Positions 1 through 43,886 of a stretch of 43,886 nt of DNA are shown piece after piece. Origin of the DNA: Desulfococcus sp. 4484_241 (GTDB lineage Bacteria; Desulfobacterota; Desulfobacteria; Desulfobacterales; Desulfosudaceae); NCBI GenBank assembly GCA_002085115.1, contig MZGQ01000023.1, positions 1 to 43,886 on the forward strand. Direction: 5' to 3'. The notes under the pieces were generated by a model, which saw only the letters and a program-made list of their open reading frames with translations, searched no databases and was not told the origin of the DNA. How positions within the stretch are numbered: position 1 is the stretch's first letter; every line of letters begins with the position of its first letter. The translations under genes were made by a program, and so were the position numbers.

Positions 1-40
1 AGTGTCCTCCCTTTCCATTTTATTGTTGTAAAATGTTACA

Positions 41-94
41 AATAAAAAAGCCACGAACACTTCCGGCGCAACGGCCAAAAGCCTTCGTGGCTTT
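41..94 (-). terminator. Rho-independent terminator downstream of lptD
   Basis: An 11-bp perfect inverted repeat (AAAGCCACGAA at 47-57 and TTCGTGGCTTT at 84-94) encloses a 26-nt loop. Read on the minus strand the hairpin runs into a T-rich tract (TTTTTTATT), so it fits termination of the lptD transcript. It lies about 200 nt beyond the lptD stop. Nothing else recognisable occupies 95-291. Confidence 0.8.
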
Positions 95-291
95 AAATAG
101 GTAATTTTTTTTTTATTTTTATGCGGTTCTACACGGCTTCATGCCATGTTTTTGTGAAACTTAACTTTGCAGATATCCTTTTGTCAAGTTTTTTTACAGC
201 CCGGACCTGCCGGGTTGTTTTTGACGGGAAAGGTGATGCACAGGCTGTTTTAAAACACAAACCATGACCAGTCAAAGCGCAAACGGGATGC

Positions 292-2592
292 TTACCAGGT
301 GCTTTTGATGTCACCTGCGGATATGTCTGTGCCGATTTCGCCAAGCCCGTACAGGTTGACCTTTATGAGGTATGTACGATCGTCAGGTTCACTCATATAG
401 CTTAGGTCCACCGACCAGCATGAGGCCCTGTATACCATTCCTATCTCCTTTTTTATATCTGTCCCCTCCATTATGTTGCGTTCATACTGGCCGTATAAAG
501 ACAGATCATCGTTTAAAACAAGGGTGCCGATGCCGTAGATGGATTCAGAAACGTTCCTGTTGTACCTGTATCCGCCGGAGAATCTGTCTCCCCGTTCATT
601 TGAAAAAGAAACCTCGGTGTCATAATCGGTCCATTTGTCTGAATACTGGTCCCAGTGGGCTTTTGCGCGAAGTTTCAGCGAAGGCAGCGGTCTTGCGTCC
701 AGTTCTATAAAGACCGGTGAAAATGGTTCCCTGCTTTTTTTGTTTTTCCAATCCTCAGGGCTGTCACCTCGCGCCTCGTTTATGTCGTAGCTCTGTGAAA
801 CCTTGAGCCTGCAAACCTCCCGGTAAACCGGCTTTTTGACAATCCCGGCACGTTGCCCGTCCTGGCTTGTATCCGTGCTGTTGCCCGGCAGGTCTTCGAA
901 ACTTTTCAGGGTAAAGATGTTCGTAATCGAATAGGTGATTTTATTTTGTGCCTCTATGATATCAATGGAGTCGTCAAATTTTGGGTATGAGTCCTGATCC
1001 TTGCGCGGCACATAGTCGTATTTGACGGTAGGAATAATGGAATGCTGGAGCTTTTCACCGCTGTTTGCATCCAGGCTAAACACGCGGTAAAGCTCGGAGG
1101 AAAGCCTGAGCCCTGCGTCGTATATTCCCCTGGACAGGCTTCGTTTTTCACCAGTGTCCGTGGCGTAGCGGTCTATATGCCAGAATGTCTCACGGAATCC
1201 CAGCGACGGCTCGAAGGTAAAGAAGTTTTCAAAACGGCCCGGCAATGAAATCTTGGGGTGGACGTCCGCCCTGTGGCCTCTGAGGCTGTCTTCCGTGAAT
1301 CCGTATAGATATTCGGAACCAAGTTCATAATACAAAGGAGTGTCTGCTATTTTCTGTTTCGTGGCCTTAAACCGGACAACCGGGAGCCGCTGCACCGTGT
1401 CATCTTCCAGATCCTGGCGTCTTTTTATGACATCGTCATTCCATCTGAAGGTGGCGCTGAGGCTGTTTTGCGACCAGGTTTTCTGGATGTTGAAGCTGTT
1501 TGTGCGGATAGGGTTGGTGTTTTCGTCAAGGTCCCGGCCGAAATTTTTTTCAAAATAACGGTCTGAAGCGTCAAACCCTGTATAGCCATCTTCGAATTCT
1601 ATAAGGTAATCCTGATCACTGACAAAATCTATATCGAGTTTTGCAGTGCAACCGCCCGGCAGGGACTGGTCCTGTTTTATCCTTAACCAGTAACGGTCGG
1701 AGTTTTGCCGAAGCCATGAGTCGTGCTCGTAGCCGTAATCGTCGCCGAACGCATTGTTTGTTTTCCGGTCATTTAAAAAATCGTATTGAACTGTTATCTT
1801 GGATTCATTATCAAATATCTGTCTGTATTCGAACCCGGCCTTCTCGCCGCGCTGGCTCATGTAGTGACTGTAAAATGTCATGTCCGAACTGTCGCTTATG
1901 GCCCAGTAAAAGGGCTGCTCCCATTGGAAACCCTTTCTGTCGGAATAGCTGAGCCTTGGGGGAAGAAAACCGGTTTGCCGCTTTATCTTGACCGGGAAAA
2001 AAAGGTAGGGCGTATAAAAGACCGGTATCTTTCCGGCCCACAAGGCAGCGTCGTGCAGCGAGCCGTAGCCTTCGACCGTCAGGTCCAAATCCTGGCCGGT
2101 TATTTTCCAGTCCGGGTCATCAGGATCGCATGAAGACAAACTGAACCGGTCGGCGGTATAGGTGTCGTCCCCGGTTTTTTTTATGGTGTCGCCGGATATG
2201 AAGAAATGTTTTTCCGATATGAAGAGGGTACCGTCGTAGACAGTGCCTGTGTTGGCGTCCATGTCCATGACAAAGTGCCTGCCGGTCAGCATGTCATCAC
2301 CGGCAGTCATCACCACGTTGCCACTGGCATACAGCATCTGTCCGGCCGGATCGAGCCTGATGTTGTCAGCGGTTATCTTTTTTCCCTCTTTTGTTATGAC
2401 TACGTTGCCGGAGGCGGCATATACACCGGCCTGTTTGTCGTAAACTATGGAATCGGCTTCCACGTGCCAGGGAGTTTCAGGCGTCAGCCTGAAAAGATCT
2501 CCAGCCCCCGCAAAACAGCAGGGGGCAGCCGCTACCAAAACAAGGCATGAAAAGAGAATGAATATGACGCCTGTGCAAAAACATCGCACCAT
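292..2592 (-). CDS. lptD: LPS-assembly outer-membrane protein LptD (OstA/Imp)
   Basis: Outer-membrane beta-barrel component of the Lpt machine, which inserts lipopolysaccharide into the outer leaflet. I place the start at the ATG at 2592, which gives 766 residues and puts a signal peptide (hydrophobic core about residues 8-25, ending CCFAG) at the N-terminus. An upstream in-frame ATG at 2700 would run through the neighbouring small gene and bury that signal. The OstA/LptA-like domain follows (WHVEADSIVYDKQ, then repeats such as ASGNVVIT and ASGNVVMT). A long C-terminal region rich in alternating aromatic strands is the barrel. The motif SLSSCD near residue 155 matches the conserved SxxTC-type cysteine region of the family. 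It is probably cotranscribed with the 61-residue gene upstream and ends at a terminator. Confidence 0.9.
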   Translation of the reverse strand: MVRCFCTGVIFILFSCLVLVAAAPCCFAGAGDLFRLTPETPWHVEADSIVYDKQAGVYAASGNVVITKEGKKITADNIRLDPAGQMLYASGNVVMTAGDDMLTGRHFVMDMDANTGTVYDGTLFISEKHFFISGDTIKKTGDDTYTADRFSLSSCDPDDPDWKITGQDLDLTVEGYGSLHDAALWAGKIPVFYTPYLFFPVKIKRQTGFLPPRLSYSDRKGFQWEQPFYWAISDSSDMTFYSHYMSQRGEKAGFEYRQIFDNESKITVQYDFLNDRKTNNAFGDDYGYEHDSWLRQNSDRYWLRIKQDQSLPGGCTAKLDIDFVSDQDYLIEFEDGYTGFDASDRYFEKNFGRDLDENTNPIRTNSFNIQKTWSQNSLSATFRWNDDVIKRRQDLEDDTVQRLPVVRFKATKQKIADTPLYYELGSEYLYGFTEDSLRGHRADVHPKISLPGRFENFFTFEPSLGFRETFWHIDRYATDTGEKRSLSRGIYDAGLRLSSELYRVFSLDANSGEKLQHSIIPTVKYDYVPRKDQDSYPKFDDSIDIIEAQNKITYSITNIFTLKSFEDLPGNSTDTSQDGQRAGIVKKPVYREVCRLKVSQSYDINEARGDSPEDWKNKKSREPFSPVFIELDARPLPSLKLRAKAHWDQYSDKWTDYDTEVSFSNERGDRFSGGYRYNRNVSESIYGIGTLVLNDDLSLYGQYERNIMEGTDIKKEIGMVYRASCWSVDLSYMSEPDDRTYLIKVNLYGLGEIGTDISAGDIKSTW

Positions 2593-2626
2593 CTGTAGGA
2601 CTCTTTTAATACCGGTTCGATGCAGG

Positions 2627-2812
2627 TCAGGACTTTTTCTTTTTGGCAGCAGCAGATTCATTGTCCTTTGTTTTTCCGGCGGCCCGGTCGATGGCTTCAT
2701 ATATGTTCCTGAAAATTTCAGGGAAATTGGAAGGAGAGACCCTGCCCACCTCGATAAACTTGACAGCCACTTCCTTTGCCGCCCTTAAAACCTGTTCCTC
2801 TCTTGAGCTCAT
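2627..2812 (-). CDS. Small conserved hypothetical protein (61 aa), Lys-rich tail
   Basis: A strong Shine-Dalgarno (AAGGAGGG) sits 4-10 nt before the ATG. The 61-residue product has an amphipathic N-terminal half (AAKEVAVKFIEVGRVSPSNF, then FPEIFRNIYEAIDRA) and a basic tail ending AAAKKKKS. Proteins of this shape recur in Desulfobacterota and I recall them only as hypothetical; the helical part faintly resembles the MucR-type N-terminus. No enzyme motif is visible. It lies 34 nt upstream of the chosen lptD start and probably shares its transcript. The good ribosome-binding site and family-like sequence argue that it is real; its function is unknown. Confidence 0.6.
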   Translation of the reverse strand: MSSREEQVLRAAKEVAVKFIEVGRVSPSNFPEIFRNIYEAIDRAAGKTKDNESAAAKKKKS

Positions 2813-2827
2813 AGACCCTCCTTTTTG

Positions 2828-2842
2828 GGAAAATCATTTTCC
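2828..2842. promoter_or_regulatory. 15-bp palindrome upstream of the small gene
   Basis: GGAAAAT-C-ATTTTCC is a perfect inverted repeat with a single central base, 16 nt before the start of the 61-residue gene and inside the rmuC/lptD divergent region. It could be an operator or a short 5'-UTR hairpin. Regulator unknown. Confidence 0.3.
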
Positions 2843-2998
2843 ATAGTAGTTACTAAAGAACAGGCGGTTATTCAATACAATAACCGTGTATTTTTCAAAC
2901 TGTTGTTGACGGCCTGATATTGCGTTGAAATCGCATTGCCGTTCAATTACACTTGTAAATTATAGATTGGTATATATTCACAACTTGGGGCGTTGATT

Positions 2999-4372
2999 AT
3001 GTGTATTTGGATAACGGCAGCCGTGAGCCTGACAGCAGCGGCGGCAGTGTTTGGAATTACGTGGGTTGTCATGAAGTCCGGCCGTGCCGTTCTTGAGGAA
3101 AGACTTAAAAGCACGGCAGATGAGATTGAAAAGGTAACAAAGGAGAGAGATTCCATAAGGAATGAGCTTGACGATCTTCGCAGCCGGTATGGCCGCCTTG
3201 AAACACAGGCAGAGCAGGCCAGGCAAAAAAACCAGGAGATGGAGTCGTTTGTGCGCGGCGCCATTGACAGCCTCAGGGATACGTTTAAAGGGCTGTCGGC
3301 AGACACACTTGCCCAAAACAGCGAGCAGTTTTTAAAGCTTGCAAAGGCCACCTTTGAAACCTACCACGCCAGGGCGCAGGGTGACCTTGTCCAGCGTCAG
3401 AAGGCGGTTGAGGAACTCGTAAAACCATTGAGTGAAGCTCTGGAAAGGGTGAGTACCCATGTTAACGAGGCTGAAAAGAGCCGCAAACAGGCTTATGGAG
3501 CCATAAGCCAGCAGGTGGAGGCATTGCTGAAGAGCCAGGAAAAGCTGAAGGCCGAAACCGGTAACCTGGTCCAGGCTCTTCGAAAGCCTTCGGTCCGCGG
3601 CCGATGGGGGGAGATACAGCTTCGGCGTGTTGTGGAGTATGCGGGCATGCTGCCATACTGCGATTTCCTGGAGCAGCCCTCTGTTATGAGTGATGACGGC
3701 AGGCTGAGGCCTGACATGCTGGTAAAACTGCCAGGCGGAAAACAGGTGATCGTTGACTCAAAGGCGCCCCTGGAGGCATACCTGTCTGCCATAAGCGCAG
3801 AGGATGAGCCCACACGCAGGGAGTTTATGGCCGATCACGCCAGGCAGATACGGCGGCACATGCAGCAGCTGTCAGCCAAGGAGTACTGGCGGCAGTTCGA
3901 AGACGCCCCTGAGTTTGTGGTAATGTTCCTGCCGGGTGAAACCTTTTTTATTGCAGCATTGGAGTATGATGAAAGTATAGTCCGGTTTGGTGTGGATAAC
4001 CGGGTCATACTGGCGACACCCACAACACTGATCGCCCTGCTTCAGGCCGTTGCATACGGATGGCAGCAGGAAAAGCTGGCAGAAAACGCCAGGCAGATAA
4101 AAAGGCTGGGCACCGAGCTGTATCACAGGCTTTCAAAACTTGCCGAACATTTTGGAAAGGTTGGAAAGTCGCTTGACGGCGCGGTGAAAAGTTACAATGC
4201 GGCTGTAGGTTCCCTTGAGTCTATGGTGCTGCCTGCGGCAAGGCGGTTTCCAGAGCTGGGCGGGACCAAGGGGGACAAGATCAAGGAGGTTGAGCCCGTG
4301 GACAAGACTACCCGCGATATAAAGGCGCCCGAGCTTCTGAACGGGCAAAATGGGCGTGATGACGACAGGTGA
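2999..4372 (+). CDS. rmuC: RmuC-family DNA recombination protein
   Basis: RmuC proteins limit recombination at inverted repeats and have a nuclease-like core. The ATG at 2999 has a GGGG ribosome site 8 nt upstream, preferred over an in-frame TTG at 2993. The 457-residue product has an N-terminal membrane segment (about residues 2-22), a long charged coiled coil (about 30-160), then the RmuC domain. That domain contains the signature RGRWGEIQLRRVVEYAGM near residue 200, DGRLRPDMLVKLPGGK, VDSKAPLEAY, and FLPGETFFIAAL. The length is typical. It is divergent from the lptD unit and about 100 nt upstream of the menaquinone-type operon. Confidence 0.93.
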   Translation: MCIWITAAVSLTAAAAVFGITWVVMKSGRAVLEERLKSTADEIEKVTKERDSIRNELDDLRSRYGRLETQAEQARQKNQEMESFVRGAIDSLRDTFKGLSADTLAQNSEQFLKLAKATFETYHARAQGDLVQRQKAVEELVKPLSEALERVSTHVNEAEKSRKQAYGAISQQVEALLKSQEKLKAETGNLVQALRKPSVRGRWGEIQLRRVVEYAGMLPYCDFLEQPSVMSDDGRLRPDMLVKLPGGKQVIVDSKAPLEAYLSAISAEDEPTRREFMADHARQIRRHMQQLSAKEYWRQFEDAPEFVVMFLPGETFFIAALEYDESIVRFGVDNRVILATPTTLIALLQAVAYGWQQEKLAENARQIKRLGTELYHRLSKLAEHFGKVGKSLDGAVKSYNAAVGSLESMVLPAARRFPELGGTKGDKIKEVEPVDKTTRDIKAPELLNGQNGRDDDR

Positions 4373-4478
4373 CCACACAAATTTAGCAGACGGCACTTCA
4401 GACAATAAGAAAGTGGGACGGCGCAGCCACAAAACCGGTTGATGGGATTTAGAAGACCGTGAAGGGATATATACAGTA

Positions 4479-5351
4479 ATGCCTGTGAATCGCATTGTCA
4501 CCTACGGAAGGATGATAAAATTTCCCCATACCATTTTTGCGCTGCCCTTTGCGCTTTCGGCCGTTGTTCTGGCATTAAAGGATTACTCAATGCGTTCGGT
4601 GTGGGATATATTATGGATTCTGCTTGCCATGGTGGGCGCACGGTCTGCGGCCATGGGATTTAACCGGATAGTTGATGCCCGTTTCGACGCGGCAAACCCC
4701 AGGACCATGAACAGGGAGATACCGACCGGCAAAATCTCAAAGCTTGCGGCAGCCATGTTTGTTTCGTTATCTTCGCTGCTTTTTATCGTTTCGGCGGCCA
4801 TGCTGAGCCGCATATGTTTTTACCTTTCGTTTCCTGTGCTTGGCCTGCTTTTGTCCTACTCTTTTGCAAAGAGGTATACCGCTCTTTGCCACATCTATCT
4901 TGGTTTTGTTATTTCCCTTGCGCCGATGGGCGCATGGATAGCCATAACTGGTGATTTCTCTTTGAGGATCGTTTTTTTGTCCCTTGCGCTTATGACATAC
5001 ATAGCCGGGTTTGATATTATCTACGCATGCCAGGACTACGATTTTGATCGACGGGCCGGTCTTTTTTCCATTCCTGCGAAACTCGGCCTGCGCAAGGCTC
5101 TGATAATATCCTCGCTTCTCCATGCCGTTTCCACGGCATGCCTGGCACTCATTTATCCCTTTTTTGATATGCACATGATATATCTTTTGAGCGTTGTCAT
5201 TATCGGCATACTGTATGCCATTGAGCACGGCGTGGTCAGGCCGGATCACCCGGACTCGATACAACTGGCCTTTTTCAACATCAACAGTATAATTTCCATT
5301 GTTCTTTTCGTGGGGATCGCTGCGGATGTCGCAGTGGAGAAATTGTTATGA
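4479..5351 (+). CDS. ubiA: UbiA-family prenyltransferase (menaquinone MqnP type)
   Basis: Integral membrane aromatic prenyltransferase, 290 residues. Two Asp-rich substrate/Mg2+ motifs are clear: NRIVDARFD at 62-70, followed by NPRTxxREIPxG, and DIIYACQDYDFD at 179-190, followed by GLFSIPAKLG. About eight hydrophobic segments surround them. This motif wording is that of the UbiA-like enzymes found with the futalosine menaquinone pathway (MqnP) rather than classical E. coli UbiA. Its stop overlaps the UbiX-like start (ATGA), and a UbiD-like gene follows. The three together would attach the polyprenyl tail and then decarboxylate the naphthoate ring. The pathway assignment is inferred; family membership is firm. 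Confidence 0.9.
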   Translation: MPVNRIVTYGRMIKFPHTIFALPFALSAVVLALKDYSMRSVWDILWILLAMVGARSAAMGFNRIVDARFDAANPRTMNREIPTGKISKLAAAMFVSLSSLLFIVSAAMLSRICFYLSFPVLGLLLSYSFAKRYTALCHIYLGFVISLAPMGAWIAITGDFSLRIVFLSLALMTYIAGFDIIYACQDYDFDRRAGLFSIPAKLGLRKALIISSLLHAVSTACLALIYPFFDMHMIYLLSVVIIGILYAIEHGVVRPDHPDSIQLAFFNINSIISIVLFVGIAADVAVEKLL

Positions 5352-5950
5352 AAAAAGTTGTAGTGGCCATATGTGGCGCCTCAGGGACCGTTTATGCCCT
5401 GCGGCTGCTTTCCGCCCTTGTTCTTCAGCCGGTGCATATATACCTGATAGTGTCTGATACCGGAAGCCGTCTCATAGAGATGGAGACAGGTATCCAGGCT
5501 GATGGTCTCATATCGTGGCTGAGGCAGGAGGTGCACTTCCATGAAAAAGCCGTTATCCATCCTTGCGGTGTGGATGATTTTTTTACACCGCCTGCGAGCG
5601 GTTCTTTTCTTCATGATGGCATGGTAATCGTTCCATGCTCGATGAAAACGCTTGCTTCCATAGCTTCCGGCGTTTCTGACAACCTTGTTCTGCGTTGCGC
5701 CGATGTATGCCTCAAGGAGCGAAGAAAGTTGATTCTTGTGCCAAGGGAGACGCCCCTGAGTCTTGTTCACCTGGAAAACATGACGGCAGTATCAAGGGCG
5801 GGGGCCCTGGTTCTTCCCGCGATGCCGTCTTTTTATATGAAACCACGCACCATAGAGGACCTGGTTGATACAGTGTGCGCCAGGATATTGGATCACCTGC
5901 AGGTTGATCACTCAATGGGTGGAAGATGGGGAGAGGAGCAGAATGTTTAA
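5348..5950 (+). CDS. ubiX: UbiX-family flavin prenyltransferase
   Basis: UbiX enzymes prenylate FMN to make the prenyl-FMN cofactor needed by UbiD decarboxylases. The 200-residue protein has the FMN-binding start GASGTVYA (10-17), the VPCSMKTLASIASG loop, and the hallmark DVCLKERRKLILVPRETPL followed by HLENM. The length is normal for the family. It overlaps the upstream prenyltransferase by 4 nt and the downstream UbiD gene by 8 nt, indicating tight translational coupling and a dedicated cofactor supply for the adjacent decarboxylase. Confidence 0.93.
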   Translation: MKKVVVAICGASGTVYALRLLSALVLQPVHIYLIVSDTGSRLIEMETGIQADGLISWLRQEVHFHEKAVIHPCGVDDFFTPPASGSFLHDGMVIVPCSMKTLASIASGVSDNLVLRCADVCLKERRKLILVPRETPLSLVHLENMTAVSRAGALVLPAMPSFYMKPRTIEDLVDTVCARILDHLQVDHSMGGRWGEEQNV

Positions 5951-7748
5951 GGATCTCAGGGAATTTCTGGCCGCTCTGGAGAAGTCAGGGGAACTTATAC
6001 GTGTAAAACGCGAGGTCTCTCCATATATTGAGATAAGCAAACTTACCGACGAACAGTCGAAAAGCGCAGACGGGGGCAAGGCACTGCTGTTTGAAAATGT
6101 GAAAGGAAGCCGCTTTCCGGTGGCCACAAACATATTCGGCTCCTTTTCCCGCATAACAATGGCGCTTGGAGTAAGAGAACTTGATGAGCTTGCAGACCGG
6201 GTTAGAAAGTATACGGAGATGGATCCTCCCAAAAGCCTGCGACAGGCGGCAAGCCTTGTGCCAAGGGCTTTGCAGCTTGCCGGGTTTTTCCCAAGGGCAT
6301 ATGGTTCAAGAAAGCCGCCATGCCAGGAGGTGGTCAAAACCGGAGAAGATGTTGACCTGGGCGAGCTGCCCGTTCTCCAATGCTGGCCCCTTGATGCAGG
6401 GCCGTTTATAACCCTGCCGCTTGTGTTTACAAAAAGCCTTGTGACTGGCAGACGCAACGTGGGGATGTATCGCATGCAGGTGTTTGACAGAAATACAACC
6501 GGTATGCACTGGCACATACACAAGGACGGGTCACACTACTTTAACGAGTATGCCAGGGCAGGGGAAACAATGCCTGTTGCCGTGGCCATAGGCGCGGACC
6601 CGGCCACTACTTATGCGGCTACCGCCCCGCTTCCCAGGGGAATAGACGAGATGATACTTGCCGGGTTTATACGCAAACAGCCGGTGAGGATGACTAAATG
6701 TGTAACGATAGACATGGAGGTCCCGGCCCACGCTGAATTTGTGCTTGAAGGTTATGTAAAGCCGGGGGAGACAAGGCTTGAAGGCCCGTTCGGCGATCAC
6801 ACGGGATATTACTCGCTTGCAGACCAATACCCGGTTTTTCACGTTACGGCAATAACCCACAGAAAAAAACCGATATACAATGCGACACTTGTGGGCCCCC
6901 CACCTATGGAGGACTGTTACCTGGCAAAGGTGACTGAACGCCTGTTCTTGCCCATGCTTCAGACTGTCATGCCTGAAATCCGTGATTACTGGTTTCCATG
7001 GGAAGGCGTGTTCCACAATATAGTTATAGTCGCCATAGACAAGGAATACCCGGGCCACGCTTATAAAGTTATCAATGGCCTGTGGGGGCAGGGCCAGATG
7101 AGCTTTTGCAAGGCAATAGTGGTGGTCGACAGTGACGTGGATCCCAAGGATGGCAGGACAGTGGCCGGGCTTTTTGCCTCAATGCTGGATGTTGAGTCGG
7201 ATGTTGTTATAACACGGGGGGTTTTGGATGTGCTTGATCATTCATCGCCTGATCCCCTTTTTGGCGGCAAGATCGGTATCGATCTCACAAGGAGAGTGAA
7301 AGGGGAAGCCCCTCTGAGAAGAAAATCTGTCCCGGTGGATACAAATATAAACATGGAGGAAGTTAAAAAGACGCTGCAAAAGCGGCTTGATGGGTTTACA
7401 GATTGCCGGGAGCCCTTGTCCTGTGTTCTGAACGGGCAAAATAAACTGCGGAATCGGGTGCTGTTTGTCAACGTGGACAGGCATATGTCCGGAAGAGAAG
7501 CCGCATCGGTTCTTCTTTCCATAAGAGAGCTTGAGACAATCAGTATTTTTGTTATGTTTGACCGCCAGGTTGACCTGTATGATGATTCATTTGTGCTCTG
7601 GAAGCTTTTTAACAATGTTTCCCCGGAAAGGGACCTGGTGATTGAACATGGCCGTGTGGTAATAGATGCATGCCGAAAAGGGCCCCAGGATGGTCACTCC
7701 CGCAAATGGCCGGATGAATTAACATTTGATATTCGGCAGGCTTATTGA
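5943..7748 (+). CDS. ubiD: UbiD-family decarboxylase (menaquinone biosynthesis type)
   Basis: Prenyl-FMN-dependent aromatic acid decarboxylase, 601 residues from the ATG at 5943, which has GGGAGAGGAG just upstream; an earlier in-frame ATG at 5865 lies inside ubiX. Conserved blocks include GMHWHIHKDG near residue 187, LEGPFGDHTGYYSLADQYP near 279, and NATLVGPPPMEDCYL. Position after a UbiA-like and a UbiX-like gene points to decarboxylation of the prenylation substrate or product in menaquinone biosynthesis. About 600 residues is the usual length of the menaquinone-linked subfamily, longer than E. coli UbiD. Confidence 0.92.
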   Translation: MFKDLREFLAALEKSGELIRVKREVSPYIEISKLTDEQSKSADGGKALLFENVKGSRFPVATNIFGSFSRITMALGVRELDELADRVRKYTEMDPPKSLRQAASLVPRALQLAGFFPRAYGSRKPPCQEVVKTGEDVDLGELPVLQCWPLDAGPFITLPLVFTKSLVTGRRNVGMYRMQVFDRNTTGMHWHIHKDGSHYFNEYARAGETMPVAVAIGADPATTYAATAPLPRGIDEMILAGFIRKQPVRMTKCVTIDMEVPAHAEFVLEGYVKPGETRLEGPFGDHTGYYSLADQYPVFHVTAITHRKKPIYNATLVGPPPMEDCYLAKVTERLFLPMLQTVMPEIRDYWFPWEGVFHNIVIVAIDKEYPGHAYKVINGLWGQGQMSFCKAIVVVDSDVDPKDGRTVAGLFASMLDVESDVVITRGVLDVLDHSSPDPLFGGKIGIDLTRRVKGEAPLRRKSVPVDTNINMEEVKKTLQKRLDGFTDCREPLSCVLNGQNKLRNRVLFVNVDRHMSGREAASVLLSIRELETISIFVMFDRQVDLYDDSFVLWKLFNNVSPERDLVIEHGRVVIDACRKGPQDGHSRKWPDELTFDIRQAY

Positions 7749-7834
7749 TATTATTTAAGAATCAATGTTAGGGGATAAAGAGGGGAGCATAATAGCCCGG
7801 CTTCTTGTGGGGGCTCCGAATCACGGGGGATGAA

Positions 7835-8329
7835 ATGGGAAAAACGGAAAACCTGCCCAAGGTCTTCATGAACAAGGAGAACAAGGCGACATTCACCTGC
7901 CCCAAGTGCAAAAACGCACGAGTCAAGGATGTGTCTCAATACAAGGATATCGACCGGGCTGTTAAGGTGAAGTGCAAGTGTTCATGCGGCCATGTATACA
8001 CAGTATTGATTGAAAGAAGAAAACATATAAGGAAACCGGTTAATTTCATCGGGTCATACACTGCTGATGAAAAAGGCATGGATGTAAAGGGGCGAATGAC
8101 GGTGACCGATATTTCGCGTACAGGCCTTAGATTCAGGATGCAGATGCAGCACTATTTTGAACCTGGTGATACTCTTGATATCGAGTTCCAGCTGGATGAT
8201 AATGAGCAGACACTGATAAAGAGGAGGGTTATCGTGAGAAGCGTCCAGGGGCTCAGCGTGGGGGTTGAGTTCACCTCGGACCAGCATTACGACAAGCTTG
8301 GGGCTTACCTGCTCTACCACATGAAATGA
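7835..8329 (+). CDS. PilZ-domain protein with N-terminal zinc-ribbon-like segment
   Basis: 164 residues from the ATG at 7835 (GGGGG ribosome site 5-9 nt upstream); a TTG at 7805 is in frame but unnecessary. Residues 22-51 carry CPKC and CKCSC, a possible metal-binding ribbon. The C-terminal part is a PilZ domain with ERRKHIRKPV (RxxxR motif) near residue 60 and DISRTGLRF (D/NxSxxG) near 90. PilZ domains with these residues bind cyclic di-GMP, so this is probably a c-di-GMP effector. It is followed by its own terminator and is separate from the minus-strand leu genes. Confidence 0.85.
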   Translation: MGKTENLPKVFMNKENKATFTCPKCKNARVKDVSQYKDIDRAVKVKCKCSCGHVYTVLIERRKHIRKPVNFIGSYTADEKGMDVKGRMTVTDISRTGLRFRMQMQHYFEPGDTLDIEFQLDDNEQTLIKRRVIVRSVQGLSVGVEFTSDQHYDKLGAYLLYHMK

Positions 8330-8360
8330 TTTGCCTGCATGATGCGATTTGATTAAAACC

Positions 8361-8406
8361 GGCACCATGTCAAGAGTCAAACAAAAAAGGATGGTGCCCG
8401 TTTTTA
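8361..8406 (+). terminator. Rho-independent terminator after the PilZ gene
   Basis: GGCACCAT (8361-8368) and ATGGTGCC (8391-8398) form an 8-bp stem, followed by CG and TTTTTATT on the plus strand. It lies 32 nt past the PilZ stop and separates it from the convergent leuD. Confidence 0.8.
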
Positions 8407-8479
8407 TTGGGCCGTAACAGGCCTTTGAGGAACTGCGCAATGGTCATGGCTGATATTCCCGTAAGGTGAATTGCCCGGC

Positions 8480-8968
8480 TTAGTACCGGGAGTCGGAGTA
8501 GTTTAGCCATCCGCCTGCCTCAAGAAGCGCCCTGTCAAATGCGCCTATGGAGAAGCTTACCTCTGATGTGAGGTCGCCTGCAGAGAAAGTCAAAACAGAG
8601 TTTTCAAGATCGGCCTTAACATAAGTTTCTTTACCGGCAAACGTTGAAAACAGGCGGTCTGCTGTTTCGGCTGGAAGTTCGGCGGCAAGCATGCCGCAGT
8701 TGAACATGTTTTGCCGGAAAATGCGTGAAAAACTTTCGGCAATTACAACGTTTATATTGTTTACCTCCAGCGCCCATGCTCTTGTTACAAGGACGCCTTT
8801 CCCTTTAAGGTCTTCGTCCCGGTTAAATCCTTCCAAAACAAGGTCTTCAAGAAGGTGAGGCGCAAGCGCCTGCTTTGATATCTCAGTAAGGTATTTTGCC
8901 GGTATGATTTCATCTGTATTTATGTCCGACCTGTCGAGAAACAAGGCATTGCCTTCAAACTGTTTCAT
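8480..8968 (-). CDS. leuD: 3-isopropylmalate dehydratase small subunit
   Basis: The swivel-domain subunit of the aconitase-family isomerase that converts 2-isopropylmalate to 3-isopropylmalate in leucine synthesis, or acts on (R)-citramalate. The 162-residue protein has DRSDINTDEIIPAKYL near the N-terminus and the AESFSRIFRQNMFNCG block typical of LeuD. It begins 3 nt after the leuC stop, so the two are cotranscribed. The length fits the short archaeal/deltaproteobacterial LeuD type. No leuA or leuB lies in the window. Confidence 0.92.
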   Translation of the reverse strand: MKQFEGNALFLDRSDINTDEIIPAKYLTEISKQALAPHLLEDLVLEGFNRDEDLKGKGVLVTRAWALEVNNINVVIAESFSRIFRQNMFNCGMLAAELPAETADRLFSTFAGKETYVKADLENSVLTFSAGDLTSEVSFSIGAFDRALLEAGGWLNYSDSRY

Positions 8969-8971
8969 GAC

Positions 8972-10267
8972 CTATGCCTTCCGGTTTTCGTATAGCTTTG
9001 AGTTTGTTATATACCCGGCAACGGCGCTGGCTGCCGCAGTGGCAGGGCTTGCCAGGTGAACCATTCCGCCTTTTCCCATCCTTCCGTTGAAGTTCCTGTT
9101 CGTGGTGGATATGCACACCTCGCCGTTGGCCAGTACACCGTTGCTCATGCCAAGGCATGCCCCGCATGTTGGGTTGGTTACGCAGAACCCGGCATCCATG
9201 AAGATCCCTATGATACCTTCGGACAGCGCATCACGGTATACCTTTGGTGTTGCAGGCGCTACGATGCCTCTAACCGATGGGTGCACCTTTTCCCCTTTGA
9301 GAACCTGGGCGGCTACACGAAGGTCCTCCAGGCGCCCGTTAGTGCACGATCCTATGTAGACCTGGTCAATGTGTGTCCCCTCCATCTCACTGACAGGCTT
9401 CACACAATCCGGTTTGTAGCCCCATGTTACAAGGGGAGAGAGACTGCTGACATCGATTTCCAGCACACGATCATAGGCGGCGTCGGGATCGGAAACAAGA
9501 GAGCAAAACTCGTCGAGAGCCTCCTGTTTTGAAGAATAGGAGCCTTTTATGAACTCCCACAGGTAATCCACGGTTACCTTGTCAGGGTAGCATATTCCGC
9601 AGGTCCCTCCCGCCTCTATCGCCATGTTGCACAGCGTCATCCTGCCTTCCATGCTCATTGCCTCCACGCACGGCCCGGTAAATTCCACCACCTTGTTGGT
9701 GGCGCCGTTTACGCCGAGCTTGGCTATAACCGAGAGGATCACATCCTTTGCATATACCCCGGGTGGCGGGGTCCCGTTTAGAACAATCTTGATGGTTTTG
9801 GGATAGGCAAGCGCACAAACTCCTTTTAATATACCGACCTCCAGGTCGGTCGTGCCAACACCGGCTGCAAAGGCGCCAAATGCCCCGTGGGTGCAGGTGT
9901 GGGAGTCACCCATTATTATGGTGTTCCCGGGCCTGACAAATCCCTGTTCAGGGAAAAGAGCGTGACATACACCATTACGGCCTATATCAAAAAAATCTTT
10001 TATTTTGTGGCGTCTTGCCCAGTCGCGAAGTATTTTCCCCTGCTCGGCAGTCTTGGAGTCTTTGGCGGGTGACACGTGGTCTATAACCGCCTTTATGCGT
10101 GTTGGATCAAAAACACGGTCCTTGCCCTTTTCCATGAGGTCGCAAATTGCGACAGGCGTTGTTATCTCGTGGCAGAAAACCATGTCCAGTTTTATTACAT
10201 GTATATCCCCCGACGGGTTGTCAACCACATGTGAATCGAAAATTTTTTCTGCAATAGTTTTTCCCAT
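8972..10267 (-). CDS. leuC: 3-isopropylmalate dehydratase large subunit
   Basis: [4Fe-4S] aconitase-family large subunit, 431 residues. The three cluster cysteines are visible: C308 in GSCTNGR, and C368 and C371 in NPTCGACLG. Other family blocks are MGDSHTCTHGAFGAFAAGVG and GGTCGICYPD. It is the shorter, about 420-430-residue type of anaerobes, which can also be a (R)-2-methylmalate dehydratase, so the substrate (leucine or isoleucine route) cannot be fixed from sequence alone. It is followed directly by leuD and preceded, after 88 nt, by an unusual dapF homologue on the same strand. Confidence 0.92.
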   Translation of the reverse strand: MGKTIAEKIFDSHVVDNPSGDIHVIKLDMVFCHEITTPVAICDLMEKGKDRVFDPTRIKAVIDHVSPAKDSKTAEQGKILRDWARRHKIKDFFDIGRNGVCHALFPEQGFVRPGNTIIMGDSHTCTHGAFGAFAAGVGTTDLEVGILKGVCALAYPKTIKIVLNGTPPPGVYAKDVILSVIAKLGVNGATNKVVEFTGPCVEAMSMEGRMTLCNMAIEAGGTCGICYPDKVTVDYLWEFIKGSYSSKQEALDEFCSLVSDPDAAYDRVLEIDVSSLSPLVTWGYKPDCVKPVSEMEGTHIDQVYIGSCTNGRLEDLRVAAQVLKGEKVHPSVRGIVAPATPKVYRDALSEGIIGIFMDAGFCVTNPTCGACLGMSNGVLANGEVCISTTNRNFNGRMGKGGMVHLASPATAAASAVAGYITNSKLYENRKA

Positions 10268-10355
10268 AAAATATCAACCGTCGCGTTTTTTTGTGTATCT
10301 TTCAAAGATGTCTATAGTGCTCAAAGGACCTGGAAAGTTTTGCCTTGCTGATTTT

Positions 10356-11213
10356 TTACCTTGGCCCACTGTCTGTGCTGTTTAAAAGCTCGGAGGCAAT
10401 TACCCCGATGGCTATTTTGGAAGCAGGCCCTGTCAAACGTACTGAATAGTCGTGTTTTACAATTATGTCAAGCGTTCCGCCAGGCATGTGTACGGTGATG
10501 GATGAGCCGCACAGGCCGAGACGGCGGGCAACCGCCGCCGATGCACTGGCACTGCTTCCGGATGCCAGCGTATAACCCGCGCCTCTTTCCCATATCTCGA
10601 TGGCTATATTGCTTCTGTCTATGGCCTTCATGAATTGTACGTTTGTGCGGTTCGGAAATTTTGGATCATTTTCGATGGCACTTCCCAGGGAAACAGCCAT
10701 CTCTTTTGATATTTCATCGCACACAATAACGCAGTGCGGGTTACCCACGGTCACGGCGCAATAGGTCAGCTCCTGGTCACCGATTTTCATTGTCTGGCGC
10801 AAGACCTCCCCTTGCACTCCGTTGACAGGTATATCAGCCGCGTTGAAGCTCGCTGTTCCCATGTCAACCGATATAAGCCCGGTTTCTGTGTGCACTTTGG
10901 CCTGAACTACTCCGCCGACCGTTTCAATAGTAAAAGGGTTGTCATCAACCATCCCCATATCCCACAGGTAACGCGTGAAAATACGCAGACCGTTCCCGCT
11001 TTTTTCCGCCTCACTTCCGTCCGGGTTGAATATACGAACCCCGAAATCGGCCCTTTGGGTTGCAAACGGGCCGAACAGAATGCCGTCTGCCCCTATCCCG
11101 TAGTTCCTGTGACATATGGTCTTTACAATTTCGGGTGCCAGAGAATCCCCTGCGTCTTCCGGGTCTATAACTATATAGTCATTACCAAGACCGTGATATT
11201 TATGAAATTGCAT
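10356..11213 (-). CDS. Diaminopimelate epimerase-family protein lacking both catalytic cysteines
   Basis: 285 residues from the ATG at 11213 (AAAGGA 7 nt upstream), giving the classic start MQFHKYHGLGNDYIVID. Family blocks are present: FNPDGSEAEKSGNGLR, GNPHCV, NRTNVQFM, and ERGAGYTLASGSSASAS. In true DapF the two epimerase bases are cysteines, in CGNGxR and in ACGTGA. Here both are serine: Ser72 (codon at 10998-11000) and Ser218 (10560-10562), and no nearby cysteine compensates. The fold is therefore DapF-like, but a two-cysteine racemisation mechanism is not possible. It could be a divergent isomerase, or a Ser-using subgroup of DapF, which I faintly recall from annotated anaerobe genomes. 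It sits upstream of leuCD on the same strand, perhaps in one transcript. Confidence 0.8.
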   Translation of the reverse strand: MQFHKYHGLGNDYIVIDPEDAGDSLAPEIVKTICHRNYGIGADGILFGPFATQRADFGVRIFNPDGSEAEKSGNGLRIFTRYLWDMGMVDDNPFTIETVGGVVQAKVHTETGLISVDMGTASFNAADIPVNGVQGEVLRQTMKIGDQELTYCAVTVGNPHCVIVCDEISKEMAVSLGSAIENDPKFPNRTNVQFMKAIDRSNIAIEIWERGAGYTLASGSSASASAAVARRLGLCGSSITVHMPGGTLDIIVKHDYSVRLTGPASKIAIGVIASELLNSTDSGPR

Positions 11214-11618
11214 TACACATTCCTTTCCCAATCGGTAACAACTACTCGATCTGTTTGGCTTTACAATACATGCGTCTAAAATTGGCAGTATAGCATAAAT
11301 TCGGGTGCATATTGTTAACTTTTCTGTGGAGTGTTTATTTTAAGCATAAGCAGGGGGAAAATACAATCACAAACGCGCAGGCGGGAAATGTAATGTTTTA
11401 TCCCAAAATGGGTGTTGGAAGCCTTTTATGCGATGCGGTTGTATTTAATGATACTCCTGCCGCACGTGGTTTTTTTTGTTGTTTCGACAGGTGCGGGAAA
11501 CATCGGGGCATGATTTGATTTGCCATTGGGCTGATTGTGAGGTATAAGACAGAGTTTACAAGTTGTCTGGATGTTCACGGTAGACAACCGGGGACCCAAA
11601 ACCGGAGGAAGATCACGG
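11214..11618. other. Divergent intergenic region, dapF-like (-) / hyuA-like (+)
   Basis: 405 bp with no supportable gene. On the minus strand an extended -10 (TGCTATACT, plus-strand coordinates 11287-11295) lies about 75 nt before the dapF-like start. The plus-strand promoter candidate is listed separately. Short frames here lack family features and ribosome sites. Confidence 0.5.
11520..11548 (+). promoter_or_regulatory. Sigma-70-like promoter for the hyuA-like gene
   Basis: TTGCCA (11520-11525), a 17-nt spacer, and TATAAG (11543-11548), about 70 nt upstream of the start at 11619. Assigned by consensus only. Confidence 0.45.
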
Positions 11619-13313
11619 ATGATAATAGGGCTGGACGTTGGCGGTACCCATACCGACGTTGTTCTGCTGGATAAAGACGGGCTGGTCAGAGATATAAAGG
11701 TGACCACAGATGAGGCAGACCTGTTTCATACTGTTCTTTCGGGCATTGAGCAGATCTCAAGGCATATAAAGCCGCGTGCCATCGAGCGTATCGTGCTTAG
11801 CACCACTCTTACCACAAACGCAATTGTCCAGGGGAATATGCCTGATATAGGAATGATAGTATTAAGCGGGCCGGGTATAGATCCCGAGGCGTTCAGAACC
11901 CATGAACACTACTATGTGGTCGGAGGTGCTATAGACCACAGGGGCAGAGAGATCACTCCAGTCGATTTTGACTGCCTGAAACACGTTACCAAGAAGCTTA
12001 AGGATTCCGGGATACGTCATGTCGGAGTTGTGGGTAAGTTTTCAGCAAGGAACCCCATTCATGAACAGAAGGTGAGGGATGCCCTCAAAAGGTCGTTCCG
12101 CAGGGTTTTTTTGGGCCACTGGGTGTCTGGCAGCCTGAATTTTCCGCGCCGTATAGCAACGACTTTTCTTAACGCTTCTGTATATTCAACTCACAAAAAA
12201 TTTTTCAAGGCTGTAAGGGCGACTCTGGAAGACAGGGGGCTGCATATTCCCATTCATATTTTAAAGGCTGACGGCGGAACAATGATTTTTGACGCCTCTA
12301 TCAAGCATCCAGGTCAGACCATACTGTCCGGGCCGGCAGCCAGCGTGATGGGAGCCATCCCGTTTTCGGATAAAACCGAAGAGGCTATTGTTCTTGACAT
12401 AGGCGGAACTACAACCGACATAGGCATTATTATCAACCAGGGGCCGGTGCTCGAGCCGGTTGGCATAGAGCTTGCCGGTTACAAGACGCTGATACGGGCG
12501 TTGAAAACTTATTCTGTCGGCCTGGGCGGTGACAGTGCGGTAAAGGTTGTCGACGGTCGTCTGGAGATAGGGCCTGAGCGTATGGGCCCGGCCATGGCGT
12601 TTGGCGGGCCTGCACCGACCACGACCGACGCGTTGCGTGTTCTTGGCAAGATAAACGACGGAGACCTGGAAAAGGCGGCAACCGGGATAAAGGGGTTGGC
12701 AGAGCACCTGGGTATTTCTGTAACGGAAATGGCATCACAGGTTTACTCAACCTTTTGCAGCGAGGTCCTCAGATACGCGCAAATGCTTGTGGATAACATC
12801 AACAGCAAACCTTTCTATACTGTTCGTGAGTATTGGGAAGGCTACACAATCAAGCCGAACAGGATACTCGTGCTGGGAGGGCCGGCTAAAAGTTTCGCAG
12901 ATGAGCTTCAAAGAATATCGAAAATCCCGACAACAGTCGTACCTAAATGGGGCGTAGCCAACGCCATTGGCGCAGCTTTCGCCAGGACCACCTGTGAGGT
13001 TACCCTGTTTGCCGATACGCAGCGTGGTATCCTTACCGCACCGGAGGAGGACTTTTTCGAAAGGATCGACAGTTCTTTTTCAAGAGAGGACGCCGAGAGA
13101 AAGACCTTAAAACTTCTCAAGCGCAAGGCGCTTGGCAGAGGCGCGTCCAGGCATGACCTGGAGACCGAGATCCTTGAAAGTTCTCAATTCAACATGGTGC
13201 GCGGTTTTTCAGCGGCTGGCAGAAATATTCGTATAAAAGCACAGGTGAAGCCCGGCCTCATACACGGTTATGAAGTAATATCGCGCAGACTGATGGATGA
13301 AACAGGCCTTTAA
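11619..13313 (+). CDS. Hydantoinase A / oxoprolinase-family protein
   Basis: 564 residues from the ATG at 11619, with GGAGGAA 8 nt upstream. It has an ASKHA-like ATP-binding N-terminus, GLDVGGTHTDVVLLD, and then STTLTTNAIVQG, LSGPAASVMGA, DIGGTTTDIGII and GLGGDSAV, which define the hydantoinase/oxoprolinase A fold. It is shorter than full HyuA (about 690 residues), lacking most of the usual C-terminal part, and no hyuB lies beside it. Family members hydrolyse cyclic amides with ATP; the substrate is unknown. It is followed after 28 nt by a deacetylase-family amidohydrolase, so both may act on amide bonds in one pathway. The family is secure and the reaction is not. Confidence 0.85.
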   Translation: MIIGLDVGGTHTDVVLLDKDGLVRDIKVTTDEADLFHTVLSGIEQISRHIKPRAIERIVLSTTLTTNAIVQGNMPDIGMIVLSGPGIDPEAFRTHEHYYVVGGAIDHRGREITPVDFDCLKHVTKKLKDSGIRHVGVVGKFSARNPIHEQKVRDALKRSFRRVFLGHWVSGSLNFPRRIATTFLNASVYSTHKKFFKAVRATLEDRGLHIPIHILKADGGTMIFDASIKHPGQTILSGPAASVMGAIPFSDKTEEAIVLDIGGTTTDIGIIINQGPVLEPVGIELAGYKTLIRALKTYSVGLGGDSAVKVVDGRLEIGPERMGPAMAFGGPAPTTTDALRVLGKINDGDLEKAATGIKGLAEHLGISVTEMASQVYSTFCSEVLRYAQMLVDNINSKPFYTVREYWEGYTIKPNRILVLGGPAKSFADELQRISKIPTTVVPKWGVANAIGAAFARTTCEVTLFADTQRGILTAPEEDFFERIDSSFSREDAERKTLKLLKRKALGRGASRHDLETEILESSQFNMVRGFSAAGRNIRIKAQVKPGLIHGYEVISRRLMDETGL

Positions 13314-13341
13314 ACTGAAGACGGTGAAAAAAATCTGAGGT

Positions 13342-14682
13342 GTGAAACATGCGGGGCAATCAGAAATGTTAAGAGCCAAGCGGAAAACCGGTTTGATTTT
13401 TTTTCCTGCGTTTGACTGGGCCATAGACCCCACCCATCCTGAAAGGGAAGAGCGGCTTCTCTATACACAGGACCAGGCAATGGAGGAAGGGCTTTTCGAT
13501 ATAGAGGGCCTGGTGGAGTTCAAGTCCGATCTTGTTTCTGAAAAGGATGTGAGAAGGGTTCATTTTTGTGTTCCTGACGTAGCATCGGTTATGACCGAAT
13601 CGCATTTTATAAGCGCGGGCAGCGCGAAACGTATGGGAGTCGCTGTTGTAACCGGTGAGGTGGAAAAAGGTTTTGCGATAGTGCGTCCGCCGGGCCACCA
13701 TGCAAAGCGTGTTGTTCATGGCGCCAGGGGCTTTTGCAACGTAAATATCGAGGCCATCATGATAGAGTACCTGAGGACCTTTCACGGTATCAGGAGGGTG
13801 GCCATAGTGGATACCGACTGTCACCATGGTGACGGGAGCCAGGATATTTACTGGCATGATCCGGATACACTGTTTATTTCCATGCATCAGGACGGCAGGA
13901 CGCTTTATCCCGGTTCCGGGTTCCCCGAAGAGATGGGAGGGCCCAATGCCGCAGGGCGTACATTGAACATCCCGCTTCCTCCAGGCACCTCGGAGGAGGG
14001 GTTTTTGTACGTGCTCGAGAATGTGGTATTGCCGGTTTTAGACGAGTTTAAACCCGACATCATTATAAATTCCGCCGGTCAGGATAATCATTATACAGAC
14101 CCGCTGACCGATATGAACTTTTCCGCCCAGGGTTATGCCAGGCTGACCGAGTTGCTGAAACCGGATATTGCCGTACTGGAAGGCGGTTATTCCATAGAGG
14201 GGGCGCTTCCCTATGTCAACATCGGTATAGTTCTGGCAATGGCCGGTATAGATTACAGCAAGGTAAGGGAGCCGGATTATGACCCTGAGTCCATACGCCA
14301 GTCTGAGGATATTTCACGTCGTATAAGGCAGGTGTGCGATGAGGTGACAGATATCTGGCAAAGGCGCTATGACATAACCAGGGAAAGACAGGAGGGAAAG
14401 GAGTACGAGGAGCGGGTAAACCGGATTTTCTATGACACCGACGGTATATACGAAACCCAGCATGAAACGGTCCGAATATGCCGCGAGTGTGCGGGTGCCT
14501 TGAGAATAGATTCATCATCCGACCGCGGCAACCGTATCATGGCCGTCCATATTCCGAAAAACGCCTGTGAACAGTGCAAAACAGCAGGATTCAGGTGGTA
14601 CGAACAGGCAGAGCCTTCACTTTACCGCAAGATTTACCTGCAAAACCGGCCTGATGACGAATTTGTCGAAAAAGTCCCCTAA
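13342..14682 (+). CDS. Histone deacetylase-family amidohydrolase with C-terminal Cys4 motif
   Basis: Zinc-dependent deacetylase of the HDAC/acetylpolyamine amidohydrolase family. Numbered from the GTG at 13342 (446 aa), the zinc ligands are D159 and H161 in VDTDCHHGDG and D248 in SAGQDNHYTDPL; the tandem histidines are in RPPGHHAK (about 115-122), and the transition-state tyrosine is Y283 in EGGY. An ATG at 13366 is an equally plausible start. After the catalytic domain, about residues 330-378 are charged and helical. Then C380, C383, C409 and C412 form two CxxC pairs resembling a zinc ribbon, which ordinary family members lack. It is probably cotranscribed with the hydantoinase-like gene. 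The substrate is unknown: acetyl-lysine, acetylated polyamine or another acylated amine. Confidence 0.88.
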   Translation: MKHAGQSEMLRAKRKTGLIFFPAFDWAIDPTHPEREERLLYTQDQAMEEGLFDIEGLVEFKSDLVSEKDVRRVHFCVPDVASVMTESHFISAGSAKRMGVAVVTGEVEKGFAIVRPPGHHAKRVVHGARGFCNVNIEAIMIEYLRTFHGIRRVAIVDTDCHHGDGSQDIYWHDPDTLFISMHQDGRTLYPGSGFPEEMGGPNAAGRTLNIPLPPGTSEEGFLYVLENVVLPVLDEFKPDIIINSAGQDNHYTDPLTDMNFSAQGYARLTELLKPDIAVLEGGYSIEGALPYVNIGIVLAMAGIDYSKVREPDYDPESIRQSEDISRRIRQVCDEVTDIWQRRYDITRERQEGKEYEERVNRIFYDTDGIYETQHETVRICRECAGALRIDSSSDRGNRIMAVHIPKNACEQCKTAGFRWYEQAEPSLYRKIYLQNRPDDEFVEKVP

Positions 14683-14771
14683 AAGCCCCTGGGTGTACGT
14701 ATTTAGTGATTCCTGCCGGTTTTTTCCTCCGGTATTGCAGATGGGCTGTGCGGTAGTTTCCAAAGATCAGT

Positions 14772-15710
14772 TTGTTCTATGATGCTACTCCCGTGGATTA
14801 TGATCAGAAACATATAGAACGTTTGAAAATCAGGGCCCGCATTGTTGATGCAATACGCGAATTTTTTGGCGTCCGGGGTTACCTGGAGGTCGATACACCA
14901 TTGCGGGTGCCTGTTTTGCTGCCAGAGGCGCACATACTGCCGGTCACATCGGAAGGCTGGTTTCTTCAGTCATCTCCGGAACAGTGCATGAAGCGGATGG
15001 TTTCAGCCGGGTGCGAACGTATATTTCAGGTATGCAAGGCTTTCAGGGGCAGGGAGCGTGGCTGCAGACACTTGCCTGAGTTTACTATTCTCGAATGGTA
15101 CAGGGTTGGCGCAGATTACATGGGTCTTATGGCTGAGACGGCAGAGCTTGTAAGACACGTTGCGGCCGCAACAGGGTGCGGTTCTCTTATTTCTTACAAA
15201 GGCTCGTCAATCGATCTTGGCGGTGAATGGGCCATGTTGAGCGTTTCCGAAGCGTTTGAGCGTTACGCTGGAGTGAGTCTGGAATCCGCACTTGCCACAG
15301 GCATGTATGACGAGCTGATGGGAATCGAAATAGAGCCAAGGCTTGGCCATGACAGGCCGGTATTCCTTTGCGACTATCCACAAAAAAACGGTGCATCGTT
15401 CGCAAGGCCCAAGGCAGACAATCCAAAAAAAGTAGAACGTTTTGAACTTTATATCGCGGGCCTTGAGTTGTGCAATGGTTTTTCGGAACTGACCGGGTCT
15501 CAGAATTACAGGCAGCGGTTTGAAAGTGAAAACGCAAGGCGGAGCAGGGCAGGGATGGGTGCTTTACCCACCCCTGAAAGATTCCTTTCTGACATGGACC
15601 GTATGCCTGAGACAGGAGGTAATGCTCTTGGAGTAGACAGGCTGGTAATGCTTTTCTGCGGTGTTGATGATATTGGGGATGTTGTGGCCTTCCCCCCGGA
15701 GTCGCTGTGA
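14772..15710 (+). CDS. epmA: EF-P lysine lysyltransferase EpmA-like (GenX/PoxA)
   Basis: Class II lysyl-tRNA-synthetase catalytic core without an anticodon domain, 312 residues. Motifs visible: EVDTPLRVP (motif 1 region), FLQSSPEQCMKRM, FRGRERGCRHLPEFTILEWYR (motif 2, shown in part), and GNALGVDRLVMLF (motif 3). EpmA attaches beta-lysine to elongation factor P, with EpmB supplying beta-lysine; neither efp nor epmB is in the window. There is no early ATG. The frame starts with TTG at 14772 or GTG at 14793, neither with a strong ribosome site, so the exact N-terminus is uncertain. It lies 89 nt after the deacetylase gene. Confidence 0.88.
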   Translation: MFYDATPVDYDQKHIERLKIRARIVDAIREFFGVRGYLEVDTPLRVPVLLPEAHILPVTSEGWFLQSSPEQCMKRMVSAGCERIFQVCKAFRGRERGCRHLPEFTILEWYRVGADYMGLMAETAELVRHVAAATGCGSLISYKGSSIDLGGEWAMLSVSEAFERYAGVSLESALATGMYDELMGIEIEPRLGHDRPVFLCDYPQKNGASFARPKADNPKKVERFELYIAGLELCNGFSELTGSQNYRQRFESENARRSRAGMGALPTPERFLSDMDRMPETGGNALGVDRLVMLFCGVDDIGDVVAFPPESL

Positions 15711-15868
15711 GACGGTTCCAGGGCCATGCGCAAATGGGGTCCTTTCATGTCAAAAAAGTGGAAGCAACAGGGTCAACACTGCGAACATATCGATTACATA
15801 CAGTATCCAGTGGGCGGATGCAGGGCTTGAAAAACGAGTGGCAAAAATTACGGCCCGAATAAATAAGG

Positions 15869-15882
15869 TTGACAAGAGTCAA
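15869..15882. promoter_or_regulatory. Inverted repeat TTGAC-N4-GTCAA
   Basis: TTGACAAGAGTCAA has the TTGAC/GTCAA half-site pattern of Crp/Fnr-type sites, but it lies between convergent genes rather than before a start. It may be chance. Confidence 0.2.
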
Positions 15883-15905
15883 GGGCAGACCTGCCCCCTT
15901 TTCCT
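15881..15905 (+). terminator. Probable terminator after epmA
   Basis: AAGGGCAG-AC-CTGCCCCCTT forms a short hairpin with one bulged C, followed by TTCC and, slightly further on, CCCCTTTT. It lies about 170 nt past the epmA stop, before the convergent minus-strand gene. Confidence 0.45.
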
Positions 15906-15928
15906 GACCCCTTTTCTTTTCGGCTTTT

Positions 15929-16282
15929 TTAGTGGAGCTCTTTTTGGAGCCATTTTTTCACATCCGCATCTATGGCATAGACGCCCCGGTTGTGGCCAAC
16001 AGATTTAAGGAACTTTTTTTCAAGAGTCTCGGGCATTTCGATTACTGCAAGTTCTTCTGCCTGCTCCGAGTCACGCCGTACAAGATATATAATCGGCCTT
16101 TCTCTCCAGGTGTTTATTACAAAATAGTGCGATACATCCTCGCGCGACCGTATGACATAGTTCCCTCCGGCCCAGTTGTTCCCCCATTCCAGGTAGAGAC
16201 GTACTGCTTCTTCGGGCGTCATTTCCCAGTCGATATCGTTTATCAAATCCCTTCTTTTTTTGAGACCGTCAAGGTTTAACAT
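15929..16282 (-). CDS. Conserved hypothetical protein, DVU0772-like
   Basis: 117 residues from the ATG at 16282, chosen because GCGGAGGAAAAATC precedes it; an in-frame ATG at 16306 lies upstream of that site. The sequence contains LINDIDWEMTPEEAVRLYL, LEWGNNWAGGNYVIRS and EDVSHYFVINTW. These recall a small family of sulfate-reducing bacteria whose Desulfovibrio vulgaris member I remember as DVU0772; that link is from memory. No signal peptide, membrane segment or catalytic motif is visible, so it is likely cytoplasmic. It is transcribed alone and divergently from the gene at 16551. Function unknown. Confidence 0.7.
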   Translation of the reverse strand: MLNLDGLKKRRDLINDIDWEMTPEEAVRLYLEWGNNWAGGNYVIRSREDVSHYFVINTWRERPIIYLVRRDSEQAEELAVIEMPETLEKKFLKSVGHNRGVYAIDADVKKWLQKELH

Positions 16283-16550
16283 GATTTTTCCTCCGCTTTG
16301 TTTCATATTTCATTGTTGCCATGCTTTATGCCATGCAATCGTTGTGCCGGAAGCAGCGGCAGCCCGTGGTGTGGCAATACAATTTATTTTTTCTTTTGTT
16401 GTCTTTTTCTATGTTTTTGAATTAAAAGAGATTGTATCCTTTTTGCATAAGTGTTTTTGCAAAAAAATGTGCAATATGAAATCTTGTTGTTTATTATAAA
16501 AAAGAGACATTCAGATACATTGTTGTTTCGAAATTCGCGGGATAAATATT

Positions 16551-17147
16551 ATGGACAAACGCACGAAGATACACAAGGAAGGGGCGGGCAGGCATCAGCT
16601 TAAGAAGATTGTTGCGGACCTGCTTGAACATGACGATTTCCATGCGGCCATGGATGTTTTACTGTCCTTTCCTGCGCGGCGTGTGGTAAGCCCACTTATA
16701 GGTTTTCTGTACAGAAGGGGGGATAAAAGGCAGCAAAGGGCAATAGATGCCATTGGAATGGTTACAGCGGATTTAGCCAAAACCGACATGGAGTCTGCAA
16801 GGGTTATAATGAGACGCCTGATGTGGAGCCTTAATGACGAGTCCGGCGGTATAGGCTGGGGCGCTCCAGAGGCCATGGGTGAGATCATGGCAAGACATAA
16901 GGGGCTGGCTGACGAGTATCACAAGATACTTTTTTCTTACATAAATCCGAAAGGCGGCAATTATCTTGAACACGATGCGTTACGATTGGATGCGTTACGG
17001 GGTATAGAGAGGCTTGTTCGCTCCAGGCCGGAGCTGGCCGGAGAGTTTGCAGACCATTTTATCCCTTTTTCCAATTCACAAGACGGGAATGTGCGTGGCA
17101 TTGTGTCAAGGATAGCCAAATCGACCGGTATGAGCCGCGATCTTTAA
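16551..17147 (+). CDS. Conserved HEAT-repeat-like protein, DVU0298-like
   Basis: 198 residues, all-helical, with a HEAT-like pattern. A DNA-free core reads PARRVVSPLIGFLYRRGDKR, then VIMRRLMWSLNDESGGIGWG and APEAMGEIMARH, the most recognisable part. I recall this wording from a sulfate-reducer family named after DVU0298; this is memory, not a search. HEAT repeats of this type scaffold protein-protein contacts or, in phycocyanin-lyase relatives, modify proteins. No enzyme residues can be assigned. The ribosome site is weak (GGGATAAATATT before the ATG). It stands alone between the divergent gene at 16282 and the fabG cluster. Confidence 0.7.
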   Translation: MDKRTKIHKEGAGRHQLKKIVADLLEHDDFHAAMDVLLSFPARRVVSPLIGFLYRRGDKRQQRAIDAIGMVTADLAKTDMESARVIMRRLMWSLNDESGGIGWGAPEAMGEIMARHKGLADEYHKILFSYINPKGGNYLEHDALRLDALRGIERLVRSRPELAGEFADHFIPFSNSQDGNVRGIVSRIAKSTGMSRDL

Positions 17148-17203
17148 ACAGGCCGTTTTCCCCTTCTGTTATCCATCTCCTTTGCGGTTATCCTTTAACG
17201 TCA

Positions 17204-17228
17204 AAACCCCTTGCAGGGCAAAGGGTTT
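17204..17228 (+). terminator. Hairpin between the HEAT-like gene and the fabG cluster
   Basis: AAACCCCTTGC and GCAAAGGGTTT form 11-bp arms with one C-A mismatch and a 3-nt loop. No long T tract follows, so it may be a weak terminator or a structured leader of the L32-FabG gene. Confidence 0.4.
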
Positions 17229-17374
17229 AACTTACAAATTCCTTGACAACACATGGTGATTCAATTAGTAGCTATAAGATTATATATGTGGTGATAGCGG
17301 CGCGTTTGTCTGTCCTCCGGTGGGGGTGGCATGTGCCGATAATTTTGTAAGGAATATTTGTCAGGAGAATAGAA

Positions 17375-18199
17375 ATGGCTGTACCAAAAAGGAAAAAATC
17401 CAAGTCACGGCGTGATATGCGCAAATCTCAGACAAAGGCAGCGAAAGCCATGCCAGGCGACCAGCGGGAACGTGTCGTTGTTGTCACAGGAGGCTCCAGG
17501 GGGATAGGCAGGGCGATATGTGTTGCCCTTGCGGATCAATCCACGCATGTGTATATCAATTATGTATCGTCGACTGCCAGCGCCCTTGAGACCGAAGAGA
17601 TTATAAAGAGCCGTGGCGGGTCGGCGTCATCTGTACGTGCTGATGTTTCAAGGGCAGATGCTGTAAAAGATCTTTTCAAGACCGTTATATCTGAGCGCGG
17701 AAGGATAGATGTTCTGGTGAACAACGCCGGTATAACAAGGGACGGTTTGGTCCCGCGCATGAAGGAACCTGACTGGGATGATGTGCTTGCCGTAAATCTG
17801 AAGGGAACATTTTTATGCATCAGGGCGGCTTCACGGCAGATGTTGAAACAGAGAAGCGGCCGTATAATAAACATAACGTCGGTCGTGGGGGTCTCAGGCA
17901 ATGCCGGCCAGTCTAACTATGCGGCTTCAAAGGCCGGCATAATCGGCCTTACCAAGTCGGTTGCTTCCGAATTTGCTTCGCGGAACATTACGGTTAACGC
18001 TGTAGCACCCGGATTGATCGAAACCGACATGACAGGCGGCCTGGACAGTTACACCCATGAGCGCATAGCAAAGCTGGTGCCGGCAGGGCGCATGGGGAAA
18101 CCTGAAGAGGTCGCAGCCGCAGTGGCTTTCCTGGCATCAGACGAAGCCGCCTACATAACAGGGCAGGTAATACATGTTAACGGTGGGATTTACATGTAA
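17375..18199 (+). CDS. fabG: 3-oxoacyl-ACP reductase FabG with ribosomal protein L32-like N-terminus
   Basis: NADPH-dependent reductase of fatty-acid elongation (short-chain dehydrogenase). The cofactor loop TGGSRGIG is at 38-45, NNAG follows, and the catalytic residues are S169, Y182 and K186. The first 17 residues, MAVPKRKKSKSRRDMRK, are not FabG-like. They match the start of ribosomal protein L32 (RpmF, consensus MAVPKRKTSKSRRDMRR), whose zinc-binding second half is missing. The start at 17375 has AGGAG 8 nt upstream, whereas the ATG at 17450 (M26), where ordinary FabG would begin, has only a poor site, so the fused form is probably translated. rpmF commonly precedes plsX/fabH/fabG/acpP, so this looks like an in-frame deletion fusing rpmF to fabG. 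acpP follows. Confidence 0.9.
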   Translation: MAVPKRKKSKSRRDMRKSQTKAAKAMPGDQRERVVVVTGGSRGIGRAICVALADQSTHVYINYVSSTASALETEEIIKSRGGSASSVRADVSRADAVKDLFKTVISERGRIDVLVNNAGITRDGLVPRMKEPDWDDVLAVNLKGTFLCIRAASRQMLKQRSGRIINITSVVGVSGNAGQSNYAASKAGIIGLTKSVASEFASRNITVNAVAPGLIETDMTGGLDSYTHERIAKLVPAGRMGKPEEVAAAVAFLASDEAAYITGQVIHVNGGIYM

Positions 18200-18295
18200 G
18201 CTCTCTTTTGTTTTGTGTGGGAATCCATTCCGGGTAGGGGCGAAACAGATTGTAAATATTTTATAAGTTTATTAAATTCATAAGGAGAGAAGAGC

Positions 18296-18526
18296 ATGTC
18301 GATAGAAGACAAGGTTAAGCGTATTTTAGCGGAGAGACTTGATATAGATCCTAACGACATAAAGCCTGAAGCTGAATTCATCAACGATTTGGGGGCGGAT
18401 TCACTGGATATTGTAGAGCTGCTGATGTCTCTTGAGGATGAGTTTGATATTGAGATTTCGGATGATGAGGCGGAAAATATAATCACGGTGAAAGACGCGG
18501 TTGATTTTATAGCGCAGCGTCTTTAA
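18296..18526 (+). CDS. acpP: Acyl carrier protein
   Basis: 76-residue carrier for growing fatty acyl chains. The phosphopantetheine attachment site is S36 in [13 protein letters not shown], at the same position as E. coli AcpP. The protein is acidic and helical, with AAGGAGAG 6 nt before the ATG. It follows fabG by 96 nt. In many relatives fabF comes next, but here glyA follows directly. Confidence 0.97.
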
Positions 18527-18554
18527 CCTTTTGCAAACAGAAGGCACAAGCCGC

Positions 18555-19814
18555 ATGGACCTTGATTATCTCTCAAAGAAGGACCCCAAGGTCGCAGAAG
18601 CTGTTTTAAGCGAACTTGAAAGGCAGCAGAACAATCTTGAGCTCATAGCGTCTGAGAACGTGGCAAGTCCTGCAGTTATGGCGGCCCAGGGCAGCATTCT
18701 TACGAACAAGTATGCCGAAGGATATCCCGGCAGGCGCTATTACGGTGGATGTGAGTATGTTGATGTTGCAGAAGAGCTGGCTGTGGAAAGGGCAAAAAAG
18801 CTTTTCGATGCATCTTATGTCAATGTGCAGCCCCATTCCGGGTCACAGGCAAACATGGCTGTCTATTTTGCGCTGCTGGAGCCAGGCGACCGGGTGCTTG
18901 GCATGGACCTGGCGCATGGCGGGCATTTAACTCACGGCAGCCCCGTAAGTTTTTCAGGCAAGCTGTTTGATTTCAGACATTACGGCGTGGCCAGGGATAC
19001 CGGAAGGATCGATTTTGATCAGTTAAAAGATGTTGCCAAAAAACACATGCCAAGGATCATAGTAGCCGGTGCAAGCGCTTATCCCCGCGAGCTTGATTTT
19101 AAAGCATTTGCCGAGGTGGCTGAATCGGTCGGAGCCCTGCTGATGGTTGACATGGCCCACATAGCGGGGCTGGTTGCGGCAGGTGTTCATTTATCCCCGC
19201 TCCCATACGCCGACGTCGTAACATCGACAACCCACAAGACTCTGCGAGGGCCCAGGGGCGGTTTGATATTGTCGAACCGTGACTATGGGAAGGCGCTGAA
19301 CAGGGAGGTCTTTCCCGGTATACAGGGGGGGCCGTTGATGCACGTCATCGCTGCCAAGGCCGTTGCTTTCGGCGAGGCGCTTACAGAGGAGTTCAAAAGT
19401 TATCAGCGCCAGGTGGTGCGTAATGCGCAGGTTCTTGCGCAACATCTTATGGACAGCGGGTTGGAACTTGTTTCGGGCGGAACCGACAACCACATGATGC
19501 TTGCGGATCTTCGCAGTATAGGCGTTACAGGCAGGGATGCCGAAACGGCTCTTGGCCTGGCGGGGCTGACGGTCAACAAAAACGCTGTCCCTTTTGATAC
19601 CGAAAGCCCGACCGTTACAAGCGGAATCCGCATAGGGACCCCTGTGATGACTACCAGGGGAATGGGAGAGCCTGAAATGGAGGTTGTAGCAGGCCTGATT
19701 ATGGATGTCCTCAGGAACATCAACAGTGAAACCGTTATAAATTCAACGCGGAAAAAGGTTAAAGAGTTGTGCGACACCTTCCCGCTTTATGCCGGGATGC
19801 AAAACAATGACTGA
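18555..19814 (+). CDS. glyA: Serine hydroxymethyltransferase
   Basis: PLP enzyme interconverting serine and glycine with tetrahydrofolate, the main source of one-carbon units. 419 residues from the ATG at 18555; an upstream in-frame TTG at 18531 is unlikely. It has the conserved N-terminal [37 protein letters not shown], and the PLP lysine K228 in [13 protein letters not shown]. The length is standard. Its stop overlaps the start of the dCMP deaminase by 8 nt, implying translational coupling of one-carbon and deoxynucleotide functions. Confidence 0.97.
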
Positions 19815-20271
19815 TACTGTTAAAGGCGGTGACCGTCCTGACTGGCATACATATTTCATGGAGATAGCCGAGCTGGTTGCGAAACGTTCAACCTGCCTGA
19901 GACGGCATGTGGGCGCAGTAATAGTCAAGGATAAACGTATCCTGGCTACCGGCTACAATGGCGCCCCATCCGGTGTCAGGCACTGCAGGGAAACGGGCTG
20001 TCTGCGCGCCAAGCTTGAGGTGCCTTCGGGGGAACGGCACGAGTTGTGCCGGGGAATCCATGCTGAACAGAATGCGATTATACAGGCGGCTTTTCATGGT
20101 GTCTCCATAGATGGAGCTTTGTTGTATTGCACCAATCAGCCCTGTTCCATATGCGCCAAGATGATTATAAACGCGGGAATAACCGCCATTTATTATAAAG
20201 ATGGATACGACGATCCAATGGCGAGGGATATGCTTGCGGAGGCCGGGGTGGAGACGGTCCGGTTGCCGTGA
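19807..20271 (+). CDS. dCMP deaminase (ComEB family)
   Basis: Zinc cytidine-deaminase-family enzyme converting dCMP to dUMP for thymidylate synthesis. 154 residues from the ATG at 19807, inside the end of glyA. Zinc/catalytic residues: H85 and E87 in HAEQNAI, and C113 and C116 in [26 protein letters not shown] is the family block at residues about 38-58 (shown in part). The next gene, nrdR, begins 18 nt downstream, so the run belongs to a nucleotide-supply operon. Confidence 0.92.
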
Positions 20272-20289
20272 CGGAAGGAGGGGCACCCG

Positions 20290-20745
20290 ATGAAATGTCC
20301 GTTTTGCGGGGCGCTTGACAACAAGGTGATAGATTCAAGGTTAAGCAGGGATGACACCGAGACCAGGAGGCGCAGGGAGTGCCTTGCATGCAACCGAAGG
20401 TTCACCACTTATGAACATGTTGAAAAGACGCCCATCATGATAATCAAGAAGGATGGCAGACGCGAGGAGTTCATGAAGGAGAAGGTTCGCGCCGGTATTA
20501 TGAGCGCGTGCCAGAAGAGGAAGATAAGCATAAAGGTAATCGAGGATTTTATCAGTGAGCTTGAACAGGACCTTGTCGAAATGGGGGAACCTGAGATTCC
20601 GTCCAGCATAATAGGCGAAAAGGTCATGAAGAAGCTGCACGCCCTGGACGATGTCGCTTACGTAAGGTTTGCGTCGGTTTACAGGGAGTTCAAGGATGTG
20701 CACGATTTCTATTCCGAACTGAAAACCCTTCTTAAAAGGCAGTGA
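20290..20745 (+). CDS. nrdR: Transcriptional repressor NrdR
   Basis: Global repressor of ribonucleotide reductase genes. 151 residues: an N-terminal zinc ribbon (CPFC at 3-6 and CLAC about 30 residues later, flanked by RRRRECLACNRRFTTYE) and a following ATP-cone domain with RREEFMKEKVRAGI and DDVAYVRFASVYREF. AAGGAGGGGC precedes the start. NrdR commonly sits upstream of rib genes in proteobacteria, as here. No NrdR box was looked for beyond this window. Confidence 0.96.
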   Translation: MKCPFCGALDNKVIDSRLSRDDTETRRRRECLACNRRFTTYEHVEKTPIMIIKKDGRREEFMKEKVRAGIMSACQKRKISIKVIEDFISELEQDLVEMGEPEIPSSIIGEKVMKKLHALDDVAYVRFASVYREFKDVHDFYSELKTLLKRQ

Positions 20746-20836
20746 TCTTTCCTCCCCCCTGGTTCCGGCTGTTCTGCCCGACTGTAACCCTTCGGGTGTT
20801 TAGATATTTTGTTATTTAATTGAACGGTTTTGCCTG

Positions 20837-21928
20837 ATGGATGATAGCGGTTACATGGCCATGGCGCTTGAACTTGCGCGGAAAGGGACGGGGTATACAT
20901 CTCCCAATCCCACTGTGGGCGCCGTAGTCGTTAAGGATGGGCAGGTGGTGGGCCGCGGGTTTCACGAAGCAGCAGGCAAGCCCCATGCCGAAGTGGTAGC
21001 CATAGAGGATGCCGGTCCGCTGGCCAGAGGCGCCGAGCTTTACGTTACGCTGGAGCCCTGTAATCATACCGGCCGAACTCCTCCATGCACAAGAAAGATA
21101 CTGGGGGCAGGGATCGCGAGAGTCGTAGTGGCGACCCGTGATCCGAATCCCGGTGTTACAGGCGGTGGAATTGAGTTCCTTAGGGCCAATGGTGTTGAAG
21201 TAACAGAGGGCGTGTGTGAACGTGAGGCCAGAAAGCAGATAGAATGGTTTATAAAATATGTTACCACCGGCAGGCCTTTTGTCACTGTAAAATGCGCCAT
21301 GACGCTTGATGGGAGAATCGCCACGCGTACAGGCGACTCCAGGTGGGTGAGCGGGGAGGAATCGAGGAAGTTTGTTCACATGATGCGGCACGCATCCGAC
21401 GCTATTATGGTCGGTGTCGGCACGGTAAACGTGGACAACCCGAGACTTACCGCCCGGATAGATGGGATGAAAACCAGGGATCCCGTGCGGATTATACTCG
21501 ATTCGGCGCTTTCGGTCAGGGAAGACGCGGCAGTATTTAATCCTGACTCATCAGCAGAGACGGTGGTGGTTACCACGCCAGGATGCGACACTGAAAAGCG
21601 TAAACGTTTGTCTGGGAAAGCCAGGATAATCGAGCTGGAGACGAAAAACGGGATGGTGCCGCTGGATGTTTTGATGGAGCGGCTCGGGGAAATGGGTGTT
21701 GCCAGTTTGCTTGTGGAGGGAGGTGCGCGTGTGATAGGATCGGCTTTTGCCGAGCGCATTGTGGACAAGATAAACTTTTTTTACGCGCCCAAGATTCTTG
21801 GCGGTGATGATGGCGTTCCGGTTTGTTCCGGCCGGGGCCCTGTGCTTATGAAAGACGCAATAAGAGTTAACGAGGTCTCGGTCCGCAGGTTCGGAGCGGA
21901 TGTGATGATAGAGGGGTACGTGGGCTGA
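20837..21928 (+). CDS. ribD: Riboflavin biosynthesis deaminase/reductase RibD
   Basis: Bifunctional enzyme for the second and third steps of riboflavin synthesis. The 363-residue protein has an N-terminal zinc deaminase domain (PNPTVGAVVVKDGQVVGRG, PHAEVVAI, and CNHTGRTPPC) and a C-terminal NADPH-dependent reductase domain (VKCAMTLDGRIATRTGDSRW, VDNPRLTAR, LLVEGGARV). The length is normal. The ribosome site is weak. A small UUCG-capped hairpin (AACCC-TTCG-GGTGTT) lies in the 91-nt gap after nrdR. Its stop codon overlaps the ribE start by 1 nt. No FMN riboswitch was recognised upstream. Confidence 0.95.
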   Translation: MDDSGYMAMALELARKGTGYTSPNPTVGAVVVKDGQVVGRGFHEAAGKPHAEVVAIEDAGPLARGAELYVTLEPCNHTGRTPPCTRKILGAGIARVVVATRDPNPGVTGGGIEFLRANGVEVTEGVCEREARKQIEWFIKYVTTGRPFVTVKCAMTLDGRIATRTGDSRWVSGEESRKFVHMMRHASDAIMVGVGTVNVDNPRLTARIDGMKTRDPVRIILDSALSVREDAAVFNPDSSAETVVVTTPGCDTEKRKRLSGKARIIELETKNGMVPLDVLMERLGEMGVASLLVEGGARVIGSAFAERIVDKINFFYAPKILGGDDGVPVCSGRGPVLMKDAIRVNEVSVRRFGADVMIEGYVG

Positions 21929-22590
21929 TGTTTACCGGTATTGTAGAAGGTGTCGGGGTCGTAAAAGATATCCGTCCTTCCGCGGATCGCGGCAAGAGGC
22001 TTGGAGTGGAGGCCGGTTTCGACATGGAAGATGTGGCGGTTGGTGACAGCATCGCGGTCAGCGGAGCCTGCCTTACGGTGGTTGAGGTTAACGGCAGAAT
22101 GCTTTGGGCGGATGTGGCGCCTGAAACACTTTCAAAGACAACATTGGGAATGATGCGCGCCGGTGAAAGAGTGAACCTTGAACGCGCACTGAGGTTTTCC
22201 GATCGTCTTGGCGGTCACCTTGTTACCGGCCATGTTGATGGAACCGGGATTGTTGAAAGCATTAAAAAAACAGGAAACGCCGTTATATTGACTATAGGTG
22301 TTTCGTCGGATATCGGGCTTTACATGGTAACCAAGGGTTCGGTGGCTGTTGATGGGGTCAGCCTTACGATAAACGAGTGTGACAGAAGCAGGGTCGTGTT
22401 GAGCATCATCCCGCACACAGCAGCTGTTACTACCATAGGCATAAGAAGAGTGGGGGATAAGGTCAACATTGAAACAGATATAATAGGAAAATATGTCCGG
22501 CATTTTCTTGTTGCAAATGGAGCCAAGGAAAACGGCAAAAACGGCGGTGGCATTGATGCCGATTTTTTGGTAAAAACAGGCTTTCTTTAA
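21928..22590 (+). CDS. ribE: Riboflavin synthase alpha subunit
   Basis: Dismutates two 6,7-dimethyl-8-ribityllumazine molecules to riboflavin. 220 residues made of two similar lumazine-binding barrels. The first starts MFTGIVEGVG and holds GDSIAVSGACLTV; the second starts GHLVTGHVDGTG and holds GSVAVDGVSLTI. It is translationally coupled to ribD through a TGATG overlap. The C-terminal 15-20 residues extend slightly beyond the second barrel. Confidence 0.95.
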   Translation: MFTGIVEGVGVVKDIRPSADRGKRLGVEAGFDMEDVAVGDSIAVSGACLTVVEVNGRMLWADVAPETLSKTTLGMMRAGERVNLERALRFSDRLGGHLVTGHVDGTGIVESIKKTGNAVILTIGVSSDIGLYMVTKGSVAVDGVSLTINECDRSRVVLSIIPHTAAVTTIGIRRVGDKVNIETDIIGKYVRHFLVANGAKENGKNGGGIDADFLVKTGFL

Positions 22591-22629
22591 AAAAGAGAGG
22601 CCGGAACAAAACTATAAAACAGCATGAGT

Positions 22630-22650
22630 GCCGTTTTGTTGTGAAACGGC
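22630..22650 (+). promoter_or_regulatory. Hairpin in the ribE-ribBA gap
   Basis: GCCGTTT (22630-22636) and AAACGGC (22644-22650) form a perfect 7-bp stem with loop TGTTGTG, 19 nt before the ribBA start. No T tract follows. It may affect ribBA translation or transcript processing. Confidence 0.35.
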
Positions 22651-22669
22651 GGATGCCAGGGGAAATAAA

Positions 22670-23884
22670 ATGAGTGTTTTAAGTGTGGAAGAGGCGATAA
22701 AAGAGATCCGGGATGGCAAGATGATTATCCTCGTGGACGACGAGGACCGTGAGAATGAAGGGGATCTCATGATAGCCGCGGAGAAGGTTACTCCTGAGGC
22801 GATAAATTTTATGTCCAAGTACGGCAGGGGGCTTATATGCCTGGCGCTGGACGCAAAGAAGGTTGAGGAACTTGATCTTCCTCTTATGGTTGAGCGGAAC
22901 ACTTCGCCCTATCAGACCGGTTTTACCGTTTCCATAGAAGCCAAGCATGGGGTCACAACCGGTATATCTGCGGCCGACAGGGCGACCACGATTCTGACCG
23001 CTGTTGCGGACGATGCCAGGCCAGGCGACCTTGTGAGGCCCGGACACATTTTCCCGCTTCGGGCAAGACGCGGAGGCGTTATAGTGAGGGCAGGCCAGAC
23101 CGAGGGATCTGTTGACCTGGCCAGGCTGGCCGGGCTCAAGCCTGCCGGTGTAATATGCGAAATAATGAACGATGATGGCACAATGGCCAGGATGCCGGAC
23201 CTGGAAAAGTTCAGCGAAAAACACGGCATAGGCATCTGCACCATAGCGGATTTAATTGAATACCGCCTGCGTACAGAGTCGTTTGTCCACAAGGTGGTCG
23301 AGGCCAGGATCCCGACAAGATTCGGAGGGGAATTCAAAATCGCCGTTTATGAAAATGACATTGATGATTACCAGCATATCGCACTTGTCAAGGGAGAGAT
23401 AGATCCTGAAAAACCGGTGCTGGTAAGAGTGCATTCGGAATGCCTTACCGGTGATATCTTTGGCTCGCTTCGGTGTGACTGCGGAAGCCAGCTTCAAAAG
23501 GCGATGGAGATGATGGACAAAGAAGGCTCCGGTGTGCTTCTTTATGTGAGGCAGGAGGGCAGGGGAATAGGCCTGGTTAACAAGCTGAAGGCTTATAATC
23601 TTCAGGATGATGGGTATGATACTGTTGAAGCAAACGAGAAGCTCGGGTTCAAGGCGGATCTGCGGGATTACGGCATAGGTGCCCAGGTTCTTGCCGATCT
23701 TGGGGTCAGAAAGATGCGGCTGATTACAAACAATCCCAAGAAGATCGTTGGCCTTGAGGGATATGGTCTTTCTGTGACCGAACAGGTGCCCATAGAGATT
23801 CCCTGCAACGAGCACAACAGGAGGTACCTTGAGTGCAAGAAACTCAAGATGGGGCATCTTCTCAACATTGACGGTATGCCATGA
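22670..23884 (+). CDS. ribBA: Bifunctional DHBP synthase / GTP cyclohydrolase II
   Basis: Feeds both substrates into riboflavin synthesis. 404 residues from the ATG at 22670 (AGGGGA upstream). The N-terminal RibB domain has the acidic loop [12 protein letters not shown] and [15 protein letters not shown]. The C-terminal RibA domain begins near residue 205 and has [20 protein letters not shown] with the zinc cysteines, and [20 protein letters not shown] (each shown in part). Both active sites look intact. The order ribD-ribE-ribBA-ribH-nusB is usual for deltaproteobacteria. Confidence 0.96.
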
Positions 23885-23967
23885 AAGGGATTTGATGCTT
23901 TTTGAGTTATGACATTTTGAACCGTAAAGTTTTTTCACCAACATGAATACTATCCGGGGAGAGACAA

Positions 23968-24441
23968 ATGCCAAAACTGATTGAAGCAGGACTTTCGGCA
24001 AGGGGCAAAACCTTTGCCCTCATTGCCAGCAGGTTTAATGATTTTATCACCGACAAGCTGCTTTCAGGTGCTGTGGATGCGCTTGTGCGTAACGGGGCTG
24101 CCGACAAGGATATACACATAGTCAAGGTGCCCGGCGCTTTTGAGATTCCGCTCCTGGCCAAGAAAATGGCGGAAAAAGGGGCTTATAACGCAGTAATATG
24201 CCTTGGTGCCGTGATCCGTGGTTCAACGCCCCATTTTGACTATGTTTGCGCGGAGGTGTCAAAGGGTATAGCCCAGGTATCCCTGGAATCGTCGGTCCCG
24301 GTGATTTTTGGAATAATTACGACCGATACCATTGAGCAGGCCATAGAGCGTGCCGGGACAAAGGCGGGAAACAAGGGTTGGAACGCTGCCATAGCGGCAA
24401 TTGAAATGGCCAACCTTATGGAAACCGTGAACAGATCTTAA
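23968..24441 (+). CDS. ribH: Lumazine synthase
   Basis: Condenses the pyrimidine product of RibD with DHBP to give 6,7-dimethyl-8-ribityllumazine. 157 residues with [35 protein letters not shown] (catalytic His in PHFDYV) and [30 protein letters not shown] sits just before the ATG. The length is normal for the icosahedral enzyme. It follows ribBA after 83 nt and precedes nusB by 12 nt. Confidence 0.97.
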
Positions 24442-24453
24442 GTCTGGAAAGAG

Positions 24454-24915
24454 ATGACAAGCAGACGCAGAACACGTGAAACCGCGTTGCAGTTTCTCTT
24501 TTCTTATGATTTGAACAGGGCCAAGGATTTTGAAGAGCAGCTGGAGGATTTTTGCGAAAGGTTTTCCGTTTCCCGCAAGAGCTTTCCATATTTTTTCAAG
24601 CTGGTTTATGGTGTGAAAAGCAGGTGGAAAGAGATAGACGAACTGCTTGCCGAAAGCTCGGAACATTGGAAGATCCGAAGAATGGCGTCTGTAGACAGAA
24701 ACATAATGAGAGTGGCGATTTTTGAAATGCTTTACTGTGAGGATGTCCCGGCCAGAGTCGCCATTAACGAGGCTATAGAGATCGGCAAGAGGTATGGCAC
24801 GGAGAATTCAAGCGCTTTTATAAACGGGGTTCTTGACAGGATAAACAGAAAGTTTGGGCAAGGAGACAACATGGTTCCAGAAAGTAAAAGTAACCCAGAA
24901 CAGGACAAGGAGTAG
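24454..24915 (+). CDS. nusB: Transcription antitermination factor NusB
   Basis: RNA-binding factor for rRNA antitermination. The 153-residue all-helical protein starts MTSRRRTRETALQFLFSYD, the classical NusB arginine-rich N-terminus. It also has ASVDRNIMRVAIFEML and RVAINEAIEIGKRYGTENSS. A short polar tail (PESKSNPEQDKE) is extra. It lies directly after ribH and 3 nt before the trpB-like gene. Confidence 0.95.
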   Translation: MTSRRRTRETALQFLFSYDLNRAKDFEEQLEDFCERFSVSRKSFPYFFKLVYGVKSRWKEIDELLAESSEHWKIRRMASVDRNIMRVAIFEMLYCEDVPARVAINEAIEIGKRYGTENSSAFINGVLDRINRKFGQGDNMVPESKSNPEQDKE

Positions 24916-24918
24916 ATT

Positions 24919-26295
24919 ATGGCATCTAAAAAAATTTTTTTGTCTGAAGACGAGATCCCGCGGCAGTGGTACAACATTCTCGCAGATATAAAGATGAACC
25001 CGCCACTTGGGCCGGACGGCAACCCGATTGGGCCTGACTCCCTTGCCCCGGTCTTCCCTATGAACCTGATTGAGCAGGAAGTCAGCACGGAGCGGTGGAT
25101 TACCATTCCCGACGAGGTGCTCGATGTTTTGACTGTATGGCGACCTTCACCGCTTGTGCGTGCACGAGGGCTTGAAAAGGCTTTGGGAACTCCGGCGCAC
25201 ATTTATTACAAAAACGAGAGCGTAAGTCCGCCCGGAAGTCACAAGCCCAACACCGCTGTGGCTCAGGCGTATTACAACAAGGAGTTCGGTATAAAGAAGA
25301 TTACCACCGAAACAGGGGCCGGCCAGTGGGGAAGCGCGCTCGCCTATGCCTGTGCCCAGTTCGGGCTTGAGTGCAAGGTTTTCATGGTAAGGGTAAGTTT
25401 TGATCAGAAACCCTACAGAAAGACAATGATGGCGGCATGGGGCGGCATCTGTATACCCAGCCCGAGCGATCAGACAAAGGCTGGAAGAGAGGCGCTTGCC
25501 AAGGACCCTGACACGCCGGGGAGTCTTGGTATCGCCATAAGCGAAGCAATCGAATCCGCGGTTACAGATGAAACAGGGCAGACACGGTATTCTCTTGGAA
25601 GCGTACTGAACCATGTGATGCTGCACCAGACAATAATCGGGCTTGAGGCGAAAAAGCAGCTTGAAAAGGTCGGAGAATATCCAGATATAATCATCGGGTG
25701 TGCAGGCGGAGGCAGCAACTTTGCCGGTCTTTCCTTTCCTTTCGTTTATGACAAGATAAACGGGAGGCAGATAGATATTTATCCGGTTGAGCCCATGGGA
25801 TGCCCGACAATGACCAAGGCTCCTTTTGTGTATGACCATGGGGATACAGCGAGATACACGCCTTTGCTGCCTATGCACAGCCTGGGGCACGCATTTGTCC
25901 CCCCGCCGTTCCATGCAGGCGGTCTTCGATACCATGGGATGGCCCCCACGGTCAGTCAGCTTATCTGTGAAGGTGTTATAGAACCAAGATCGGTTTCCCA
26001 GTTGAAAACTTTTGAGGCCGGGATAACTTTTGCCAGGTCCGAGGGGATAATTCCCGCTCCTGAAAGCAACCACGCCATTGCCGCTGTTATAGAGGAGGCC
26101 AACAAGGCCAGGGAAGAGGGCCGTGAGAAGGTTATACTGTTTAATCTCAGCGGCCACGGTCTTCTTGACCTGAATGGTTATGAACGGTTTTTTGCAGGAG
26201 AGCTTTCCGATATAGCCTTGAGCGATGATGAGATCAAGGCAGCCGAGACTGTATTTGCAGAGTTCCCAAAGCCCCAGGTGCTAAAGCACGGTTGA
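24919..26295 (+). CDS. trpB: TrpB-like pyridoxal-phosphate enzyme (tryptophan synthase beta, TrpB2 type)
   Basis: 458 residues. The PLP lysine is K109 in [10 protein letters not shown]; the phosphate-binding glycine run is [23 protein letters not shown] and the C-terminal [12 protein letters not shown] support TrpB2, the longer form (about 430-460 residues) that often works without TrpA or as a stand-alone serine/indole enzyme. No trpA or other trp genes are in the window. It lies 3 nt after nusB, so it is likely cotranscribed with the riboflavin-nusB run. Confidence 0.92.
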
Positions 26296-26340
26296 TCTCG
26301 GGCAGGTTGAGAAGTGTTTGATTTTTGTCTGTTTCCTGGT

Positions 26341-26631
26341 ATGGAGCGTCCAAAAGTGACTCAACGGCAGCAGGGCAGGACACCCGAAGAGATGCAGCGC
26401 AGGTGCCCAAGGCTTGGACATGACGTTAAGTTCTCCTACTGTCTTGTCTGTGGTGATGACGGGGACCTGTGCAAGGGTATTGCAAATTGCTGGTGGGAAT
26501 ATTTTGACGTGGTGCGTTATCTTGAAGATAACTATCCAAAGGAAACAGTCGCAAACCTGCTGAATCCCAGGCCGAAGGGGAAAATTGCCGGGATTCTCGA
26601 ATTGATAGAGCGGGCGAAAAACAGGAGCTGA
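26341..26631 (+). CDS. Small cysteine-rich conserved hypothetical protein
   Basis: 96 residues from the ATG at 26341; a GTG at 26314 would add nine residues. Cysteines are grouped: RRCPRLGHDVKFSYCLVCGD, then DLCKGIANCWWEYFDVVRYL. The order Cx(n)LGHxVxFxYC...C...CWWxxFDV recurs in Desulfobacterota proteins of unknown function. Five or six conserved cysteines suggest metal or Fe-S binding. No membrane segment is visible. It sits 45 nt after trpB on the same strand and probably shares its transcript. Confidence 0.65.
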   Translation: MERPKVTQRQQGRTPEEMQRRCPRLGHDVKFSYCLVCGDDGDLCKGIANCWWEYFDVVRYLEDNYPKETVANLLNPRPKGKIAGILELIERAKNRS

Positions 26632-26710
26632 TAAGCATTGGTGAAATTTTCATGCTTTCGCGGTATTACCGGGTCCATTTTTTATATAGTGTACTGTCAG
26701 GGAGGTATAA

Positions 26711-27337
26711 GTGATTATCGAAAAACTTGAAGTCGGCATGATGATGGCTAACTGTTATATAGTGGGATGTGAAAAAACGAGACAGGCCGTGGTAATCGAC
26801 CCTGGCGACGAAGGGGACAGAATCCTTTACAGGCTTGCCGACAATAAGTTTACTGTTGCCTATATAATAAACACCCACGGTCATTTTGACCACGTTGGAG
26901 CAAACAAACAGTTGAAAGATGCAACCGGTGCAGATTTGCTGATTCACGAGGCTGATGCGCCCATGCTTTCCACGCTTTCAGAGATGGCGGAGGCGTTTGG
27001 CATGGCTATGGACAATTCTCCCCCGCCTGACAGAACGCTCAAGGACGGTGATAAGATAACTTTCGGCGATATTACAATGGATGTGATTCATACACCCGGT
27101 CACACTCCAGGCGGAATTTCACTTGTCACGGATAAAAAGGCTTTTGTGGGAGACACGCTTTTCGCCGGGTCGATCGGAAGAACCGATTTCCCCGGTGGAG
27201 ATTTCAACACTCTTATTGAATCGATACAAAAAAGGCTTTTCCCGCTTGGAGACGATGTGACTGTGTATTGCGGCCATGGTCCTGAAACAACGATAGGGAT
27301 GGAAAGGCGAACCAATCCTTTTGTAGTTATGCCATAG
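26711..27337 (+). CDS. Metallo-beta-lactamase-fold hydrolase (glyoxalase II-like)
   Basis: 208 residues with GTG start; GGAGGT lies 4 nt upstream. The dinuclear metal motif is THGHFDHVGAN (HxHxDH). Further ligands are seen in HTPGHTPGGIS, the aspartate in FVGDTLF, and YCGHGPETT near the C-terminus. It matches the compact hydroxyacylglutathione-hydrolase-like group common in anaerobes, which act on thioesters or related substrates. The physiological substrate cannot be read from the sequence. It is separated by 79 nt from the Cys-rich gene. Confidence 0.88.
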   Translation: MIIEKLEVGMMMANCYIVGCEKTRQAVVIDPGDEGDRILYRLADNKFTVAYIINTHGHFDHVGANKQLKDATGADLLIHEADAPMLSTLSEMAEAFGMAMDNSPPPDRTLKDGDKITFGDITMDVIHTPGHTPGGISLVTDKKAFVGDTLFAGSIGRTDFPGGDFNTLIESIQKRLFPLGDDVTVYCGHGPETTIGMERRTNPFVVMP

Positions 27338-27464
27338 CCTGCATCAGGGGCATTTTGTCGCCGGTGTGGTGGGTAACAATATGGCCTTTGAGCCATCCTG
27401 TCGCATATATTGGTTTTTTTACATCCCGTTTTGGATAAATATTCCCGTCATTATCTATATTTTC

Positions 27465-27495
27465 TTGACGAACAACCGGTTTGTTGACATATATA
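27465..27495 (+). promoter_or_regulatory. Possible promoter for the FHA gene
   Basis: TTGACG (27465-27470) and TATATA (27490-27495) with a 19-nt spacer, longer than ideal; CATATA at 17 nt is the alternative -10. The AT-rich stretch lies 45-75 nt before the FHA start. Confidence 0.3.
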
Positions 27496-27539
27496 TTTAA
27501 AGAACAATCCAAAAAAAGGACCACGAAAGAGGGTTTAAA

Positions 27540-27833
27540 ATGCCTTTTTTGACATTAAAGTTCAGGGATACGATTGTTAACAGGTACAAGCTCGATCCTG
27601 AAAAGACACTGCATATAGGGCGTCGCAAGACTAACGACATAATTATTGAAAACCTTGCAGTTTCTGGCAATCACGCCAAGGTCGAGTTTTCCAAGGATGG
27701 CTTTGTTATAACCGATCTGCAGAGCAAAAACGGGACATATGTCAACAAAAAACCTATAAGCAGCTGTGTTCTAAAGGACAGGGATGTTATCAGGATAGGC
27801 ATGCACACTCTCATTTTTTCCGACAAGGGGTGA
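27540..27833 (+). CDS. Stand-alone FHA-domain protein
   Basis: 97 residues, almost entirely one forkhead-associated domain. It has the phosphothreonine-binding features IGRRKTNDIIIENLAVSGNH (conserved Gly-Arg, Ser and His) and SKNGTYVNKKPI. FHA domains bind phosphothreonine peptides in kinase signalling; no kinase or phosphatase is adjacent. AGAGGG precedes the ATG. It is monocistronic, facing a convergent membrane coiled-coil gene. Confidence 0.9.
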   Translation: MPFLTLKFRDTIVNRYKLDPEKTLHIGRRKTNDIIIENLAVSGNHAKVEFSKDGFVITDLQSKNGTYVNKKPISSCVLKDRDVIRIGMHTLIFSDKG

Positions 27834-27897
27834 TACAACAGTAGTAGTCAAACAATAGATAGTGAGCAGTGTTGGGGCGTTAGATGTGTATGTCTCC

Positions 27898-28449
27898 TCA
27901 TTGCTTTTTCTGAGCCTTTCGCATAAGCTCACCTACCATTTCCTTTAGTTCAAGACGTTCGGTCTCGATTTTTTTGATCCGTTTTTTATACTCTGCCAGC
28001 CTTTCTTCAACCGTTTTGTTTAATGTCGCTTCTTTCTTTTTGAACTCCTGGATCAATCTTTTTTTGAGCTGCCTTGCTTCTTCTATTTTCGCTTCTGCCT
28101 CTTTCCTGGCTTCGGCAAGGATCATATCAGCTTCTTTCAATTTTCTGTTAACTCCGCTATTAGCCTTTATCCTCAACGCAGCCCTGAAGCCCAGCAGCAG
28201 TATGAGGATCGTTACAAGCCATGCCAGGACCATAAATATCATCTTCTGGTTTTCTGCCAGAACCGGAACTATATCGTCAAGGAGCGCCACTGCAAGCCTT
28301 ATGATATCTTCAAATATCATTGCTATAGTTTGTGATAACGTGGCCTTGGCAAAAGTGTCTGCGTAACGGGTCTGATATATATAGTATCCCACATGGGTAC
28401 CGAAGACTCCCGCAAAAAGCCATACAAGCCTGTCAAGAACCTTTGTCAT
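27898..28449 (-). CDS. Membrane protein with C-terminal coiled coil, unknown function
   Basis: 183 residues. An N-terminal hydrophobic stretch (about 8-25) and a strong transmembrane helix (about 72-90, MIFMVLAWLVTILILLLGF) are followed by a long charged coiled coil (about 100-183), rich in Glu, Lys and Arg with heptad spacing (EADMILAEARKEAEAKIEEA). The coil resembles the b-subunit type stalk of ATP synthases or SPFH-partner proteins only in composition. No catalytic motif is visible. A GGAGC-type site precedes the ATG. It probably acts as a membrane-anchored scaffold. Confidence 0.65.
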   Translation of the reverse strand: MTKVLDRLVWLFAGVFGTHVGYYIYQTRYADTFAKATLSQTIAMIFEDIIRLAVALLDDIVPVLAENQKMIFMVLAWLVTILILLLGFRAALRIKANSGVNRKLKEADMILAEARKEAEAKIEEARQLKKRLIQEFKKKEATLNKTVEERLAEYKKRIKKIETERLELKEMVGELMRKAQKKQ

Positions 28450-28775
28450 TTTTTGCTCCTATTATAAGGATGTTATTTTACCTGATGCCCCCCGCTGTTT
28501 TTTGTAATAAGAAGACAGTTGTGCTGATGGACAATGGCTGATGGCAATGGTTGTCAGCATAATCTGCAATGCCAATGTTTTTTTACAAAACAGCCTGAAC
28601 ATCCCCAGTTTTGTTCAGGTTTTTTTAACTAATATCAGAAAATTCGATCCTGGACAACCTGATTGTTGGCATAATATGTGTATTGAACTGTTTGCCGGAA
28701 GGAGCGCTGCAGACCTGTTGAATATCTGGAACTTATGTGGTGCGGGCTTTTGTGGAATATGAAAACATGGACAGG
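28450..28775. other. Intergenic region without a supportable gene
   Basis: 326 bp between two minus-strand genes. It contains a clear plus-strand terminator (listed separately) but no recognisable coding sequence. The frames at 28541-28762 have unlikely composition and no ribosome site. Confidence 0.5.
28594..28626 (+). terminator. Plus-strand terminator with no upstream plus-strand gene
   Basis: CCTGAAC (28594-28600) and GTTCAGG (28613-28619) form a perfect 7-bp stem, followed by seven T residues (28620-28626). The nearest upstream gene on this strand ends at 27833, so it may terminate a short untranslated RNA. Confidence 0.65.
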
Positions 28776-29072
28776 TCACAGGGGATTGATATTAAATCTG
28801 GTTTTAAGAGCCTTTTCGTCTTCAACAAGGTCTATGCCTCTGGCCGTTATTGAAACCACTGCAGCTATGTATGGCGGAAAATCTTCCATTCTGCCAAGTT
28901 CCAGGTATCCGCATTTTTCAAGGTATGCAAGGTTCCAGTTCAGAGTTTCCGGGTCTGTTGCGCACTGTTCTTCAAGTTCGCGGATATCCATAGATGCGTC
29001 CGGATATTTTTTAAACGCATCGTAGAGCGTTGTCATTATTCGGTAACGCAGGGTGAAATGTTGTTGTTCCAT
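28776..29072 (-). CDS. Small winged-helix-like protein, unknown
   Basis: 98 residues. LRYRIMTTLYDAFKKYPDAS and MDIRELEEQC..LNWNLAYLEKCGYLEL give a helix-turn-helix followed by a wing-like ITARGIDLVED. This is the pattern of small PadR/ArsR-like or Z-alpha-type winged helices, often encoded in Desulfobacterota near metabolic genes. DNA binding is inferred only. It lies downstream of the thiolase on the same strand, separated by a strong hairpin. Confidence 0.6.
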   Translation of the reverse strand: MEQQHFTLRYRIMTTLYDAFKKYPDASMDIRELEEQCATDPETLNWNLAYLEKCGYLELGRMEDFPPYIAAVVSITARGIDLVEDEKALKTRFNINPL

Positions 29073-29102
29073 GCCGTTTAAGCCCCGCAGGTGCGAAAGG
29101 TG

Positions 29103-29131
29103 AAGGCGGCCGTCTTTTATACGGCCGCCTT
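29103..29131 (-). terminator. Strong hairpin after the thiolase gene
   Basis: AAGGCGGCCGT and ACGGCCGCCTT are perfect 11-bp arms around a 7-nt loop. It starts 8 nt past the thiolase stop. There is no T tract on the minus strand, so it may terminate weakly or protect the thiolase mRNA 3' end. Confidence 0.6.
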
Positions 29132-29138
29132 GCTAATG

Positions 29139-30392
29139 TTATACCAACTCTATTGCAGTTGCCATCGACACTCCGCCTCCGCCACATAGCGTTGCCAGCC
29201 CCAGGCTTTTGCCCCTCTTTCTCATTGCGTATATGAGGCTCACTATTATTCGTGCACCGGTGCAGCCTACCGGGTGGCCAAGACCTATGCCGGAGCCGTT
29301 GACATTTGTAATCTCACGCTTTATGCCCAGCTCCCTTTCGCATCCTATGTATTGTGCCGCAAAGGCTTCGTTAAGCTCTATAAGCTCAAACGAGTCTATG
29401 TTCAACCCGGGGTTTTTGCTGATAAGGTCCTTTACGGCAGGAACAGGGCTAAGCCCCATGACAGAGGGGTGGCATGCCCCCCGGCCGGTAGCCTTGATTT
29501 TGGCAAGCGGTGTAAGGCCCAGCTCTTTTGCCTTGTCTGCCGACATGATGACCATTGCGGCGGCCCCGTCGTTAAGGCCTGATGAGTTCCCGGCCGTGAC
29601 CTTGCCTATCCCGGGTACAAACGCGGGCGGGAGTTTTGCAAGCTGCTCCATCGTGAGGCCGGGCCTGAAATGCTCATCCTTGTCAAAGATTACAGGAGGT
29701 TTTCCCCTTTTTTGCGGTACCTCGACAGGGACTATCTCATCCTTGAAATCCCCTTCTTTTGTGGCCCGTTCAACGTTGTTGTGGCTTCTAAGGGCAACCT
29801 CGTCCATCTCCTCGCGGCTTATATCCAGAAGGTCGGCTACTATTTCGGCAGTATGCCCCATTATATAAGGTTTCCCCTTCAGCCGTTCCATCAGCTCCCC
29901 CTCTTTTAAAGGACCTTCCTCGGGGTGCGGGATGATGTGCGAACCGCAGTGCAGACCGTGTATAAGCGCGTCTACGAACATTTTATCCTGCAGGCGGCAT
30001 CCCCAGCGGGCATCAGGGACAACATATGGAACGCCTGACATGTGTTCCACTCCACCGGCCAGGATCACCTCTGCCATGCCGGCCTGTATCATGGCCATCC
30101 CGCTTATGGTAGCCTCCATTCCTGAGATGCAGACGCGGTTTATCGTCGCAGCCGCAACGGTTTCAGGAATGCCTGCCAGAAGAGCGCCCACGCGGGAAAC
30201 ATTCATCGTGTCTGTTGGATCCATACAGCATCCAAACCTGACATCGTCTATTATTGCCGGGTCTATGCCGGCCCTGTTCACAGCCTCTTTCATAGCCACG
30301 CTGGCTATATGTGAAGCATGCATGTTTTTCAATGTTCCACCGAATGTGCCTATGGCCGTCCTGCAGGCACTTACAATAACGACATCTTTCAT
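29139..30392 (-). CDS. Acetyl-CoA acetyltransferase / thiolase
   Basis: Thiolase-fold enzyme that condenses acetyl-CoA or cleaves 3-ketoacyl-CoA. 417 residues from the ATG at 30392 (AAGGAGA upstream). Catalytic residues: C88 in INRVCISGMEA, H373 in GSGIGLGHPVGCTGARI, and C403 in LCGGGGVSMA. At 417 residues it is about 25 longer than typical AtoB/ThlA; the excess lies around residues 150-185 (HGLHCGSHIIPHPEEGPLK region). A good promoter lies 73 nt upstream. No 3-hydroxyacyl-CoA dehydrogenase is adjacent, so its pathway (beta-oxidation or acetoacetyl-CoA formation) is open. Confidence 0.92.
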   Translation of the reverse strand: MKDVVIVSACRTAIGTFGGTLKNMHASHIASVAMKEAVNRAGIDPAIIDDVRFGCCMDPTDTMNVSRVGALLAGIPETVAAATINRVCISGMEATISGMAMIQAGMAEVILAGGVEHMSGVPYVVPDARWGCRLQDKMFVDALIHGLHCGSHIIPHPEEGPLKEGELMERLKGKPYIMGHTAEIVADLLDISREEMDEVALRSHNNVERATKEGDFKDEIVPVEVPQKRGKPPVIFDKDEHFRPGLTMEQLAKLPPAFVPGIGKVTAGNSSGLNDGAAAMVIMSADKAKELGLTPLAKIKATGRGACHPSVMGLSPVPAVKDLISKNPGLNIDSFELIELNEAFAAQYIGCERELGIKREITNVNGSGIGLGHPVGCTGARIIVSLIYAMRKRGKSLGLATLCGGGGVSMATAIELV

Positions 30393-30464
30393 AAAAAATC
30401 TCCTTTTTTTTGTTTTGTGTTTTGCAACCACCCGATGTTTTCTTACCGGTAATGTAAGATGTTA

Positions 30465-30493
30465 TCTATAATGGATAAAATTTACCGAGTCAA
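30465..30493 (-). promoter_or_regulatory. Sigma-70-like promoter for the thiolase gene
   Basis: Read on the minus strand: TTGACT, exactly 17 nt, TATAGA, ending 73 nt before the thiolase ATG. Confidence 0.65.
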
Positions 30494-30670
30494 CATCGGT
30501 GCTTTCCCCCAAAATCCACATTGATTCAGGCGGACATAATTGTAAAGGCCGCAAAAATCAATCATTGCGGGGGGGCTTAAATTATAAAAATGCCGGCAGT
30601 AAAAGATGGTTTAATAAAATTTTCAGCATCGAGGGAACATGGATGGGAATTTTTTGCCGGGAGTTTTTCC

Positions 30671-30698
30671 TTGACAATGATAAATCATTTCCTATATT
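30671..30698 (+). promoter_or_regulatory. Sigma-70-like promoter for the permease operon
   Basis: TTGACA (30671-30676), 16 nt, TATATT (30693-30698), about 100 nt upstream of the permease. Just downstream ATAT-AACG-ATAT (30703-30714) is a small dyad that could be an ArsR-type operator; no ArsR gene is in the window. Confidence 0.6.
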
Positions 30699-30800
30699 AC
30701 CATATAACGATATAGTTCGGTTGCACCGGTTAACAAAAGTGGGTAATGCTAAATGTTGTCCGCTGCAAGCAGGCTGAAATTATAAGCAGTTATAGGATGG

Positions 30801-31880
30801 ATGATGATTACAGGCAGAAAGATTCCAGATAACGCAACAACGGTTGCTGAGCCTGGTAACTCCCGGACCTTAGTGATTACCGGGGCCGGAATTTTGGGCA
30901 TATACCTCTGGTGGCTTATATACAGGCAGCTTCCGGCAACAGCCTCATGGATAACCTATGGTTTGTTCCAAATAGGGAAGGGGTCCCACCTGGGAGAGTC
31001 TGTCAACTTCTTTTTTTATGACACTCCCAAGGTCATGATGCTGCTTTTCCTGGTGGTTTTCGGTGTTGGAACAATAAGAAGCTTTTTTACGCCTGAAAAA
31101 ACCCGTGCCATTCTTTCCGGGAAAAACGAGTTTATAGGCAATATACTTGCCGCCCTGCTGGGCATAGTTACCCCTTTTTGTTCATGTTCGGCGGTTCCGC
31201 TTTTTATCGGTTTTGTAACGGCTGGCGTGCCTCTTGGCGTTACATTTTCCTTTCTTATAGCCGCACCCATGGTAAACGAAATCGCTGTTGGTCTTCTTTA
31301 CGGGCTTTTGGGCTGGAAGATCGCCGCCATATATATGGGAACAGGCCTGTCTGTCGCCATACTTTCCGGCTGGGTCATTGGAAGACTGCATCTTGAAAAG
31401 CACATAGAGGATTGGGTAACGGAGATTCGTGCCGATACCGATACGGGGAATGATGAACGTCTCACCTGGAATGACCGGATAATTTACGGGTGGGAAGCTG
31501 TCAAGGAGATAATCGGCAGGGTCTGGCTCTACGTGATGATAGGCATAGCCGTCGGGGCCGGAATACACGGTTATGTGCCGGAAGGTGTGATGGCGTCCGT
31601 TATGGGCAAGGGAGCCTGGTGGAGTGTTCCACTGGCGGTCTTGATCGGTGTTCCCATGTACTCCAACGCGGCGGGAATAGTCCCCGTAGTGGAGGCGCTC
31701 CTGGGTAAAGGCGCTGCTCTCGGTACCGTGCTTGCTTTCATGATGAGCGTAATAGCCCTTTCCCTCCCAGAGATGGTGATCCTGCGGAAGGTTTTAAAGC
31801 CAAGGCTTATTGGGATCTTTATATTGATCGTCACTGGCGGGATACTGCTGGTGGGATATCTTTTCAACATGGTTATATAG
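30801..31880 (+). CDS. UPF0718/ArsP-type permease
   Basis: Polytopic membrane permease of 359 residues with about eight to ten hydrophobic helices in two blocks (residues about 25-210 and 255-358). The hallmark TPFCSCSAVPLFIGF carries C127 and C129; such cysteines bind trivalent arsenic or other soft metals in ArsP relatives. A charged cytoplasmic loop lies at about 200-235. In many anaerobes this permease is followed by a small thioredoxin-like protein and a DGC protein. Here both downstream partners are broken. ATG at 30801 or 30804, with AGGATGG upstream. Export of an organic or thiol-bound metalloid is plausible; the substrate is not proven. Confidence 0.85.
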   Translation: MMITGRKIPDNATTVAEPGNSRTLVITGAGILGIYLWWLIYRQLPATASWITYGLFQIGKGSHLGESVNFFFYDTPKVMMLLFLVVFGVGTIRSFFTPEKTRAILSGKNEFIGNILAALLGIVTPFCSCSAVPLFIGFVTAGVPLGVTFSFLIAAPMVNEIAVGLLYGLLGWKIAAIYMGTGLSVAILSGWVIGRLHLEKHIEDWVTEIRADTDTGNDERLTWNDRIIYGWEAVKEIIGRVWLYVMIGIAVGAGIHGYVPEGVMASVMGKGAWWSVPLAVLIGVPMYSNAAGIVPVVEALLGKGAALGTVLAFMMSVIALSLPEMVILRKVLKPRLIGIFILIVTGGILLVGYLFNMVI

Positions 31881-31954
31881 ACAGACGGTTAAATGGTATC
31901 CATCCATTTTACTTGCCAGATGGAACAAAAAAATTGGCCGATACATGAAGCGGC

Positions 31955-31972
31955 TTTGCTGCTTGCAGCAAA
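31955..31972 (+). other. Hairpin between permease and thioredoxin-like pseudogene
   Basis: TTTGCTGC and GCAGCAAA form an 8-bp stem with only a TT centre. There is no T tract, and it lies 16 nt before the pseudogene start. It may be an RNA-processing or stability element. Confidence 0.3.
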
Positions 31973-31988
31973 CAGTGAGGGAACGGAT

Positions 31989-32209
31989 ATGGAGATAAGG
32001 ATACTTGGGCCTGGATGCGCCAAATGCAAAAAGGCGGAAAAGGTGGTAAGGGAAGCGGTTGCAGAGACATCCGTTGATGCGGATGTAAAAAAAGTTGAGG
32101 ATGTGATGGAGATAGTTTTGGCACGCCTGCCGTTGTGGTTAACGGAGAAGTTAAATGCGTGGGAAAGATCCCCAAAAAAGATGAGGTCATGAAATGGCTT
32201 GGAAAATAA
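31989..32209 (+). pseudogene. Frameshifted thioredoxin-like redox protein (redox-active disulfide family)
   Basis: The ATG at 31989 has GAGGGA upstream and encodes MEIRILGPGCAKCKKAEKVV with the CxxC active site, as in the small (about 77-residue) thioredoxin-fold proteins that accompany UPF0718 permeases. After VKKVEDVMEI (codon 43) the frame is wrong and stops at 32192. In the -1 frame the missing half is plain: FGTPAVVVNGEVKCVGKIP, ending KKDEVMKWLGK at a stop at 32207-32209. Compared with the usual spacing between EI and the TP motif, about 13 nt appear to have been lost near 32119-32127. The break removes the cis-proline region, so the product should be inactive. Confidence 0.75.
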
Positions 32210-32240
32210 CGGCTTGGCCTGGAATTTATGGGGACTTGTC

Positions 32241-32321
32241 ATGGAAGGAATAATCATATTGCCCTGTTCGGGCGGGTCCAACGTGGGGCAGCTTGCCAAC
32301 CGTGCGGCGGAGCCGCAATAA
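32241..32321 (+). pseudogene. 5' stub of a DGC-domain putative zinc-binding protein
   Basis: A 26-codon frame from the ATG at 32241 reads MEGIIILPCSGGSNVGQLAN and then RAAEPQ before TAA. The first 23 residues match the N-terminus of DGC-domain proteins (PCSGGSNVGQL...NxAA), normally about 110-130 residues, that neighbour UPF0718 permeases and thioredoxin-like genes. The rest, including the internal cysteines, is absent; the following bases encode nothing similar in any frame. This looks like a deletion remnant of the same operon. Confidence 0.65.
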
Positions 32322-32358
32322 AGGCGGTTAATGTATTACTTTTAAAGGAAGATGTATC

Positions 32359-32559
32359 TTGAAGAATTTAGTCTGTTTCTGTTTCGGGTATACGGCAGAG
32401 GATATCAAGGAAGACTTTCATAAAAACAAAAAGTCGTTGATCATGGAAAAGATATTAAAAGAGAAAAAAGCCGGAGGATGCCGGTGTGCCGAAAAAAATC
32501 CGAAAGGCCGGTGATGTGTCGCAGACGTCCGCCGGGTAGTGGATGAATGTAAAACATAG
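32359..32559 (+). CDS. Candidate selenoprotein: BFD-like [2Fe-2S] protein with in-frame UGA
   Basis: A TTG start at 32359, with AAAGGAAG about 6-13 nt upstream, opens LKNLVCFCFGYTAEDIKEDF. This is the beginning of small BFD-like/CopZ-N-like [2Fe-2S] proteins (CxC, then GGCRCAEKNPKGR). Codon 52 (32512-32514) is TGA. Reading through it gives CVADVRRVVDECKT and a TAG at 32557-32559, for 66 residues. In relatives the segment reads NPKG(x)CCLxDVxxVV, so the TGA occupies the first cysteine of the CC pair, a probable cluster ligand. A hairpin starting 11 nt after the TGA has bacterial SECIS geometry. Selenocysteine insertion is inferred. The alternative is a nonsense codon in a decaying gene, since both upstream genes are broken. 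This frame is shorter than usual gene-calling limits and would be split by ordinary annotation. Confidence 0.65.
32521..32550 (+). promoter_or_regulatory. Candidate bacterial SECIS element downstream of UGA 32512
   Basis: Upper stem CGTCCGC (32526-32532) pairs with GTGGATG (32539-32545), including two G-U pairs. The apical loop CGGGTA (32533-32538) has G in its second to fourth positions. A short outer stem (32521-32523 with 32548-32550) continues below an internal loop. The UGA-to-loop distance is 18 nt and the upper stem begins 11 nt after the UGA, within the range known for bacterial SECIS. Confidence 0.5.
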
Positions 32560-32719
32560 ACCTTGACATGGTGCATCAGCCGCCCGGATTTTGTTCGCGG
32601 CGCAGAAAGTGCGATGCTGATGGAACAGGGATAAGAAGTTTAAAAAAGGTACCCATTTGTTTTGTGGTGCCTTACAAACCGGCGCCATGAGATGCCGATA
32701 AACAAGGAGGATGAAGACC

Positions 32720-33244
32720 ATGCTGCTTAAAAACTATCGCCTTGAGATTTTCAATTCACAGTGTAATCCCGGCGCGATGAGCGTGCACTGCTTTGCCCAC
32801 CTCGACGAGGACGTTAGCGAGGCACTGCCGTATCTTAACGCGGTTCTGGGCGGATTTGAGTATATAAAGGAACCGCCGACCGTGGTTTTCCGTTCACAGG
32901 GCAAGCTGATAACCGTTCATGGCCGCAAGATCGCCATAAACGCCTTGAAGGACGAGACAGAAGCCAGGAAGATAGTGGAGTGGCTTAAACGGGAGATCAA
33001 CGAAGCGTGGGAAAAAAGAGATGAGATCGAGCCCTGCTATGAGAGCGCTCCCAGGCCCCGGATTCTTGAGATTCTGAAACGGCTGCCGAAAACAAACTGC
33101 AGGAAATGCGGGGAACCAACCTGCATGGTTTTTGCCACCAGGGTGGCCGAGGGCGCAAAGGGCTCTGATGACTGCCCGGAACTTGACGAGAGAGGAAAGG
33201 AAGAACTGGATTCGTATATGAAACAGTTTAAACTGGATTATTAA
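32720..33244 (+). CDS. (Fe-S)-binding protein with C-terminal 4Fe-4S domain
   Basis: 174 residues from the ATG at 32720. AAGGAGG ends 9 nt upstream; the ATG at 32711 abuts that site and is too close. The N-terminal about 110 residues (AHLDEDVSEALPYLNAVLGG and VHGRKIAINALKDETEA) form an unnamed domain. Residues 127-152 hold CRKCGEPTC...CP, the FeS (ACDS-gamma-type) motif with C127, C130, C135 and C152. I recall this architecture from other Desulfobacterota, often beside FmdE-like genes. It probably works in electron transfer or metal-cofactor handling with the FmdE-like protein encoded 18 nt downstream; the exact role is unknown. Confidence 0.82.
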   Translation: MLLKNYRLEIFNSQCNPGAMSVHCFAHLDEDVSEALPYLNAVLGGFEYIKEPPTVVFRSQGKLITVHGRKIAINALKDETEARKIVEWLKREINEAWEKRDEIEPCYESAPRPRILEILKRLPKTNCRKCGEPTCMVFATRVAEGAKGSDDCPELDERGKEELDSYMKQFKLDY

Positions 33245-33262
33245 GAAAGGAGGTATGCAAAG

Positions 33263-33871
33263 ATGGATGACAGGGAACTTCTTAAAAAGGCTTTTGAATT
33301 TCACGGTCATATCTGCTGGGCAAGCTGTGTTGGCGTGAGGGCCGGGATAGCAGCCCTGAGGGAACTTGGAGTCAGCCGGACAGGCACATCCGGTGAACTC
33401 CACTGCATACTCGAGATAGGCGACAATCACGGGGCACAGTGTTTTGCAGACGGGGTGCAATACGCGACCGGGTGCACGCTTGGGAAGTATAACATAGAGA
33501 AAACCGGCTGGGGCAAGCTTGCACTCACACTGATTGATAAAAAGAAGGAAAAAGCCGTTCGCGTCTCTTACAAACCGGCCCGTCATAAACTGATCGCGGA
33601 ATCGGCTTTCATGCGCAAGAGGGGGCAGGGTATACCGCCGACCGAGATACCTCCTGATGAGGCGTGGGCCATGGTTGACGTCATATGGGATGCGCCTGAG
33701 TCCGAGATCCTGGATATAGGCGAGGTCCATGATTATGAATGGGGCGATGACTTCGGAGAGATTATGGGACTTGTACCCTGTGATCAGTGCGGCGAGCTGG
33801 TGGCAAAGCCTTACCTCAGGGTCGTTGGCAAAGCACACATGTGTATTCCATGTTCCGGTTATGACAGGTAG
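33263..33871 (+). CDS. FmdE-family protein, first copy
   Basis: 202 residues; AAGGAGGT lies 8 nt before the ATG. Related to subunit E of tungsten/molybdenum formylmethanofuran dehydrogenase, which in bacteria occurs without the rest of that enzyme. Motifs: FHGHICWASCVG (15-26), a variant of the usual HGHxCPA, with an extra Cys; ATGCTLGKYN; and a C-terminal zinc ribbon CDQC...CIPCSGYDR. It pairs with the Fe-S protein upstream and is 41% or so alike, by eye, to a second copy at 34830. Its biochemical role in bacteria is not established; a part in molybdopterin/metal-centre handling or thiol redox is conjecture. Confidence 0.85.
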   Translation: MDDRELLKKAFEFHGHICWASCVGVRAGIAALRELGVSRTGTSGELHCILEIGDNHGAQCFADGVQYATGCTLGKYNIEKTGWGKLALTLIDKKKEKAVRVSYKPARHKLIAESAFMRKRGQGIPPTEIPPDEAWAMVDVIWDAPESEILDIGEVHDYEWGDDFGEIMGLVPCDQCGELVAKPYLRVVGKAHMCIPCSGYDR

Positions 33872-33940
33872 TGTCTGTCCATTTTTAAAGGGTGAGACAA
33901 GAAAGCTGAATAACCATGAAGACCGGTCGGGGGTCATACT

Positions 33941-34615
33941 TTGACGGTGATACGCCCATACAACAGTGATGATTCGGGCCCGGATGATGAGATAACCAGG
34001 ATCCTCGAGCCCTATTTTACCAGGTCCGGGTTCGCACAAGGCCGGATTTTGTGGAACGAGGGGGACAGAGCCGGCATGATGGTCCGGATACTGGAAGGAA
34101 GGGTCAAGATATTCCGTCCCCTTCAGGATGGCAGGCAGGCGGCTATTTACATCTTCGGGCCGGGCGATCTTTTCGGGTTCCTTCCCTTTATCGACGGTTC
34201 CCCTTACCCTGCAAGTGCGGAGGTGATGGAGGATACCCTGGCGCTTGTCATGACCCGGGAAAAACTTCACAAGGTCATGAGTGAGCATCCCGATGTGGCT
34301 GTTTTTCTGCTTGGCCACCTTGCAAAACGTCTGCGCGGAGCGTTCGACCAGATTGAAAGGCTCTCCACGCGCGGCGTTTTGTCAAGGGTGGCTGCCGCCC
34401 TTTATTCCCTTTCCGCCAGGTCCGGCATGAACACGGGTCTCGATGTTGTTACACTGCCTGTTTCATCCATGGAGTATGCCTCCCTCGCGGGGCTGACCCC
34501 GGAAAGTTTTTCACGCGGAATAACCAGGCTTGCAGAGTCCGGAATAATTCGCCGCCTGAGCAGAAACTCATTCCAGATTCTCGATCCAAAGAGGCTGGAA
34601 CAAGAGTTCCGTTAG
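33941..34615 (+). CDS. Crp/Fnr-family transcriptional regulator
   Basis: 224 residues from a TTG (33941) with GGGGG 7 nt upstream; GTG at 33947 is the alternative. It has an N-terminal cyclic-nucleotide-binding-type barrel (about 25-140; GRVKIFRPLQDGRQAAIYIF, FGPGDLFGFLPF) and a C-terminal winged helix (about 150-224; SSMEYASLAGLTPESFSRGI, shown in part). There are no FNR-type N-terminal cysteines, so it is not a classic [4Fe-4S] FNR; HcpR or other ligand-sensing subgroups fit better. An HcpR-like palindrome lies 114 nt beyond its stop, before the second fmdE, suggesting it controls its neighbours. Confidence 0.88.
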   Translation: MTVIRPYNSDDSGPDDEITRILEPYFTRSGFAQGRILWNEGDRAGMMVRILEGRVKIFRPLQDGRQAAIYIFGPGDLFGFLPFIDGSPYPASAEVMEDTLALVMTREKLHKVMSEHPDVAVFLLGHLAKRLRGAFDQIERLSTRGVLSRVAAALYSLSARSGMNTGLDVVTLPVSSMEYASLAGLTPESFSRGITRLAESGIIRRLSRNSFQILDPKRLEQEFR

Positions 34616-34728
34616 CCGGGATATTTCATGAAAATCCGCGTTAGTGTGCCCAGACTGGAGGTTGCCACAGGAACGTTTCCAGGTCGTTTTGTTTTATCTG
34701 TTTTAGTCGGGACTGAAAATGTATGAAA

Positions 34729-34744
34729 ATTGACCACGGTCAAT
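34729..34744. promoter_or_regulatory. HcpR/Crp-Fnr-like operator
   Basis: ATTGACC-AC-GGTCAAT has perfect 7-bp inverted arms. It matches, from memory, the deltaproteobacterial HcpR consensus (wTTGACC..GGTCAAw). It lies 85 nt before the second fmdE start and just after a Crp/Fnr-family gene. Confidence 0.6.
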
Positions 34745-34829
34745 GCATGGTTCCTGACAAGTGCTTATGATGCAGCACAGGCAAAAGATAAAATTTTGTT
34801 GTAAACCTTAACATTAAAGAGAGATAATC

Positions 34830-35438
34830 ATGGAAACGTTTGAAAGTCTGTTTGAAACAGGATTGAAGTTTCACGGTCACAGGTGCCCGGCCATGCCAAT
34901 GGGACTTAAGGCAGGGCTTGCGGCGATGAAGGTATTGGGGGTGGAGCGTGCCCAGGACAAGGAGCTGTCGGTGATAGCGGAAACCGGCAAGGAACATGCC
35001 GCGGGATGTTTTCTGGACGGCATAATGACCGCTACGGGTTGTACCTATGGAAAATCGAATATTCAAAAACTCTATTACAACAAGATGGCTTTCACCCTGA
35101 TCGATAATGCCACCGGCAGGTCGGTCCGGGTTTCCCTGAAACCAAGCTTTTTTGAAAAGGCGCTTGGCTCTCCATTTGTGCAGCAGCGCAAGGCCGGGGT
35201 CCCTCCACAGGACATAGATCCTTCAATTGCCGACCCGCTGATCGACAACGTTATATCCCTTGAGGAGGATAAGTTCCTCGATATAGGGGAGGTGAAGACC
35301 GTTGAGGTTGTGAAGGGCAAGGGGATTTTTGAGGCCAGGCGTTGTGAATCCTGCGGGGAGGTTACGTTCGTTAACAAGCTCAGGCTTACCCCCGAAGGTA
35401 AACTCGTGTGTATACCATGTTCGGGGTATGCGGATTGA
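34830..35438 (+). CDS. FmdE-family protein, second copy
   Basis: 202 residues, the same length as the first copy. It keeps the canonical [12 protein letters not shown] (10-21), [19 protein letters not shown], and the zinc ribbon CESC...CIPCSGYAD. Compared with the first copy it lacks the second cysteine of the CWASC segment, so the two probably bind different metals or partners. AGAGAGAT sits before the ATG. An HcpR-like operator upstream gives it its own control. It is followed by a TauE/SafE permease. Confidence 0.85.
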
Positions 35439-35521
35439 ATTTTCATTTATAAACAGCTTCCCTCCGCTATTTTTTATGCCGATTGCGGGGTGTCTGGCGA
35501 CAGGTACAGAGGAATAAAACG

Positions 35522-36274
35522 ATGCTTCTTTCCGCGGTTACATTGAGTATATTTGCCCTTTCGATCATCTTTGCCATGCTTGGTCTTGGCGGTGCCATGC
35601 TCTATATCCCGGTGTTCCACTGGTTCGGGTATGATTTCAGATCGGTTGTCATACCGACCGGGCTTCTTTTAAACGGCGTTACAGCGCTGTCTGCCGCCAT
35701 CTTTTATCTGAAGGCCAGGATGGTGGACGTCAAGGGGTCTGTTCCGCTCGTGATATCGTCCTTTATCGGCGCGCCGGTCGGGGCGTGGTTTACCAGTATG
35801 GTGCCTACCGATACCCTGATACTTCTTTTTTGTATAGGCATGGTTTTTGCCGGCGGTCGGATGCTGCTTACTTCGGGCGCGCCGGAAAAGGACCGGTTGA
35901 TGGCACCCGGGCTTCGCTATACCCTGATGGGGATAGCCGGGTTTTTTATAGGCATGATAGCGGGGCTGCTTGGGATCGGCGGCGGATTTTTGTTTGTGCC
36001 GATGATGATCGCAATGGGGTATCCCACTAAAACCGCTGCGGCCACAAGCTCTTTTGTGGTGATATTTTCATCCTTCTCCGGATTTGCCGGGCATATAGCG
36101 GAGGGCCATTTCAACTGGCCGCTCATGGCGGCCACCACGGTTGCCGTTATCATAGGTTCCCAGATCGGGGCCAAGGTGATGAAGGAAAAGATGAAGCCGG
36201 CGTGGATAAAGAAGATGTTCGGGGTCGTTTTGCTCGGTGTCGCGGCCAAACTGCTTTGGAAACTTTATCTTTGA
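35522..36274 (+). CDS. TauE/SafE-family sulfite/anion permease
   Basis: 250 residues from the ATG at 35522 (AGAGGAATAAAACG upstream; a TTG at 35483 is unlikely). Seven or eight hydrophobic helices in two homologous halves are visible, with the repeated glycine motifs MLGLGGAMLYIPVF (about 18-31) and LLGIGGGFLFVPMMI (about 152-166) that define the family. Members export or import small anions such as sulfite, sulfoacetate or thiosulfate. The substrate is open. It ends 35 nt before the TolC-type lipoprotein gene and may be cotranscribed with it. Confidence 0.88.
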   Translation: MLLSAVTLSIFALSIIFAMLGLGGAMLYIPVFHWFGYDFRSVVIPTGLLLNGVTALSAAIFYLKARMVDVKGSVPLVISSFIGAPVGAWFTSMVPTDTLILLFCIGMVFAGGRMLLTSGAPEKDRLMAPGLRYTLMGIAGFFIGMIAGLLGIGGGFLFVPMMIAMGYPTKTAAATSSFVVIFSSFSGFAGHIAEGHFNWPLMAATTVAVIIGSQIGAKVMKEKMKPAWIKKMFGVVLLGVAAKLLWKLYL

Positions 36275-36309
36275 ACAATGAAAGCCCTTTGGGAATCCGG
36301 GAGAGTGTA

Positions 36310-37749
36310 ATGGCCAGGCCGATAGTAGCGGCAGTCTTTTTATGTTTCGTATCCGCGGCGCTTGCCGGTTGTGCCGTTATCTCACCGACCGATCCTTATC
36401 CTCCGGCGGTTGCAGCCGATTTTCATCCAAAACCAGCGGTGAATACGGTAAAGAAGGATGCAGGTAAAACCGGCTCCACGGACAATGTGCAAAGAAACGC
36501 CCTTACTTTAAAGATGGCTGTTGATACCGCCATTGCCAATAACCCGGGCCTGGCCGCAGCCAGGCATGAGACGGAGATGGCAGAGGCACGCCATACCCAG
36601 GCGCTGGCCAGGGCCTTGCCGTCTGTTTCAGCCATGGGCGGTTATACCCATTATACCGACGACCAGAGGCTTATGCCGCCGAACCTTAACGGGGACCCCG
36701 GGGTCTTTGGTGATGATATCTATTCCGCTGACATTGTGATTACTCAGCCCCTTTTTACAGGCGGCAGGCTGATAAAGGAGATAGGAGCGGCAAAACTTCT
36801 GGCCCTGGCCGCTGAGCATCGGCTTTCACGCACGAAAAAGGAGCTGGTGTTTAACGTGACCAGCGTTTTTTATTCAATACTGGCGCAGAAAAAGGTTGTC
36901 GATGCCTTAAAGTTTTCCAAGACAACCATGGATGAGCATTTAAGAAGGGTGAACAGCCTGATTGACCAGAAAAAAGCCGCGCGGGTCGACAGGCTGAGAA
37001 CAGAGGTGCGGCTGGCCGATATAGAGCAGAAATTGACAGCAGCCGAAAACCTGCTTGCCATACAAACCAGGGTCCTTGCAAACCTGATGGGAATCAGGGC
37101 TGACTTGATTGACGCGTCAGGGCTGGAGGGCGATCTTGCGGAGGCTTTGCAATCCCAGGTTGATACGGAGAGGTCTGTTTCAGCGGCTTTCAAGAACAGG
37201 TCTGATTACCTGGCAGCCAGGGCGGCCCTGGAGGCTGCGGCCAAAAAGGTGGATGCGGCAAGGGCGGAACATTGGCCTTCCGTCACCCTGGAGGGGACTT
37301 ACGGCATGCGTTGGGCCCATAACCCTTCGGACTATCCAGCTGGTACGGACAGGTCTGACGACCTTGGGCGTGTTGGTGTTTTCATGAAATTGCCCGTTTT
37401 TGAAAGCGGCCTTATATCCGGCAAAGTAAAGGAAGAGAGAGCCGCTTTGGGCGTGGCAAGGGAAAGGCTGAGGGCGTTGGAGCTTGCCATTCGGCTGGAG
37501 GTTGAGACCGCGGCGCTAAATATCCGTAATGCTCACAAAAGAGTGGTTACAACAAAAAAGGCCGTTGACCAGGCAGAGGAAACCCTTCGTATTGAGAGGG
37601 AGAAGTATGAACTGGGAAGGGGCTCGATCACGGATGTATTGGACGCACAGTCCGCTATGCTTGATTCCCAGACCGGTTATTACAAAGCGCTGGCCGATTT
37701 TAATACGGCGATTGCTCAAATGCGGCTTGCGACAGGAGAGATTAAATGA
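36310..37749 (+). CDS. TolC-family outer-membrane efflux lipoprotein
   Basis: 479 residues from the ATG at 36310 (GGGAGA upstream); an in-frame start at 36202 would overlap the permease. A lipoprotein signal ends at LAGC, lipidated C21. Two outer-membrane efflux (OEP) repeats follow, with helical, Ala-rich periplasmic hairpins (TLKMAVDTAIANNPGLAAAR; LFTGGRLIKEIGAA) and a second copy after residue 260 (VFESGLISGKVKEERAAL). The last block GSITDVLDAQSAMLDSQTGYY is typical. Its stop overlaps the membrane-fusion protein start, forming a tripartite pump. Confidence 0.92.
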   Translation: MARPIVAAVFLCFVSAALAGCAVISPTDPYPPAVAADFHPKPAVNTVKKDAGKTGSTDNVQRNALTLKMAVDTAIANNPGLAAARHETEMAEARHTQALARALPSVSAMGGYTHYTDDQRLMPPNLNGDPGVFGDDIYSADIVITQPLFTGGRLIKEIGAAKLLALAAEHRLSRTKKELVFNVTSVFYSILAQKKVVDALKFSKTTMDEHLRRVNSLIDQKKAARVDRLRTEVRLADIEQKLTAAENLLAIQTRVLANLMGIRADLIDASGLEGDLAEALQSQVDTERSVSAAFKNRSDYLAARAALEAAAKKVDAARAEHWPSVTLEGTYGMRWAHNPSDYPAGTDRSDDLGRVGVFMKLPVFESGLISGKVKEERAALGVARERLRALELAIRLEVETAALNIRNAHKRVVTTKKAVDQAEETLRIEREKYELGRGSITDVLDAQSAMLDSQTGYYKALADFNTAIAQMRLATGEIK

Positions 37750-38933
37750 ATATGAAAAAACCAGGGGCTGTCAGGACGCTCGCAATAGTGTTGGTGATCT
37801 TGGCCTGCGCAGCAGGACTTATTATGAAAAAACGCGCCAAGCTGGCCGGGGCTCCGAAGTATGGCCTGTCTCCCACTGTCGTTCATGTGGCAAAGGCAGA
37901 AAAGGACAATCTTGACGTCGGGTTGAGTTACCTTGGTGTGGTAGAGCCGTTCAACAGGGCGGATGTCGCATCACGCGTGGCCGCATCGGTCATTAACGTC
38001 CCTGTGGACGAGGGCGACCTGGTAAAGAAGGGCGGTCTGCTTGTTGAGCTTGACGAGAAGGATATTTTAAAGGATATAGCCTCTCTTGCCGCACAGGTAA
38101 AACGGGCAAAAGCCGAGCTTTCGGCAAACAACGCCACACTGGCGGCTCTTGAAAAATCGGTGGATTACTGGAAGCGGGAAGCGCAGCGTGACATGACTCT
38201 TGCCAGGGACGGGGCCATTGCCGAGTCTCTGGCGGAAGCAACGGTAAACAAGGCCGACGAAATCGAGGGGAAACGCGATGCCGCGCGCAGGAAATCCACG
38301 GCTCTGGCCGAGGCCGTTGAGTCGCTTTCCCGCAAAAAGGCAAGGGCTGAGGCCCAGCTTGACTATTACAGGCTTCGCTCTCCCTTTGACGGAATCGTCA
38401 CCCGCAGGCTGGTGGATCCCGGCGATCTTGCGTCCCCGGGACGTGCGCTTGTGACCGTTGAGGACAGGAGCAGGATGATGGTTGTCTTTGATGTTCCCCA
38501 GCAGGATCTTGACCGTGTACGCGAAGGCCTGCCGGTATCGTTTTCCATAGGTGATAAGCCGATTAAGGCCAGGATTTCCCATATCTACCCGGCCCTTTCA
38601 CCTTCCCGCATGGCACGCGCGGAGGTGTATATCGACGGGCCTGACAGGAAAAATATGACCATAGGAGCCTACGTGCCTGCCACCGTTCGCATTGCACATT
38701 TGGAAAACGTCACCCTTATTCCTTCCGACTGTATGGTTAACCGTGAGGATGGCAAGCCTTATGTTTATGCGGTTCGGGACGGTCATATTCATACAATGCA
38801 GGTGAAAGAGCTTGGGAACAACGGGAACATGACGGCTGTATCGGGGATTTCTCCCGGCGAACAGGTGGTAATCAACACCTTTCTGGGATGGGCTACGCTT
38901 GCCGATGGAATGCCGGTGGAGGTGGCCAGGTGA
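37746..38933 (+). CDS. RND efflux periplasmic adaptor (membrane fusion protein)
   Basis: 395 residues. An N-terminal membrane anchor (about 10-28, AIVLVILACAAGLIM) is followed by a lipoyl/hairpin domain (NVPVDEGDLVKKGGLLVELD), a long alpha-helical hairpin (about 105-205), then LRSPFDGIVTRRLVDPGDLA and the beta-barrel. It links the inner-membrane RND transporter to the TolC-like protein. It starts 4 nt inside the upstream gene and its stop overlaps the RND start (GTGA), so stoichiometry is coupled. Confidence 0.92.
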   Translation: MNMKKPGAVRTLAIVLVILACAAGLIMKKRAKLAGAPKYGLSPTVVHVAKAEKDNLDVGLSYLGVVEPFNRADVASRVAASVINVPVDEGDLVKKGGLLVELDEKDILKDIASLAAQVKRAKAELSANNATLAALEKSVDYWKREAQRDMTLARDGAIAESLAEATVNKADEIEGKRDAARRKSTALAEAVESLSRKKARAEAQLDYYRLRSPFDGIVTRRLVDPGDLASPGRALVTVEDRSRMMVVFDVPQQDLDRVREGLPVSFSIGDKPIKARISHIYPALSPSRMARAEVYIDGPDRKNMTIGAYVPATVRIAHLENVTLIPSDCMVNREDGKPYVYAVRDGHIHTMQVKELGNNGNMTAVSGISPGEQVVINTFLGWATLADGMPVEVAR

Positions 38934-41900
38934 ACCTGACAAATTTTTCCCTGAAAAATCCTTATGCAATCCTTGCGTTGACACTGGCTGTTTCGGCGCT
39001 GGGAGCGTTCGCCTTTTTCAGGACCCCGACCGACCTGTTTCCCAATACGGTGCCGCCGCAGGTGGTGATCATTACCGTGGAGCCGGGGGCCGCTGCCCGT
39101 GACATATCGGACAAGATCACGGAGATAGTTGAAAAAGAGGTCAACACAATAAGCGGGTTGAAGAGGATAGTCTCAACTTCAAGGGACGAGGTCTCGTCCG
39201 TCAATGCCGAGTTTTATTATTCAAAGAGTATCGGAGAGGCGGTCATCGACGTTCAGAACGCCATCAGTCGAATCAGGCCGGAACTTCCGAAAGATATACT
39301 TGAGCCGCGTATTTACCGCATAACCGACGCAACCCGTCCCTTGCTGACCGTGGCGCTGTCACCGAAACCGGGCTCTGGAAAAACACTCTCGGAAATCCGG
39401 TTGCTTGCTGAAAACCAGATCGAAGACGAGATATTGAGGCTTCCCGGTATTGCTGATGTTGACGTGTTCGGTGCACACCAGCCGGAGGTTGAGGTACGCG
39501 TCTCGCGGGATCGGCTGGCGGCCCATAATATCAGCATAGCCGAAGTGGCGGCGGCCCTGGCGAGGCAGAACATTTCAAGCCCTGCGGGCACAATCTATTC
39601 AGGGAAAAAAGAATACCTTATGCGCACCACCGGGGAGTTTGCGAACCTGAGGGATATCTCAGAGTTCCCTGTAAGGCATGAGGGAAAGGGGTTTTTAAAG
39701 ATTTCGGATGTCGCTACCGTAACGCTTGGAGAGCATGAGCAGCGCAGCGTATATCATGGCAACGGGAAGCCGGCAATCGCGATAAACGTACTGCGCCCGG
39801 AAAACGGGCCGACCGTATCTGCTATCAAGAGTTTCAAAAAACTGCTGCCGAAGCTGAAAGCCCAGTACCCGGATATTGATTTTTCAATAACCGACGACCA
39901 GCAGCCGATCATAGACATCAATGTCCACGGCATGCGGTCCAGCCTGATGCAGGCCGTCATCCTGACCGTTTTTATAATTTTTTTCTTTCTGGCCGATACG
40001 AGGGCCGCCATGGTGGTGTCTGTCAGCATTCCACTTGCTTTTCTGATTTCTCTGGTGGTGCTTTGGTTTTCCCCCTACACGCTGAACATGGTGACCCTCT
40101 CCGGCCTTATAATAGCAGTCGGGATGGTTGTTGATTCCTCCGTGGTGGTCCTTGAAAACATCTACCGCCATTTCCGGGCCATGAAACAGCCGGACGCGCG
40201 CAAGGCCGCCGAAGAGGGCGCAAGCGAGGTCTCACTTGCCATTACCGCGGGCATGTTCACAACCGTGATCGTGCTGATACCGGTCATGTTCACCGGCGGA
40301 TACACCCAGCAGGTGATGCGGCCGCTGAACATGATGATCTCCTCGACGCTGGTCGCGTCCCTGCTGGTGGCGTTGACCATTATTCCGCTCATGGCGTCAA
40401 AGCTTCTTAACCGTCCCCACGACAGCATGAACGCCCTTGAGCGGATATTTTCCCGTACCGACAGGGGCGTGAGCAAACTGGCGGAAATTTACATTGCGAT
40501 TTTGAAGCTGGCGCTCTCCAGGCGGACTGTTACATTGGTCCTGGCTTTTGGATTTTTCATAATAACCATGCGGGTGGTGAAACCGCTGAACGGCGGGGAG
40601 CTTATGCCGCTTATGGACACGGGCATAGCTTTGATTAACTTTGATACCCCCGGCACCTACTCGCCTGGGGAGGTTGAAAAGGTGCTTGGGCGCGTGGAAA
40701 AGATGATCTATGAGCAGCCGGGTGTGGAGATGGTTTCCTCTGTTGTTGGGTCGGAGCCGGGACAGATAAGCTTTGGGGGCGGAGGAGCCACCACCCAGTC
40801 GGCAAAGATCACGATCCACCTGGTGGACAGGAAACACCGGCCCGAGACCATCTGGCAGATCGAGGAGAAGTGGCGCAAGGCCTTACGCAAAATTGACGGT
40901 ATCCGTTCCTTCCGGGTGAGCGAATACGGCGCCACTCCGCTTTCCACCACCAAGGCGCCCCTGGATATCATCATAAGCGGCCCTGATACCAAGGTGCTGA
41001 GCGACCTGGCGGACAAGTGCCTTGCGGCATTGAAAGGGATGCCGGGCCTGGTTGATGTCAGGCGTACATGGTACACCGACAAGGTCGAGCATGATATTAC
41101 CTTTGATCCTGAGCTGGCGCGTCTTTACAGGATTAATCCGGCGGATGCCACGCGTGAACTTAAAGCTGCCGTCAAGGGAATCCCTGCGACCTCGATGCGG
41201 CTTTCAGGTTTTTTGGATATCCCGGTTAACGTTCAGTATGCCGGGACGGACATTGACAACCCCAATCAGATCAATGATGCGTATCTCACTACGAAATTTG
41301 GGCCCGTTCCGCTGAGGGCCGTGGCCAGGGTGGCGAAGAAACACGATCAGCCCTTTATAACCAGGGAGCGCCTGGAAAACACCATTGATGTTACGGGCGG
41401 AAATTATATTCTGACCATCGCCCAGGTTGCAAAGATGGCGCAAAAGAGGCTTGCAAAGATCAACGTTCCGCAGGGATATTCCATCAATGTCTCCGGGACG
41501 TTTGCCGATATGGCAGCCGGTCAGCGCGAGATGGGAAAGGCGCTTCTTATAGGCATTGTTTTGCTCTATTTTCTTTTGCTTGCCATGTTCCGCTCCTTCG
41601 GCCATCCAGTCACCATAATGTCTGCCATTCCTCTGGCTGTTGCCGGCGCGATGTGGGGCCTGCTGCTGTTTGACAAGCCCATGTGCAAGCCGGCCACCAT
41701 GGGGCTGATCCTGTTAGGCGGCACCATCGTCAACAACTCGATCCTGCTGCTTGATTTCATCATAGAGGCAAGAAAGCGCGGGGTACCAAAGACCGAAGCC
41801 ATTTTGCAGTCTGTTCGGTTGCGTATACGGCCGATCCTGATGACCACCGCGTCCACCATAATCGGGCTCACTCCACTGATCTTCGAGATGGCGGTGGGGC

Positions 41901-42058
41901 TGGAGCGGATGAGTCCTTTGGGAATCGTTGCGGCCACCGGCCTGCTGGTGGGGACTTTCCTGACCATGATCGTGATCCCGGTGGTATATTCATCGCTGGA
42001 CAGCCTGGTGGAAAAGTTTTCACGTGTTTTTACAGGTGCGGACAGCGTAACAGGTTAA
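38930..42058 (+). CDS. RND-family efflux transporter permease
   Basis: 1042 residues from a GTG at 38930 with GGAGG upstream; the typical AcrB-like length. Twelve hydrophobic segments surround two large periplasmic loops. Helix 4 carries SGLIIAVGMVVDSSVVVLEN, in which only one aspartate is present where AcrB has two. The C-terminal half has MGLILLGGTIVNNSILLLDF. The periplasmic part has RIYRITDATRPLLTVALS. It exports hydrophobic or amphiphilic compounds, or lipids, by proton antiport; no substrate is evident. It is the third gene of the TolC-MFP-RND operon. Confidence 0.93.
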   Translation: MNLTNFSLKNPYAILALTLAVSALGAFAFFRTPTDLFPNTVPPQVVIITVEPGAAARDISDKITEIVEKEVNTISGLKRIVSTSRDEVSSVNAEFYYSKSIGEAVIDVQNAISRIRPELPKDILEPRIYRITDATRPLLTVALSPKPGSGKTLSEIRLLAENQIEDEILRLPGIADVDVFGAHQPEVEVRVSRDRLAAHNISIAEVAAALARQNISSPAGTIYSGKKEYLMRTTGEFANLRDISEFPVRHEGKGFLKISDVATVTLGEHEQRSVYHGNGKPAIAINVLRPENGPTVSAIKSFKKLLPKLKAQYPDIDFSITDDQQPIIDINVHGMRSSLMQAVILTVFIIFFFLADTRAAMVVSVSIPLAFLISLVVLWFSPYTLNMVTLSGLIIAVGMVVDSSVVVLENIYRHFRAMKQPDARKAAEEGASEVSLAITAGMFTTVIVLIPVMFTGGYTQQVMRPLNMMISSTLVASLLVALTIIPLMASKLLNRPHDSMNALERIFSRTDRGVSKLAEIYIAILKLALSRRTVTLVLAFGFFIITMRVVKPLNGGELMPLMDTGIALINFDTPGTYSPGEVEKVLGRVEKMIYEQPGVEMVSSVVGSEPGQISFGGGGATTQSAKITIHLVDRKHRPETIWQIEEKWRKALRKIDGIRSFRVSEYGATPLSTTKAPLDIIISGPDTKVLSDLADKCLAALKGMPGLVDVRRTWYTDKVEHDITFDPELARLYRINPADATRELKAAVKGIPATSMRLSGFLDIPVNVQYAGTDIDNPNQINDAYLTTKFGPVPLRAVARVAKKHDQPFITRERLENTIDVTGGNYILTIAQVAKMAQKRLAKINVPQGYSINVSGTFADMAAGQREMGKALLIGIVLLYFLLLAMFRSFGHPVTIMSAIPLAVAGAMWGLLLFDKPMCKPATMGLILLGGTIVNNSILLLDFIIEARKRGVPKTEAILQSVRLRIRPILMTTASTIIGLTPLIFEMAVGLERMSPLGIVAATGLLVGTFLTMIVIPVVYSSLDSLVEKFSRVFTGADSVTG

Positions 42059-42077
42059 AGCGATATGGAGAGGAGGC

Positions 42078-43403
42078 ATGAGCCGGATAAACAGATTCTG
42101 GTGCCTATTCCTGGTGTTGTTGATCATCATGGCCGGTTTTGCTCCTCCCGGGAACGCGTCGCTTTTTGAATACAAAAGTCAGGGCACAGACCCGGTGGCC
42201 GTTTCCCTGGGCGGAACATACCGTTTGAGGGGTGAGTCCCAGCACAGCTACAACTCCAGGACGTATGGCGGCGACGGCGACAATTTCCTGCTGTCCCGGC
42301 TCAGGCTCGACATCAACGCCTCGTTTCATTCCAGGCTAAGGACGTTCCTCGAGTTTCAGGACTCAAGAAGCCAGGGATCAATGTTCAATGATTCCGATTT
42401 CAAGGTCAGCAACCCGTACCATGATGATATGGATATTCGTCAGGCCTATGTTGACTACGGGTTGGACAACGGCCTTTCCTTCAGGCTGGGCCGGCAGCAG
42501 ATATCCTTCGGAGACAAGCGCATATTCGGGCCGGGCAACTGGGGGAACACCGGCAGGTACGTATGGGACGCGGCCAGGATACGGTATGTGAACCCATGGA
42601 TCGATTCCCATACTTTTATCGGCCGCTATATTATCCGGGACCCGGACACCTGGCCAAACAAACACGCGGATGGACCGACCGCTTATGCAAACTACACCAT
42701 GATCAAAAACCTGCCATTTGACCTGGATATTTTTTACATCGTCAAAAGCGACACCCACGGGAATACCACAGGGGAGTCAGGAACCGGGAACCTCTCCTGC
42801 CATAACACCGGGTTTGCCATAAACGGGACGTTAAACCGGTGGGACTATGGACTGACCGCAGTATACCAGTTCGGTGATAAAGGGGAAGACGATATCTCGG
42901 CATACGGGCTTGCGGCAAGACTCGGTTATACCTTTGACCTGCCGTGGTCTCCCCACGTTATGCTCCAGTTTGTAAATGGTTCCGGTGACAAGGATCCCGG
43001 CGACGGCAAAAGCGGTACATTTGACGGGGTTTTCTCCGGGGCCGACACGGTGCTCTATGGATGGATGAACCTGTTTTTCTGGTCAAACACGAGGGAGTAC
43101 CGGCTTGATACGGTCCTGTCTCCAACGGATAAACTCTCTTTGCGGGGGGAATATCACTATTTCACGCTGGATGAAAAAAAGGACGCCTGGTACTACCCCG
43201 GAAAGGCCCAGCGGCGGGACAAAACCGGCGCTTCGGGCCGGGACCTGGGCCAGGAGGTGGACCTTACGTTTCACTACAAGGCTTCAAAACGGCTTGATCT
43301 CCGGGGTGGTTACTGCATGTTTTTCCCCGGAGAGTTTATAAGGAATACCGGCCCGCATCCCAATGCATCATGGGCATTTTTGCAAACCGTCTTTTACTTT
43401 TAA
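42078..43403 (+). CDS. Alginate-export-type outer-membrane porin
   Basis: 441 residues with a strong GGAGAGGAGG site before the ATG. The signal peptide is about 1-28 (LFLVLLIIMAGFAPPGNASL). The mature part is a beta-barrel of aromatic-ended strands with the alginate_exp-type features YRLRGESQHSYNSR, FLLSRLRLDINASFHSRLRT and FRLGRQQISFGDKRIFGPGN (each in part), ending WAFLQTVFYF with a C-terminal Phe. It lies 19 nt after the RND gene and 13 nt before a c-type cytochrome. It could be the outer-membrane channel of that unit or a simple substrate porin; a porin-cytochrome conduit is an inference. Confidence 0.85.
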   Translation: MSRINRFWCLFLVLLIIMAGFAPPGNASLFEYKSQGTDPVAVSLGGTYRLRGESQHSYNSRTYGGDGDNFLLSRLRLDINASFHSRLRTFLEFQDSRSQGSMFNDSDFKVSNPYHDDMDIRQAYVDYGLDNGLSFRLGRQQISFGDKRIFGPGNWGNTGRYVWDAARIRYVNPWIDSHTFIGRYIIRDPDTWPNKHADGPTAYANYTMIKNLPFDLDIFYIVKSDTHGNTTGESGTGNLSCHNTGFAINGTLNRWDYGLTAVYQFGDKGEDDISAYGLAARLGYTFDLPWSPHVMLQFVNGSGDKDPGDGKSGTFDGVFSGADTVLYGWMNLFFWSNTREYRLDTVLSPTDKLSLRGEYHYFTLDEKKDAWYYPGKAQRRDKTGASGRDLGQEVDLTFHYKASKRLDLRGGYCMFFPGEFIRNTGPHPNASWAFLQTVFYF

Positions 43404-43416
43404 CGGAGGTATAGGC

Positions 43417-43886
43417 ATGCAGGGGTATAATCGTTTATTTATGTTTTTTTTAGTCATCGGTGTACTGTTGGCCGGATCAACGGCTTATGCTCTTGTCCAG
43501 GCACAGCAGCAGGTTCCATCCGATAAGATATACGAACAGGCCAAACAGGACGCCATGGGGATCTGCCCCCCGATCTTTCTGCGGGATGAGAACGGGAATG
43601 TTATCAACCCGGTTACCGGGGTGAATGCGGATGTGCCGTACAGCCCGAAGCAGACCTGTGGAAAATGTCACGATTACGGCAAGATAACAGAAGGGTTTCA
43701 TTTCATGCAGGGAAAGGGTGAAAAGATGACCGCCGGGTATGCGGCCCTATATCCCTGGTGTACCACCCCTGGCCAATACGGGGGCAGGTGGTGAAGTCCG
43801 GGGCCGATCTTTCCGCAGTTGGCGGAAAAGCATAACGACTCTCCCTTAAAGATTGATTTTACCTCCTATACATTTGCTAAGATGTG
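43417..43886 (+). CDS. Candidate selenoprotein: multihaem c-type cytochrome with in-frame UGA (3' partial)
   Basis: The ATG at 43417 follows GGAGGTATAGGC. The signal peptide is about 1-25 (LFMFFLVIGVLLAGSTAYA); then come ICPPIFLRDENGNVINPVTG, QTCGKCHDYGKITEGFHF with haem motif CGKCH at 81-85, and YPWCTTPGQYGGRW. Codon 126 (43792-43794) is TGA. The frame then continues without a stop for 30 codons to the window end: SPGPIFPQLAEKHNDSP, ending IDFTSYTFAKM. Relatives, as I recall from Geobacter-like multihaem cytochromes, read GGxWCSPAPLY and MDMTSFTF at this place. The coding pattern therefore carries on and the TGA sits at a cysteine. A perfect hairpin follows. Selenocysteine is inferred. The gene is truncated by the window edge, so the haem count is unknown. 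Confidence 0.7.
43810..43828 (+). promoter_or_regulatory. Candidate bacterial SECIS element downstream of UGA 43792
   Basis: TTTCCGC (43810-43816) and GCGGAAA (43822-43828) form a perfect 7-bp stem with a 5-nt loop AGTTG, having G at loop position 2. The loop begins 22 nt after the UGA, within the 16-37 nt range usual for bacterial SECIS. Confidence 0.5.

Follow-up and report, generated by a model that had tools for sequence, protein, structure and literature searches.

The window (the whole 43,886-nucleotide stretch of the Desulfococcus sp. 4484_241 genome analyzed here) contains two redox genes with an in-frame UGA, one for a small [2Fe-2S] protein of the CopZ family and one for a large multihaem cytochrome, together with genes for permeases, an efflux pump, and a porin (Table 1). 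The original prediction placed a 7-bp hairpin 18 nt past UGA 1 and another 22 nt past UGA 2; we confirmed the coordinates and the G-containing loops of 6 and 5 nt. It also held that UGA is a normal stop elsewhere, and TGA indeed closes the prenyltransferase, trpB-like, and nrdR genes, which rules out a general code change. An Rfam scan of the whole window gave no match.

Table 1. Features at the locus, with positions counted from the first letter of the window
Feature	Coordinates	Strand	Details
ArsP_1-family predicted permease (PF03773)	30801..31880	+	Pfam 258.6 bits
Thioredoxin_3-like gene, broken	31893..32192	+	Pfam 47.6 bits, positions 1-42 of 76 only
Truncated start of DGC-domain gene	32241..32321	+	26 residues match DGC positions 1-19 of 106, below cut-off
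CopZ-family BFD-like [2Fe-2S] selenoprotein gene (form 1, GxUC)	32359..32559	+	TTG start inferred, stop TAG
UGA 1, probably recoded (U52)	32512..32514	+	aligned to UGA in 22/22 loci covering the residue, own included
Putative SECIS hairpin 1	32526..32545	+	7-bp stem 32526-32532/32539-32545, 6-nt loop CGGGUA
177-aa protein with Fe-S cluster domain (PF04060)	32711..33244	+	Pfam match
FmdE-domain protein 1	33263..33871	+	Pfam 100.2 bits
Crp/Fnr-type regulator	33941..34615	+	NCBIfam matches below cut-off
FmdE-domain protein 2	34830..35438	+	Pfam 98.3 bits
TauE/SafE permease	35483..36274	+	Pfam 157.4 bits
TolC-type outer-membrane efflux protein	36310..37749	+	OEP 216.7 bits; start inferred within ORF 36202-37749
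HlyD/CusB-type membrane-fusion protein	37746..38933	+	Pfam match
RND efflux permease	38930..42058	+	NF033617 570.7 bits (cut-off 1250); start inferred within ORF 38888-42058
Alginate_exp-type outer-membrane porin	42078..43403	+	Pfam 208.9 bits
Octaheme c / b561-type cytochrome, putative selenoprotein, 5' part	43417..43886	+	cut by contig end
UGA 2, probably recoded (U126)	43792..43794	+	UGA or Cys codon at the residue in relatives
Putative SECIS hairpin 2	43810..43828	+	7-bp stem 43810-43816/43822-43828, 5-nt loop AGUUG

Read through UGA 1, in the frame LKNLVCFCFGYT...NPKGR(U)CVADVRRVVDECKT, gene 1 encodes 66 residues with a BFD-like [2Fe-2S] domain in which Sec adjoins Cys (GRUC). Its model scores were below the curated cut-offs, both for NF047645 (50.3 bits, cut-off 100, E = 2.8e-13, last 52 of 138 positions only) and for Fer2_BFD (20.0 bits, cut-off 26, E = 8.9e-4). 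A (2Fe-2S)-binding selenoprotein, "CopZ family form 1, GxUC," has already been published (PMC13188914 Table 1), and gene 1 is a member of that family: the two have the BFD-like domain and the GxUC motif in common, although gene 1 is a stand-alone domain covering only that last part of NF047645. One TGA was present inside the CopZ gene in 22 of the 23 matching genomes among relatives (own included) and in 58 of the 60 in the phylum sample, the other 2 being left out of the alignment.

The cytochrome gene was completed on contig C12, which overlaps the contig end by exactly 104 nt and on which the frame runs on to a TAG. The joined product has 919 residues, with U126, eight CXXCH motifs, and a C terminus of the cytochrome-b561 type (Ni_hydr_CYTB, 54.2 bits); 793 of these residues lie beyond UGA 2, in the frame ...TPGQYGGRW(U)SPGPIFPQLAEKHN.... 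Across the family, own sequence included, the codon at this position was UGA in 29 cases, Cys in 22, and Ser in 1, a count that leaves out L084 and L090 (duplicate records of L055 and L056), L054/L249 (own contig C12), L063-L072, L101, and L106 (in which the residue is missing, gapped, or other than Cys), L269 (which does not span the residue), a second copy in G648, and matches to which no locus was assigned. UGA 2 stands in frame where homologues have Cys, whereas the CopZ position is nearly always UGA. Cys/Sec was invariant in 17/17 aligned cytochrome relatives, which had been picked for covering the residue; because L064-L072 and the gapped L063 lack it, the fold does not need Cys or Sec at this position. 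Structure prediction of the cytochrome with alignment A2 was poor (pLDDT 51.9), and no match was found among PDB chains searched by sequence with the 919-residue protein or in a plasmid search with a 156-residue part of it.

Next, we looked into the selenocysteine machinery of the same genome. A canonical tRNASec (G73, 76 bits), SelA (604.6 bits), and SelD (382.7 bits, itself with one TGA at SG*AGK) were all present. SelB did not exceed its cut-off in this assembly (87% complete), and the best match (192 bits) was taken for EF-Tu because tRNA-Trp and tRNA-Thr genes flank it; SelB was over the cut-off in 50 of the 58 genomes searched with the SelB model. Read from the sequences, the recoding signals, the Sec/Cys exchange, and these machinery genes make it very probable that both UGAs are read as selenocysteine, with a bacterial SECIS hairpin just past each UGA directing Sec insertion in both genes and with SelB presumed to be missing from the draft assembly only. 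The proposed local recoding as Sec is thereby backed by the exchange with Cys, by hairpins found only with UGA at a fixed offset, and by tRNASec, SelA, and a UGA-containing SelD.

Sec/Cys exchange by itself does not distinguish insertion of Sec from insertion of Cys, and we therefore weighed whether the UGAs are decoded as Cys by a U73 tRNA with a UCA anticodon (a selC*-type tRNACys, with or without a second SelB), which we consider very improbable. Such tRNACys genes and a second selB are described for Syntrophobacterales and Desulfobacterales in the accessible text of PMC7609411, where selC* has U73, a UCA or GCA anticodon, and an adjoining SelB-like gene. These traits were matched among relatives, a SelB-like gene adjoining the U73 UCA tRNA in L222-L226 and L229, and in G257, which has a UGA cytochrome, the sole tRNASec-model match over the cut-off was a U73 tRNA with a GCA anticodon. 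The Desulfococcus genome also has a second UCA tRNA with U73 (L010), but this one starts with G rather than A and is isolated, with no SelB gene beside it. Moreover, among 21 relatives that have a UGA CopZ gene (not counting the Desulfococcus genome itself), 17 gave a tRNASec match of at least 73 bits, and G025 alone of these 17 also had a lower-scoring second tRNA. Of the five UGA-cytochrome genomes whose tRNAs were read, four (G169, G239, G282, and G323) had a tRNASec with G73 as the sole match over the cut-off.

The hairpins were also compared with shuffled controls. At site 1, dinucleotide-shuffled sequences gave a weak signal (45 nt from the UGA, z = -1.84, 7/200 as good; 60 nt, z = -0.81; hairpin alone, 26 nt, z = -1.28, 21/200), and at site 2 the 45- and 60-nt windows gave none (z = +0.47, 127/200 as good, and z = +0.48), with the 26-nt hairpin alone at z = -2.30 (6/200). 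Folding energy against shuffles is indecisive and cannot carry the case for recoding alone. What stood was conservation, covariation, and the contrast between UGA and Cys forms: each hairpin lies directly 3' of its UGA and is conserved with it, weakly so in the shuffle tests and in the fixed-column covariation of hairpin 2.

Hairpin 1 columns were paired in 92.3% of cells of the family 1 alignment, with a covariation score matched by 1/500 shuffles and by no slid register. In the synonymous-codon null, 21 of 22 UGA loci at site 1 were more stable than at least 90% of recodings and the summed energy was lower than all 300 null sums; the loop offsets were set after an earlier recoding comparison had been seen, one seed served every sequence's draws, and kinship among sequences means that the P values of this test and of the UGA-versus-Cys test overstate independence. 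For hairpin 2, fixed-column covariation in 9 UGA forms was weak (80.6% of cells paired, reached by 54/500 shuffles; score reached by 117/500), a probable cause being that subgroups differ by one position in their stem register, and the UGA-versus-Cys comparison is the better test. In that comparison, which like the earlier recoding comparison used wider loop offsets, the mean hairpin energy was -8.6 kcal/mol in 29 UGA forms versus -2.4 in 22 Cys forms, without overlap (every UGA form more stable than all Cys forms), and Gln-Leu-Ala encoded CAG-TTG-GCG occurred in 26/27 UGA forms versus 0/9 Cys forms. The synonymous-codon nulls, the family 1 covariation, and the family 2 UGA-versus-Cys comparison are the decisive tests.

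These results make it very improbable, slightly more so than Cys decoding, that the hairpins arise only as a side effect of constraints on protein and codons, with no SECIS role: shuffles of the site 2 windows do fold equally well, but synonymous recodings fold less well than the native sequences, and no such hairpin is seen in the Cys forms, whose protein is similarly constrained. Least probable of all is that the UGAs are real stops, leaving a gene 1 of 51 residues and a cytochrome that is a pseudogene or a 125-residue fragment, since the reading frame past the UGA is kept in both families across many genomes with UGA or Cys at the residue and the cytochrome hairpin is kept in UGA forms and absent in Cys forms, even though the genes directly before the CopZ-type gene (Thioredoxin_3-like, whose domain carries on in another frame, and DGC) are broken and termination always competes at Sec UGA codons.

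With both UGAs read as Sec, the cytochrome seems to be an unlisted selenoprotein. It is not clearly present in the 119-family inventory, and among the papers listed in the literature searches none dealt with a Sec-containing octaheme or multiheme cytochrome beyond ExtKL and one TIGR04315 entry. ExtKL (Geobacter, NF040886) is likewise c-type with one Sec, but the present protein has eight CXXCH motifs, a b561-type domain, and an ArsP/RND/porin cluster, and the NF040886 model matched neither it at E <= 1 nor its 17 relatives at E <= 0.001. A single Sec-containing GenBank entry is listed in PMC13188914 for the octaheme cytochrome of the tetrathionate reductase family (TIGR04315). Compared with the model rather than with that entry, the cytochrome shares eight c-type haem motifs and a weak stretch that leaves its b-type domain outside; it scored 33.6 bits against a cut-off of 375, and the best E value among the 17 relatives was 1.8e-10. 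CbcL of Geobacter sulfurreducens joins a periplasmic multihaem c domain to a diheme b-type membrane domain (PMC9129911). The likeness to this c/b fusion is one of architecture; CbcL has nine haems in about 250 residues, as opposed to eight motifs here, and the accessible text of that paper mentions no selenium for it.

The cytochrome is predicted to begin with a hydrophobic helix, followed by a periplasmic domain that carries the eight c-type haem motifs and the single Sec (in W-U-S-P) and, at the C terminus, by a membrane domain of the b561 type. The b-type domain may exchange electrons with quinones of the membrane pool, and the haem domain may hand them on to a partner or substrate in the periplasm; Sec would act near a haem, either in redox chemistry or by binding a metal(loid).

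The suggestion of a selenium-using redox neighborhood was borne out across the phylum sample, where 7 genomes had both genes and in 4 of these (own included) the two shared a contig and lay no more than about 11 kb apart; in the 3 others with the genes together, ArsP-type permease genes lay alongside in 3/3 and RND efflux genes in 2/3. ArsP_1 permease relatives adjoined the CopZ selenoprotein gene in L279 and L280, and the PF04060 protein gene adjoined it in L031 and the cytochrome in L099 and L100. TauE was also close to the cytochrome in L097, L279, and L281, as were Alginate_exp matches in L055/L084, L056/L090, L085, L086, L088, L089, and L097. Both selenoprotein genes appear to belong to a conserved gene cluster for the efflux of metals or metalloids, whose contents (ArsP-type permease, TauE, TolC-HlyD-RND pump, and porin) suggest that it handles or exports such an element, for example arsenic. 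Tentatively, and with somewhat less than even confidence, we propose that the cytochrome is a not-yet-listed selenoprotein family that forms, with the Sec CopZ-like protein, a conserved two-selenoprotein metalloid module (ArsP-type permease, CopZ selenoprotein, RND pump, and selenocytochrome), in which a quinone-linked cytochrome would bind or reduce the exported metalloid, or a sulfur species, by means of a Sec positioned close to a haem.

Gene callers that read every UGA as a stop truncate the cytochrome, so that its Sec would be hidden from ordinary annotation. This large multihaem cytochrome exists in nature in both a UGA and a Cys version, the first with the hairpin and the second without it, and the two can be compared cleanly to learn what Sec contributes to a haem protein. 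Moreover, the conserved association of two putative selenoproteins with genes for an ArsP-type permease and an RND pump points to a role in the handling of metals or metalloids that can be put to the test.

The positions of both UGA codons and of the hairpins downstream of them were borne out by the sequence of the window, which is the entire contig C33 of a draft genome of 2.34 Mb in 128 contigs. That UGA serves as a normal stop elsewhere in the window also held, since the prenyltransferase, trpB-like, and nrdR genes and several neighbors terminate with TGA. Folding energy, which the original prediction had put forward as a check against shuffled sequence, gave no proof by itself at either site: with 200 dinucleotide shuffles per sequence, the z scores at sites 1 and 2 were −1.84 and +0.47 for the 45 nt from the UGA, −0.81 and +0.48 for the 60 nt from the UGA, and −1.28 and −2.30 for the 26-nt hairpins alone. 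The case for recoding rests instead on comparative tests.

Positions of the recoded codons and of associated features
Feature	Position	Strand	Description
Thioredoxin_3-like and DGC genes	C33:31893-32321		Just before CopZ-U; the first frame broken, the second cut after 26 residues
CopZ-U gene	C33:32359-32559	+	BFD-like [2Fe-2S] gene
Site 1 UGA	C33:32512-32514	+	7-bp hairpin with 6-nt loop, beginning 18 nt downstream
Cytochrome-U gene	C33:43417 onward	+	Octaheme c/b561-type cytochrome
Site 2 UGA (U126)	C33:43792-43794	+	7-bp hairpin with 5-nt loop, beginning 22 nt downstream
Second UCA tRNA (L010)	G000:C71:26142-26234		U73 in place of G73
Cytochrome copies in G648	C1:713586 and C1:456681		Single-contig genome; one TGA in each copy

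The 66-residue product of site 1 corresponds to the C-terminal part (positions 86 to 137) of the CopZ-type [2Fe-2S] chaperone model NF047645, which it matched under the cutoff (50.3 bits against 100), as it did Fer2_BFD (20.0 bits, cutoff 26). Its GRUC, in which U is selenocysteine (Sec), agrees with GxUC, the motif listed in a 2026 inventory for "(2Fe-2S)-binding protein (copper chaperone CopZ family) form 1" (PMC13188914). The CopZ-type gene was matched in 23 of 58 genomes (own included) and held a single TGA in 22 of them, the sole match without one (G052) covering residues 4 to 38 only. The TGA falls exactly at the site 1 residue in all 22 loci that cover this residue, and 58 of the 60 genomes with the gene in a phylum sample of 395 carry one TGA. 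Across 21 of the 22 UGA loci (the distant locus L052 was omitted), 92.3% of hairpin cells were paired and 9 were altered on both sides; one shuffle out of 500 reached the covariation score, and no slid register out of six did. The summed hairpin energy lay below all null sums from 300 synonymous recodings, and the only locus above 0.1 in this test was L052 (P value = 0.22). The site 1 gene is a new member of a published selenoprotein family.

Only the 5′ part of the site 2 gene is on C33, where it runs off the contig. The final 104 nt of C33 are identical to the end of contig C12 read in reverse, and a single frame across the join encodes a 919-residue protein that includes U126 and eight CXXCH motifs and has a Ni_hydr_CYTB (cytochrome b561) domain (54.2 bits) at its C terminus. 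The overlap suggests that the two contigs are adjacent, and relatives such as L058, 62% identical to cytochrome-U over query positions 14 to 729 within one contig, support this. No NCBIfam model exceeded its cutoff for the window's cytochrome (TIGR04315, 33.6 bits, cutoff 375), and NF040886 (ExtKL) was absent from its NCBIfam matches; in the relative L057, the b-type domain was over the cutoff of TIGR01583 (129.1 against 115.85). In the closest relative (L055/L084, 80% identity), the frame is broken past the Sec region, with two TAA codons inside, and ends after 211 residues.

The U126 residue is encoded by UGA in 29 sequences (window, L055-L058, L060, L061, L062, L092, L096, L102, L250-L255, L258, L259, L262, L263, and L270-L277) and by a Cys codon in 22 relatives (L059, L085-L089, L091, L093-L095, L097, L099, L100, L256, L257, L260, L261, and L264-L268). 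Neither Cys nor Sec is found there in L064-L072 and the gapped L063, and the UGA lies two codons closer to the hairpin in L060, L062, and L270-L277. The best hairpin averaged −8.6 kcal/mol in UGA forms versus −2.4 kcal/mol in Cys forms, and the two ranges do not overlap (Mann-Whitney U = 0). Among forms with Gln-Leu-Ala at the hairpin, CAG-TTG-GCG, which supplies the loop together with some of the stem, was used by 26 of 27 UGA forms and by none of nine Cys forms. Because the sequences are related, the P values of these comparisons do not come from independent events. Fixed-column covariation of this hairpin was weak across nine UGA forms. In L278 (G421), the Ser codon TCA replaces TGA while the hairpin and CAGTTGGC are kept, possibly a recent loss of Sec.

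In the window's own genome (G000), a tRNASec with G73 and the anticodon UCA scored 76 bits, SelA 604.6 bits, and SelD, whose own gene contains a UGA at SG*AGK, 382.7 bits. No SelB over the model cutoff was found in this draft, which is 87% complete; because 50 of the 58 genomes searched (own included) have one, we infer that the gap reflects incomplete assembly. The best SelB-model match, flanked by tRNA-Trp and tRNA-Thr genes, was read as EF-Tu instead.

A real, if unlikely, rival is that the UGAs are read as Cys by a selC*-type tRNACys with U73 and a UCA anticodon. A second UCA tRNA with U73, L010, lies about 5.4 kb from selA in G000, between two radical-SAM-like genes, and in relatives (L222-L226 and L229) such a tRNA adjoins a SelB-like gene. 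Three of the SelB-like genes were over the model cutoff and the others were judged from reading frames; in G018, G019, and G025, the gene is second to the main selB. The layout resembles a published arrangement of selC* tRNACys with adjoining selB* (PMC7609411). Against Cys insertion, 17 of the 21 relatives with UGA CopZ (own excluded) have a tRNASec match of at least 73 bits, only one of them also with a lower-scoring second tRNA; the other four (G004, G005, G009, and G035) have no tRNASec match. Likewise, among five UGA-cytochrome genomes whose tRNAs were read, a G73 tRNASec is the sole match over the cutoff in four; the fifth, G257, has only a U73 tRNA with a GCA anticodon. G73 is described as essential for tRNASec (PMC5330540). 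The same unusual tRNA body with the GCA (Cys) anticodon occurs at L221 in G007 and L238 in G257.

The genes of the cluster run through the window as follows: ArsP-type permease, broken pieces of Thioredoxin_3 and DGC, CopZ-U, Fe-S protein, FmdE, Crp-type regulator, FmdE, TauE, TolC-type, HlyD-type, RND, porin, and cytochrome-U. Both selenoprotein genes occur in seven phylum-sample genomes (G000, G491, G648, G649, G704, G721, and G739), and in four of these they share one contig within about 11 kb. The order is LMW-phosphatase-like protein, ArsP, CopZ-U, TauE, and cytochrome-U at L279 (G721) and LMW-phosphatase-like protein, ArsP, CopZ-U, TolC, HlyD, RND, and cytochrome-U at L280 (G739); at L281 (G648), CopZ-U is on the opposite strand, with an ArsP_1 gene, an SBF-family transporter, TolC, HlyD, RND, cytochrome-U, and TauE. 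The LMWPc and SBF families include arsenate reductase and ACR3, which makes arsenic a lead, not a result.

The site 2 cytochrome appears to represent a selenoprotein family that the 119-family inventory does not list, unless the "tetrathionate reductase family octaheme" entry there (WP_331457571.1) is of the same family (PMC13188914). In architecture, a c-haem part plus a b domain, cytochrome-U resembles CbcL of Geobacter, described as having nine c haems and a diheme b domain (PMC9129911). By this analogy, cytochrome-U would transfer electrons between the quinone pool and the periplasm, and its Sec may act as a strong nucleophile or soft ligand, putatively near a haem.

Follow-up and report, generated by a model that had tools for sequence, protein, structure and literature searches.

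An octahaem cytochrome c fused to a quinol-type cytochrome b, with a predicted selenocysteine at codon 126, in Desulfococcus sp. 4484_241

Gene organisation across a contig junction

The window, by which we mean the whole stretch of 43,886 nucleotides that was analysed, is a complete contig (C33) of the genome of Desulfococcus sp. 4484_241 (G000), an assembly of 2.34 Mb in 128 contigs that is 87% complete. Towards its end the forward strand carries genes for an FmdE-like protein (34830–35438), a TauE/SafE exporter (35483–36274), a TolC-type outer-membrane factor (36202–37749), an RND periplasmic adaptor (37746–38933), an RND efflux permease (38888–42058), an outer-membrane porin of the Alginate_exp type (42078–43403; PF13372, 208.9 bits) and, 13 bases further downstream, a multihaem cytochrome. 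Members of this FmdE–TauE–TolC–adaptor–RND–porin–cytochrome arrangement recur around homologues of the cytochrome: the porin is found at 18 loci of the family set and the RND permease at eight (seven besides the window), while the TauE/SafE protein falls in a cluster common to L069, L079, L095 and L127, and the FmdE-like protein in one common to L068, L069, L072, L078, L079 and L095.

The cytochrome frame starts with the ATG at 43417 and runs through 125 sense codons, ending in GGRW, to a TGA at 43792–43794, after which 30 further sense codons lead to the contig end, as the initial annotation of this DNA had pointed out. The terminal 104 bases of the contig are identical to the opposite-strand terminal 104 bases of another contig of the same genome (C12), and once the two are joined the frame has a single internal stop, the UGA at codon 126, before a TAG that follows codon 919. 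The continuation proposed initially is thus not broken soon after 43886, by a stop or by a change of frame, and stays open to residue 919. The window holds the 5' part of the gene (43417–43886, forward strand; codons 1–156 of 919), and the remainder lies on the minus strand of C12 (locus L003), from 11191 down to about 8798. The joined product of 919 residues comprises a signal peptide, eight CxxCH haem motifs and a C-terminal quinol-type cytochrome b. The signal peptide region (about residues 1–26; 43417–43494, forward strand) is predicted from the hydrophobic N-terminus of the translation and from a helix spanning residues 2–26 in the model of a homologue, L064. The haem 1 motif, CGKCH (residues 81–85; 43657–43671, forward strand), is the only CxxCH inside the window; haem motifs 2–8, at residues 157, 214, 287, 317, 361, 390 and 605, are encoded on C12.

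An assembly chimera was considered and dropped, since the nearest relative, L059, has the porin, the cytochrome and the same TGA together on a single contig. This contig keeps the porin–cytochrome order and spans the position of the junction, with aligned segments 73–83% identical to the window, and we therefore take the join between C33 and C12 to be real. Further downstream, the L059 cytochrome gene is itself interrupted by a frameshift. Of the 534 codons compared between the window gene and L059 (127–660), 164 show synonymous differences and 89 encode another residue, which is the pattern expected past the TGA of a gene that is translated. Upstream on the L059 contig there is also a second, partial member of the family (L059:3–1361), 50% identical to residues 190–641, whose Sec/Cys site is lost at the contig end.

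Predicted selenocysteine at codon 126

Homologues were collected by searching genomes and scanning contigs, giving 84 loci after removal of repeats, with the window included. The column of codon 126 holds TGA at 20 of these loci, Cys (TGT or TGC) at 49 and Ser at three, and neither TAA nor TAG at any. The occurrence of TGA at one column in 20 loci, some of them only about 30% identical, excludes chance or sequencing error as its origin. Two groups can be distinguished, with about 30–35% identity between them. Group A, with the motif GGxW[C/U]SP, contains the TGA loci of the window (GGRW-U-SPGP), L059, L064–L066, L068, L070, L104 and L111. The Cys loci of this group number about 46 and come from Bacteroidota, Planctomycetota, Omnitrophota and Sumerlaeota, among others; its three Ser loci (L098, L131 and L132; GGTWSTPGP) belong to Pirellulales. 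Group B, with the motif GK-x-U-[PS]PS, comprises 11 TGA loci, including those of the isolates Ammonifex thiophilus (L112), Desulfoluna limicola (L124) and Desulfoprunum benzoelyticum (L125). A third set of homologues (L121, L123, L128–L130 and L133–L137) has neither Cys nor Sec at the column, and this absence, like the Ser of the Pirellulales, possibly reflects a loss of catalysis or a different function. Column 126 is, haem motifs aside, the one position at which Cys or Sec is retained in the two Sec groups as well as in the Cys group. On a tree whose rows are related, the Sec label has to change at least four to six times, which indicates that Sec and Cys have repeatedly replaced each other. 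No relatives were found among viral contigs.

Directly downstream of the UGA, as is typical of bacterial selenoproteins, the window is predicted to form a SECIS-like hairpin (43810–43828, forward strand; TTTCCGC stem, AGTTG loop, GCGGAAA stem), and the corresponding group B hairpin reads TTTCGCC-AGTT-GGCGAAA. Pairing in the stem is kept while the encoded residues change (FPQLAE, FRQLAK), and the AGUU of the loop is constant; L111 was not picked up by the stem search, and folding shows a weaker hairpin there. Over the first 54 nucleotides the mean fold energy is −12.7 kcal/mol at the TGA loci versus −6.7 at the Cys loci. A synonymous-codon control gives mean z values of −1.69 (TGA loci, n=20) and −0.58 (Cys loci, n=49), with p=1.8e-4, a value to be read as supporting and not as an exact probability because the hairpin sequences are related by descent. 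For the window's own 54 bases this control yields z −2.3; a simple shuffle of the same bases gives no signal (z 0.45), and an Rfam scan of the window returned no match at the gathering score.

The genome encodes SelA (524 bits), SelD (383 bits; C117:590–1516, L024/L028) and two different tRNA-Sec genes (C61:8613–8706 and C71:26142–26234). The SelD frame likewise contains a TGA (KVRASG-U-AGK), which makes the protein a Sec-containing selenophosphate synthetase, and the contig of one of the tRNA-Sec genes also carries, on visual inspection, genes for a YedF-type protein and a LysR regulator. Two tRNA-Sec genes are likewise present in G002, of the same family, and in G203 and G205, and G196 has two distinct SelB genes, one of them beside its tRNA-Sec. 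In the 87%-complete assembly of G000, SelB was not found with PF09107, TIGR00475 or a same-family SelB query, the profile matches being only EF-Tu, IF-2 and other GTPases, which were rejected. SelB is intact in the same-family genomes G001 and G002, and in G169, another genome with a TGA member, part of SelB is found where a contig ends. One or more of SelA, SelB and tRNA-Sec occurs in 20 of 20 TGA-bearing genomes (G000 included) versus 12 of 23 Cys-bearing ones; the Fisher p=3e-4 for this comparison was obtained from 19 of the 20 TGA-bearing genomes and is made inexact by kinship.

An in-frame UGA with conserved coding beyond it, Cys in the homologues, a hairpin after the UGA, and SelA, SelD and tRNA-Sec in the genome all argue, at the level of sequence, for a selenoprotein, and we have hardly any doubt that the UGA at codon 126 is read as selenocysteine. 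The initial annotation had already put forward a candidate selenoprotein, placing the UGA at a cysteine of homologues described as reading WCSPAP. The alignment agrees on both points, with Cys at 49 loci that mostly read GGxWCSPAP, and the SECIS-like hairpin fits the same reading; of the sel genes, SelA, SelD and both tRNA-Sec genes are there, and SelB was found intact in G001 and G002 and not in the incomplete assembly of G000. In standard annotation the UGA divides the gene, in this case into products of about 125 and 785 residues, for which reason the family has probably been overlooked in many genomes. Such annotation would call the TGA a true stop, leaving a mono-haem protein of 125 residues, or else a pseudogene or sequencing error, a reading made extremely improbable by the TGA at one column in 20 loci with downstream frames intact under purifying selection, by Cys at that column in other members, and by the hairpin. 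A change of code, with UGA decoded throughout the genome as an ordinary amino acid, would also agree with an in-frame UGA that is apparently translated, but TGA terminates many of the window's genes, with only short random extensions beyond it, and a Sec pathway is present in G000, so that we give this idea practically no weight. Elsewhere in the window (19789–20745), a deaminase-like ORF ends in TGA and its frame continues into an NrdR-looking ORF; these look like two ordinary genes and not a case of read-through.

Proposed function of the fused cytochrome

The C-terminal domain of the window protein scores 54.2 bits against PF01292 (cut-off 30.1), and the AlphaFold model of the L064 homologue (mean pLDDT 87) matches 1KQF chain C in Foldseek (E 1e-8). 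In that search, made with a model that contains no haems, only the cytochrome b domain was matched and the haem domain was not. Profile and model both point to a cytochrome b of the FdnI/hydrogenase type, the fold being common to FdnI, the cytochrome b of formate dehydrogenase-N (1KQF chain C, TIGR01583, PF01292). In formate dehydrogenase-N, FdnI is a separate subunit, whereas here the cytochrome b is fused to the octahaem c domain. Six histidines outside the haem motifs are invariant among 47 members, and since there are eight haems, the sixth site may be unusual or open in one or two of them.

We propose that the hairpin just downstream of the UGA helps its decoding as selenocysteine, and that the product would be a periplasmic octahaem c-type cytochrome anchored in the inner membrane through the quinol-type cytochrome b to which it is fused. 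Electrons from menaquinol would enter the haem chain by way of the FdnI-like cytochrome b. They would serve to reduce a small thiol-reactive oxyanion or metalloid compound (an arsenic, selenium or sulfur species) at a haem, in a catalytic pocket lined by the haem 1–haem 2 segment that carries Sec126. The adjacent porin may admit the substrate, and the products of the RND and TauE genes may export substrate or product. The explanation as a whole, namely a selenoprotein that is an inner-membrane octahaem cytochrome c fused to a cytochrome b and is proposed to be a reductase, appears to us very probable. For the mechanism itself, a menaquinol-linked periplasmic reductase with Sec or Cys near the catalytic haem, our preference is only mild; here we infer the direction of the electrons, the catalytic role of Sec and a thiol-reactive As/Se/S oxyanion as substrate.

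A link to arsenic comes mainly from the relatives. Genes for ArsG, ArsF, ACR3, ArsM or ArsC lie within about 7 kb at 20 of the 49 group A Cys/Ser loci, and representative ArsG, ArsF, ACR3 and ArsM genes exceed the NCBIfam cut-offs. ACR3, ArsR, a permease and an ArsF-like gene accompany one Sec locus, L068; the ten group B Sec loci that were examined have no such arsenic genes beside them, and the only arsenic-type gene of the window is an ArsP_1 permease (30801–31880; PF03773, 258.6 bits) that precedes the cytochrome by about 11.5 kb. That Cys relatives lie in arsenic islands suggests a role in metalloid metabolism for an as yet uncharacterised membrane enzyme. Arsenic as the specific substrate seems to us rather doubtful, and equally tentative is the wider idea that these are quinol-linked octahaem reductases specific for arsenic or related metalloids, with the Cys or Sec beside the catalytic haem binding the metalloid. 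If true, this would add a periplasmic arm to arsenic metabolism, with the selenium version mainly in the Desulfobacterota and the cysteine version in Bacteroidota, Planctomycetota and others. In the literature on arsenic and multihaem or octahaem cytochromes we found nothing about the family.

The same selenoprotein might instead reduce sulfur compounds (tetrathionate, thiosulfate, polysulfide or sulfite) or nitrogen oxides with no metalloid link, as could be suspected from octahaem tetrathionate reductase (OTR) being the closest characterised relative, from the TauE gene next door and from the rhodanese genes near many Cys members; but the Cys branch repeatedly lies in arsenic islands, as does L068, and we see a sulfur or nitrogen substrate as a possibility with some appeal that we would not bet on. 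A role as an electron relay towards the outer membrane, with Sec or Cys as a structural element or haem ligand and not in catalysis, could draw on the porin gene that adjoins the cytochrome and on a weak profile similarity to outer-membrane multihaem cytochromes, but the porin is of the Alginate_exp and not of the MtrB/PioB type, and the retention of Sec at one site in distant lineages would point to chemistry, making a relay improbable. Of these functions the menaquinol-linked reductase has the best support.

Relationship to OTR and to known haem selenoproteins

A phmmer search with the single window protein found no match in the PDB, and a search with the family profile found OTR (1SP3, E 3e-4). 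In hhalign, haems 3–8 of the family and of OTR are in register (98.6% probability, E 7e-16). OTR (TIGR04315) likewise has eight CxxCH motifs and a Cys or Sec between haem 1 and haem 2, and we take its Cys (Cys64) to lie beside the active-site haem 2. True OTRs of the same class have the motif NN[FY][U/C] 10 residues before haem 2, with TGA at nine of 30 loci and Cys at the rest; the TGA-bearing ones (NNF-U) are L141, L142, L143, L146, L153, L158, L160, L164 and L168. In the family described here, by contrast, the motif is GGxW[C/U]SP and lies about 31 residues before haem 2, a cytochrome b is fused to the haem domain, and the window protein scores 33.6 bits against TIGR04315, far below the membership cut-off of 375. 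The global hhalign alignment does not superpose the Sec column on the OTR Cys, and we therefore claim the same architectural place and not homology of the residues. Judged by these alignments and scores, the family is OTR-like in build and separate from OTR, to which it is remotely related without being a member.

The initial annotation had regarded selenium in a secreted haem protein next to a porin as unusual. The porin does adjoin the gene, but the combination is less unusual than was thought, since ExtKL/ExtI and Sec-OTR precede it. ExtKL of Geobacter is a multihaem selenoprotein clustered with the porin ExtI and linked to selenite and tellurite reduction (PMC5877670, PMC1914089), and is thus a precedent for a porin beside a multihaem selenoprotein. 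ExtKL (NF040886; GSU2937–GSU2936) is also a multihaem cytochrome c in a porin cluster, but it has five haems in 49.5 kDa and the family here has eight, and NF040886 matches neither the window protein (at E 0.01) nor any of 47 members (at E 0.001). The GSU2204 family (NF041027), an extracytoplasmic selenoprotein bearing a CXXCH haem motif (PMC13188914), is a barrel of the MtrB/PioB type, unlike the family here, and its profile has no match in the window protein or the 47 members. These two and Sec-OTR, the latter as a GenBank-annotated entry only, are the haem proteins in a 2026 inventory of 119 selenoprotein families, from which a family like the window cytochrome is absent (PMC13188914) and to which the present one would be an addition. 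With OTR there would then be two octahaem families that carry Cys or Sec in the same haem 1–haem 2 interval, a setting in which one can test what a thiol or selenol does in a multihaem enzyme.
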